A DNA stretch of 46,387 bases, from NCBI GenBank assembly GCA_949290865.1, contig CASETM010000033.1:1-46387 (forward strand), written 5' to 3'. The notes beneath the pieces were generated by a model, which ran no database searches, was not told where the DNA came from, and saw only the letters and a program-made list of their open reading frames with translations. Both the position numbers and the translations under genes were made by a program. The stretch is from an uncultured Bacillota bacterium (GTDB taxonomy: Bacteria > Bacillota_I > Bacilli_A > Erysipelotrichales > Coprobacillaceae). Of the stretch, positions 1 to 46,387 are shown piece after piece (positions within the stretch are counted from its first letter, which is position 1; every line of letters begins with the position of its first letter).

Positions 1-112
1 GGAAAGAAACAGCCTCATCATCAGGATCAATTTTTAATCCCAAATCCAGTGGCAAAGATAACTGAAATGCGTTATAATTATTTTCATAATTAGATTGTTT
101 TGTGGTTATCAT
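1..112 (-). CDS. Transposase N-terminus, IS1182-like, cut by window edge
   Basis: Reading leftwards from an ATG at 112, 37 codons stay open to the edge. The segment FQLSLPLDLGLKIDPDDEAV resembles the start of IS1182/DUF772-type transposases, which begin with a short Q-L-x-LP-L-x-(L/I) and an E/D-rich turn. The catalytic DDE part lies outside the window, so family and intactness cannot be confirmed. The sequence before the ATG is the glycerate kinase terminator, so readthrough from that gene should be low. Alternative: a small unrelated conserved protein. Confidence 0.5.
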   Translation of the reverse strand, partial: MITTKQSNYENNYNAFQLSLPLDLGLKIDPDDEAVSF

Positions 113-126
113 GATCTAATTATATC

Positions 127-175
127 AAAAAAGACAATGCCCATCAGTATAATACTGAAAGCATTGTCTTTTTTT
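127..175. terminator. Bidirectional intrinsic terminator
   Basis: A 14-bp stem (AAAAAAGACAATGC with GCATTGTCTTTTTT) contains an inner CAGTAT/ATACTG stem and ends in T-runs on both strands. It closes glycerate kinase on the minus strand and separates it from the transposase fragment. Confidence 0.8.
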
Positions 176-192
176 GAGGCTGTATTAATATT

Positions 193-1353
193 TTATTTCG
201 TTACAGCCCCTTTTTTCATTTTTATGCCTAAAGCGATTGCTTTCATGACCCTCTTGCTTGCCTGGTAAACGTTTTCCTTAGCATTTTCTAATGCTTCATC
301 TAAAGTGCAGGGATGATCGATGCAGCTTTCAATGGTTTCAATGTAATCGTATACACTGTTAATATCATGTCCAATGCTGCCAACAATGGCAATAGTCGGG
401 ATATGATGTTTTTTTGCAGCCAGACTTACACCTGTAGGAACTTTACCATAGATTGACTGATGATCGATCCTGCCTTCACCAGTAATGACCAGCTGACAGT
501 CTTTGACCAGATCATCAAAATGAACGATATCCAGAACAGTAGCGATGCCACTTTTTAACTGGGCGTTTAAAAAAGTCATCAGACCAAAGCCTAACCCACC
601 TGCTGCTCCCGCACCTTTTTCTTCCTGGTAGTCAGGATAGCCGTGCTGTTGACAGACTTTAACCAGATTTTTCAATCCCTGATCCAGCATGAGAATATCC
701 TGTGAAGTGGCTCCTTTTTGTGGACCATAGATATAGCTTGCACCATTTTTTCCACATAGTGGGTTAGTGACATCGCACATGACGATGATCTTTGTATTTT
801 TTATTCTTTTGTCAAGATGCTGATCATCGATAAAAGCAATTACTGACAGGTTTTCTGGTATTGGAGCTAGTTCATGATGTTCTTTATCAAGAAATCTGAT
901 ACCTAAAGCACTGGCCATACCGATACCACCATCATTTGTTGCTGAACCGCCGATACCGATATAGATTGTCTGACAGCCCTGATCAAGAGCGTCCTTGATC
1001 ATTTGTCCAGTGCCATAAGTATTGGCTTTGAGGATCTTCTTTTCTTTGACTAATGGTAATCCTGAGGCACTGGCCATTTCCATGATTGCTTTGTTTTTAT
1101 GAAAAATGCCATATTTTGCAATGATCGGGTGGGATAAAGGGTCAAAGCATGTCACATGGTGGTATGAACCATGCAGTGATTCGATAATGGCTTCGGTTGT
1201 TCCTTCGCCACCATCAGCCATGGAAAGCGTAACGAACTGACAGTCTGGAAAAACTGCTAATACACCTTTTTTTATGTATTTTGCGACTTCTAATGAAGAA
1301 AGACTGCCTTTATAGGAATCGCTGGCAATCATGATTTTCATTTCTTTATGCAT
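193..1353 (-). CDS. glxK: Glycerate 2-kinase (GlxK/GarK family)
   Basis: Phosphorylates D-glycerate with ATP in the cytoplasm, feeding glyoxylate or serine carbon into lower glycolysis. The 386-residue protein has the family length. It starts with the typical KIMIASDSYKGSLSS, and carries MADGGEGTTEA near residue 48, IGIGGSATNDGGIGMASALG near residue 132, and GEGRIDHQSIYGKVP near residue 293, which are the glycerate kinase signatures. The start is the ATG at 1353 because AGGAG lies 8 bases before it; an internal Met at residue 5 is the alternative. The gene stands alone with its own terminator, and no glyoxylate or glucarate genes are near. Confidence 0.93.
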   Translation of the reverse strand: MHKEMKIMIASDSYKGSLSSLEVAKYIKKGVLAVFPDCQFVTLSMADGGEGTTEAIIESLHGSYHHVTCFDPLSHPIIAKYGIFHKNKAIMEMASASGLPLVKEKKILKANTYGTGQMIKDALDQGCQTIYIGIGGSATNDGGIGMASALGIRFLDKEHHELAPIPENLSVIAFIDDQHLDKRIKNTKIIVMCDVTNPLCGKNGASYIYGPQKGATSQDILMLDQGLKNLVKVCQQHGYPDYQEEKGAGAAGGLGFGLMTFLNAQLKSGIATVLDIVHFDDLVKDCQLVITGEGRIDHQSIYGKVPTGVSLAAKKHHIPTIAIVGSIGHDINSVYDYIETIESCIDHPCTLDEALENAKENVYQASKRVMKAIALGIKMKKGAVTK

Positions 1354-1493
1354 TGTTAATTCTCCTTTCGTGAAGATTGTTTTTATCTATTTATACTATA
1401 ACAAATAGATATGATCATTAATGGAAAAATTGATAGAAAACTTTTTTATTTTCTAATGATAATATACCATCATAAAAATAATATAAATAATTA

Positions 1494-1522
1494 TTGAGAT
1501 ATAATAATTGATATTATATAAT
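1494..1522 (+). promoter_or_regulatory. Promoter of the ABC exporter operon
   Basis: TTGAGA at 1494-1499 and TATAAT at 1517-1522 with a 17-base spacer, 58 bases before the permease start, in an AT-rich divergent region. Confidence 0.6.
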
Positions 1523-1580
1523 ATAAATAGGAAGGATAATCATATAGTGAATAATAAAATGTGATGATGGAGGTGTTGAT

Positions 1581-2888
1581 ATGATCCTGTATTTAATGAA
1601 AATCATCAAAAGTCAAAAGAAAATATATATAACTGTATTATCAATATTGACCTTGCTGTCATCGTTTGAATTTGTATTATTGGGGATTTACAGTTCTTTT
1701 TCACAGGAATTAAATCTTAATAATATTCTTATCAGACTGATTTCATCAATTGCTGTTTTTGTAGCATTCTTTTTAACATTGATGATCAATAATTTCTTTA
1801 TTGAAAATAAATATGAAGAGTTTTCCATTATTTTATTGTCAGGGAGCCGTACCAGAACAGTCATTCAATATATTGTTCTTCAGTTTGGTCTGTTGTTTGT
1901 TTTAGCTGATTTACTTGGTATTGGACTTGGCTATATCTTTATGGAAATCGTCAATCGTATCCAGCCGTACCAGTTTGTCTATTCAGTTTCATCGCTTTTG
2001 TTTGTATATGCAGGCATTCTGATATGTAAAATTATTTATGTACTGATGATTAATTTAGGAAAGTTTGTCAGAATCAAACTGAATATTGCTGATTTTTTAA
2101 CACATCATACGTCGATGACAAGTAAAAAAAATTACTTTTCTGGAAAATTGTTTCATCAAGGAAAAAAGAAATATCCTATTAAAGAAATATTGCTGACATT
2201 GATTGGTATATTGATACTTGTGACGAGTATCCAGGGAATCTTTGATATGGATAATGATAGTTTGCTGTCAATATATTTTATGCTGTTCCTGGCAGGGGAA
2301 ATCATTCTGATCAATACGACGATACCATTAGTATTTGATTTTCTGCATGACCGTTATTTAATGAAAGCACCTAGACTGATTCTGATTTTGTCAAATATTA
2401 TGCAGTTGTCTAAAGTGCTGATTGCGATGATCAATATCATGGCAGTTGTCATTCCCATCTGTTTGTCGAATTTCCTGTTTGGAATACTTAGTAATGAAAT
2501 TAAGACTGTAACCATTCTTTGTTTTTATATATTGTTGATCATGATTGTTTTAAGTTTTATTTTGCGTTTTCAGGTTTATCTGCCTGCTATTGAAACGGAT
2601 ATCGCTACGCTTAAGGCAATTGGATATCAGTACAGAGAATTGCTGTTTGTTTACAATAATGTGGTCTTTGGATTTATGCTGATCATTGTTATTTTACCGC
2701 TGATTCTCTATTCACTGTTACTGTATCGTACCTGTCAGATCGGTTATCTGACATTGGAATTTGCAGTGATATTGATTTTCAGTTACTTCATTGTTTTTAC
2801 TTTATTAGCCATATATATGATGTATGAGTATCATTTAACTGTAAAGGAGGCTTATCACGATGTCAAATATCTTAATAGAAGCGAATAG
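1581..2888 (+). CDS. FtsX-like ABC transporter permease
   Basis: Membrane subunit of a MacB/BceB-type ABC system. The 435 residues are mostly hydrophobic, with about eight to ten membrane segments in two groups split by a basic loop near residues 165-200. That is shorter than the roughly 600 residues of BceB-type permeases, and no large extracellular domain is seen. The start is the ATG at 1581, preceded by GGAGGT at 7 bases. It overlaps the following ATPase gene by 29 bases, so the two are translationally coupled. No two-component system is adjacent, so a peptide-antibiotic resistance role is possible but unproven. The substrate is unknown. Confidence 0.8.
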   Translation: MILYLMKIIKSQKKIYITVLSILTLLSSFEFVLLGIYSSFSQELNLNNILIRLISSIAVFVAFFLTLMINNFFIENKYEEFSIILLSGSRTRTVIQYIVLQFGLLFVLADLLGIGLGYIFMEIVNRIQPYQFVYSVSSLLFVYAGILICKIIYVLMINLGKFVRIKLNIADFLTHHTSMTSKKNYFSGKLFHQGKKKYPIKEILLTLIGILILVTSIQGIFDMDNDSLLSIYFMLFLAGEIILINTTIPLVFDFLHDRYLMKAPRLILILSNIMQLSKVLIAMINIMAVVIPICLSNFLFGILSNEIKTVTILCFYILLIMIVLSFILRFQVYLPAIETDIATLKAIGYQYRELLFVYNNVVFGFMLIIVILPLILYSLLLYRTCQIGYLTLEFAVILIFSYFIVFTLLAIYMMYEYHLTVKEAYHDVKYLNRSE

Positions 2889-3669
2889 TATATCTAAGGT
2901 TTATGACCAGGATATTTATCTGAAAAGAGGAATGAATTATTATGCATTATCAAATGTTGATCTGATCGTTGAAGAAGGTGATTTTATTGCTGTCATGGGT
3001 CCTAGTGGCAGTGGCAAGAGCACGCTGTTAAACTGTATTTCTTCATTGGATAAAGTGACTTCTGGCAATATCAGTATTTTAGGTCAGCCAATAAGTACGA
3101 TGAAAGATAATGATTTAAGTGATTTCAGAAAAAACTGTTTAGGATTTATTTTTCAGAATCATAATCTAGTCTCATCTTTATCTGTCTTTGATAATATTGC
3201 TACACCGCTGATCCTTGCCAAAAACGATACAAAAGACACTTATCAAAGAATCAGTGAAATTGCTGATATTTTAAAAATCAAACATATTCTGCATAAGAAA
3301 CCAGATGAATGTTCTGGTGGTGAAAAACAAAGAGCAGCAATTGCCAGAGCGATTGTGACGCGTCCAAAACTGATTGTCTGTGATGAGCCAACAGGAAATC
3401 TTGACAGTGAAAATTCTCATGAAGTGCTGACACTGTTATCCAAGCTGAATCAAAAAGGCATTGCTATCATTCTGGTCACACATGACAGCATGATTGCCAG
3501 CTATGCCAAAAAATTCATGTATTTGAGAGATGGACAGGTTAAGACAGTTATTAATCGTAACAATGCTTCACAGGAAGAATTTTATAATGCCATTGTCAAA
3601 ATAACGACACAGGATACGCTGTTAAAAAAATTTATGATAAAAGATCATGGAGGAGAAAAAAATGAGTGA
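2860..3669 (+). CDS. ABC transporter ATP-binding protein (LolD/MacB type)
   Basis: Cytoplasmic ATPase of the exporter encoded with the preceding permease. It has Walker A GPSGSGKSTLL (about residues 47-57), Q-loop FIFQNH, signature SGGEKQRAAIARAI, Walker B LIVCDEPTGNLDS and the switch His in VTHD, the classic order for LolD/MacB/BceA ATPases. A C-terminal extension of about 50 residues after the H-loop is ordinary for this group. The start at 2860 has AAAGGAGG 9 bases upstream and lies inside the permease gene. Confidence 0.93.
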   Translation: MSNILIEANSISKVYDQDIYLKRGMNYYALSNVDLIVEEGDFIAVMGPSGSGKSTLLNCISSLDKVTSGNISILGQPISTMKDNDLSDFRKNCLGFIFQNHNLVSSLSVFDNIATPLILAKNDTKDTYQRISEIADILKIKHILHKKPDECSGGEKQRAAIARAIVTRPKLIVCDEPTGNLDSENSHEVLTLLSKLNQKGIAIILVTHDSMIASYAKKFMYLRDGQVKTVINRNNASQEEFYNAIVKITTQDTLLKKFMIKDHGGEKNE

Positions 3670-4186
3670 TAATATAGATGTTATTGATTTAGGTACAGAA
3701 AAAAAGGTAAAAGCCTATGAAAAACGTATGATTGTTTATGCTATATGTGATGGAATGAAAGTTGATAACGATATGCTGAAAAAAAGGAAACCACTTTATT
3801 TGAAAGATGATCATCTGGAATTCAATAATCCTTATCAGGAACATATCGTTATTCCTTATCAAAGTATTGAACGATTTGTCTTAAAAATGTCTACACGATT
3901 TTATATTTTTGGAGTATTTTCAGAATTTAGGTTTTATCTGGATTTTGATATTTATGTTGATGGTCAGCTGCATAAATTTGAAGTACAGAATATGCACACA
4001 TCCAATGACATTGTTGATTTTTTGAAAAAAATCCCAGTCAAAATTGAAGATCCTATCGGAACATTTGAAATCTTTGAAAAACATCATGATCATCTGGCAA
4101 GGACCCGCTGGTTACAGGCGAATTTTAAAAAGATTGCCAAAAAACATGGGTTGGAATATCCACGACAGGGAACAGGATTTAATTAA
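3662..4186 (+). CDS. Unknown protein, third gene of the ABC operon
   Basis: I do not recognise this 174-residue protein. It has no signal peptide or clear membrane segment. The middle (residues 45-125) alternates hydrophobic and charged residues in short strands such as EHIVIPYQSIERFVL and FRFYLDFDIYVDGQ, giving the look of a small beta domain (PH- or GRAM-like; inference only). The start is the ATG at 3662: GGAGG sits 7 bases before it, while the upstream in-frame ATG at 3647 is inside that ribosome site. It begins 8 bases before the ATPase stop, so it belongs to the operon and may be an accessory factor. Confidence 0.7.
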   Translation: MSDNIDVIDLGTEKKVKAYEKRMIVYAICDGMKVDNDMLKKRKPLYLKDDHLEFNNPYQEHIVIPYQSIERFVLKMSTRFYIFGVFSEFRFYLDFDIYVDGQLHKFEVQNMHTSNDIVDFLKKIPVKIEDPIGTFEIFEKHHDHLARTRWLQANFKKIAKKHGLEYPRQGTGFN

Positions 4187-4204
4187 CTGAAATAATATAA
4201 AAAG

Positions 4205-4234
4205 AAAGCAGGTTAGAAACTAACTTGCTTTTTG
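4205..4234 (+). terminator. Terminator of the ABC operon
   Basis: 12-bp stem AAAGCAGGTTAG/CTAACTTGCTTT with a three-base loop, followed by a T-run. Confidence 0.8.
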
Positions 4235-4239
4235 TCTTG

Positions 4240-4268
4240 TTGTGTTGAATAGGATTCTATGATAAAAT
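4240..4268 (+). promoter_or_regulatory. Promoter of the trigger-factor-like gene
   Basis: TTGTGT at 4240-4245, 17-base spacer, TAAAAT at 4263-4268. The predicted transcript starts near 4275, which favours the ATG at 4301 over the ATG at 4277 as the start. Confidence 0.5.
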
Positions 4269-4300
4269 AAGCGCGCATGTTAGAGAAAGGAAATAATAAA

Positions 4301-5251
4301 ATGAGTAAAGTATTGAAATTAGGACAATATAAAGGAATTGTTTACAGTCTGGAAAAAACTCAAGTCAGTGATGCTGAGGTTGATCAACAGATGCAGATGA
4401 TCCTGGCACAGTCTTCAACAAAAGTAGAAAAAGAAGGAGATACTGTTGAAAAAGGTGATATTGCAACTATCAATTTTATTGGTTTAAAAGATGGTGTTGC
4501 CTTTGAAGGTGGTACAGGTAATGATTATGATCTTGAAATTGGATCAGGAACTTTTATTCCTGGATTTGAAGATCAGATGATCGGTATGAAAGTTAAAGAA
4601 ACCAGAGATCTGCATCTGACTTTCCCTGAAAACTATGGAGCAAGTGATCTGGCAGGACAGGATGTTATCTTCAAGGTTACTGTTTCTAAGCTGTCAGTCA
4701 AAAAAGAAGCAGTTCTTGATGATGATTTTGTAGCAACTTTAGGAATGCCAGAATTAAAAACAGTTGATGATTTGAAAGCATTTATCAAAAATGGACTGCA
4801 GCAGCAACATGATCAGGATTATGAAGTCAAAAAAGAAAATATGATTTTTGATACATTTATGGCTGACTGTGAAGTAGAAGTTGATGAAGATGCTATCGAT
4901 AATGCAACAGACAGACAAATGTCATATTTAGCGAATCAGATTGCCAGTCAGGGAATGCAGCTGGATCAGTACCTGCAGATGACAGGAATGGATGAAACAT
5001 CATTAAGAGAACAGATCAAGCCAGCTGCTGCACAGCAGGCAAAACTGGAAGTTTTGATTGATGAAATTGTCAAAGTAGAAAATATTGAAGTAACTCAAGA
5101 TGTATTAGATGAACAGTTGGATATGGTTGGACAGGCTAATCAGCTGTCAAAGGAAGAAGTATTAGAAAAAATTGATCTTGAAGGTTTTAAACGTGATTTA
5201 TGCCGTATGCAGGCAAGTCGTATCATTATTAACAATGCAGTAGAAAAATAA
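4301..5251 (+). CDS. tig: Trigger-factor-like chaperone/PPIase without ribosome-binding domain
   Basis: Peptidyl-prolyl isomerase and chaperone of the trigger factor family, in 316 residues against about 430 for a full trigger factor. Residues 50-135 form the FKBP-type PPIase domain (VEKGDIATINFIG, then GSGTFIPGFEDQMIGM, then FPENYGA). Residues 140-316 are the helical C-terminal substrate-binding arms. The N-terminal domain with the ribosome-docking G-F-R-x-G-x-x-P signature is absent: the gene opens a few dozen residues before the FKBP fold. The start at 4301 follows AAAGGA, with an upstream ATG at 4277 adding only eight residues and no docking motif. It is monocistronic with its own promoter and terminator. 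It may be a second, ribosome-free paralogue of a complete tig elsewhere in the genome. Confidence 0.82.
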   Translation: MSKVLKLGQYKGIVYSLEKTQVSDAEVDQQMQMILAQSSTKVEKEGDTVEKGDIATINFIGLKDGVAFEGGTGNDYDLEIGSGTFIPGFEDQMIGMKVKETRDLHLTFPENYGASDLAGQDVIFKVTVSKLSVKKEAVLDDDFVATLGMPELKTVDDLKAFIKNGLQQQHDQDYEVKKENMIFDTFMADCEVEVDEDAIDNATDRQMSYLANQIASQGMQLDQYLQMTGMDETSLREQIKPAAAQQAKLEVLIDEIVKVENIEVTQDVLDEQLDMVGQANQLSKEEVLEKIDLEGFKRDLCRMQASRIIINNAVEK

Positions 5252-5279
5252 GGATATTTCATGAAGAAATATCCTTTTT
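5250..5279 (+). terminator. Terminator of the trigger-factor-like gene
   Basis: 11-bp stem AAGGATATTTC/GAAATATCCTT with loop ATGAA and a T-run, overlapping the stop codon. It also lies just beyond the convergent BrxF-like gene. Confidence 0.85.
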
Positions 5280-5280
5280 A

Positions 5281-5706
5281 TTAGCATAAAATATATTGGA
5301 ATTCATCGTTAACAGGGTAGATCAGATCTTTAAGAGTGTCTTTTCTTATATGATGAAGCTGATTGTTTTCAATATGACCATTCCATGTTGCCACAACTGG
5401 AATAGATAAGCTGATTTCTTTTAAGAAATCCATCAAATCAATAGTACTGTCTTTTGTATAGAGTATTTTTTTATTATCCAGAAGCAGAACATTCTGATTA
5501 TAGTTTTTCAAGAAATTTTTCATTTCATTCATTAGCTGATCAGATGCAGTGTTCGCAAATATTTTATCGAGATCGATGATAGGAATTCCTGTTTCCTGGC
5601 TGTATTCTCTGATAACTTTTGATTTTCCACTGCCAGGTTCACCAACGATCAGCAGTAATTTGTGTTTAGCATCATTAAGTTCATTGATTTTTTCTGTTAA
5701 GTTCAT
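5281..5706 (-). CDS. Orphan BrxF-like P-loop ATPase
   Basis: 141 residues forming one small nucleotide-binding domain: Walker A GEPGSGKS at residues 22-29, a Walker B-like strand NVLLLDN near residues 73-79, and a C-terminal TWNGHIENNQLHHI that resembles the W-(N/P)-G-x-x-E-N-x-x-L segment of BrxF, a small P-loop protein of type 3 BREX phage-defence systems. No BREX partner (brxC, pglX, pglZ, a helicase, brxA) is present in this window. The start at 5706 has AAAGGAG 9 bases upstream. A perfect cre-type palindrome lies 29 bases before the start. The family call comes from remembered motifs; an unrelated small NTPase is the alternative. Confidence 0.65.
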   Translation of the reverse strand: MNLTEKINELNDAKHKLLLIVGEPGSGKSKVIREYSQETGIPIIDLDKIFANTASDQLMNEMKNFLKNYNQNVLLLDNKKILYTKDSTIDLMDFLKEISLSIPVVATWNGHIENNQLHHIRKDTLKDLIYPVNDEFQYILC

Positions 5707-5734
5707 GGGTCTATTCTCCTTTGTTATAAATTTG

Positions 5735-5748
5735 TGTAAGCGTTTACA
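5735..5748. promoter_or_regulatory. cre site (CcpA operator), perfect match
   Basis: TGTAAGCGTTTACA fits the Gram-positive cre consensus TGWNANCGNTNWCA at every position. It lies upstream of the BrxF-like gene and downstream of the alpha-galactosidase stop, so the likely target is the BrxF-like gene, with repression when preferred sugars are abundant. Confidence 0.7.
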
Positions 5749-5821
5749 ACGTATCTTTAATACTATTGTAATCGAAAGTAAGGATAATGACGAGGGTTTT
5801 TATAAAAAAAATGATAAAATA

Positions 5822-8026
5822 TCATTTTTTTTCTTTGATCACATAAATTGCTGATTGAAAATCACCAAGATCACTATGATTTTCACCACATGATTCATCA
5901 GAAACAATAAGACCAATCTGCATCAGTTCATCACCATAATATTCCTGATCGAGAATTGTGTAAAGTCGATCAGGATCCAAACCATAAAGCGGAATACGGC
6001 GGTAGCCCATATTCACTTCCTGGAGTACGCGATAGTAGCCAACGATAGCTGTTGTCTGCTGATCATCAACAACCATCCATGCTGTTTCGTTACTTTGAAA
6101 TGGGCTTTTCAGGCGATAGAATTTTCCTGACTGCAGCAGCTGACGATACTGTTTCATAAACTGTATCTGCTCTTTGATGATTTGCTGTTCTTTCTTGTTT
6201 AGCTTTAGAATATCCAATTCATAGCCAAAGGTACCAAAATATGCGACATCGCTTCTAAACTGCAGGGAAGTATTCCTTTTGAGCTGGTGGTTAGGAACAG
6301 CGCTGACATGGGTGCCCATCGTTGCCAGAGGATAGACGACAGATGTCCCGTACTGGATTTTAAGTCTTTCGACAGCATCGCTGTCATCACTGGTCCATGT
6401 CTGGCTCGCATAATACAGCATTCCGGGATCAAAACGTCCGCCGCCACTGGCACAGGATTCAAATAAAATATGAGGGTATTTTTGAATCAGGTGTTCATAC
6501 AGTCGATATACGCCTAAAATATATTCGTGATAGAGTCTGCCCTGTTCTTTTTGATAGTGTGAATAAGCTTCACTGATACTTCTGTTCATATCCCATTTAA
6601 TATAATCTAACTGACTTTCGGCAATGATATCACTCATCATATTTTCAATATATTGGACAACTTCCGGATTGGAAAAATCCAGAACATACTGATTTCGACC
6701 ATGACTGATATGGCGGTGAGGTGTTTTTAAGACCCATTCAGGATGATCGTGATACAGTCTGGAATTTTTACTGATCATTTCACTTTCGAACCATAAGCCA
6801 AATTTCAATCCCAGCTGGTGAACCTTCTGTGATAAAGATGATAAACCATGAGGAAGTTTCTCTTTGTTGACATACCAGTCACCAAGACTGGAAGTATCAT
6901 CGTTTCGCTTGCCAAACCAGCCATCATCTAAAACAAAAAGCTCAATGCCCAGTTCTCTGGCTTTTTCTGCCATGTTCAGCAGTTTTTCTTCATTAAAATC
7001 AAAATACGTACCTTCCCAGTTGTTAATGAGTATAGGTCTAGGCTGATGCTGATATGGACCACGGATCAGGTGCTGGCAGAAAAGATGATGAAAACTCTGC
7101 GACATGCCATTTAATCCCTGCTGACTGTATACGATCAGTGCTTCGGGACTTTGGAACGATTCACCACATTGCAAAGTATAGGAAAATGTCTCTGGGTGAA
7201 TTCCCGCCTGAATACGCGCCGTATGATAAGTATCGACATCGACACTCATGATATAGTTTCCGCTGTAAACAAAACTGACTCCCAGAACTTCACCTTGATT
7301 TTCATCAGTATTTTCTCTTTTTAAGGCTAAAAATGGATTAAAATGATGAGATGAATGTCCTCTCAATGAAGCAATTGCCTGCAGTCCCTGACATAGTGGT
7401 CTTTCAGTAATGTGTCGTTCTCTAGCCCAGGCACCAGTCAATTCCAGCAGTGAATACTGACTGTCTGGTAAATCTAATGACAAAGACATCAAACGGTTTA
7501 ACTGGATACTGTTATGATTTCGATTTGTTATAGTACAGCTTCTGGCGATGACAGGAAGCTTTTCAAAAAGTGTATAGGATAAAACCAGATCAAGCTGCAG
7601 CAGCTGGTCGTGCAGATGAATTTTTAATGTGGTTGCATCATGCGTGTTGCTGGTATATGTTGCTGGCAGATCTTTAAGTTTTTCCTTTCCCTGAATAATT
7701 TCATAATGATGATATTCAAATTCAAGAATACGACTGCCGTTTTGCTGAAGAATATCGATGGCTGGCTGTTTAAAATCACCAGTGAAAGCAACAGGATATT
7801 CCTGTTTGATATGTTCTCTGGAATAGGTGAGATCACCATCGAAATAACAGACCGACATTGGTCGGTGAGCCAGCTCGAGAAGATAGTCAAAGTTATCTTT
7901 GTCATGAACACGCTGACCAAAGTAAAGTTGACCCAGGTCATGACTTGGTAAAATTTTTATGATATAGCTGATTTCCTGATTGAATAAATGGAAAGTCTGT
8001 GATGATTGATGAAATACAATAGGCAT
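5822..8026 (-). CDS. Alpha-galactosidase, GH36
   Basis: Removes terminal alpha-1,6-galactose from melibiose, raffinose and stachyose. No signal peptide, so intracellular. The 734 residues equal the size of AgaA/RafA/MelA tetrameric enzymes: N-terminal beta-sandwich (about 1-320), TIM barrel (about 330-660), C-terminal sheet. The nucleophile is Asp479 in YIKWDMNR and the acid/base is Asp548 in WTSDDSDA. The start is the ATG at 8026 with AAAGGAGATC just before it; a longer frame to 8098 adds only 24 low-quality hydrophobic residues. No sugar transporter is adjacent, so the substrate uptake route lies elsewhere. Confidence 0.95.
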   Translation of the reverse strand: MPIVFHQSSQTFHLFNQEISYIIKILPSHDLGQLYFGQRVHDKDNFDYLLELAHRPMSVCYFDGDLTYSREHIKQEYPVAFTGDFKQPAIDILQQNGSRILEFEYHHYEIIQGKEKLKDLPATYTSNTHDATTLKIHLHDQLLQLDLVLSYTLFEKLPVIARSCTITNRNHNSIQLNRLMSLSLDLPDSQYSLLELTGAWARERHITERPLCQGLQAIASLRGHSSHHFNPFLALKRENTDENQGEVLGVSFVYSGNYIMSVDVDTYHTARIQAGIHPETFSYTLQCGESFQSPEALIVYSQQGLNGMSQSFHHLFCQHLIRGPYQHQPRPILINNWEGTYFDFNEEKLLNMAEKARELGIELFVLDDGWFGKRNDDTSSLGDWYVNKEKLPHGLSSLSQKVHQLGLKFGLWFESEMISKNSRLYHDHPEWVLKTPHRHISHGRNQYVLDFSNPEVVQYIENMMSDIIAESQLDYIKWDMNRSISEAYSHYQKEQGRLYHEYILGVYRLYEHLIQKYPHILFESCASGGGRFDPGMLYYASQTWTSDDSDAVERLKIQYGTSVVYPLATMGTHVSAVPNHQLKRNTSLQFRSDVAYFGTFGYELDILKLNKKEQQIIKEQIQFMKQYRQLLQSGKFYRLKSPFQSNETAWMVVDDQQTTAIVGYYRVLQEVNMGYRRIPLYGLDPDRLYTILDQEYYGDELMQIGLIVSDESCGENHSDLGDFQSAIYVIKEKK

Positions 8027-8093
8027 AGCTGATCTCCTTTTTAAAATAATATCTATCTCAAATATAACATAGATGAGTATGAATAGAGCAATA

Positions 8094-8125
8094 TTCATTC
8101 ATTATTTTTGGAAATAATGAATGAA
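8094..8125. promoter_or_regulatory. Perfect 14-bp inverted repeat in the divergent GH36/bsh region
   Basis: TTCATTCATTATTT and AAATAATGAATGAA flank a TTGG loop. The element lies between two divergent genes, 66 bases before the bsh start, and its right arm covers the expected -35 zone of the bsh promoter. An operator is more likely than a terminator, because no gene ends here. Confidence 0.55.
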
Positions 8126-8130
8126 AAAAG

Positions 8131-8174
8131 AAAGAAATGATATAATGAAAGAAAAGAAATGATATTATGAAAGA
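8131..8174 (+). repeat. Tandem 22-bp repeat carrying the bsh -10 box
   Basis: Two adjacent 22-base units (8131-8152 and 8153-8174) differ at one base. The first contains TATAAT (8141-8146), the second TATTAT (8163-8168), and a partial third unit leads into the ribosome site. The duplication may give two promoter boxes or vary the leader length. Confidence 0.7.
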
Positions 8175-8191
8175 AAAGAAAGGAAAATATT

Positions 8192-9169
8192 ATGTGTACA
8201 GCTATTACTTATCAGACAAAAGATCGTTATTTTGGGAGAAATCTTGATTTGGAATATTCATATCATGAAACGGTGACTATCACCCCACGCCATTATTGCC
8301 TGAATTTTAGAAACGGTCAGACTTTTGATGAACATCTGGCAATAATGGGGATGGCCTATGTTGTCAATGATTATCCTTTATATTACGATGCCATGAATGA
8401 AAAAGGGGTTGCGATGGCAGGATTGAACTTTCCTGGCAATGCCTGTTATCTCGAAGAAAATCAGCCAGGTGATAATATTGCACCTTTTGAACTGATTCCA
8501 TGGATACTGAGTCAATGTCAGAATATAACGGAAGTCAAAAAACTGTTAAAAACTATTCATATTGTCGATATCAGCTTTTCAGATCAGCTGCCTAATTCGC
8601 CGCTTCATTGGATCATCGCTGATAAAGAAAAAGCCATTACTGTAGAATGTGTTAAAGAGGGTCTAAAAATATATGATAATCCAGTAGGTGTCTTAACGAA
8701 TAATCCTGCATTTGATATACATATGTTTACTTTAAATCAGTATATGCATTTATCAGCTTCGCAGCCAGTAAATCATTTCTCTAAAACGGTTCCTTTTCAA
8801 TATTACTGTCAGGGCATGGGAGCCATCGGTTTACCAGGTGATATGTCATCGCTTTCGCGTTTTGTCAGAGCAACTTTTACCAAACTGAATGCAATTTCAG
8901 CGGATGATGAAAATAGCAGTGTTCATCAGTTTTTTCATATTTTAAATAGTGTGGCTTTTACTAAAGGAACAGTCTGTATTAAAGATGATGTCTATGATAT
9001 GACAGTTTACAGTTCATGCTGCAATCTGGATAAAAAGATCTACTATTATACAACTTATGAAAACAGTCATATTGTAGGTGTTGACATGAATAATGAAGAT
9101 CTGGACAGGACATGTCTGAAATCTTATGATTTAATAAAAGAAGCTCTTTTTATTCAAAATAAAAACTAA
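8192..9169 (+). CDS. bsh: Bile salt hydrolase (choloylglycine hydrolase family)
   Basis: Ntn-hydrolase that splits glycine- or taurine-conjugated bile acids. The initiator Met is followed directly by the nucleophile Cys2 (MCTAIT). Arg16 and Asp19 in GRNLDLE, AGLNFPGNA near residue 79, LTNNPAFD near residue 170 and SLSRFVRA near residue 220 match the bile salt hydrolase active site, and favour this substrate over penicillin V. 325 residues is the family length. It has no signal peptide, so it is cytoplasmic. The gene is monocistronic and divergent from GH36; its stop lies inside a terminator stem. It points to a gut habitat. Confidence 0.9.
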   Translation: MCTAITYQTKDRYFGRNLDLEYSYHETVTITPRHYCLNFRNGQTFDEHLAIMGMAYVVNDYPLYYDAMNEKGVAMAGLNFPGNACYLEENQPGDNIAPFELIPWILSQCQNITEVKKLLKTIHIVDISFSDQLPNSPLHWIIADKEKAITVECVKEGLKIYDNPVGVLTNNPAFDIHMFTLNQYMHLSASQPVNHFSKTVPFQYYCQGMGAIGLPGDMSSLSRFVRATFTKLNAISADDENSSVHQFFHILNSVAFTKGTVCIKDDVYDMTVYSSCCNLDKKIYYYTTYENSHIVGVDMNNEDLDRTCLKSYDLIKEALFIQNKN

Positions 9170-9196
9170 CTGATAAATCAGTTAGTTATTTTTTTT
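9164..9196. terminator. Bidirectional terminator between bsh and tRNA-Thr
   Basis: 10-bp stem AACTAACTGA/TCAGTTAGTT with loop TAAA. T-runs follow on the plus strand (8 T) and, less perfectly, on the minus strand. It ends bsh and the convergent pyrBI-tRNA transcript. Confidence 0.8.
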
Positions 9197-9197
9197 A

Positions 9198-9273
9198 TGG
9201 TGCTGGAGGTCGGATTCGAACCGACAACCTACTGATTACGGGTCAGTTGCTCTACCATTGGAGCTACTCCAGC
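9198..9273 (-). tRNA. tRNA-Thr (anticodon CGT), with unusual C33 and C14
   Basis: A 76-base cloverleaf: acceptor GCTGGAG/CTCCAGC, D stem GCTC/GAGC, anticodon stem ACTGA/TCAGT with loop CCCGTAA, T arm GTCGG-TTCGAAT-CCGAC, discriminator A and encoded CCA. The anticodon CGT (9240-9238) reads ACG. Position 33 is C (base 9241) rather than the near-invariant U, and position 14 is C rather than A. All stems pair, so this is not simple decay. It starts 12 bases after the pyrI stop and appears to share the pyrBI transcript. Confidence 0.92.
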
Positions 9274-9285
9274 AGGGTAAAGGGC

Positions 9286-9711
9286 TTAGCCCTTATGTTC
9301 TACTTTTGTTTCGCAATATATACATCTGTAAATCCTTTTTTTCTCATTCGCCAGATAGAAAACATGATCCAGATCTGCTTCTACCGAGGTGATACAACGC
9401 GGATTTTTGCATTTTTCAATATTGACGATCTTTTTTGGCAGTTTTAATTTTTTCTTTTCAACAAGATCGCCATTTTTAATGATACATACCGTAATGTTGG
9501 GATCAAGATAGCCTAGTACTTCAAAATCAATAGTTAATTCGTTATCGATTTTAAGTATATCTTTTTTTCCCATTTTATTCGATTTGACATTTTTGATAAT
9601 GGCAACACTGCAGTCTAATTTATCTAAACCTAAAGCATCATAGACCTTCATTGCATTTCCGGCACTGATATGATCTAAGACGATACCGTTTTTAATACTA
9701 TCTATTTTCAT
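9286..9711 (-). CDS. pyrI: Aspartate carbamoyltransferase regulatory subunit
   Basis: Binds CTP/ATP and joins catalytic trimers of PyrB into the allosteric holoenzyme. 141 residues: N-terminal allosteric domain (about 1-95) starting [14 protein letters not shown], and C-terminal zinc domain with four cysteines in CKNPRC and YRCIYC. The start at 9711 overlaps the end of pyrB by 14 bases and has GAGGT in the pyrB coding sequence. A PyrI-containing enzyme suggests feedback control by nucleotides rather than transcription attenuation, as no PyrR-type leader is seen. Confidence 0.95.
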
Positions 9712-10639
9712 TTCTGTCTACCTCATTTTCTAATCCAAGCATTTTTAAAATCAATGCCATTCTAATATAACGGCCATTTTGGACCTGTTCAAAATATTTT
9801 GCCCGAGGATCATCATCGACTTCGGTCGCAATTTCGTTAACACGAGGTAAAGGATGCAGGATCGTAAGATCTAGTTTAGAATTCTTAAGTTTCTTGAGGT
9901 CAAGAATATAGGTATCTTTTAAACGGATATAATCCTGTTCATTAAAGAATCTTTCTTTTTGAACACGGGTCATATAAAGAATATCCAATTCTTCAATGAC
10001 TTCTTCGATGCTTCTGACTTCTTTATAATCAAGATTTTTTTCATCTAACAGATCGTTTTTCAGGTATTCGGGAATCTTTAATTCTTCAGGTGAAATAAAG
10101 ACGAAACGAATATTTTTATATCTTGACAGCGCTTTTGTCAGTGAATGAACAGTACGTCCAAATTTCAGATCACCACAAAAACCTATTGTCAGATCATGGA
10201 GTCTGCCTTTTTCTCGTGAGATTGTCAGCAGGTCTGTTAATGTCTGGGTAGGGTGATTATGTCCACCATCACCAGCATTGATCAATGGTACTTTGCTTCT
10301 TCTTGAGGCAACAAGAGGAGCACCTTCTTTCGGATGTCTCATAGCAATAATATCACTATAACATGAAACTGTCCAGATAGTATCGGTTACACTTTCACCT
10401 TTTGATGCAGAACTATTGTCTGCACTTGAAAATCCCAGTACACTTCCTCCTAATGATAACATAGCTGATTCAAAAGATAAACGGGTTCTTGTACTTGGTT
10501 CAAAGAAAAGTGTCGCTAATATTTTATGACGGCAAATATCCTGATATCTTGTTCTGTCTTTGATGATATCGTTGGCGATATCTATCAGTTCATCAATATC
10601 TTCAATACTTAAATCCATAGGATCGATTAAATACTTCAT
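9698..10639 (-). CDS. pyrB: Aspartate carbamoyltransferase catalytic subunit
   Basis: Condenses carbamoyl phosphate and aspartate, the second step of pyrimidine synthesis. The 313 residues carry the carbamoyl phosphate loop [39 protein letters not shown] and HPLPRVNEI. The start is the ATG at 10639 because AAAGGA sits 9 bases before it; an upstream in-frame ATG (10657) overlaps that ribosome site and would add six residues. The other pyr genes are not nearby. The transcript continues into pyrI and probably the tRNA. Confidence 0.96.
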
Positions 10640-10665
10640 CTTTCTGTTTCCTTTCATTTTTTCCT

Positions 10666-10693
10666 ATTATAGCACTCTCTTGGAAAACTACAA
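10666..10693 (-). promoter_or_regulatory. pyrBI promoter
   Basis: On the minus strand: TTGTAG (10693-10688), 16-base spacer, extended -10 TGC-TATAAT (10671-10666). The -35 box overlaps the end of the upstream hydrolase gene. The leader is only about 20 bases, too short for an attenuator. Confidence 0.6.
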
Positions 10694-11569
10694 ACAACTT
10701 TTCAGAAATTCTTCGATGCAGTTATAGACATCTTCAGTATAGAAAATGGAGCGGCCATGATCAGCATCTTTGACCCTGGCAAGTTTAACATTAAAATGCT
10801 TTTGTTTTAAGGCATCATACAGTTCCAGACTTTGTGTAAACGGAACAACATGATCTTTGCTGCCATGAAGAATCAGCATTGGTGGCAAGGATTCCTGCTG
10901 ATCGATATAGTAGACAGGGGAAGCTTTTTTGAGACTGTCTTCATCCATATGATCCTGCCCCATCAGATCAGAGGTGTTTTTTTCTTCCTGATGATCATAT
11001 TTGCAGAACCATCTGTCAAGAGTCAAAAAATTTGCTGGACCATAAAGACTGATCATACCTTTTAATGGAATAAGTGTCGAATCACCAGTATCGAAAAGTT
11101 TTTGATTGTATGTCAGCAGTGTCATTAAAGCTGTATGTGCTCCTGATGAATCACCAGAGAGAAAAACATTCGAAATATCAATAGGGTATTGATCTACGTG
11201 TTTTTGAATAAAACGAATGGCTTTTTTTGTATCAATGATTTGAGTTGGAAAATGATATTCTGGGGCATGATGATATTGGATGATTGCATACGCAAATCCA
11301 CGTTTGACAATAGGCATAAAATCAAATATATGATCATTCATATCCTGTTTATACCAGCCAGATCCCTGAACATGGATGACAAGAGGATATTTACGGTCAG
11401 GATCTAAAATTGTGTTGGGAAACAGAAAGCGAATCATGCAGTCATCCTGATAAGGAACATCCAGCATGCGGCATCTTAAATTATTTTTGTCTCCCTTCAG
11501 TTCAATAACATCTGCGATGTCTTCATCATAACTTGGGAATGTTTCATAGCTGTAATTTTGGACTTTCAT
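10688..11569 (-). CDS. Alpha/beta-hydrolase, esterase/lipase (Aes/BD-FAE-like)
   Basis: 293-residue cytoplasmic esterase of the hormone-sensitive-lipase/BD-FAE type. The oxyanion segment is VQGSGWYK (in place of HGGG/W), the nucleophile Ser lies in GDSSGAH, the acid Asp in HGSKDHVVP and the His in DADHGRS near the C-terminus. Natural substrate is unknown; small acyl or acetylated sugar esters are usual for the family. The start is the ATG at 11569 with AAAGGAAAG before it; the upstream ATG at 11587 overlaps the ribosome site. Confidence 0.85.
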   Translation of the reverse strand: MKVQNYSYETFPSYDEDIADVIELKGDKNNLRCRMLDVPYQDDCMIRFLFPNTILDPDRKYPLVIHVQGSGWYKQDMNDHIFDFMPIVKRGFAYAIIQYHHAPEYHFPTQIIDTKKAIRFIQKHVDQYPIDISNVFLSGDSSGAHTALMTLLTYNQKLFDTGDSTLIPLKGMISLYGPANFLTLDRWFCKYDHQEEKNTSDLMGQDHMDEDSLKKASPVYYIDQQESLPPMLILHGSKDHVVPFTQSLELYDALKQKHFNVKLARVKDADHGRSIFYTEDVYNCIEEFLKSCL

Positions 11570-11650
11570 TTTTATCTTTCCTTTCATATTTTATCGGATT
11601 TCTTTAAAAATTGTAAAATAAATTCCAGTTGAAGTAAAGCGGTCGAAAAA

Positions 11651-11677
11651 AATACTAGAGATTTCGTCTCTAGTATT
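11651..11677 (-). terminator. Terminator of the purF-like gene
   Basis: 11-bp perfect stem AATACTAGAGA/TCTCTAGTATT with a five-base loop; six T follow on the minus strand. The stop codon lies in the stem. Confidence 0.88.
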
Positions 11678-13082
11678 ATTCTTTTCCATCAAAACAGTAA
11701 GTACAGATTTTTTCAGGATCGATGCCAATAGCCTGGATCATATCGTCTAAACGATTGAAACGCAGTGATGTGAAATTCAGTTCTTTTCTGATTTCTTCGA
11801 CCATGGCTTCATATTCTGGCGTGTCTGGATCCGTATATTTTGATAACACATTGATATCGTTGTCACCTTCACGTTTTTTGATGACACGACGAGCTATCAG
11901 ATCCATTTCACTGGTACTTCTTGAGAAATTCAGATATTTACATCCATACATGATTGGTGGACAGGCTGGTCTGATATGAACTTCTTTTGCGCCATTACTG
12001 TATAAGTATTCAGTTGTATCTCTTAGCTGTGTTCCTCTGACAATTGAATCATCAATTAATAATAATGATTTGTCTTTGATAATGCTGGCAATTGGAATCA
12101 GCTTCATTCTGGCAATCAGATTTCTATCCGCCTGAATCTGCGGCATAAACGAACGTGGCCATGTTGGTGTATACTTGATAAATGGTCTACCATACTGAAT
12201 TTTTGATTCATTAGAATAGCCAATTGCATGAGCGATCCCGCTGTCAGGAACACCAGCAACCAGATCAATATTTTTGATATGATCACGTTTGGCCATCAGA
12301 CGACCACATTCATAACGCATTTCTTCAACGTTTCTGCCTTCATAGCAGCTGGTTGGATATCCATAGTAAACCCATAAAAATGAGCAGATTTTCATTTTGT
12401 CGTTAGCTTCTACTAGCGTTTTGACTTCTGTACTGGTCATAAAACAAACTTCACCAGGACCTAATTCCTTGTAGAAGTGATATCCCAGATTTAAATAAGC
12501 ATGAGATTCAAAAGAAGCACAGAAAGCATCTTCTTTCTGTCCGATGTTCAAAGGAGTTCTCCCCAGTTTATCGCGAACCAGATAAAGACCATCTTTTGTC
12601 ATCAGCATAAATGAGATTGAACCTTTGATTTTTCTTAAAACATTAATGATACCATCAACATAGGTTTCTTTCTGATTGATTACAGAAGCAACAAGTTCTG
12701 TCTGATTGACTTCGCCACCAGACATTTCAAGGAAATGTGTATGACCATTGTCAAAGGCTTCATTGATCAGTTCTTCTGCGTTAGCAACTTTTCCAACTGT
12801 CACAATGGCATAGCTTCCTAATTTACTGTTAACAAGTAAAGGTTGCGGTTCATTATCTGAAATGCAGCCAATACCTAAATTTCCTTTCATTTCTTTGACA
12901 TCATTTTCAAATTTAGTTCGAAAAGGTGAATTAGAGATGTTGTGTATAGCTCGATTAAAGCCATCTTTTCCATAGACAGCCATTCCCCCTTTTTTTGTTC
13001 CTAAGTGTGAATGATAATCAATTCCAAAAAACAAATCAGTTACGCAGTCACGTTGACTGGCAACACCAAACATACCACCCAT
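11676..13082 (-). CDS. purF: PurF-like amidophosphoribosyltransferase with degenerate glutaminase domain
   Basis: PurF normally makes phosphoribosylamine from PRPP and glutamine. The phosphoribosyltransferase half is intact: LLLIDDSIVRGTQLRDT is the PRPP loop, and cysteines near CSFLWVYYGYPTSC and in the terminal CTYCFDGKE fit the 4Fe-4S ligands of Bacillus-type PurF. The N-terminal glutaminase fold is present but its active site is not: the chain starts MGGMFGV where PurF has Cys-Gly-Val-Phe-Gly, the R-Y-S/T segment reads NLGIGCIS, and the N-G-N-L oxyanion segment reads TVGKVANA. It may be ammonia-dependent, get ammonia from a partner, or act on another substrate. No other pur genes are near. 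The start at 13082 follows AAGGAG. Confidence 0.82.
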   Translation of the reverse strand: MGGMFGVASQRDCVTDLFFGIDYHSHLGTKKGGMAVYGKDGFNRAIHNISNSPFRTKFENDVKEMKGNLGIGCISDNEPQPLLVNSKLGSYAIVTVGKVANAEELINEAFDNGHTHFLEMSGGEVNQTELVASVINQKETYVDGIINVLRKIKGSISFMLMTKDGLYLVRDKLGRTPLNIGQKEDAFCASFESHAYLNLGYHFYKELGPGEVCFMTSTEVKTLVEANDKMKICSFLWVYYGYPTSCYEGRNVEEMRYECGRLMAKRDHIKNIDLVAGVPDSGIAHAIGYSNESKIQYGRPFIKYTPTWPRSFMPQIQADRNLIARMKLIPIASIIKDKSLLLIDDSIVRGTQLRDTTEYLYSNGAKEVHIRPACPPIMYGCKYLNFSRSTSEMDLIARRVIKKREGDNDINVLSKYTDPDTPEYEAMVEEIRKELNFTSLRFNRLDDMIQAIGIDPEKICTYCFDGKE

Positions 13083-13124
13083 ATCAGTTTTCTCCTTTTT
13101 TATTGATTCATTTTAACCAAAAAT

Positions 13125-13152
13125 ATGATAACATAAAATAAAAAGAATGCAA
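13125..13152 (-). promoter_or_regulatory. Promoter of the purF-like gene
   Basis: Minus strand TTGCAT (13152-13147), 16-base spacer, extended -10 TGT-TATCAT (13130-13125). It overlaps the ribosome site of the divergent histidine phosphatase gene. No PurR box was recognised. Confidence 0.5.
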
Positions 13153-13163
13153 GGTGAGAATAA

Positions 13164-13694
13164 ATGAAATTATATGTAACAAGACATGGTGAAACAGCCT
13201 ACAATGTTGAAAATCTGATTTGTGGCATCAGTGATATACCATTAAATAAACAAGGAGAAAAACAGGCTGCTAAGCTGGCGGAAAAGATGAAGGATATCCC
13301 GATAGATGTTATTTTTTCTTCGCCGCTTTTAAGAGCAAAACAGACGGCAATGATCATTGCTGAAAAGAAAAAAATCGATATCATTGAAGATCAGCGTCTT
13401 CATGAAATTGATTTTGGTATCTTTGAAGGAATGCCAGGAAAAACTGCTGAATTCAAAAAAGTCAAGAAGAATCATGCAGTAAGATATCCACAAGGAGAAA
13501 AACTGTTTGAAGTTGTTCAAAGAGTCTATAATTTTCTTGATGAAATCAGTGAAAATCACAAAAATCAAAATGTCCTGGTTGTCTGTCATGGTGGCATTGT
13601 CAGGGTCATTCACAGTTATTTTCATGATATGACCAATGAAGAACTGTTTACCTGGTTACCAGAAAACTGCTGTTTTGAGGTTTACGAAAAATAA
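13164..13694 (+). CDS. Histidine phosphatase family protein (GpmB/CobC-like)
   Basis: 176-residue cytoplasmic phosphatase. The phospho-acceptor His is in VTRHGETAYN at the N-terminus, the second core is LLRAKQTA, the acid Glu is in EIDFGIFEG, and the second catalytic His is in VCHGGIVR. This order is typical of the branch-1 histidine phosphatases, which act on sugar phosphates, phosphoglycerates or nucleotides; sequence alone does not choose. AAGGTGAG precedes the ATG. It is divergent from the purF-like gene with 81 bases between. Confidence 0.88.
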   Translation: MKLYVTRHGETAYNVENLICGISDIPLNKQGEKQAAKLAEKMKDIPIDVIFSSPLLRAKQTAMIIAEKKKIDIIEDQRLHEIDFGIFEGMPGKTAEFKKVKKNHAVRYPQGEKLFEVVQRVYNFLDEISENHKNQNVLVVCHGGIVRVIHSYFHDMTNEELFTWLPENCCFEVYEK

Positions 13695-13749
13695 AAAAAG
13701 ACGTGATTTCCTGCCCCACAGTTTCCAAAAAAAAACCGTAATTTTGTTA

Positions 13750-13777
13750 TTGACTTATTCTTTTGAAGTGTTATATT
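13750..13777 (+). promoter_or_regulatory. Ferredoxin promoter
   Basis: TTGACT (13750-13755), 16-base spacer, TATATT (13772-13777), 31 bases before the ferredoxin start. Confidence 0.6.
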
Positions 13778-13808
13778 GAAAGTATAATAAGGAAAAGGAG
13801 AATTGAAT

Positions 13809-13979
13809 ATGAACGTAGATCAAGATCTTTGCATTGGATGTGGTGCTTGTGCAGCAGGATGTCCTGTTGAAGCATTAAAATTCAACGATGATGGAAAAAT
13901 GGAATGCGACAAAGATACATGCATTAAATGTGGAGCATGTTTAGCTGTATGTCCAGTTGAAGCAATTTCAGAAGATTAA
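13809..13979 (+). CDS. 2x[4Fe-4S] ferredoxin, clostridial type
   Basis: A 56-residue low-potential electron carrier. Two clusters are ligated by Cys8, 11, 14 (then Cys18-Pro) and Cys38, 41, 44 (then Cys48-Pro), the doubled CxxCxxCxxxCP pattern. The protein is acidic, as usual. The start at 13809 is preceded by AAAAGGAG. It has its own promoter and terminator and so is a highly expressed single gene, probably serving pyruvate:ferredoxin oxidoreductase or hydrogenase encoded elsewhere. It supports an anaerobic lifestyle. Confidence 0.96.
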   Translation: MNVDQDLCIGCGACAAGCPVEALKFNDDGKMECDKDTCIKCGACLAVCPVEAISED

Positions 13980-13982
13980 TAA

Positions 13983-14003
13983 AAAGCCAGCTTTGGCTTT
14001 TTT
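13983..14003 (+). terminator. Ferredoxin terminator
   Basis: Stem AAAGCCA/TGGCTTT with loop GCTT and six further bases mostly T. Confidence 0.78.
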
Positions 14004-14030
14004 GTTTATAGACAATGAAAGGTGAGTTTT

Positions 14031-14894
14031 ATGGTAACAACGATACATACAAAAAAGAATGTTTTTGAAAATAATGAGATATATTTAAAAGAAAAAGAGA
14101 AACTGTTTCATAATCTGTCTATCAGAATGATCTGTCATGAACTGAAAAATAATGATATTGTCATCAGTGCTCAGGAAATTGCTGAAGTTTATCGAAAAAA
14201 TTATGATATCAATCAGACAATTGATTTTTTTGATCAGAAATTTTATCAGCAGCTTGATCAGCTGGGTGAAAAAAATGAAGTATTTGATGATGATGCTCTG
14301 GTATTTCTGACTGTCAAGGTTGTTGAGCATGATTTTGATATTCACAGTGTTCCAGATATTGTTTATATTGCTAATGATATCAATGATCTTCGTCATCATG
14401 AATGTGAGTATCAGACATTGCTGAAGCGTATCAAAAAAATAATAAAGCGACTGATTCGTCGCCAGCAATATCATGACGATCAGGATCTGCAGAATATGCT
14501 GAGTCCTTATGGGATCGATTTTGAACAGCTCCTGGTACAGATTTTCCAGGGAATTTCACAGATTGAAGATGGCCGTCTGTTAGAGGGATTATATGCTTCA
14601 TTGCTGGAGCTGACGCAGCTTTATCACGTTTCATTGCGATACGGTGATATGCTCAGTGATCTTGCCAGCAACATCGCTCGCTATGATCAAAGTGATGTTG
14701 ATGAGTATATCAAAACTTTGTCAAAGCATTATCCTGATGATCGCTTTATGCTTTACTACAAGATCCTCAACGCCCTGCAAATGGCACAGCGGGAAGATCT
14801 GGTTCATCACTATTTTCAGGAAATCAGTAAAGCGATTCCTGAAAATGAAGAACAGCGAGATTTGCTTGATATAATCAAAGAAATTTTTTGTTAA
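14031..14894 (+). CDS. Unknown helix-rich protein
   Basis: A 287-residue soluble protein I do not recognise. It is rich in Asp, Glu, Gln, His and Leu with no membrane segment or signal peptide. The pattern suggests mostly alpha helices, with a possible repeat-type (TPR-like) fold in residues 165-287 (inference). A basic patch RIKKIIKRLIRRQQ lies near residues 130-145. The start is the ATG at 14031 following AAAGGTGAG; a GTG at 14022 is inside that ribosome site. It follows the ferredoxin terminator by about 25 bases with no clear promoter of its own. Confidence 0.65.
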   Translation: MVTTIHTKKNVFENNEIYLKEKEKLFHNLSIRMICHELKNNDIVISAQEIAEVYRKNYDINQTIDFFDQKFYQQLDQLGEKNEVFDDDALVFLTVKVVEHDFDIHSVPDIVYIANDINDLRHHECEYQTLLKRIKKIIKRLIRRQQYHDDQDLQNMLSPYGIDFEQLLVQIFQGISQIEDGRLLEGLYASLLELTQLYHVSLRYGDMLSDLASNIARYDQSDVDEYIKTLSKHYPDDRFMLYYKILNALQMAQREDLVHHYFQEISKAIPENEEQRDLLDIIKEIFC

Positions 14895-14909
14895 TCAGTA
14901 AAAAAAAGC

Positions 14910-14938
14910 TGGTCAAAATAATAGGAATAGTATATAAT
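14910..14938 (+). promoter_or_regulatory. Promoter of putative small RNA 1
   Basis: TGGTCA (14910-14915), 17-base spacer, TATAAT (14933-14938). No open frame with a ribosome site follows. Confidence 0.5.
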
Positions 14939-14944
14939 ATAAAT

Positions 14945-15064
14945 GAGGAAGATAGTAGAGGTTGGCTACTTTTATATAAAATTACTTTTCACTTATCATA
15001 ATAAAAAACAATTTTATACCAACCAGGATGAAACAGGAAATTCTAGATATCCTGTTTTTCTTTT
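14945..15064 (+). ncRNA. Putative structured small RNA 1
   Basis: About 115 bases from a predicted start near 14945 to an intrinsic terminator. GGTTGG (14960-14965) pairs with CCAACC (15019-15024) and, inside, TATAAAATT (14975-14983) pairs with AATTTTATA (15010-15018). The terminator stem AAACAGGA/TCCTGTTT (15031-15057) ends in TTTTTCTTTT. CAGGAT (15024-15029) could instead pair with ATCCTG, touching the last base of the first stem, a riboswitch-like arrangement. No same-strand gene follows, so a free small RNA is more likely. It matches no RNA class I know. Confidence 0.4.
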
Positions 15065-15073
15065 ATAAAAATA

Positions 15074-15102
15074 TTGACACCGCTGAGATTGTATGTTATA
15101 TT
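15074..15102 (+). promoter_or_regulatory. Strong promoter of putative small RNA 2
   Basis: Consensus TTGACA (15074-15079), exact 17-base spacer, extended -10 TGT-TATATT (15097-15102). It is the best match to sigma-A consensus noted in the window, yet no plus-strand gene follows. Confidence 0.65.
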
Positions 15103-15108
15103 TTTCAC

Positions 15109-15207
15109 ATAGATAAGAGATATGGATATACAGTACGATTTCCGACATCTCTTTTTTATTTTGGAGAAAAAGAACTTGCGACAATGGTCAGACAAGTTCT
15201 TTTTTTT
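15109..15207 (+). ncRNA. Putative small RNA 2
   Basis: From a predicted start near 15109 the transcript forms stem AAGAGAT (15115-15121) with ATCTCTT (15147-15153) followed by T6, then a second stem AAGAACTTG (15170-15178) with CAAGTTCTT (15193-15201) followed by T6. The RNA would be about 50 or 100 bases, and its 3' end is antisense to the last codons of the convergent permease gene. Known riboswitch patterns were compared from memory without a match. Confidence 0.42.
15170..15207. terminator. Bidirectional terminator of the ABC-2 operon and small RNA 2
   Basis: 9-bp stem AAGAACTTG/CAAGTTCTT with T-runs on both sides. It overlaps the permease stop codon. Confidence 0.72.
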
Positions 15208-15979
15208 GGTAATAGAACAGAGCAGTCAAAAGACAGAACAATGCGATCATTATTGTAATGATGACCATAACAGGATTGATAGCCTGTTCGGTGATGATAT
15301 TTCGTGTATCAGCCAAAGTAAAGATTGAAAAATATTTGAGAAAATCAGCGCTTTCAGCAATCGTGGAAATGATCTGTAAAACATAGCTGATCATCACGAC
15401 AGCAAGACTGATACCAGTCATTCTTTTACTTCTGTGGGCGAAAACTGCGAACATAAAACAAAGACAATAGATAACATAAGACGTCAACAGAGGAGAAAGT
15501 GACAGCATCAGGTATTCTTGAATATTAAGCTTTTGCATTATCATTAATGCCAGCAGATTAAATAAAGCTGTCATGACTGTAAGTAAAGTGACATAGATGG
15601 CTCCTGCCGTGAATTTTTGGATCAGAATATTGCTTCTTTTTACCGGCAGGCTGTAGAGATATTCGATCGTTTTGTCATTTTCTTCCTTGAGCAGGATCTG
15701 ACTTCCCAGAATACCGGAATAACATCCGGTAATTAAAAGAATAAATGTCATTCCTTCGGTTTTTAGCCAGCCATAGGCATTGTTGATCGAAGAAATATCC
15801 ATATTAAAGGCAGCCAGAACTTCCTGTGGAAAGATTTTCATCATTTCATCAATCTGTTTGAAGTTGTCACTGCTGATAATAGATGGATAGATCATAAATA
15901 CAATCAGAAATATTGCAAAAAGAAGGCATTGCCAGATCAGATAATTTTTAAAGTTTACTTTGACTTCTCTTTTAAACAT
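15188..15979 (-). CDS. ABC-2 type exporter permease
   Basis: 263-residue membrane subunit with about six hydrophobic segments: an N-terminal one after FKREVKVNFKNYLIWQCLLF, a cytoplasmic stretch KEENDKTIEYLYSLPVKRSNI, and four to five further helices. That segment is the usual coupling helix of ABC-2 permeases. The start at 15979 follows GAGGAG by 7 bases; the longer frame to 16048 runs into the ATPase gene without a ribosome site. It overlaps the ATPase gene by 8 bases. Substrate unknown. Confidence 0.85.
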   Translation of the reverse strand: MFKREVKVNFKNYLIWQCLLFAIFLIVFMIYPSIISSDNFKQIDEMMKIFPQEVLAAFNMDISSINNAYGWLKTEGMTFILLITGCYSGILGSQILLKEENDKTIEYLYSLPVKRSNILIQKFTAGAIYVTLLTVMTALFNLLALMIMQKLNIQEYLMLSLSPLLTSYVIYCLCFMFAVFAHRSKRMTGISLAVVMISYVLQIISTIAESADFLKYFSIFTLADTRNIITEQAINPVMVIITIMIALFCLLTALFYYQKKELV

Positions 15980-16862
15980 GGTGTTTCTCCTCAGTATAAT
16001 AATGTAAGAAGATATCTTCGATAGAGGCTTCTTCAATAAGCAGATCATCGATACTGTATGAAGACAGTTTGCTGATCAGCTGACTGGCTGATAATTCATT
16101 TTTGAATCGTATTGTATTTCTTTTTGCTTTGTCCCTGATTTGAAAGTCTTTAATGATTTTTTCAATTTCTGGTGAAGTAATTGAAACATATTTGAGATTT
16201 TTATGCCTGATATCTTCAATTGTTTCGATTTTAAGCAGCTTGCCGTCTTTGATGATTCCGACACGGTCACATAAACGGGAAACTTCATTAAGAATATGCG
16301 TAGAATAAAAAATTGTTGTTCCTTTTTTCTTTTCTTCCTGCAGAATCTCATAAAATGTCTGCTGCATGATAGGATCGAGACCACTGGTTGGTTCATCGAG
16401 GATCAGCAGTTCAGGTTCATGCATCAATGCCAGAATGATACCGAGTTTTTTTAAATTTCCTAGTGACAGTTCTTCGATTTTTCTGGTTTCATCCAGTTTG
16501 AGCCTTTGTGTAAGCTGTATTCGGCGGGAATGAATATCTTTTTTGAAAAAAGATTCATGATAGTCCAGCATATCTTTGATCTTCAGGTCTTCATAAAGAT
16601 GAATTTCACTTGGCAGATAGCCAATTTTTGCTTTGCTGGAAAGATCGTCCGCTAAAAATTCTTTTCCCTTGAAAAAAACCTGTCCACTGTTTTTACTGAT
16701 AAGATGCATGATGGTACGGATCGTTGTCGATTTGCCGGCACCATTGGGACCGATAAAGCCGAATATTTCTCCTTTATATAATTGTAGATTTAAGTGATCT
16801 AACGCTAAAAATTGGTCATAATATTTTGTCAGCTCTTTTGTTTCCAATATAATATTTTCCAT
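15972..16862 (-). CDS. ABC-2 type exporter ATP-binding protein
   Basis: 296-residue ATPase for the overlapping permease gene. Walker A is FIGPNGAGKSTT near residue 36, signature LSLGNLKKLGI (a variant of LSGGQ, Ser-Leu-Gly), Walker B LLILDEPTSGLDP, and the switch His in YSTHILNE. The variable C-terminal 80 residues are usual for this CcmA/YxlF-like group. The start at 16862 follows AGGAG. An extended -10 (TGC-TATAAT) lies about 30 bases upstream on the minus strand. Confidence 0.93.
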   Translation of the reverse strand: MENIILETKELTKYYDQFLALDHLNLQLYKGEIFGFIGPNGAGKSTTIRTIMHLISKNSGQVFFKGKEFLADDLSSKAKIGYLPSEIHLYEDLKIKDMLDYHESFFKKDIHSRRIQLTQRLKLDETRKIEELSLGNLKKLGIILALMHEPELLILDEPTSGLDPIMQQTFYEILQEEKKKGTTIFYSTHILNEVSRLCDRVGIIKDGKLLKIETIEDIRHKNLKYVSITSPEIEKIIKDFQIRDKAKRNTIRFKNELSASQLISKLSSYSIDDLLIEEASIEDIFLHYYTEEKHHV

Positions 16863-16958
16863 AATATTCTCCTATGAAATGATTATAGCATAATCGGCTG
16901 TTCATTGGTTTATGGAAATATAAAATCATGCTAAAATAGTCCAAAAGGAGGAGAGAAG

Positions 16959-18467
16959 ATGAAAGACCTTAACAGAGTATATATTGCCATCGATCTTAAG
17001 TCATTTTATGCTTCGGTAGAATGCGTTGAAAGAAAGCTAGATCCTTTGACCGCCAATCTGGTCGTTGCTGATCGTCAGCGAACTGAAAAAACGATTTGCC
17101 TGGCAGTTTCTCCTTCGTTAAAACAGTATGGAATTTCAGGAAGAGCGCGCCTTTTTGAGGTCATTGCCAAAATGAAAGAAGTCAATCACCAAAGACTGCA
17201 AAAAACAGATTGGGGATATTTTACAGGTGAGTCATGTAATGATACGGAATTAAAGCAAAACAGGAATCTCAAAGCTGGTTTTATGATTGCTTCGCCTAGA
17301 ATGGCTCATTATCTGAAATGGAGCGCTAAAATCCATCAGATATATCTCCAGTATGTTTCACCGGATGATATCCATGTCTATTCTATCGATGAAGTTTTCA
17401 TGGATGTGACTGGTTATTTGAAAACTTATGGTTTGAGTGCCCGGGAACTGGCCAGAAAAATTATTGATGATGTCTATCAGCAGACGGGAATCACGGCCAC
17501 TGCTGGAATTGGTACCAATCTGTACTTATGTAAGGTGGCAATGGATATTGTTGCAAAACATATCAGGCCGGATGCTAATGGTGTCAGGATCGCCAGTCTT
17601 AATGAAAAACTGTATCGTCAGTATTTATGGGAACATCGTCCTTTAACAGACTTTTGGCGAATTGGCAAAGGATATGCCAAAAAACTCGAGGAACTGGGTT
17701 TATATACAATGGCGGATATTGCCAAGTGTTCGCTTGGTGAGAAACATGAATTCTATAACGAGGATCTGCTTTACGAGACTTTTGGTGTCAATGCTGAACT
17801 GCTGATTGATCATGCCTGGGGCTATGAATCATGTACGATGAAGGATATCAAAAATTATAAACCAAAACAAAGCAGTATTGTCTGTGGACAAGTTCTCAGT
17901 GTTCCTTACAGTTATCAAAAAGCCAGAATTGTTGTTACTGAAATGCTTGATGCTTTGGCTTTGCAGCTGGTAGAAAAAAAACTGGTGACCAATCAGCTGG
18001 TGATCGTTATTGGCTATGATAAAGATAATGATCGTGAACAAAGTGAAACAATGATCGACCGCTATGGCCGTGTTCTTCCTAAATATACGCGAGGGACGAT
18101 TCATCTGGATCGCTATACTTCATCATCACATTTGCTGGTAAAAGGAGGAATTCACTGGTTTGATCAGCGTGTCAAACGCTTTTTGAAAGTCAGAAGAATC
18201 TCTATTACTGCCTGCCAGATCATTGATGAAATAAAAACAAAGGATATCATTTATCATGAACAGATGGATCTGTTCAGCTATGATCAGCAGAATAAGGATG
18301 ATCATGAAAAATTAAAACAGTCGCTGGAAAAAGAAAAGCGACTGCAGCAGGCAACTTTACTGTTAAAGCAGAAATATGGAAAAAACAGTGTTTTGAAAGC
18401 CATGAATCTTCAGGATGGGGCAACCGCGAAAGAAAGAAATGATACGATAGGAGGGCATAAAGCATAG
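16959..18467 (+). CDS. Y-family DNA polymerase (UmuC/UvrX-like)
   Basis: Error-prone translesion polymerase. The 502 residues hold the palm motif YIAIDLKSFYASVECVER near the N-terminus, the catalytic Asp-Glu pair in YSIDEVFMDVTGY, and TAGIGTNLYLCKVAMDIVAK, then a little-finger domain and a charged C-terminal tail. It resembles Bacillus UvrX/YqjW rather than DinB. The start at 16959 follows AGGAGGAGAGAAG. It shares one base with the following YolD-like gene, the conserved pairing for this group. No LexA box was recognised in the 96-base upstream region. Confidence 0.92.
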   Translation: MKDLNRVYIAIDLKSFYASVECVERKLDPLTANLVVADRQRTEKTICLAVSPSLKQYGISGRARLFEVIAKMKEVNHQRLQKTDWGYFTGESCNDTELKQNRNLKAGFMIASPRMAHYLKWSAKIHQIYLQYVSPDDIHVYSIDEVFMDVTGYLKTYGLSARELARKIIDDVYQQTGITATAGIGTNLYLCKVAMDIVAKHIRPDANGVRIASLNEKLYRQYLWEHRPLTDFWRIGKGYAKKLEELGLYTMADIAKCSLGEKHEFYNEDLLYETFGVNAELLIDHAWGYESCTMKDIKNYKPKQSSIVCGQVLSVPYSYQKARIVVTEMLDALALQLVEKKLVTNQLVIVIGYDKDNDREQSETMIDRYGRVLPKYTRGTIHLDRYTSSSHLLVKGGIHWFDQRVKRFLKVRRISITACQIIDEIKTKDIIYHEQMDLFSYDQQNKDDHEKLKQSLEKEKRLQQATLLLKQKYGKNSVLKAMNLQDGATAKERNDTIGGHKA

Positions 18468-18889
18468 TGGCAAATATGAAAAATATTCATGATCATCACG
18501 ATCTTATCAAGATGACCTATACAAAATCGCAAAATCATCGCTGGATGTCGAATGAGGAAAGAGCAGCGCAGTTCGCTCCTTTTGCTGCTTTGAGCGGACA
18601 TAAAGAAGTGATTGCGGAAATGGAAAAAACATCTCAACAGCAAAGACAGTTGAGTGAAGATCAAATCAAACAGATTGATCAGACATTGCATATGATTGCT
18701 CATCAGCTTGCAGTTAAACCATTGATTGCTTTGACTTTCTTTGAAAAAAATACTGATGGCAAAAATGGTCAGTATCATTCGGTAATTGCTCGGGCAGTGA
18801 AAATTGATATGTATCAGCAAATGCTTGTCCTGGAGGATACAAAAAAGATCCATTTTGCAGATATCGATGAGATTGAGATAGTGGAATAA
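18467..18889 (+). CDS. YolD-like protein
   Basis: 140-residue partner of UvrX/YqjW-type polymerases. RWMSNEERAAQFAPFAALSG near residue 26 is the YolD-family signature; the C-terminal half (VIARAVKIDMYQQMLVLED, IHFADIDEIEIVE) forms the small beta part. The start is a GTG at 18467 overlapping the polymerase stop (TAGTG), with AGGAGG 12 bases before it; an ATG nine bases later is the alternative. Function is unknown in the family; co-expression with the polymerase implies a role in its control. Confidence 0.88.
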   Translation: MANMKNIHDHHDLIKMTYTKSQNHRWMSNEERAAQFAPFAALSGHKEVIAEMEKTSQQQRQLSEDQIKQIDQTLHMIAHQLAVKPLIALTFFEKNTDGKNGQYHSVIARAVKIDMYQQMLVLEDTKKIHFADIDEIEIVE

Positions 18890-18919
18890 GTCGTTTTTAT
18901 TTCAATTTTTGAAAAAATA

Positions 18920-18933
18920 TGAAATTGCTTTCA
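18920..18933. promoter_or_regulatory. cre-like palindrome before the first GH1 gene
   Basis: TGAAATTGCTTTCA matches 13 of 14 positions of TGWNANCGNTNWCA (central CG is TG), 43 bases before the GH1 start. CcpA-type repression is plausible for a beta-glucoside enzyme. Confidence 0.4.
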
Positions 18934-18958
18934 AAAATCAGTAAAATGAAAACAATGA

Positions 18959-20452
<1,494 letters not shown>

Positions 20453-20456
20453 TCTT

Positions 20457-20496
20457 AACAGTGATTGAGAGAGCTGCTCTCTTGATCGCTGTTTTT
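20457..20496 (+). terminator. Terminator of the first GH1 gene
   Basis: Stem AACAGTGAT/ATCGCTGTT enclosing GAGAGAGC/GCTCTC, then T6. Confidence 0.82.
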
Positions 20497-20509
20497 TAAG
20501 GAGATAAGG

Positions 20510-21025
20510 ATGAAAATTGTCATTTTAGGATACAGCGGTTCTGGCAAATCATCATTAGCACGCTGTCTTTCACAAGAGAGTGGTATCCCTCTTTTACATC
20601 TTGATCAGGTTCATCATATGGAAAACTGGCAGGAAAGAAAGCTGGAAGAAGAAACTGAAATACTTAAAACATTTCTAGATCAGCATGACAGCTGGATCAT
20701 TGAGGGAAACTATTTTCAGGTGCTGCTGGAAAGAAGATTAGAAGAGGCGGATCTGATTGTTGAACTTTTGCTGCCACGGATTCAGACACTGTATCGTGTC
20801 ATTAAACGCTACTGCCAGTATCGTGGGCGAACCAGACCGGATATGACAGCGGGTTGTCAGGAAAAGATTGACTGGGAATTTGTGAAATGGATCTTATGGT
20901 CAGGCAGAACCAAAGAAAAACGACATGTTTATTGTCGTATCGTCAAGACATATGATGATAAGGTCACAGTTTGCTATCGTCAAAAACATATTGAAAAGTT
21001 CAAACAGACATTCAGTAATCATTAA
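20510..21025 (+). CDS. FlaR-like P-loop NTPase (adenylate-kinase-like)
   Basis: 171-residue kinase-fold protein of the group often labelled DNA topology modulation protein FlaR. Walker A is GYSGSGKSS at residues 8-16; HLDQVHHMENWQ, SWIIEGNY and LLPRIQTLYRVIKRYCQYRGRTRPD follow in the family order. The substrate is unknown; the fold resembles nucleoside/nucleotide kinases. The start at 20510 follows AAGGAGAT. It sits between the GH1 terminator and the ppk promoter region and is probably read through weakly from GH1 or from its own promoter. Confidence 0.82.
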   Translation: MKIVILGYSGSGKSSLARCLSQESGIPLLHLDQVHHMENWQERKLEEETEILKTFLDQHDSWIIEGNYFQVLLERRLEEADLIVELLLPRIQTLYRVIKRYCQYRGRTRPDMTAGCQEKIDWEFVKWILWSGRTKEKRHVYCRIVKTYDDKVTVCYRQKHIEKFKQTFSNH

Positions 21026-21034
21026 CGATGATTG

Positions 21035-21090
21035 CTTTACATGTTCTTTACATAAAAACAATGGCGGCTTTACCTGAAAAAGGGTATAAT
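21035..21090 (+). promoter_or_regulatory. ppk promoter with Pho-box-like repeats
   Basis: CTTTACAT starts at 21035 and again at 21046, and CTTTACCT at 21068, so the repeats lie 11 and 22 bases apart. This is the helical phasing of PhoP/PhoB boxes (TTTACA-N5-TTTACA). The -10 is TATAAT at 21085-21090 and there is no recognisable -35 (21062-21067 is TGGCGG), as in activator-dependent promoters. Confidence 0.65.
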
Positions 21091-21122
21091 AAAATATATA
21101 TGACTAATAGGAGGGCATCATT

Positions 21123-23159
21123 ATGATCGAGTGCAGAGAAAATAGAGAATTATCCTGGTTGAAATTTAACAACCGTGTTTTAAATCAGGCTAAGGACACC
21201 AATGTTCCAATTGGTGAACAGCTGAGTTTTGTCTCTATTTTTCAATCAAATCTGGATGAATTTTTTATGGTCCGCATGGGATCGCTGTATGATACGATGT
21301 TACTTGATCCAACCATCAAAGATAATAAAACAGGCATGACTGCTCAACAGCAGTTCCGTGCATGTCTGAAAAGAGTAGAGTATCTTAATACCAAGAAAGA
21401 CAGGATTTATTTTCAGATTCTGAAAGAGCTGGAAAAAGATGGCTGGAAAATCAACCGTTTTGACAATTTAAGTAATAAAGACAAGAAATATTTTGAAAAG
21501 TATTTTGACAGAGAAATTCTACCGCTGATTTCACCTCAGGTTATATCTAAGCGTCAGCCATTTCCATTTTTAAATAATAAAGAGCTGTATATTATCGTGC
21601 AGCTGGAAAGCAAAAAAGGAAAACGAAAAATGGGAATTGTATCCTGTTCACAGGCTATGGATGACAGGCTGCTGGAGCTGCCTGATAACAGCAAAGAATT
21701 TGTTCTGGTAGAAGATATTATACGTTCTAATATCAGTAAGATTTTTGAAAAATATACGATAAAAAAATCAGCGTTTATCCGTATTACCCGAAGTGCTGAT
21801 ATCGATGAAGATGATCATACTTTGCAGGGACATGAAGATTATCGCGAAATGATGGAAACCCTGATCAAAGAAAGAAGAAAGCTGGTCCCAATTCGTCTGG
21901 AAATGTCTGCTGGACTGGATGATCTGGAAGTAGCGATGCTGATGAATTTTCTTAATGTCAGAAGAAATCAGATCATTGTCAGTGAAGCACCTTTGGATCT
22001 GTCATTTATTTCTGATTTGAGAGATCATCTCAAATCAGGCAATAAAAACTACTTTTATAAGCCATTGGAAGCCAGAAACAGTCCAATGGTTGAAAACAGG
22101 GTACCAATGATTAAACAGATCCTTAAAAAAGATATTCTGTTATCATATCCGTTTGAATCGATGTCACCATTTTTAAGACTGTTGAATGAAGCCAGTCAGG
22201 ACAGTAATGTTGCCAGCATCAAGATGACGTTATATCGTGTGGCAAAAAATTCCAAGATCGTTAACAGTTTGATCAGAGCTGTTGAAAACGGTAAAGAAGT
22301 AGTTGTTCTTGTTGAGCTGAGAGCACGTTTTGATGAAGCCAGAAATATTGACTGGTCAAAAAGACTGGAAGCTGCCGGATGCCATGTTATCTATGGTCTG
22401 GATGGTTTAAAGGTTCATTCTAAACTCTGTCTGATTACATACAAAAATGGAACTTCTGTTGACTATATCTGCCAGATTGGAACAGGAAACTATAATGAAG
22501 TAACTTCACGACTGTATACGGATTTTTCTTTAATGACGTCTAATCATGAAATCGGTGAAGAAATGAATACGGTTTTTAATCATTTGAGTCTGGGAGAAAC
22601 GGAAACAAGTTCTAATCTGCTGATGGTGGCACCACATTGCATGCTGTCAAAGATATTTGCGGAAATAGATAAGCAGATAGCTCTTGCCAAAGAAGGAAAA
22701 GAAGCTTATCTGGGATTTAAATGTAATTCGGTAACAAGTAAGCCGATGATTGATAAACTGATTGAAGCCAGTCAGGCTGGAGTGAAGATCGAAATGATCG
22801 TTCGTGGTATCTGCTGTATCATTCCTGGTGTAAAAGGACTGACTGATCATATTCGTGTTATTTCAATCGTCGGTCGTTATCTGGAACATTCACGTGTCTA
22901 TATTTTTGGTAAGGGGGATGAGCAGAAAGTCTATATTTCTTCAGCTGATCTGATGACCAGAAATCTGGAAAGAAGAGTGGAAGTGGCAACGATCGTTCTT
23001 GATGAAAAAATAAAGAAATCAATCGTTGGCATGTTTAATATCATGCTTAAAGATAATGTAAAAGCTTGTGAACTGAAAGCGAATGGAAATTATAAACGTG
23101 TTAAAAATAAAGAACCATTGTTAAACAGTCAGGAGTATTTTTTTAAAAAACATGTTTAG
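21123..23159 (+). CDS. ppk1: Polyphosphate kinase 1
   Basis: Reversibly transfers ATP gamma-phosphate to inorganic polyphosphate chains; peripheral membrane enzyme. The 678 residues show the N-domain NRELSWLKFNNRVL, the LDEFFMVRMG segment, the autophosphorylated His in GLKVHSKLCLIT, and the phospholipase-D-like C-domain motifs RGICC, SRVYIF and SSADLMTRNLERRVE. The start at 21123 follows AGGAGG. The next gene, pfk, begins 15 bases after the stop, so both are probably one transcript. PhoP/PhoB control is inferred from the upstream repeats. Confidence 0.97.
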   Translation: MIECRENRELSWLKFNNRVLNQAKDTNVPIGEQLSFVSIFQSNLDEFFMVRMGSLYDTMLLDPTIKDNKTGMTAQQQFRACLKRVEYLNTKKDRIYFQILKELEKDGWKINRFDNLSNKDKKYFEKYFDREILPLISPQVISKRQPFPFLNNKELYIIVQLESKKGKRKMGIVSCSQAMDDRLLELPDNSKEFVLVEDIIRSNISKIFEKYTIKKSAFIRITRSADIDEDDHTLQGHEDYREMMETLIKERRKLVPIRLEMSAGLDDLEVAMLMNFLNVRRNQIIVSEAPLDLSFISDLRDHLKSGNKNYFYKPLEARNSPMVENRVPMIKQILKKDILLSYPFESMSPFLRLLNEASQDSNVASIKMTLYRVAKNSKIVNSLIRAVENGKEVVVLVELRARFDEARNIDWSKRLEAAGCHVIYGLDGLKVHSKLCLITYKNGTSVDYICQIGTGNYNEVTSRLYTDFSLMTSNHEIGEEMNTVFNHLSLGETETSSNLLMVAPHCMLSKIFAEIDKQIALAKEGKEAYLGFKCNSVTSKPMIDKLIEASQAGVKIEMIVRGICCIIPGVKGLTDHIRVISIVGRYLEHSRVYIFGKGDEQKVYISSADLMTRNLERRVEVATIVLDEKIKKSIVGMFNIMLKDNVKACELKANGNYKRVKNKEPLLNSQEYFFKKHV

Positions 23160-23174
23160 AAAAGGAGGAATTTA

Positions 23175-24248
23175 ATGAAGTTAGGAATTCTTACCAGTGG
23201 TGGAGACTGTCAGGCATTAAACGCAACGATGCGGGCTCTGGTTCTGACTTTGGACCAGAAAATAAAAAATCTGGAAATTATTGGTTTTCTGGATGGTTAT
23301 AAGGGCCTGATGTATGGTCAGTATAAAGAAATGAGCGTCGATGACTTTAAAGATATTTTAAATGCCGGAGGAACTATTTTAGGCAGTTCACGTTGTCCTT
23401 TTAAAAAAATGAGAGTCATTGAAAATGGTTTTGATAAAGTTGCTGCCATGAAAAAAATATATAAGGATCTAAAGCTGGACTGTCTGGCAGTCCTGGGCGG
23501 AAATGGTTCGCTGAAATCAGCGAATATGCTTTATGAAGAAGGGCTAAATGTCATTGGTCTGCCTAAGACTATTGACAATGATACATGGGGAACAGATTAT
23601 ACTTTTGGTTTTCAGTCAGCCATTGATATTGCTTCAACATATCTGGAACAGATCAAGACAACAGCAGCCAGTCACAGTCGTCTGTTCGTTGTAGAGATTA
23701 TGGGACATAAGGTTGGGCACATCTGTCTTCATGCGGGCATTGCTTCTGGTGCGGATATGATCCTGTTGCCAGAAATTCCCTATGATATAAAAGCAATGGC
23801 AGAATTTATTCGTAAGAAACAGGAAGCAGGACAGAAATATTTTGTGATTGCCTGTGCAGAAGGGGCTTTATCAGTTGATGAAGCAATGCTGTCAAAAAAA
23901 CAGTATAAGCGTGTTGTTGCTGCCAGAGAAGGAAAATCAGTCGCTTTTGATATTGCTGACCAGTTAAAAAAGCTTGTAGATATGGAAACGAGAGTTTCGT
24001 GCTGTGGTCATGTACAGCGCGGGGGAACTCCTTGTGCATATGATAAACTGATGGCAACACGTTTTGGAGTTGAAGGGGCAAAACTGATCATGAATAAAGA
24101 TTTTGGGAAACTACCAGTTTTAAGAGGTAATGAGGTTATTTCGATTCCTTTGATCGAAACTGCTGGTTTTCTCAAATATGTTGATGCTCATGGCGAACTG
24201 GTGGAAATGGCCAGAAGTCTTGGTGTTTCCTTTGGAAATAAGATTTAA
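23175..24248 (+). CDS. pfkA: 6-phosphofructokinase (group III/mixed-substrate type)
   Basis: Phosphorylates fructose 6-phosphate. The 357 residues begin LGILTSGGDCQALNATMRAL and contain GLPKTIDNDTWGTDYTFGF and the substrate segment EIMGHKVGH. The phosphoryl-donor loop is GGNGS (108-112): Gly111 is the ATP-type residue where PPi enzymes have Asp, while Lys131 in PKTIDND is typical of PPi or group III enzymes. Asn110 replaces the usual Asp that contacts Mg. ATP dependence is likely but not certain. AAAGGAGG precedes the start. A terminator follows before the HAD gene. Confidence 0.87.
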   Translation: MKLGILTSGGDCQALNATMRALVLTLDQKIKNLEIIGFLDGYKGLMYGQYKEMSVDDFKDILNAGGTILGSSRCPFKKMRVIENGFDKVAAMKKIYKDLKLDCLAVLGGNGSLKSANMLYEEGLNVIGLPKTIDNDTWGTDYTFGFQSAIDIASTYLEQIKTTAASHSRLFVVEIMGHKVGHICLHAGIASGADMILLPEIPYDIKAMAEFIRKKQEAGQKYFVIACAEGALSVDEAMLSKKQYKRVVAAREGKSVAFDIADQLKKLVDMETRVSCCGHVQRGGTPCAYDKLMATRFGVEGAKLIMNKDFGKLPVLRGNEVISIPLIETAGFLKYVDAHGELVEMARSLGVSFGNKI

Positions 24249-24259
24249 TGATTGATATG

Positions 24260-24291
24260 AAAAGGATCATTTCGAATGAGGTGATCTTTTT
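24260..24291 (+). terminator. Terminator after pfk
   Basis: 10-bp stem AAAAGGATCA/TGATCTTTTT with a second stem CATT/AATG inside; the T-run forms part of the stem. Located between pfk and the HAD gene start. Confidence 0.65.
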
Positions 24292-24313
24292 CCTTGGGAA
24301 AAGGGGGATTACT

Positions 24314-25078
24314 ATGAAATTATTAGCGAGTGATTATGATGGAACGTTACTGCTGCATCCACATAAAAATGACAGTATCATCTTAGCTGGTGATAAAGAA
24401 GCTATCAGCAGATTTCAGAAAGCAGGGAATATTTTTGGGATATGTACAGGAAGAGGACTTGACGGGGTCGTGAAATGGTGTGAAGATATTGTTTTTGATT
24501 TTTATATCATTAATAGCGGGGCACTGATCTTAAATAAAGACAAGAAAATTATCCAGGCTAATTATCTGGAAAAACAGCTGATTGAGGATATCCTGGCAGC
24601 TTTCGACAGCCATATCTGTGCAACATTTGTTTATGATGGAAAAATGTATGTTATGAATCCAAATAAAGACTATCCTTCACATATTCAGACCGTAACTTCG
24701 CTTCATGATTTTGGTCATTATTTTGAAGCATTTTCCCTGCATTTTGAAGATGACATTGAAATGGCCACAAAGATCAAAGACGAGATAATTGGACAGTTTG
24801 GAAAGCAGATCGCTGTTTATCAGAATATAGATAATATTGATATGTGTGCCAAAGGCTGTTCGAAAGGCAATGGTATCAAAACGATTCAGCAGTACTATGG
24901 ATTAAGCGATGAAGATATGCATGTCATTGGTGATTCATGGAATGATATTCCAATGTTTGAAGTCTGTGAAAATGCCTTTACTTTTTATCACAGTCCTGAA
25001 GACGTTCAGGCAAAAACGAAATATCAGGTTGATACGATCGAAATGTGTATCGATCAGATCATGAGCAAACCAGAATAG
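24314..25078 (+). CDS. HAD-superfamily sugar-phosphatase (Cof type)
   Basis: 254-residue phosphatase. Motif I is LLASDYDGTLL with the nucleophile Asp at residue 7, motif II CTGRGLDGV, the C2-type cap in the middle, and motif IV VIGDSWNDIPMFEVC with the Mg ligands. KGCSKGNGIKTI is motif III. The start is the ATG at 24314 after AAGGGGG; a longer frame from 24248 would read through the terminator hairpin and is unlikely. Position after pfk suggests a sugar-phosphate substrate (inference). Confidence 0.88.
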   Translation: MKLLASDYDGTLLLHPHKNDSIILAGDKEAISRFQKAGNIFGICTGRGLDGVVKWCEDIVFDFYIINSGALILNKDKKIIQANYLEKQLIEDILAAFDSHICATFVYDGKMYVMNPNKDYPSHIQTVTSLHDFGHYFEAFSLHFEDDIEMATKIKDEIIGQFGKQIAVYQNIDNIDMCAKGCSKGNGIKTIQQYYGLSDEDMHVIGDSWNDIPMFEVCENAFTFYHSPEDVQAKTKYQVDTIEMCIDQIMSKPE

Positions 25079-25092
25079 TTTGCTGTTCAAAA

Positions 25093-25140
25093 TGAAAGCG
25101 CTATCTTTTTAGTGACCCGTTCTCAAATATATGATATAAT
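25093..25140 (+). promoter_or_regulatory. glgB promoter with upstream cre-like site
   Basis: GTGACC (25112-25117), 17-base spacer, extended -10 TGA-TATAAT (25135-25140). TGAAAGCGCTATCT (25093-25106) matches 13 of 14 cre positions and is centred about 47 bases before the predicted transcript start. A cre site just upstream of the -35 box is more typical of CcpA activation than repression. Confidence 0.5.
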
Positions 25141-25167
25141 AACATATATATGAAGGAGAGTATACAT

Positions 25168-27108
25168 ATGTTCGATAATTTTTTAATTCATACATTTCAC
25201 GATGGAAACTGTTTACAAGCTTATAAAATATTTGGCGCTCATCTTGTAACAGAAAACAGAAAAAAAGGAGTGCGTTTTACAACTTATGCACCTAATGCAA
25301 AAAGTGCGGAAGTTATCGGTGATTTTAATGACTGGGGTAAAAAACCTTGTCGTATGGAAAGATACTTTAATGGTGGCATCTGGACTGTCTTTGTTCCTGG
25401 GGTCAAAGAAAATGATCTGTATAAATTCAGATTTGAGACACAGTATGGTCAGATGGTTGATAGAGCCGATCCATATGCATACTATAGTGAATTAAGACCA
25501 GGAACAGCATCAAAAGTGTATAATATTGAAGGTTATAAATGGAATGATAAAGACTGGATCAAAAAAAGAACGAAAAACTTTGACCGTCCATTAAATATTT
25601 ACGAAGCCAATATCGGTTCATGGAAAATGAAACGTGAAAGTAAAGGTGCGGGAGATCCTGGAGAATACTATACGTATGAAGAACTCATCGATCTGATCAT
25701 TCCTTATGTAAAAAAAATGGGATATACACATCTGGAAGTTATGCCATTAACAGAATTTCCATTTGACGGATCATGGGGATACCAGGCAACAGGTTTCTAC
25801 AGTGCAACTTCCCGTTACGGTTATCCAAAACAGCTGATGAAATTTATTGATGCCTGTCATAATGAAGGCATTGGTGTGATTATGGATGTTGTCCCAGCAC
25901 ATTTTGTTAAGGATGCTCATGGTCTGCATATGTATGATGGTGGTTTCGTTTATGACTATAATGATATTAATCGTCGCTATAGTCCATGGGATAGTGTTTA
26001 CTTTGATTTGGGTAAAAATGAAGTACGCAGCTTTCTGTTGAGTTCAATAGACTTTTTTGCAACTTATTATCATATGGATGGATTCAGGTTTGATGCTGTC
26101 AGCAATCTGATCTTCCATGAAGGAAACAAGAATCTGGGAGAAAATCTGGGCGCAATTGAATGGATGAAACGATTAAATGGACATATGTCTGGATATCATC
26201 CTACAGTTATGATGATTGCCGAAGACTCGACCGACTATCCAGGTGTTACAAAACCAGTTGGTGAAAATGGTTTAGGATTTGACTATAAATGGGATCTGGG
26301 ATGGATGAATGATACTCTAAAATATTTCCAGGAAGATCCTGTATACCGTCAGTATGACAGTAAATATATTACATTCTCAATGGCTTATTTCTATTCTGAA
26401 AGATTTTTACTGGAATTTTCACATGATGAAGTTGTTCATGGTAAAGCAACGATTATCAATAAAATGTGGGGATTACATGGTGACAAACTGGCACAGGTGA
26501 AAGCATTATATGTATACATGTTCATGCATCCAGGTAAAAAACTGAATTTCATGGGCAATGAACTGGCAGAATATAAAGAATGGGATGAATCTAAATCAAT
26601 TGGCTGGGATATCTTATCATATCCAGATCATGATGCTTTCCATCATCTGATGCAGAAAATCAATCAGATTTATCTGCAGTATCCTGCTTTATATGAGTTA
26701 GACTATGATTATCATGGTTTTGAATGGCTGGTTGTCGATGATCATGATCAGTGTGTATTTGCGATTGAAAGAAAAGATAAAAAAGGTAATGCGATTATCG
26801 CGGTGATGAACTTCATTGGTAACAGACATGATAAATATCGTGTTCCTGTTAACATTGATGGAAGCTATAAAGAAATTCTGAATACTGATCAGGATATTTA
26901 TTCAGGAAGCAATTTTGTTAATCCACGTGCTATTCGAGCTAAGAAAACGAAAGATGAAGATAAAACATATCTGATCAATAAGGAGTACTATATCGATATC
27001 AATCTTGCGCCATTCAGTGCATGTATTTTTGAAGTTAAACCTAAACAGGTCAAAACAACAAAAAGCAAAACAAAAGAAACTGCAAAGAAAACAGTGAAGA
27101 AAAAATAA
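25168..27108 (+). CDS. glgB: 1,4-alpha-glucan branching enzyme
   Basis: Introduces alpha-1,6 branches into glycogen. The 646 residues carry an N-terminal CBM48 (RFTTYAPNAKSAEVIGDFNDW), then the GH13 barrel with region I DVVPAHF, region II DGFRFDAVSN (nucleophile Asp), region III MIAEDST (acid Glu) and region IV FSHDEVVHGK. The last 25 residues form a Lys/Thr-rich tail (KTTKSKTKETAKKTVKKK), unusual for this enzyme. The start at 25168 follows AAGGAGAG; an ATG at 25150 is upstream of that site. glgP follows after a terminator. Confidence 0.96.
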   Translation: MFDNFLIHTFHDGNCLQAYKIFGAHLVTENRKKGVRFTTYAPNAKSAEVIGDFNDWGKKPCRMERYFNGGIWTVFVPGVKENDLYKFRFETQYGQMVDRADPYAYYSELRPGTASKVYNIEGYKWNDKDWIKKRTKNFDRPLNIYEANIGSWKMKRESKGAGDPGEYYTYEELIDLIIPYVKKMGYTHLEVMPLTEFPFDGSWGYQATGFYSATSRYGYPKQLMKFIDACHNEGIGVIMDVVPAHFVKDAHGLHMYDGGFVYDYNDINRRYSPWDSVYFDLGKNEVRSFLLSSIDFFATYYHMDGFRFDAVSNLIFHEGNKNLGENLGAIEWMKRLNGHMSGYHPTVMMIAEDSTDYPGVTKPVGENGLGFDYKWDLGWMNDTLKYFQEDPVYRQYDSKYITFSMAYFYSERFLLEFSHDEVVHGKATIINKMWGLHGDKLAQVKALYVYMFMHPGKKLNFMGNELAEYKEWDESKSIGWDILSYPDHDAFHHLMQKINQIYLQYPALYELDYDYHGFEWLVVDDHDQCVFAIERKDKKGNAIIAVMNFIGNRHDKYRVPVNIDGSYKEILNTDQDIYSGSNFVNPRAIRAKKTKDEDKTYLINKEYYIDINLAPFSACIFEVKPKQVKTTKSKTKETAKKTVKKK

Positions 27109-27118
27109 ATGTTCAGAT

Positions 27119-27151
27119 AAAGCACTATGTTGAGAAAACCTAGTGCTTTTT
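27119..27151 (+). terminator. glgB terminator
   Basis: 9-bp stem AAAGCACTA/TAGTGCTTT, then T-run. Confidence 0.8.
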
Positions 27152-27191
27152 CATGAAATAGTTTGAAATTAAAACTTTTTGTGGAGAATTG

Positions 27192-27249
27192 CTTTGTCAC
27201 TGTATGCTTAATGAGAATATGGGGAATATTAAAAAAAGTCGTGACAAAG
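27192..27249. repeat. Perfect 9-bp inverted repeat in the glgP leader region
   Basis: CTTTGTCAC (27192-27200) and GTGACAAAG (27241-27249) are 40 bases apart, 56-113 bases before the glgP start. They could be paired operators or the base of an RNA stem. No consensus promoter could be placed confidently in this stretch. Confidence 0.5.
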
Positions 27250-27304
27250 AAGGAAAAATGAGCTATGATATGGGGCGTAAGATTTGAAAAATAGGAGAAA
27301 AGCT

Positions 27305-29701
27305 ATGTTTAAGAATAAGGAAGAGTTTAAATTTGAGTTCTCAAGAAGAATTATCGAGTCTTATGGACGTACTGTTGAAGAAGCACACATTACTGAAAAG
27401 TTTATGGTGTTAGAAACAATGGTAAGGGATTATGCATCTGTTAACTGGGCTGCCAGCAAAGCAGTTGTAGCAACAAGTAAACAAAAACAAATGCATTATT
27501 TCTCAATGGAATTCTTAATGGGACGTTTGTTGGTAAATAATATGATGAACCTTGGTATTTATGATATTGCCAGGGAAGGATTAGAAGATTATGGAATCAA
27601 TATTCATGATCTTGAAGAATTAGAAAGTGATGCTGGATTAGGAAATGGTGGATTAGGAAGACTAGCTGCCTGCTTTATGGATTCATTGGCATCTTTAGAT
27701 TATCCAGGACATGGAAATACAATTCGTTATGAATACGGTTTATTTAAACAAAAAATTGAAAATGGTTATCAGGTAGAATTACCAGACCAGTGGATGAAAA
27801 CGGGATTCATGTGGGAAGTCAGAAAACCAAAACACCGTGTACCAGTCAAATTCTTTGGTAGAGTTGTATGGAACGAAAGTACTGGAAAATGGGAGCATGT
27901 TGATGCTGAAACGATTTATGCAGTACCATATGATGTCCCAATTATTGGAAATGATACAATCAATACCAATACATTACGTTTATGGTCAGCTGAACCAAGT
28001 GAAGATTTCCCAAGTAATCAGGATTTCCAGAGATATATTCAGGATGTTAGAAATATCTGTCAGAACCTTTATCCTGATGATTCTACACCAGCAGGTAAGA
28101 TGCTGCGTTTAAAACAGGAATATTTCTTCTGTTCTGCAGGAATTCAGGCAATTATTAAAGCCCATTTAAGAAAATATCCAACATTGGATAATTTCCATGA
28201 AAAAAATGTTATTCAGTTAAATGATACACATCCAGTTTTATGTATTCCAGAATTTATGCGTATCATGATCGATGAATATAATTATCAGTGGGAAACAGCA
28301 TGGGATATCTGTACTCAGACATTTGCTTATACAAATCATACAATTTTAGCAGAAGCTTTGGAAACATGGCCAATTCAGACAATGCAGACATTATTGCCTC
28401 GTGTTTATCAGATTATTGAAGAAATTCATCGTCGTTTTATCGGTTATGCTAAAGTTGTCAGCAATCATGATCAGCAGCTGGTTGATCGTACAATGATTTT
28501 AAGAGATGGAACTGTTTATATGGCAAGACTGGCTATTGCTGGAAGTTTCTCAGTCAATGGTGTTGCCAGATTGCATACAGATATCTTAAAGGATAGAGAA
28601 TTAAAAGATTTTAATACTTTATATCCAAATAAATTTAACAATAAAACAAATGGAGTCACTCATCGTCGTTGGCTAGCATACTGTAATCCACAGTTGACAG
28701 CTATGATCAATGATACGATTGGTAATGGCTGGATCAAAGAACCATCACAGCTGGAAAAACTGATGGATCATGTTGATGACCCAATTTTACAGAATAGATT
28801 TTTAGCTGTGAAAACAGAAAGAAAACAGATTTTGGCTGATTATATCAAAGAACACAATGGTATCGAAGTTGATGTTAACAGTATCTTTGACGTTCAGGTA
28901 AAAAGACTTCATGCATATAAACGTCAATTATTAAATATTTTACATGTTATTACGCTGTATTTAGATATGAAGGCTGATCCAAATTACAGAATCTATCCTC
29001 ATACATTTATCTTTGGAGCAAAAGCAGCCAGCGCATATTATTTCGCCAAAAAAGTTATTAAATTAATTAACAGTGTTGCTGATGTTGTTAATAATGACCC
29101 TGAAACGAATAAATATTTAAAAGTTGTTTTCTTAGAAAACTATGGTGTCACTTTAGCTGAAAAGATCATGCCTGCAGCTGATATTTCTGAACAGATCTCA
29201 ACTGCTGGAAAAGAAGCATCTGGTACGGGTAATATGAAATTCATGATGAATGGAGCTATCACTTTAGGAACATTGGATGGTGCCAACGTTGAGATTTCTG
29301 AACTGGTAGGTCTGGATAACTGTGAAATCTTTGGTTTAAGAGACGAAGAAGTCAAGAACATGCAGATGAATCATTCATACAAGGCATGGGATTACTACAA
29401 TAATGATTTAAGAATCCGTCGTGCTGTTGACAGTCTGACAAATGGAACATTCTCATCAAACAGCAATGAATTTAAGATCATTCATGATGAACTGATGAAT
29501 AAAAATGATGAATACTTCTTACTGGCAGACTTTGATTCTTATGCAAATGCACAGAGACATGTTGTTGAACTGTATCAGGATCAGGCGCAATGGGCAAGAA
29601 CCTGTCTGGTTAATATTGCCAAAAGTGGATTCTTCTCTTCTGACAGAACAATTGAACAGTATGTACAGGATGTATGGCATCTGAAAAAGAACATTTTATA
29701 A
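27305..29701 (+). CDS. glgP: Glycogen/maltodextrin phosphorylase
   Basis: Releases glucose 1-phosphate from alpha-1,4 glucans. The 798 residues fit bacterial GlgP. HYFSMEFLMGR near the N-terminus, DAGLGNGGLGRLAACFMDS, and the pyridoxal phosphate site EASGTGNMKFMMNGA with the Schiff-base Lys are all present. The start is the ATG at 27305 with AGGAG before it; an upstream TTG (27284) lacks a ribosome site. Together with the branching and debranching enzymes it gives a full glycogen turnover path, except that the synthase genes are not in the window. Confidence 0.97.
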   Translation: MFKNKEEFKFEFSRRIIESYGRTVEEAHITEKFMVLETMVRDYASVNWAASKAVVATSKQKQMHYFSMEFLMGRLLVNNMMNLGIYDIAREGLEDYGINIHDLEELESDAGLGNGGLGRLAACFMDSLASLDYPGHGNTIRYEYGLFKQKIENGYQVELPDQWMKTGFMWEVRKPKHRVPVKFFGRVVWNESTGKWEHVDAETIYAVPYDVPIIGNDTINTNTLRLWSAEPSEDFPSNQDFQRYIQDVRNICQNLYPDDSTPAGKMLRLKQEYFFCSAGIQAIIKAHLRKYPTLDNFHEKNVIQLNDTHPVLCIPEFMRIMIDEYNYQWETAWDICTQTFAYTNHTILAEALETWPIQTMQTLLPRVYQIIEEIHRRFIGYAKVVSNHDQQLVDRTMILRDGTVYMARLAIAGSFSVNGVARLHTDILKDRELKDFNTLYPNKFNNKTNGVTHRRWLAYCNPQLTAMINDTIGNGWIKEPSQLEKLMDHVDDPILQNRFLAVKTERKQILADYIKEHNGIEVDVNSIFDVQVKRLHAYKRQLLNILHVITLYLDMKADPNYRIYPHTFIFGAKAASAYYFAKKVIKLINSVADVVNNDPETNKYLKVVFLENYGVTLAEKIMPAADISEQISTAGKEASGTGNMKFMMNGAITLGTLDGANVEISELVGLDNCEIFGLRDEEVKNMQMNHSYKAWDYYNNDLRIRRAVDSLTNGTFSSNSNEFKIIHDELMNKNDEYFLLADFDSYANAQRHVVELYQDQAQWARTCLVNIAKSGFFSSDRTIEQYVQDVWHLKKNIL

Positions 29702-29704
29702 AAT

Positions 29705-29733
29705 AAAATCCATCGCACTGGCGATGGATTTTT
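29705..29733. terminator. Terminator between glgP and the patatin gene
   Basis: 12-bp perfect stem AAAATCCATCGC/GCGATGGATTTT with loop ACTG, T-rich on both flanks; serves convergent genes. Confidence 0.85.
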
Positions 29734-29778
29734 AAGTTATCTGTCAGGATATTATAGATTTTGACGCATAATATATTA

Positions 29779-30633
29779 TTATGAATGATCTTGCAGATAT
29801 GTGTTTAGCGCTTCGAGCTGATTTTTAGCATCACAGCGACCAAGATCATACATGCTTTTGATGACATCTACATTTTTTTCCAGCCTTTTTATTGGAATAT
29901 AACGAGAAGGTCTGAAAACAAAAATCTGATGATCTTTCTCTAACTGTGAAATTTTATCGAGAGACTGGTTATAATGGGAATATCTGTGATTTAATGTTTT
30001 ACTGAAATAAGGATATTTACGATAAAACAAGCGCGTTGGCAAAGCTGGAGAAGGTTTTTTACGATAGTCAAGTGGTCGGGTTAAAATCACAATGATTTTA
30101 TCAACATCCATTTCCAGCATTTTATCGATGGGGATGCTGTCACTGCAGCCGCCATCAAGATATTTCTGGTTATTAATGATGACTGGACGGGATAGAAAAG
30201 GCATCGAGCTTGAAGCTCTTAAATATTCCATGTTGTCTGTTTTTTCCAGGTCGTCTAACAGATGGTATTCAGCCTGACCGGTATCAAGATTGGTGACAAC
30301 TGCATAAAACTGATCGGGAGTTTCACGATATGTTTGAAAATCAACAGGATCAAGATCATAGACGATCTGACGAAAACAAAAATCTTTATTAACGATATTA
30401 CCGGTTGTCAGCAAAGAATAAAGTCCCATATATTTTCTGTTTCCGGCGAATCTGGTATTATATCTTAAAACACGGCCATTCTGTCGGGATTTAAGGTTCA
30501 TGCCAAACAGTGCACCGGCTGATACACCAATAATTGTATCGATATGAATCTGATTGTCTAAAAAAGTATCAATAATGCCAGCACTGTATAGACCGCGCAT
30601 GGCTCCACCTTCCAATAATAAGCCAACTTTCAT
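29779..30633 (-). CDS. Patatin-like phospholipase
   Basis: 284-residue acyl hydrolase. The oxyanion segment GLLLEGGAMRGLYSAGII, the nucleophile Ser in IGVSAGALFG, and the catalytic Asp in YLDGGCSDSIP form the Ser-Asp dyad of the patatin fold, near the YjjU/RssA branch. It releases fatty acids from phospholipids or lysolipids. No signal peptide, so cytoplasmic. The start is the ATG at 30633 after GAGGTG. A FabT-type palindrome lies just upstream of its promoter (30689-30701). Confidence 0.9.
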   Translation of the reverse strand: MKVGLLLEGGAMRGLYSAGIIDTFLDNQIHIDTIIGVSAGALFGMNLKSRQNGRVLRYNTRFAGNRKYMGLYSLLTTGNIVNKDFCFRQIVYDLDPVDFQTYRETPDQFYAVVTNLDTGQAEYHLLDDLEKTDNMEYLRASSSMPFLSRPVIINNQKYLDGGCSDSIPIDKMLEMDVDKIIVILTRPLDYRKKPSPALPTRLFYRKYPYFSKTLNHRYSHYNQSLDKISQLEKDHQIFVFRPSRYIPIKRLEKNVDVIKSMYDLGRCDAKNQLEALNTYLQDHS

Positions 30634-30688
30634 GATAAACACCTCGAGAATCAGTATAGCATTTTTTGTGGATTTAATAAATATTTGG

Positions 30689-30701
30689 TTTGAATTTCAA
30701 A
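30689..30701. promoter_or_regulatory. Candidate FabT-type operator
   Basis: TTTGAATTTCAAA is a 13-base palindrome and fits the core TTTGA-N3-TCAAA of the streptococcal FabT site. It lies just upstream of a minus-strand -35 zone for the patatin gene (-10 TATACT at 30658-30653) and about 70 bases before the pulA transcript start. A FabT-like MarR protein is encoded at 38909-39364. Confidence 0.4.
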
Positions 30702-30730
30702 TAAAAAAAACATTTTTGTTGAAGATAGAT

Positions 30731-30759
30731 TTGAATAAGCGATATAGTTCAAGTATAAT
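30731..30759 (+). promoter_or_regulatory. pulA promoter
   Basis: TTGAAT (30731-30736), 17-base spacer, TATAAT (30754-30759), 18 bases before the start codon; GGGAG serves as ribosome site. Confidence 0.7.
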
Positions 30760-30777
30760 ACGACTGGGAGTGATTAT

Positions 30778-32859
30778 ATGGAAAATACCATGTTTAGGAT
30801 GATTGCACATCTGACGGATATTGATAAAATTGAAGTTTCTTTATCAAAAAACTATTATAATGGGATATCGCCAAAATTTTATTTACGAGATTTAACTGAA
30901 AATACGTTAAAACAGATTAGTGCGAAGAAGACAGCGGAATCGGAAAAACGTATTAAGTATTATTTTGAAAATATATATATTGATATCAACCATAGTTATC
31001 AGATTGTTGATAACTATGGATTAAATGAAGTCCTGCAGTATCATAAACTGGTTAAAATCGATAATTTTGATGAATTATTCAGTTATGATGGACCTTTAGG
31101 TACTGAGTATAAAAAAACCGGGACGACATTTCGTGTCTGGGCACCAACAGCACTAGATGTCATGGTAAAGATCAATGATGTATCATATAAAATGAAAAGA
31201 AAAGATCGTGGTGTCTATCAGATTGAAATACCTGGAGATCATGAAAATGATCGTTATACTTATCTGGTCAGGCATCATGATACTTATCTGGAAGCGCTGG
31301 ATCCTTATGCCTATACAGGGGGGCCTAACAGCAGATATAATATCATCATTGATGAAAAAAAGATCAATGAAGATCTTAACAGACAGTATCTGCCTAAAAT
31401 GGAAAGAAAGACAGACGCGATCATATATGAAATGTCAGTAAGAGATTTTACGATGTCATCAACGATCAAGGCAACATATCCAGGAAAATTTTTGTCAGTT
31501 GTTGAAAGTGGACTGAAAACCCCTCATGGCAACAAGGCTGGGCTGGATTATTTGATTGATCTGGGAATTACTCATGTTCAACTGATGCCTATTTATGATT
31601 TTGCGACAGTTGATGAACTGTATCCAAAAGTATTGTACAACTGGGGGTATGATCCTATTCAGCACAGTTTGCCTGAAGGAAGCTATGCGACTAACCCCAA
31701 AGATGGCTATAGTCGCGTAAAAGAATGTCGTCATATGATCAGTCAGCTGCATAAAAACGGTATAAGAGTCGTTATGGATGTTGTCTATAATCATATGTAT
31801 GATATTAATGCTAGTGGTTTTGAACGAATTGTTCCAGGATATTATTTTAGAAAAGATGAATATGGCAATCTGTCAAATGGATCGTGGTGTGGTAATGATC
31901 TGGAAAGCCGTCATCATATGGTGAGAAAATATATCATAGATATGTGTCTGCGCTGGCAGAAAATGTATGGTGTTGATGGTTACAGATTTGATTTGATGGG
32001 AATCATTGATATTGATACATTGAATCAGGTTTATGATCAGCTTAGTGATATTGATCCTAATTTTATCATGTATGGTGAAGGATGGAATATGGCAACAGCT
32101 TTGCATAACAATGAAAAAGGAATGCAGGATAATCATGACCGCATGCTGAATATTGGCTTCTTTAATGACCGTTTCCGCGAAACGCTTAAAGGTGGCAGCG
32201 GTGATGGAGCGTTAAAAGATAAGGGGTATTTTTCAGGAAACATGTATAACTGTGAAATCAGTGCTGAATGCATGAAAAATACCAATCGTTATTCATACGT
32301 TGATCAAAGCATAAACTATGTTGAATGTCATGATAATGCGACGACCTTTGATAAATTTGCAATCAGTAATGTCGAAGAACAGGTTGAAACCCGTAAAAAA
32401 AGACAGCTTATGCTGACGATTGCACTGTTGCTGTCACAGGGAATTCCATTTATCCACTGTGGACAAGAATTTTATCGAACTAAATGTGGTTTAAGCAATA
32501 CCTATAATACATTAGATAATATCAATGCAATCAACTGGTCGCTTGTTGATGAGAATATGGATGATATTGAAGTCATCAAAAAGATCATCAGATTAAGAAA
32601 AAATAATGTTGGTTTTAAATATGAGTCGATCGAAGAAGTTAATCGTTATGTTTCATCTGTTCATTTTAATTATCAGGTTATCAGATACAGTGTCAGACAG
32701 GATGAAGGAGAATATAAAGAAATTGTTGCATATATCAATCCTTCATATGACTGTTTAGATATTTATGATATGGATGGTTATGAAGTAATTTATAATGATA
32801 ATGATTCTTTGACGCATTTGTCACCAATATCAATGAAAATATTTGGATTAAAGAGGTAA
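30778..32859 (+). CDS. pulA: Type I pullulanase (glycogen debranching)
   Basis: Cleaves alpha-1,6 bonds in pullulan, limit dextrins and glycogen. The 693 residues have an N-terminal region (1-105), a CBM48-like domain (YKKTGTTFRVWAPTALDVMV) and the GH13_14 barrel. YNWGYDP is the type I pullulanase signature; region I is DVVYNHMY, II DGYRFDLMG, III YGEGWNM, IV ECHDNAT. No signal peptide, so it acts on internal glycogen. pth starts 3 bases after its stop, implying cotranscription. Confidence 0.95.
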   Translation: MENTMFRMIAHLTDIDKIEVSLSKNYYNGISPKFYLRDLTENTLKQISAKKTAESEKRIKYYFENIYIDINHSYQIVDNYGLNEVLQYHKLVKIDNFDELFSYDGPLGTEYKKTGTTFRVWAPTALDVMVKINDVSYKMKRKDRGVYQIEIPGDHENDRYTYLVRHHDTYLEALDPYAYTGGPNSRYNIIIDEKKINEDLNRQYLPKMERKTDAIIYEMSVRDFTMSSTIKATYPGKFLSVVESGLKTPHGNKAGLDYLIDLGITHVQLMPIYDFATVDELYPKVLYNWGYDPIQHSLPEGSYATNPKDGYSRVKECRHMISQLHKNGIRVVMDVVYNHMYDINASGFERIVPGYYFRKDEYGNLSNGSWCGNDLESRHHMVRKYIIDMCLRWQKMYGVDGYRFDLMGIIDIDTLNQVYDQLSDIDPNFIMYGEGWNMATALHNNEKGMQDNHDRMLNIGFFNDRFRETLKGGSGDGALKDKGYFSGNMYNCEISAECMKNTNRYSYVDQSINYVECHDNATTFDKFAISNVEEQVETRKKRQLMLTIALLLSQGIPFIHCGQEFYRTKCGLSNTYNTLDNINAINWSLVDENMDDIEVIKKIIRLRKNNVGFKYESIEEVNRYVSSVHFNYQVIRYSVRQDEGEYKEIVAYINPSYDCLDIYDMDGYEVIYNDNDSLTHLSPISMKIFGLKR

Positions 32860-32862
32860 TAT

Positions 32863-33417
32863 ATGAAATTAATTGTTGGTTTGGGAAATCCAGGAAAAGA
32901 ATATGAAAAAACGAGACATAATACTGGATTTATGGTATTAGACAGACTGGCAGATAAACTGGGTGTAACTATTGAACAGAATAAGTTCAAGGGATTATAT
33001 GCGAAACTGAAGTATCATGGAGAAGATATCATTTTGTTAAAACCGCAGACCTTTATGAATCTTTCTGGAGAATCAGTGCGAGCAGCGATGGATTTCTTTA
33101 AGATCGATCAGCAGGATCTGCTGGTAATCTATGATGATATGGATATGCCGACAGGGAAACTGCGCTTACGTCAAAACGGCAGTGCAGGAGGTCATAATGG
33201 AATGAAAAATATTATTTTGCATCTTGGTAATCAGAATTTTGAACGTATTCGTGTTGGTATTGGCAGGCATCCTTATATGAAGGTCGTTGATTATGTTCTG
33301 TCACGTTTTACAAATGAAGAATCTGTAGATATTGAAAAAGGAATCGAAGATGCCAGTGAAGCAGTAATTGATATTTTAAATAATGGTTTTTCTCATGCAA
33401 TGAATAAATATAATTAG
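32863..33417 (+). CDS. pth: Peptidyl-tRNA hydrolase
   Basis: Recycles peptidyl-tRNA released by stalled ribosomes. The 184 residues show VGLGNPGKEYEKTRHNTGF with the catalytic His20 and Asn10, KPQTFMNLSG, DDMDMPTGKLRLR and GGHNGMKNI. It lies 3 bases after pulA and is followed by mfd 9 bases on; pth-mfd is a common Firmicute pair, whereas pulA in front is not. Confidence 0.97.
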   Translation: MKLIVGLGNPGKEYEKTRHNTGFMVLDRLADKLGVTIEQNKFKGLYAKLKYHGEDIILLKPQTFMNLSGESVRAAMDFFKIDQQDLLVIYDDMDMPTGKLRLRQNGSAGGHNGMKNIILHLGNQNFERIRVGIGRHPYMKVVDYVLSRFTNEESVDIEKGIEDASEAVIDILNNGFSHAMNKYN

Positions 33418-33426
33418 AGGTTGAAT

Positions 33427-36400
33427 ATGAAAAAACTACTCAATATTTTAAAAAATAATCAGGTATTGAAGAATCTGTCAACAGTTCAGAATGATGTTGT
33501 TATCAATCATATCGAGGATGAGGCGCTACTTGTCGCAAGCGCCTTTTTGACGTTGAAAAAAGATATTGTTATTGTCAAACATAATCAGTACGAAGCCAGT
33601 CAGCTGTTTCAGCAGCTGTCTGTCATGGTGCCGCAGGCACTGTATTTTCCGGTTGATGAGTCTTATCGTATTGAAAGTCTGGCGGCTTCTCCAGAACTGC
33701 TGGGTCAAAGAATAGGAACCTTGTATGCGCTCTGTTCTAACCAGCACCATCTGCTGGTAACTCATGTACATGCGGTGATGAGATATTTGCCAGAAAAGAA
33801 AATATTTTCTGACCACTGTTTAAAGCTGACGGTTGGTCAGAAAATAGATATTTATGATCTGCAGAGATTTCTTATAAAAGCAGGTTACCAGCATACCTCA
33901 CGTGTTGATCAGCCGTTCTACTTTTCTAAACGTGGTGGGGTGATAGATGTTTTTACGATGCAGTATGATCATCCTGTCAGAATTGATTTTTTTGATGATG
34001 AAATCGATTATATTAAGTTTTATGATGAGAAAACGCAAAGAACGATCGAAAAAGTTCAGGATATCGTTATTATTCCGGCTACGGATATACTTTATGATGA
34101 CAGTGAAGTGAATCATGTCATGACTGCCATCAAAGATTTAAGAGACAAACAGTATGATGAAATTGATGAAATCTTTCAGGAAGAGTTTGAAGAAAAAATT
34201 GCCATTGATCTGGAAAATATCAGAAGTCATCGCAATCCTTCTTCGCTGTATGCCTATTTTAATCTTTTTGATCATGTCACCTGTGTTTATGATTATCTGG
34301 ATGATCCAATGATTATCGTCAGTCGTCCTGATGAGATAGCAACGCAGATCAAAGCGTATGCGGCAGAAAATTTTTATTATTATCATGAACTGTCACAGAT
34401 TGGTCGATTTCTTAAGGGGTTGAATCTGTATCAGGATTTTTATTCATTGAATCAGCATCCTGTTCATTTTAAAAGTCTTGCGGATAAAAAAGATGATATT
34501 TACTTCAACACTCAGCAAGTCAGTTTTCATCAGGGAAATGAGCAGGAAACTGTTCAGCAGATACGGGATTTTCTGACTTATTATCGTATCCTGATATGTC
34601 TAGAAAATACTCATCAGCTGAATCTGCTGGTAGAAATGTTTGATCGCCATAATCTTAAGTATACTTTAACAGGCATAGAGGATGAAATGTATGATGGCAT
34701 CAACATGTATGTTGGATCTATTAGTTGTGGTATTGAACTGCTTGATGAAAAAGTTGTGATCCTGACTGCCAAAGAACTGTTTGGTCAGGTGACAGTGAGA
34801 AAACCACGCTATTTTAAATACAAAAATGCCCGTGTCATTAAAGATTATCAGGAACTGACAGTCGGTGATTATGTCGTTCATGATAATTATGGAATTGGGC
34901 AGTATCTGGGAATCAAGACCCTTGAGGTCAAAGGTTATCATAAGGATTATCTGTATGTTGCCTATGCTGGTGATGATACACTTTATATTCCAGTTGAACA
35001 GTTTAAGATGATTAGAAAATATGCCAGTGCTAACGGAAAAGTACCGACGGTTCATTCTTTAGGCAGTTCAAAATGGGAAAAAGCTAAACTGAAAGCCAGA
35101 GGGAAAATCGATGATATCGCTGATCAGCTGATTTCACTGTATGCCAAACGTATGTCCCAGCCGGGATTTGCCTATTCACCAGATAACGATCTACAGATTG
35201 AGTTTGAAAAAAAATTCGGCTATGAGCTGACAGTTGACCAGCAAAGAAGTCTGGATGAAATTAAAGCTGATATGGAAAAAACGCAGCCAATGGATCGACT
35301 GTTATGCGGGGATGTCGGTTTTGGCAAGACAGAAGTAGCTTTAAGGGCTGCCTTTAAGGCAATTATCGATCATAAGCAGGTTGCTTTTCTCTGTCCTACG
35401 ACCATTCTGTCGATGCAGCATTATAAAACCGCTTTAGCGCGTTTTAGTGATTTTCCTGTGGAAATTGCGCTTTTAAATCGATTTACAACTGCTAAACAGA
35501 AAAAACAGATATTAAATGATCTTAAAGATGGGAAAATCGATCTGCTGATTGGGACGCATAGAATTTTATCTAAAGATGTTGAATTTAAGGATATCGGCTT
35601 GCTGATCATTGATGAAGAACAGCGTTTTGGTGTCAAGCAGAAAGAAAAAATCAAAGAATATCGTGAAACGATCGATGTCCTGGTTTTATCAGCGACGCCT
35701 ATTCCACGTACGTTGCAGATGTCGCTGATGGGTATCCGTGGCTTGTCGCAGATTGAAACCCCTCCGAAAAACAGGCTGGCTGTGCAGACTTATGTGATTG
35801 AAAAAAACAATGTGCTGATCAAACAGGTCATTGAAAGAGAACTGGCTAGAAACGGGCAAGTATTTTATCTGTATAACCGGACACAGGAAATTGAAAATGT
35901 TGCTTATAATATTGCATCGACGATACCGAATGCGAAAGTTGCTATTGGTCATGGCAAAATGAATAAAGATGAACTGGAAGATGTCATGCTGAGTTTTATG
36001 AATAAAGAATTCAATGTTCTGGTCTGTACGACGATCATTGAAACGGGGATTGATATTCCCAATGCCAATACGATCATTGTGGAAGATGCAGACCGTTTTG
36101 GACTGGCTCAACTTTATCAGATTAGAGGACGTGTTGGCAGAAGTGATAGAGGAGCGTATGCTTATCTGCTGTATCGCAAGAATAAACAGATCAATGAAGA
36201 TGCCATGAAACGTCTTAAAGCCATCAAGGAATTTACTGAACTGGGTAGTGGCTATAAGATTGCCATGCGTGATTTGTCGATTAGAGGATCTGGTGATATT
36301 CTTGGAGGTAAGCAGGCTGGATTTATCGATGAAATCGGTTTTGAAATGTATATGAAGATTCTTCAGGATGCTCTTGATGACAGAATGGGAATAGAAAAGA

Positions 36401-36858
36401 AAGCGGAAGAAGACATCAAAAATCTTAATATCAGTGTGGATGGCTATATCCCAGAAGATTATGTGGACAGTGATTATGAAAAGCTGGGATTATATCAACG
36501 ACTTGATCAGGCCAAAACGATTTCAGATCTTAACAGTCTTAAAAATGAATTCAGTGATTATTATGGCCGTTTACCAAAAGCCATTGAAACGCTGCTGGCA
36601 AAACGAAAACTGGATATTCTGTCGCATGAGGATATTGTAGAAGAAATTATAGAAATAAAAAATGAACTGGAAATTCGTTTCAGTGAAAAAGCAGCAGAAA
36701 AGATTGCTGGTGATCAGCTGTTCATTAAAGCGAATCAATTGTTTACGAAACCGCGCTTTAAGGCTTTCCGCAATCGTATTTCTATTATTATAAAAAAAGA
36801 TGGACAATGGCTTGACCATCTTAATGAACTGCTGGAAATCATAAAAAAAGGTCATTAG
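33427..36858 (+). CDS. mfd: Transcription-repair coupling factor
   Basis: Removes RNA polymerase stalled at lesions and recruits UvrA. The 1143 residues contain the UvrB-like N-domain, the RNA polymerase-interacting domain starting near YVVHDNYGIGQYLGI, and the RecG-like translocase: GDVGFGKTEVALRAAF (Walker A), DEEQRFGVKQKE (DEEQ box), SATPIPRTLQMS, and RGRVGRSDRGAYAYL (motif VI), then the C-terminal TRCF domain. The start at 33427 follows GAGG. Confidence 0.97.
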   Translation: MKKLLNILKNNQVLKNLSTVQNDVVINHIEDEALLVASAFLTLKKDIVIVKHNQYEASQLFQQLSVMVPQALYFPVDESYRIESLAASPELLGQRIGTLYALCSNQHHLLVTHVHAVMRYLPEKKIFSDHCLKLTVGQKIDIYDLQRFLIKAGYQHTSRVDQPFYFSKRGGVIDVFTMQYDHPVRIDFFDDEIDYIKFYDEKTQRTIEKVQDIVIIPATDILYDDSEVNHVMTAIKDLRDKQYDEIDEIFQEEFEEKIAIDLENIRSHRNPSSLYAYFNLFDHVTCVYDYLDDPMIIVSRPDEIATQIKAYAAENFYYYHELSQIGRFLKGLNLYQDFYSLNQHPVHFKSLADKKDDIYFNTQQVSFHQGNEQETVQQIRDFLTYYRILICLENTHQLNLLVEMFDRHNLKYTLTGIEDEMYDGINMYVGSISCGIELLDEKVVILTAKELFGQVTVRKPRYFKYKNARVIKDYQELTVGDYVVHDNYGIGQYLGIKTLEVKGYHKDYLYVAYAGDDTLYIPVEQFKMIRKYASANGKVPTVHSLGSSKWEKAKLKARGKIDDIADQLISLYAKRMSQPGFAYSPDNDLQIEFEKKFGYELTVDQQRSLDEIKADMEKTQPMDRLLCGDVGFGKTEVALRAAFKAIIDHKQVAFLCPTTILSMQHYKTALARFSDFPVEIALLNRFTTAKQKKQILNDLKDGKIDLLIGTHRILSKDVEFKDIGLLIIDEEQRFGVKQKEKIKEYRETIDVLVLSATPIPRTLQMSLMGIRGLSQIETPPKNRLAVQTYVIEKNNVLIKQVIERELARNGQVFYLYNRTQEIENVAYNIASTIPNAKVAIGHGKMNKDELEDVMLSFMNKEFNVLVCTTIIETGIDIPNANTIIVEDADRFGLAQLYQIRGRVGRSDRGAYAYLLYRKNKQINEDAMKRLKAIKEFTELGSGYKIAMRDLSIRGSGDILGGKQAGFIDEIGFEMYMKILQDALDDRMGIEKKAEEDIKNLNISVDGYIPEDYVDSDYEKLGLYQRLDQAKTISDLNSLKNEFSDYYGRLPKAIETLLAKRKLDILSHEDIVEEIIEIKNELEIRFSEKAAEKIAGDQLFIKANQLFTKPRFKAFRNRISIIIKKDGQWLDHLNELLEIIKKGH

Positions 36859-36900
36859 ATCTTATACTGTCTAACCAGTACAGGGTCTAATACCTTTTTT
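36854..36900 (+). terminator. mfd terminator
   Basis: Outer stem ATTAGATC/GGTCTAAT and inner TACTG/CAGTA, then CCTTTTTT. It overlaps the stop codons of mfd and of the convergent YigZ-family gene. Confidence 0.7.
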
Positions 36901-37489
36901 CAATATAATCTTGTTTGATCAGATGTTTTTCATACTGATTACCAGTCAGCTCTTGAATCAGATCGAAAAAATGTTCATCTTCAACATAGAGACCATATTT
37001 GACTCTATCGCTGTATTCTTTATCGGTACAGATGATATCGTTGACTTTGAGCAGATGTTCGAATTTTCTGGTAAAGCTGTAGTCGATGATGATTTCATAG
37101 AAATCAACGAGATGCTTTTCAACGATCTGAGCATTTTTGATGGCTTCACTGACAGATTGAGTGTAGGCACGAGTCAGACCACCGGCACCCAGTTTGATTC
37201 CCCCAAAATAGCGGGTGACAATAGCGATGATATTGGTCAGTTCTTGTTTTTTAAGAACATGAAGCATTGGCAATCCAGCTGTTCCTGATGGTTCACCATC
37301 ATCATTGGCTTTCTCTTTCTGACCAACGATATAGGCAATACAGTTGTGTGTAGCATCTTTATATTTTTCTTTATAATACTGTAATGTTTCATCTATTTTG
37401 TTTTCATCATTCATAGGAATCAGAGTACAGATAAATTCTGATTTTTTGATAATGATCTTATGTTCACTGATATTTTTTACTGATTTCAT
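36887..37489 (-). CDS. YigZ/IMPACT family protein
   Basis: 200 residues. The UPF0029 N-domain has the family core AYIVGQKEKANDDGEPSGTAG and TRYFGGIKLGAGGLTRAYTQS, followed by the DUF1949 C-domain. Bacterial members (YigZ, YvyE) are linked to translation stress or proline peptidase activity, but the role is not settled. The start is the ATG at 37489 with AAGGAG before it; the longer frame to 37531 overlaps the promoter region. Confidence 0.93.
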   Translation of the reverse strand: MKSVKNISEHKIIIKKSEFICTLIPMNDENKIDETLQYYKEKYKDATHNCIAYIVGQKEKANDDGEPSGTAGLPMLHVLKKQELTNIIAIVTRYFGGIKLGAGGLTRAYTQSVSEAIKNAQIVEKHLVDFYEIIIDYSFTRKFEHLLKVNDIICTDKEYSDRVKYGLYVEDEHFFDLIQELTGNQYEKHLIKQDYIEKRY

Positions 37490-37575
37490 GTTTAACTCCT
37501 TCATATTATAATGATAACATATTTCTTTCATTATCAGTGAGAATTTGTTATATTATATAGGAAGAGGTGACAAAT

Positions 37576-38445
37576 ATGACTAAAATAGCGATATTGGCAG
37601 ACAGTGGCTGTCAATTACCGATAGGAGAATTAGAAGATAAAGGGATATTTATTGTTCCTTTGATCATTACGATGAAAGGGAAAAGTTATCTGGATCAGCT
37701 GGAAATTGACAGCCTTACTGTTTTTGAAACAATGAAGAAAGAAGATATCATGGTGATGACTTCACAGCCTTCAACCGGTGTTTTGCAGGAAACAGTACAG
37801 AGAATCAAAGATGCTGGTTATGAACATATCATTGCTTTACCAATTGCCACAGGATTATCATCAACCTTAAATGGCATGAAACTGGCCTGTGACATGGTAG
37901 GGATAGATGTTACGTTGATTGATACAAAAGGAACTGCGAGAAATCATAAGGAACTGATTGAAACAGCTGCAGATTTAATATCTAAAGGAAAAACAGCAGC
38001 TGAAATCAAAACGATACTTGAAGATATGATTGAACATTCGGGAACAATTATCATGGTTCCAAATCTGGATCATTTAAAGAAGGGTGGTCGTATCACACCA
38101 GCGGTTGCTTTGCTGGCTGGACTGTTAAAAATTGTTCCGGTCATGAAACTGAATTATGATCTGGGAGGAAAGATTGATACTTTGGATAAGGTTCGTACGG
38201 TCAAAAAGGCAAATTTAAAAATTATTCAGCATATGATTGAAGAATGTAAAGTCAATGCCACTGATTATGTTTTTGCTATCGAACATGTTTTGGCTGAAGA
38301 TCTTGCTTTAGAAATGAAGCAGAAAATCATCGATATGATTGGTGAATGTGATATTTTGGTCAGAGAACTGCCAGCGGTTGTAGGTGCTCACATGGGAATA
38401 GGCGGTATTGGTTACCAGTTTATCAAGAAATACAAGGAAATATAA
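37576..38445 (+). CDS. DegV family fatty-acid-binding protein
   Basis: 289 residues of the DegV fold, whose members (FakB) hold a fatty acid for phosphorylation by FakA. IAILADSGCQLP, TSQPSTGVLQET, the lipid-contact Ser in TGLSSTLNGMKLA, and the C-terminal VGAHMGIGGIGYQF follow the family order. The start is the ATG at 37576; GAGGTG is its ribosome site. luxS begins one base after its stop. FakA is not in the window. Confidence 0.92.
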   Translation: MTKIAILADSGCQLPIGELEDKGIFIVPLIITMKGKSYLDQLEIDSLTVFETMKKEDIMVMTSQPSTGVLQETVQRIKDAGYEHIIALPIATGLSSTLNGMKLACDMVGIDVTLIDTKGTARNHKELIETAADLISKGKTAAEIKTILEDMIEHSGTIIMVPNLDHLKKGGRITPAVALLAGLLKIVPVMKLNYDLGGKIDTLDKVRTVKKANLKIIQHMIEECKVNATDYVFAIEHVLAEDLALEMKQKIIDMIGECDILVRELPAVVGAHMGIGGIGYQFIKKYKEI

Positions 38446-38446
38446 A

Positions 38447-38893
38447 ATGGAAAGAATAACAAGTTTTCGTGTTGATCATACGAGATTGACGAAGGGGATT
38501 TATCTGTCAAGAACTGATGGTGATATCATGACTTATGATTTAAGAATGACACAGCCTAATGAAGAACCGGCTTTGGATCCAAAGGCAGCTCATGTCATCG
38601 AACATATTGGAGCGACCCTTTTAAGAAATGGTGCCTATAAAGAAAAAATCATTTATTTTGGACCGATGGGATGTATGACAGGGTTTTATCTGCTTGTCAG
38701 AGATATACCAATTACTGTAGTTACGGAACTGGTTAAGGAAGTTTTTACAGAGATTTCCTGCTGGCAGGGAGAAATACCAGGAGCCAAGAAAGAAGAATGT
38801 GGAAATTATACTTATATGGATCTAGATAAGGCAAAAGCTGCGGCAGCTCATTTTGTAAACAGCTCCTGGCAGCATGAATATCATTTGTTATAA
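38447..38893 (+). CDS. luxS: S-ribosylhomocysteine lyase
   Basis: Cleaves S-ribosylhomocysteine to homocysteine and the AI-2 precursor DPD. The 148 residues bind the metal through His49 and His53 (HVIEH) and the Cys in EECGNYTY; catalytic Cys76 lies in GPMGCMTGFYL, where most LuxS have Arg after the Cys rather than Met. YDLRMTQPN is the substrate segment. The start at 38447 is one base after the degV stop; the ribosome site AAGGA is inside degV. No pfs or other methyl-cycle gene is adjacent. Confidence 0.95.
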   Translation: MERITSFRVDHTRLTKGIYLSRTDGDIMTYDLRMTQPNEEPALDPKAAHVIEHIGATLLRNGAYKEKIIYFGPMGCMTGFYLLVRDIPITVVTELVKEVFTEISCWQGEIPGAKKEECGNYTYMDLDKAKAAAAHFVNSSWQHEYHLL

Positions 38894-38908
38894 AACAGGA
38901 AAAGAAAT

Positions 38909-39364
38909 ATGTCAAAAAAAATAGATACAATCGAAATAGTGGTTGATGTTTTTAATACGGTTATGGATTTGCAGGATATATATTTAAGAAAGGGTCCTTT
39001 TCAGAATCTGACCATGTCTGAAACGCATGTTCTGGATGCAGTTAACAAGGAATCGAGTCCATCGATGTCTGCAGTTGCAAATCGTCTGAATATTACATTA
39101 GGAACTTTGACAACTTCTGTAAAAAAAATCATTGATAAAGGCTTTCTGGTCAAAGAGCAGTCTGATCAGGATCAGAGAATTTATTATTTGAGACTGACGG
39201 AATTAGGAAAACAGGCTCTAGAAGTTCATCAGCAGTTTCATCAGGATATAGATAAGATGTGCAAGCATCATATTCCAGATGAGCAGATTGACTGGGTATA
39301 TAATACTTTGAAAGATATCAATGCTGATCTTATTGTATATAGAGATAAATTATTAAATGAATAG
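38909..39364 (+). CDS. MarR family regulator, FabT-like
   Basis: 151-residue winged-helix dimer. LTMSETHVLDAV, the recognition region SAVANRLNITLGTLTTSVKKI and wing DQDQRIYYLRLTELGK resemble streptococcal FabT, the acyl-ACP-responsive repressor of fatty acid synthesis, more than MarR or SlyA. No fab operon follows: a strong terminator ends the transcript. It is the last gene of DegV-luxS-marR. A candidate target site is at 30689-30701. Fatty acid sensing is an inference. Confidence 0.85.
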   Translation: MSKKIDTIEIVVDVFNTVMDLQDIYLRKGPFQNLTMSETHVLDAVNKESSPSMSAVANRLNITLGTLTTSVKKIIDKGFLVKEQSDQDQRIYYLRLTELGKQALEVHQQFHQDIDKMCKHHIPDEQIDWVYNTLKDINADLIVYRDKLLNE

Positions 39365-39376
39365 GAAATGATGAGT

Positions 39377-39435
39377 AATCTCACGATCATCATAAATGGA
39401 AATGTTTCTGTTTATGATGGCAGTGAGATTTTTTT
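39377..39435 (+). terminator. Long terminator of the DegV-luxS-marR operon
   Basis: Outer stem AATCTCAC/GTGAGATT and inner CATCATAAA/TTTATGATG, then T7. Confidence 0.85.
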
Positions 39436-39480
39436 GAGAAATGATATACCAGCAGAAATGAATTATTATCAATAATACTG

Positions 39481-39597
39481 TATAATAAATATAGAATATC
39501 AAGTACTGATTTCCCAGATAAACTATTGTCGGGAACAGTGACGATGAAATGATACATGCTGTATTTATAACCAGAAAAATGATGGGAGGAAAAAGAA
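39481..39597 (+). promoter_or_regulatory. Leader of the second GH1 gene
   Basis: TATAAT (39481-39486) gives a leader of about 105 bases before the GH1 start. It can form ACTG-AT-TTCCC/GGGAACAGT (about 39504-39541). No BglG/LicT antiterminator box or terminator was recognised. The ribosome site is GGGAGGA. Confidence 0.35.
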
Positions 39598-40941
39598 ATG
39601 TTAAGAAGTGATTTTCTCTGGGGCGGAGCGGTAACAGCTCATCAAAGTGAAGGTGCCTGGAATGAAGGAGGAAAGGTGAAGGCAGTCTGTGATCTTGCCA
39701 TTACAGGACGGTTTTCTGATTTTAAAGATGGAGTTGACAGTTTTCATAGATATGAAGAGGATTTTGATCTGTTTAAGGAAATGGGATTCAATGCATATCG
39801 TTTTTCTTTTGACTGGTCAAGGCTCATGGATACAGAAAATACGTTTAATGAAGCTGGTTTTCTTTTTTATGATCGCTATATTGATGCTCTTTTAAAACGG
39901 CATATAGAGCCGATACCAACACTTTATCATTTTGAAATGCCGGTTTATTTGCATGAAAAATACAATGGTTTTGCCAGCAGAAAAGTTGTTGATATTTTTG
40001 TCAGGCTTTGTCAGAAAATTGTTGCCAGATATAAAGATCAAGTTAAATACTGGATTATTTTCAATGAACAGAATGGTATTTTACAGAAAGGACCAAAAAT
40101 GTTTTTTGGCGCACTCTGTCCAGAAAATATGGATCCAAGAAAGTTTGACAATCAGATTATGCATCATACACTGATTGCGCACAGTCTGGTTAATGAATAT
40201 ATTCATCAATCAGGTGGAAAAGTTATGGGAATGGCAACCATTGTTCAAAGTTATCCGGAAACGTGTCATCCACTGGATACTTTAGAAAGTATGAAAGCGC
40301 AAAGTGAAGCATTTGTTTTTCTAGATGTCTTTGCTAGAGGACATTATAATACCTATTATTATGCTAATATGATCAATGAAGGAACTTTTCCAGATATGGA
40401 AGATGGTGATCTGGAAATTCTAAAAAAGGGAAAAACGGATTATCTGGCGATAAGTTACTATATGTCGACGATTTCTCATTATGGGCAGGACAGTTTGACA
40501 AATGTTGATGATGTTGTCATAAAAAAGAATCCTTATTTAGAAATGTCTGAATTTGGCTGGACAATTGATCCATTGGGATTAAGAATCACTTTAAGACAGT
40601 TATATGATCGTTATGAAATGCCAATTTATATTGTTGAAAATGGCTTTGGCTGTGATGATGTTCTTAATGATGATGGAACGGTTCATGATGATTACCGTAT
40701 TGATTATTTGCGTAAGCATATTGCTGAAGTCAAAAAAGCGGTGGAAGAGGGTGTAGACTGTCGTGGATATCTTGTTTGGGGTCCAATGGATATTTTAAGC
40801 AGTCGTGCCAATATGAATAAAAGATATGGCATGATTTATGTCAATCGAACAAATGATGAAAGAAGAGATATGAGGCGCATCAAAAAAGATTCTTTTTACT
40901 GGTTCAAGCATGTGATTGAAACAAATGGAAAAGAGCTTTAA
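39598..40941 (+). CDS. Second GH1 6-phospho-beta-glucosidase-like enzyme
   Basis: 447 residues with the acid/base Glu157 in YWIIFNEQN and the nucleophile Glu347 in IYIVENGFG; SSRANMNKRYGMIYV supplies the Ser, Lys and Tyr of the phosphate site. It lacks the roughly 40-residue insertion of the first GH1 protein and differs widely from it, so it is not a recent duplicate. The FNEQN motif and the shorter loops suggest a different aglycone preference. No PTS is adjacent. Confidence 0.9.
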   Translation: MLRSDFLWGGAVTAHQSEGAWNEGGKVKAVCDLAITGRFSDFKDGVDSFHRYEEDFDLFKEMGFNAYRFSFDWSRLMDTENTFNEAGFLFYDRYIDALLKRHIEPIPTLYHFEMPVYLHEKYNGFASRKVVDIFVRLCQKIVARYKDQVKYWIIFNEQNGILQKGPKMFFGALCPENMDPRKFDNQIMHHTLIAHSLVNEYIHQSGGKVMGMATIVQSYPETCHPLDTLESMKAQSEAFVFLDVFARGHYNTYYYANMINEGTFPDMEDGDLEILKKGKTDYLAISYYMSTISHYGQDSLTNVDDVVIKKNPYLEMSEFGWTIDPLGLRITLRQLYDRYEMPIYIVENGFGCDDVLNDDGTVHDDYRIDYLRKHIAEVKKAVEEGVDCRGYLVWGPMDILSSRANMNKRYGMIYVNRTNDERRDMRRIKKDSFYWFKHVIETNGKEL

Positions 40942-40942
40942 C

Positions 40943-40963
40943 ACAGCAGCTAAAAGCTGCTGT
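40943..40963 (+). terminator. Hairpin after the second GH1 gene
   Basis: 8-bp stem ACAGCAGC/GCTGCTGT right after the stop, without a good T-run; a weak terminator or 3'-end stabiliser. Confidence 0.45.
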
Positions 40964-41006
40964 CTGCTTTGATGGAGAAGAAAGAATGTTTTATAGATAT
41001 AAGGTG

Positions 41007-41035
41007 TTCATGAAATAGAAATTTTTTCATATACT
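41007..41035 (+). promoter_or_regulatory. Promoter of yqfC-yqfD-phoH
   Basis: TTCATG (41007-41012), 17-base spacer, TATACT (41030-41035). It looks like a vegetative promoter rather than a sigma-E type one. Confidence 0.45.
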
Positions 41036-41049
41036 AGAATGGTGATTTG

Positions 41050-41244
41050 ATGCTGTATATATATAATGGCAAGATCCTGATTAAGAAATATCAGAATGTT
41101 ATGACGCTGCGAGATGATCTGTTTGAATGTATGATGGAAGAAAAGAAGATTGTTTCGGTGAGAGGTAAAAATATAGAAATGCGATATTTTGGAGAAGACG
41201 AAATCTTACTGTATGGTCAATTCTCACAGATCAGCATGTTATGA
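41050..41244 (+). CDS. yqfC: Short YabP/YqfC-like protein
   Basis: 64 residues. KKIVSVRGKNIEMRYFGEDEILLYGQFSQISML matches the C-terminal part of YqfC, which is normally about 90 residues, so the N-terminal part is reduced. The call rests on this motif and on the following YqfD-PhoH genes, the same order as in Bacillus. The stop overlaps the yqfD start (ATGA). The ribosome site is weak (GGTGAT). Confidence 0.7.
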   Translation: MLYIYNGKILIKKYQNVMTLRDDLFECMMEEKKIVSVRGKNIEMRYFGEDEILLYGQFSQISML

Positions 41245-42152
41245 CTTTGGGTTATGATTATATTGTTGTAGAAACAGATGATATTATTCTGTTTCTTCGG
41301 AAGGTTAGATCCTATCACCTTCATATTTTCAATCTTAAACAGATTGACCAGTATACTTTTAGTTTTTATACTCCAATTTATCAGCGTTTTATTGTTAGAA
41401 AAACAGGATTAAAGATCACAGGAAGTGTTGGAATTCTTCATTATCTGCTTATTGTCTTTCATTTGCCACATCTGTTTTTTACAGTAGCTTTTCTTATAAG
41501 TCTGTTGATTTTTCCTCAATTTGTCTATGATCAGCAAATCAGTGGTACTGATCCTGAACTGAATATGCAGCTGGAAAGCTATCTACAAAAACAGATTCCT
41601 TTTCTGCATAAAGCGTTAAACTATGAAGAAATTAATCAGCTATATGATCAAATTAAAGATCATTTTGCAGATGAGATTGACTACCTTAATGTTTATCAAA
41701 ATGGTGGGATTATTCATCTGGAGTATACCAATGCTGTAAGCAATCAGCAAAATGTTCCTGATTATCGTGATTATGTTGCCAAAAAAGATGGTATTATCAG
41801 TTATATTGATGTTAAAAAAGGAAATGTTCTGGTTAGTGTTAATCAGTTTGTCAAAAAAGGAGAAATACTGATCAGTCATCTTTTGGAAAGTACAGATAAG
41901 AAAACAAAGATCATTGCGACTGAAGGGAAAATTTATGCATACACATATGAGCGCTATCAGGCATCGCTGGAAAAAGGGAAATATACAAAAGAAACTGATT
42001 TTGCTTATCTGTTATTTCAGATTCGTGCAAATTTACCGCCAAATGTGAAAATTGATAAAGAAAAAGTAATCTCTTATGATATAATAAATAATAAACTAGT
42101 ATTAGAGGTGCAATATGTTTTTATTGAGAATATTGCGGTTAAGGAGAAATAA
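41241..42152 (+). CDS. yqfD: YqfD-like membrane protein
   Basis: 303 residues, against about 400 in Bacillus YqfD. Residues 1-75 are a small soluble domain, one long membrane segment or hairpin follows near residues 73-100 (LLIVFHLPHLFFTVAFLISL), then a large outer part with a biotinyl-like segment VKKGNVLVSVNQFVKKGEILI. YqfD is required for Bacillus sporulation stage IV; its biochemical role is unknown. Overlaps with yqfC and phoH (TAATG) show translational coupling. Confidence 0.82.
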   Translation: MTLGYDYIVVETDDIILFLRKVRSYHLHIFNLKQIDQYTFSFYTPIYQRFIVRKTGLKITGSVGILHYLLIVFHLPHLFFTVAFLISLLIFPQFVYDQQISGTDPELNMQLESYLQKQIPFLHKALNYEEINQLYDQIKDHFADEIDYLNVYQNGGIIHLEYTNAVSNQQNVPDYRDYVAKKDGIISYIDVKKGNVLVSVNQFVKKGEILISHLLESTDKKTKIIATEGKIYAYTYERYQASLEKGKYTKETDFAYLLFQIRANLPPNVKIDKEKVISYDIINNKLVLEVQYVFIENIAVKEK

Positions 42153-43105
42153 TGAAAGAAATTATTAAATTAGATGCGTATAATATTGAACAGTTAGTCA
42201 ATTTATCAGGTGTTAAAGATGAACATCTGGAAGTCATTGAAGATACTTATCAGGTTGAAATTACATTGCGTGGAGATGAACTGCTGATCGTTGCTCATGA
42301 TCAGGATATCATTGAGAAAACAAAGAATGTCATTTTTTCATTGCTGAAACTGATCATTTCAGGGGTTTCGATAACACGAAGAGATGTCGTTTATGCATTA
42401 AAACTGGCTGATAAAAACGAATTAGACAAGCTGTCTGATTTGTATCATATCAGAATTGCCAGAACTTATAATGGTAAATTGATCTATCCAAAAACGATCG
42501 GTCAAAAAAGCTATTATTATGCGTTAAAGAATAATGATGTTGTTTTTGGAGTTGGACCAGCAGGAACAGGGAAAACATATCTGGCAGTAGTTTTTGCAGT
42601 AGATGCCTTAAAGAATAATCAGGTCAAAAAGATTATTTTGACAAGACCAGCTGTTGAAGCTGGAGAAAATCTGGGATTTCTGCCAGGTGATCTAAAAGAA
42701 AAGGTTGACCCATATCTACGTCCACTTTATGACGCTTTGCATGATATGCTGGGAGTGGAACAGACAGAAAAACTGATTGAAAAAGGAATTATTGAAATTG
42801 CACCTTTAGCCTATATGAGAGGACGTACTCTGGAAGATGCCTATGTCATCCTCGATGAAGCACAGAATACAACGGATAATCAGATGAAAATGTTTTTAAC
42901 AAGACTGGGTTTTCATTCTAAAATGATCATCACTGGAGATATTACTCAAATCGATTTGCCTCATGGAGTTGAATCCGGGCTGGTGAGAGCGTTAGATATC
43001 TTAGATGGTGTCAAAGGAATTGCTTTCATACGTTTGAATGCGATGGACGTTGTCAGACATCCAGTCGTTCAAAGAATCATTGAAAGATACGAATCAGAAG
43101 AATAA
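42152..43105 (+). CDS. phoH: PhoH-like ATPase
   Basis: 317 residues: an N-terminal KH-like part, then the P-loop domain with Walker A VGPAGTGKTYLAV near residue 133, TRPAVEAGENLGFLPGDL, and Walker B AYVILDEAQNTT. PhoH proteins are linked to RNA metabolism, and in Firmicutes the gene usually precedes ybeY. Here ybeY is missing after phoH; a palindromic terminator follows at once. The start shares a base with the yqfD stop. Confidence 0.94.
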   Translation: MKEIIKLDAYNIEQLVNLSGVKDEHLEVIEDTYQVEITLRGDELLIVAHDQDIIEKTKNVIFSLLKLIISGVSITRRDVVYALKLADKNELDKLSDLYHIRIARTYNGKLIYPKTIGQKSYYYALKNNDVVFGVGPAGTGKTYLAVVFAVDALKNNQVKKIILTRPAVEAGENLGFLPGDLKEKVDPYLRPLYDALHDMLGVEQTEKLIEKGIIEIAPLAYMRGRTLEDAYVILDEAQNTTDNQMKMFLTRLGFHSKMIITGDITQIDLPHGVESGLVRALDILDGVKGIAFIRLNAMDVVRHPVVQRIIERYESEE

Positions 43106-43106
43106 A

Positions 43107-43144
43107 CGATAATAAAAAGATGCATATGCATCTTTTTATTATCG
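43107..43144. terminator. Perfect 38-base palindromic terminator after phoH
   Basis: All 38 bases are self-complementary (arms CGATAATAAAAAGATGCAT and its complement). As RNA it folds to a hairpin with a T5 in the stem. Confidence 0.75.
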
Positions 43145-43294
43145 TGGGAATGGATAGATGAGCGATGATTGTCTATAATAATATTATGGTTTATTAATTC
43201 TGAAAATTCCGTTAATACCATTATTTCCCAAAATGTGGATATAATTTAGACATATTTACTGCTTATGATGAATACCGTAAAAGGAGAGATATTT

Positions 43295-44461
43295 ATGAAA
43301 GAAAAAATAAAACCTATAATCAAGCCAGTTTTAAAAATTGTGGTTATTATCGCAGTCGTATTATCTTTTGCGATGAATGGATATATATTCTATACTTCTA
43401 TAAATGATGATTCTGGAACTTCAACTGTTTCTGATAGAAATGCCAAGGTTGAAGAGGTCGATTATGACGTTAAAACTGATACGACATCAGTTGTTGATGC
43501 TGTCAGTGACAGTATTGTTGGTGTGGTTGTCTATTCTAATAGTACTGGTTCAAGTATTTTTGGCAGACAGACAGAGAATGAACAGGAAGAAGCCAGTGGC
43601 AGCGGCAGTGGCGTTGTTTATGAGCAGACGGGGAAGTATACTTATATCATTACCAATCATCATGTTATTGACGGGGCCGATAAAGTCCAGGTCGTATTTT
43701 CAAATAATGAATATGTCGATGCCGAAGTTGTAGGCAGTGATGAATACAGTGATGTGGCTATTTTAAGATGTCAGCCTGATTTTGATGTTACTGTTATCGA
43801 TATTGGCGATTCCAGTCTGCTGGATAAGGGTGAAACGGTTTTAGCAATCGGGTCACCATTAGGTATCGAATATTCAGGAACAGTGACACAGGGTATCGTA
43901 TCTGGAACAGACAGAACTGTTGCAGTGGATCTTAACGATGATAGTGTGGATGACTGGGATATGAATGTGATCCAGACTGATGCAGCAATCAATCCTGGAA
44001 ACAGTGGAGGAGCTCTTGTAAATATGAAAGGCGAACTGGTTGGTATTACCAATATGAAGTTTGCGGATGAAACAGTAGAAGGTATGGGATTTGCGATTCC
44101 AATCAATGATGTTGTTACTGTTGCCAAACAGATTCGTCTCAACGGAAAAGTATCATATCCTGTCATTGGAATTTCTGGATTATCTTTGGCTGACTATTCA
44201 TCATATCAGCTGCAAAGATATGGTGTGAATGTTTCTGTTGATACAGGAATCTATGTTGTCAGTCTGACAGATAATGGACCTGCTCAAAAAGCAGGAATCG
44301 AAGCAGGAGATGTCATCGTTAATGTAGAAGATGCGGATATTACAACATATAAATCATTCTTAACCGAACTGTATAAACATCAGCCTGGTGAAACAATCAG
44401 TGTTACTGTTAACAGATCGGGTAAAGAAACGAGTTTTAAGGTGACTCTTGAAGAAAAATAG
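43295..44461 (+). CDS. htrA: HtrA/DegP-like membrane-anchored serine protease
   Basis: Extracellular quality-control protease. The 388 residues start with a basic stretch and one membrane anchor (about residues 11-34). The trypsin-like domain has His123 in ITNHHVIDG, Asp153 in YSDVAIL and Ser237 in NPGNSGGAL, and a single PDZ domain fills about residues 285-385 (GIYVVSLTDNGPAQKAGIEA). The start is the ATG at 43295, AAGGAG 9 bases upstream. TATAAT lies near 43250 with no clear -35. Confidence 0.95.
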   Translation: MKEKIKPIIKPVLKIVVIIAVVLSFAMNGYIFYTSINDDSGTSTVSDRNAKVEEVDYDVKTDTTSVVDAVSDSIVGVVVYSNSTGSSIFGRQTENEQEEASGSGSGVVYEQTGKYTYIITNHHVIDGADKVQVVFSNNEYVDAEVVGSDEYSDVAILRCQPDFDVTVIDIGDSSLLDKGETVLAIGSPLGIEYSGTVTQGIVSGTDRTVAVDLNDDSVDDWDMNVIQTDAAINPGNSGGALVNMKGELVGITNMKFADETVEGMGFAIPINDVVTVAKQIRLNGKVSYPVIGISGLSLADYSSYQLQRYGVNVSVDTGIYVVSLTDNGPAQKAGIEAGDVIVNVEDADITTYKSFLTELYKHQPGETISVTVNRSGKETSFKVTLEEK

Positions 44462-44465
44462 CAGA

Positions 44466-44496
44466 AAAGATATTGCATTGGGCAATATCTTTTTTT
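44466..44496 (+). terminator. htrA terminator
   Basis: 11-bp stem AAAGATATTGC/GCAATATCTTT with a T-run. Confidence 0.87.
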
Positions 44497-44531
44497 ATAA
44501 TTATTTATACAGATTATGGGAAGGTTTGAAT

Positions 44532-45299
44532 ATGAAAATAGGAATTTTTGATTCAGGAATGGGTGGTTTGTCCGTACTGCATACCGCAAGGAAACTTCTG
44601 CCCCATGAACATTTTATATACTATGCTGATGAAAATCATGTTCCTTATGGTGAAAAAAGCAAAGAAGAAATCGTTGGCTTTGTTGATGAAATCATTCGCT
44701 TTATGATTGCTCATGATGCAAAAGCTATCGTTATTGCCTGCAATACAGCGACAAGTGCTGCTGTTAAACTGATGCGACAGAAGTATTCTTTGCCCATTAT
44801 TGGGATGGAACCAGCTGTTAAGAAAGCCATAGATCTTTATGGTGACCGTAAAGTTCTTGTATGTGCAACACCAATTACGGTAAAAGGAGAAAAGATGATC
44901 AAGCTTGTTGAAAGGGTTGATAAGGAGCATCTTGTTGATCTGGTAGCTTTGCCAGAACTGGTACGATTTGCTGAAAAACAGGAATTTGAAGGAGAAGCGG
45001 TCCTGTCTTATCTGCAGGAGGCTTTGAGCTATTTTGATCTGTCTCAATATGGGTCGCTGGTATTAGGATGCACGCATTTTAATTATTTTAAAGACAGTTT
45101 TCAGAAAATTATGCCTCAGGTCCATTTTCTGGATGGTAATACAGGAACGATCAATCAGCTGATAAAAAACATTGATTCTGAGATGAATTCTTTTTCGGTT
45201 GAATACTATTATTCAGGGAAAAAGGTCACAGATGAAAAAGAATTAAAAAGAATTAAAAGATATTTATCAAGATTAGATGAAATGGAACAGATAGAATAG
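44532..45299 (+). CDS. murI: Glutamate racemase
   Basis: Makes D-glutamate for peptidoglycan. The 255 residues show IGIFDSGMGGLSVL, YYADENHVPYGEKS, the first catalytic Cys in VIACNTATSAA and the second in LGCTHFNYF. The start is the ATG at 44532 (GGGAAGG before it); a frame to 44448 reads through the htrA terminator and is rejected. The next gene starts 9 bases after its stop. Confidence 0.96.
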   Translation: MKIGIFDSGMGGLSVLHTARKLLPHEHFIYYADENHVPYGEKSKEEIVGFVDEIIRFMIAHDAKAIVIACNTATSAAVKLMRQKYSLPIIGMEPAVKKAIDLYGDRKVLVCATPITVKGEKMIKLVERVDKEHLVDLVALPELVRFAEKQEFEGEAVLSYLQEALSYFDLSQYGSLVLGCTHFNYFKDSFQKIMPQVHFLDGNTGTINQLIKNIDSEMNSFSVEYYYSGKKVTDEKELKRIKRYLSRLDEMEQIE

Positions 45300-45308
45300 G
45301 AGAAGATT

Positions 45309-46085
45309 ATGATTAAAGCGATTTTTTTTGATATTGATGGAACGCTTGTCAGCTATAAAACTCATGAAATCCCTTTATCAACATTTGCTGCTTTAGAAAA
45401 GCTAAAAGAAAAAGGAATTAAAGTGTTTATTGCAACGGGCAGAGGAAAAGATGGACTGGCAGTACTGAAAGATTTTCCTTTTGATGGATATATCACATTA
45501 AACGGGCAATACTGCTATGTTGATAAACAGCATAAGATTTATGAAAATACGATTGTCAGAGAAGATCTCCAGGCATTGCTTGATTATCTGGAAAAAGATC
45601 CGTTTCCTTGTGGGTTTACAGAAGAAAATACGAAGTATTTTAATTATCGAGATCAGCGTGTCGATGATCTCCATGCAATTACCCACAATGATGATCATCC
45701 TGCGGGAAATTATAAACAGGTCGTTGATCACAAGATCTATCAGATCATGTGTTTTGTCGATGAAACAAAAGAAAAAGACCTGCTGAAAGTAATGCCTCAC
45801 TGTATTGCTTCAAGATGGTATCCAACATTCTGTGATGTTTCTCCAATAGGAGGAACGAAACAATTGGGTATTGATAAATTTCTAGAATACTATGGAATCG
45901 ATTTATCTGAAACAATGGCTTTTGGTGATGGCGGAAATGACAGAGCTATGCTGGAACATGTCAATACAGCAGTGGTAATGGGCAATGGCGATGAACGTTT
46001 AAAAGAAATTGCTGATTATGTGACTGACAGTGTTGATGATGATGGTATTGTCAAGGCGTTGCAGCATTATGAACTGATTGACTAG
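45309..46085 (+). CDS. HAD-superfamily phosphatase (Cof type)
   Basis: 258 residues: motif I AIFFDIDGTLVSY, motif II FIATGRGKDGLAVL, a C2 cap in the middle, motif III Lys in GGTKQLGIDKFLEY, motif IV AFGDGGNDRAMLEHV. Cof-type enzymes act on sugar phosphates or flavin-related phosphates. AGGAG ends 7 bases before the ATG. It is cotranscribed with murI. It is only distantly like the HAD protein at 24314-25078. Confidence 0.92.
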   Translation: MIKAIFFDIDGTLVSYKTHEIPLSTFAALEKLKEKGIKVFIATGRGKDGLAVLKDFPFDGYITLNGQYCYVDKQHKIYENTIVREDLQALLDYLEKDPFPCGFTEENTKYFNYRDQRVDDLHAITHNDDHPAGNYKQVVDHKIYQIMCFVDETKEKDLLKVMPHCIASRWYPTFCDVSPIGGTKQLGIDKFLEYYGIDLSETMAFGDGGNDRAMLEHVNTAVVMGNGDERLKEIADYVTDSVDDDGIVKALQHYELID

Positions 46086-46114
46086 AATAAAAAAACTGTT
46101 TAAGATTGATATGT

Positions 46115-46147
46115 ACCCTCTTTACTGGACAATTCAGTAAGGAGGGT
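46115..46147 (+). promoter_or_regulatory. IS leader hairpin that covers the OrfA ribosome site
   Basis: ACCCTC-T-TTACTG pairs with CAGTAA-G-GAGGGT around GACAATT, 13 bp. The right arm contains AAGGAGGG, the ribosome site for the ATG at 46155. Such hairpins in insertion sequences block translation from transcripts that enter from outside. Confidence 0.6.
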
Positions 46148-46154
46148 TATTTTT

Positions 46155-46310
46155 ATGCGCTATTCACAAGAATATAAAATGAATTGTATTAAATTATACA
46201 GACAAGGCAAATGGCCTGAAACACCAGAAGGAATTAAGAAACACAATTTGGTACTATGTCAAGATTTCGGACAACCTAAACGTGAGAATCCATCATTGCT
46301 TATGTGTTAG
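46155..46310 (+). pseudogene. IS3-type OrfA, broken after about 30 codons
   Basis: MRYSQEYKMNCIKLYRQGKW, then PETPEGIKKHN, looks like the first helix-turn-helix of an IS3-type OrfA. From about 46249 the reading continues into unrelated sequence and stops at 46310. The break coincides with TGGTACTATGTC, a plausible end of a second element, so the gene was probably interrupted by that insertion. Confidence 0.6.
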
Positions 46311-46387
46311 CTTTTGCTAATTCGTAATTTGTTTCATACTCCTTTGGTGACAGGTAATCACAGTGGGAATGAATTCTTACTGTATTA
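46300..46387 (-). CDS. IS3-family transposase C-terminus, cut by window edge
   Basis: On the minus strand 28 codons run from the edge to a TAA at 46302-46300. RIHSHCDYLSPKEYETNYEL fits the C-terminal end of IS3-family OrfB transposases (R-x-H-S-x-x-x-x-L-S-P-x-x-Y/F-E). The DDE core lies outside the window. The element probably ends near 46249. Confidence 0.7.
   Translation of the reverse strand, partial: NTVRIHSHCDYLSPKEYETNYELAKANT

Follow-up and report, generated by a model that had tools for sequence, protein, structure and literature searches.

Can a bacterial elongator tRNA that lacks the uridine of the anticodon U-turn still serve in translation, or does such a gene mark the beginning of decay? 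The question is raised by a tRNA-Thr(CGU) gene with C33 in a stretch of 46,387 nucleotides from an uncultured Bacillota bacterium with a gut-type Bacilli genome, here called the window. To our knowledge, U33 has been treated as invariant in elongator tRNAs, with C33 read either as evidence of a pseudogene or as something peculiar to the initiators of eukaryotes.

The gene itself is complete. ARAGORN identifies a tRNA-Thr(cgt) of 76 nucleotides, CCA included, on the minus strand (9273-9198), the sole tRNA gene of the window. It scores 66.6 bits against Rfam RF00005 with the whole model covered (gathering score 29), and all six genomes of the genus carry an orthologue. Read directly, the RNA begins GCUGGAG UA GCUC CAAUGGUA GAGC A ACUGA CC CGU AA UCAGU and continues AGGUU GUCGG UUCGAAU CCGAC CUCCAGC A CCA. 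Thus, all four stems are fully paired and CCA is encoded. Of the features expected of a functional elongator, the molecule has the four paired arms, a 7-nt anticodon loop, G18G19 and the TTCRA motif (within UUCGAAU), with C33 at 9241 (G on the plus strand) in place of U33. The anticodon CGU (34-36; 9238-9240) is followed by A37 A38. Threonyl-tRNA synthetase of E. coli recognizes the identity elements G1-C72, C2-G71, G35 and U36, and each of these can be read from the window sequence. There is no stem break, low covariance score or truncation of the kind that marks pseudogenes. Nor is the gene missing or scrambled in near relatives, as it occupies the same locus in 6/6 genus genomes, although one copy (in G004) contains a mismatch. 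An earlier note on this DNA, which described a tRNA-Thr(CGU) with C33 and C14 but intact stems and CCA, was exact in its description, as confirmed by ARAGORN, Rfam and direct reading.

The same note counted C14 (position 9260) as an anomaly, a view that comparison within the family overturns. Of 28 family tRNA-Thr(CGU) genes, 19 have C at position 14, five have U and four have A, and the D-loop of a tRNA-Thr(GGU) of the genus (L021) is identical to that of the window tRNA. In the arrangement GCUC-C-AAYGGUA-GAGC, the base is C14, in place of the A14 that would pair with U8, if the loop is numbered with 8 nt; alternatively, a normal AAYGGUA loop of 7 nt is preceded by one additional C. As judged from these genes, C14 is a lineage trait of threonine tRNAs and not damage. 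We reject a second lesion at this position, given that C or U is the family norm (24/28).

What lies upstream of the gene is conserved within the genus. In 6/6 genomes it lies directly behind pyrB and pyrI, which encode the catalytic and regulatory chains of aspartate carbamoyltransferase. In the window, pyrB (9698-10657, minus strand; Pfam OTCace_N 4e-43, OTCace 5.1e-27) overlaps pyrI (9286-9711, minus strand; PyrI 4.4e-30, PyrI_C 1.8e-13), and 12 nt separate the pyrI stop codon from the tRNA. Folds of the junction sequences place a hairpin, AAGGGC-UAA-GCCCUU (9280-9294, minus strand), across the stop codon and 6 nt before the tRNA. A junction hairpin is found in 6/6 genus genomes (window, L010-L014); its stem sequence varies, and in the window the stop codon forms the loop. 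No promoter was seen between pyrI and the tRNA gene, and the sigma-70-like matches nearby are at chance level. A bidirectional intrinsic terminator (9164-9187, minus strand; 10 pairs, with a T-rich tail on both strands) ends both the pyrBI-tRNA unit and a converging gene. The latter (8192-9169) belongs to the choloylglycine hydrolase family (bile salt hydrolase-like, Pfam CBAH 3.4e-98) and shares the terminator. In G004, this gene is missing from the tRNA locus, and an alpha-galactosidase gene is found there instead. Because the tRNA lies 12 nt behind pyrI and has no evident promoter of its own, it is probably excised by RNase P from the pyrBI transcript. The junction hairpin would then be likely to protect the new end of the pyrBI mRNA after the RNase P cut. 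Family members outside this genus have the tRNA-Thr(CGU) gene apart from pyrI, often with a TATAAT-like box upstream.

Within the genus, C33 occurs in the window genome (G000) and in G004, an independent assembly of another species with an identical CCCGUAA loop; G001, G002, G003 and G005 have T33. The tRNA-Thr(CGU) of G029, from a different genus of the family, also has C33, with a promoter-like TATAAT upstream. An error of sequencing or assembly might be suspected, given that the source assembly is fragmented (107 contigs), but we consider this extremely improbable. G004, assembled independently, and a genome of another genus have the base as well, and it recurs in complete isolate genomes; we therefore reject sequencing error.

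Because a tree of pyrBI DNA unites the window genome with G005, a T33 genome, at full support and leaves G004 outside, C33 may have arisen twice within the genus, or once with reversion in G005. Alternatively, the tRNA segment may have been exchanged, because the two C33 genomes also share C66, where the remaining genus genomes have T66. A single gain in the common ancestor of G000 and G004 conflicts with the tree unless G005 reverted or the segment was exchanged. A double gain or a reversion would fit near-neutrality of the base, and would also fit decay in progress. The G004 copy (L011 1501-1576) has further changes (U14, C20 and a U6-U67 mismatch), possibly indicating ongoing decay or fast evolution.

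Within the family, the appearance of C33 departs far from chance and is biased by isoacceptor. Among family tRNAs that share one D-arm/T-arm pattern, 395 have T33 and three have C33, and all three of these are tRNA-Thr(CGU). C33 is thus found in 3/38 family tRNA-Thr(CGU) genes versus none of ~360 other comparable tRNAs (Fisher p = 0.0008, or 0.008 with G000 and G004 counted once; both values are rough, as relatedness is ignored and kindred genomes are not independent). Looking across 84,980 species, each represented by one genome, we identified 54 contig stretches (~51 genomes) with a C33 tRNA-Thr(CGU), isolates included, and ARAGORN calls each of them tRNA-Thr(cgt). This count is a lower bound, as the scan pattern requires GGTAGAGC as well as A37A38; some of the carriers are MAG contigs, for which binning may be wrong. 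The carriers include Bacilli and Acholeplasmatales, Clostridia, Fusibacter, Caldisericota (including Cryosericum), Sulfurospirillum (two complete genomes), Hippea, Tolumonas, Acidobacteria, Rickettsiales, Bacteroidales, Patescibacteria and several archaea. In Sulfurospirillum, 9/10 genomes in which tRNA-Thr(CGU) was found have C33, and 14/24 genomes gave no match to this tRNA; in Caldisericota, C33 occurs in 13 genomes of a clade and T33 in 24. This distribution indicates that C33 in a redundant tRNA-Thr(CGU) has arisen many times in bacteria and archaea and persists in some lineages; in other words, it is rare but tolerated. The literature searched contained no report of C33 in a bacterial tRNA-Thr(CGU).

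The earlier note had suggested that the window gene may be drifting, and had held that sharing of C33 by related strains, with normal expression and charging, would speak against decay. C33 is shared by G004 and by other lineages, and it occurs with intact arms in many species; in the window gene, the stems, G18G19, TTCGA and CCA are all intact. The window copy may be decaying, but nothing else in the molecule points to this.

A related suggestion, that constraint is relaxed since the UGU tRNA covers ACG codons, is in line with what we find. tRNA-Thr(CGU) was not found by our patterns in 5/43 family genomes (complete or near-complete; one in a single contig), and because of these five genomes we consider it dispensable in the family. 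A tRNA-Thr(UGU) with U33 is present in 7/7 C33 genomes examined, which belong to Sulfurospirillum, Tolumonas, Fusibacter and Cryosericum. The G000 assembly yielded no tRNA-Thr(UGU), and we therefore infer UGU cover in the window genome from its relatives. Two contigs of G000 stop within ~20 nt of tRNA-Val, where relatives have tRNA-Thr(UGU) adjoining, so that the lack is presumably an assembly gap due to collapsed tRNA/rRNA clusters. ACG accounts for 14-19% of threonine codons in the window genome, 16% in the T33 sister and 5% in G042, a genome without tRNA-Thr(CGU). Loss of ACG codons from the C33 species is not seen (14-19% versus 16% in the T33 sister). The species thus does need to read ACG, and it shows no sign of giving the codon up.

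These observations bear on whether the gene is an early pseudogene, already impaired by C33 and destined to be lost as in relatives. We regard this as unlikely. Arguing for it, the gene is absent from the five family genomes just mentioned, most tRNA-Thr(CGU) copies found in Sulfurospirillum carry C33 while more than half of the genomes there gave no match, the G004 copy has accumulated extra changes including its U6-U67 mismatch, and the tRNA lies under the pyrBI operon in the window genus but not in other genera. Counter to this, the window copy is otherwise undamaged, and at G7-C66 it pairs more strongly than G005 does at G7-U66. Intact C33 copies in nine Sulfurospirillum and 13 Caldisericota genomes would not be expected of a dying gene, and ACG usage is undiminished.

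How C33 might alter the molecule can be predicted from what is established for the anticodon loop. Unprotonated C33 has no N3-H donor. The N3-H hydrogen bond of U33 makes the anticodon U-turn (PMC8080527), and the change to C would remove this imino contact, with a probable cost in decoding efficiency. U36A37A38 is the universal determinant of t6A37, and in bacteria C33 acts as an anti-determinant for the t6A enzymes TsaBDE (both stated in a review, PMC9654439). The window tRNA combines U36 A37 A38 with C33 and should therefore be a poor t6A substrate. C33 is expected to block or weaken modification of A37, and t6A37 is probably absent from this tRNA.

C33 also occurs in other tRNAs. Three genomes of the order have tRNA-Ile(GAU) with C33 (loop UCGAUAA; L135, L136 and L139, ~1484-1559 in each), and these genes lie in large phage-like arrays of divergent tRNAs, where C33 could affect t6A or recognition by anticodon nucleases. 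In G225 (L138 1486-1561, 2124-2199), C33 is found in tRNA-Thr(UGU), and the tRNA-Thr(CGU) of the same array has T33.

Alternatively, C33 may have been selected, giving a threonine tRNA that is free of t6A37 or slow on ACG, for regulation or escape from anticodon nucleases. The repeated, isoacceptor-biased origin and long persistence of C33 are consistent with this, as is its action as an anti-determinant for bacterial t6A enzymes (PMC9654439), and nuclease escape would make sense for the several other C33 tRNAs of the order that lie in phage-like arrays. However, neutrality agrees with the homoplasy within the genus, where the closest species has T33, and with how often the isoacceptor is lost. 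Neither a partner gene nor a regulatory site was found, and the C33 initiator tRNA of metazoans works, so that function need not change. We consider selection improbable for the window gene. A t6A-free tRNA may be the most concrete form of the special decoding or regulatory role that the earlier note had raised. In its broadest form, which we put forward as a long shot, the idea is that C33 has evolved again and again under selection, as a switch by which the tRNA-Thr(CGU) of bacteria and archaea leaves the t6A pathway. If true, lineages as far apart as Bacilli, Sulfurospirillum, Caldisericota, Patescibacteria and archaea would have a threonine isoacceptor that does without t6A and decodes at a speed of its own or resists nucleases.

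The explanation that we favor, and consider reasonably probable on the sequence evidence, is that the tRNA-Thr(CGU) of the window is a real and probably active elongator of second rank, which reads ACG, tolerates C33 under cover of the UGU isoacceptor and is co-transcribed with pyrBI. Tolerance could have two sources. C34-G3 and G35-C2 would give two strong pairs with the ACG codon, and a tRNA-Thr(UGU) with U33 should also be able to read it. Because of these two G-C pairs and this backup, tRNA-Thr(CGU) should be the isoacceptor that suffers least from C33, in keeping with the observed bias. As C33 recurs naturally in tRNA-Thr(CGU), and some of the carriers are cultured isolates whose genomes are complete, two questions can be tested in living cells: how far decoding relies on the base of the U-turn, and whether C33 truly abolishes t6A.

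It is instructive to compare the window tRNA with known systems. With the thrW-type tRNA-Thr(CGU) of E. coli it shares the anticodon CGU, A37 A38, G1-C72, C2-G71, an encoded CCA and canonical arms; it differs in having C33 rather than U33 and the D-loop CAAUGGUA, which is normal in the family, rather than AGUUGGUA. The metazoan initiator tRNA-Met is likewise a natural, functional tRNA with C33 (PMC8080527, PMC9023262), the base being normal there (PMC9023262). This contrasts in role, as the former is a eukaryotic P-site initiator and the window tRNA a bacterial elongator. The yeast SUP70 tRNA-Gln(CUG) U33C mutant has the same substitution in a C34 isoacceptor and is viable with a phenotype, which its authors attribute to poor decoding or charging (PMC3664417). 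However, this is a laboratory mutant, whereas C33 in the window is natural. Further parallels are in Sulfurospirillum and Caldisericota, for which no published study of the C33 tRNA-Thr(CGU) was found in the literature searched. In the genomes checked, these lineages have the same U33C change in tRNA-Thr(CGU), with intact arms and a single copy beside a U33 tRNA-Thr(UGU), but with a separate origin, other stem sequences and a different D-loop.
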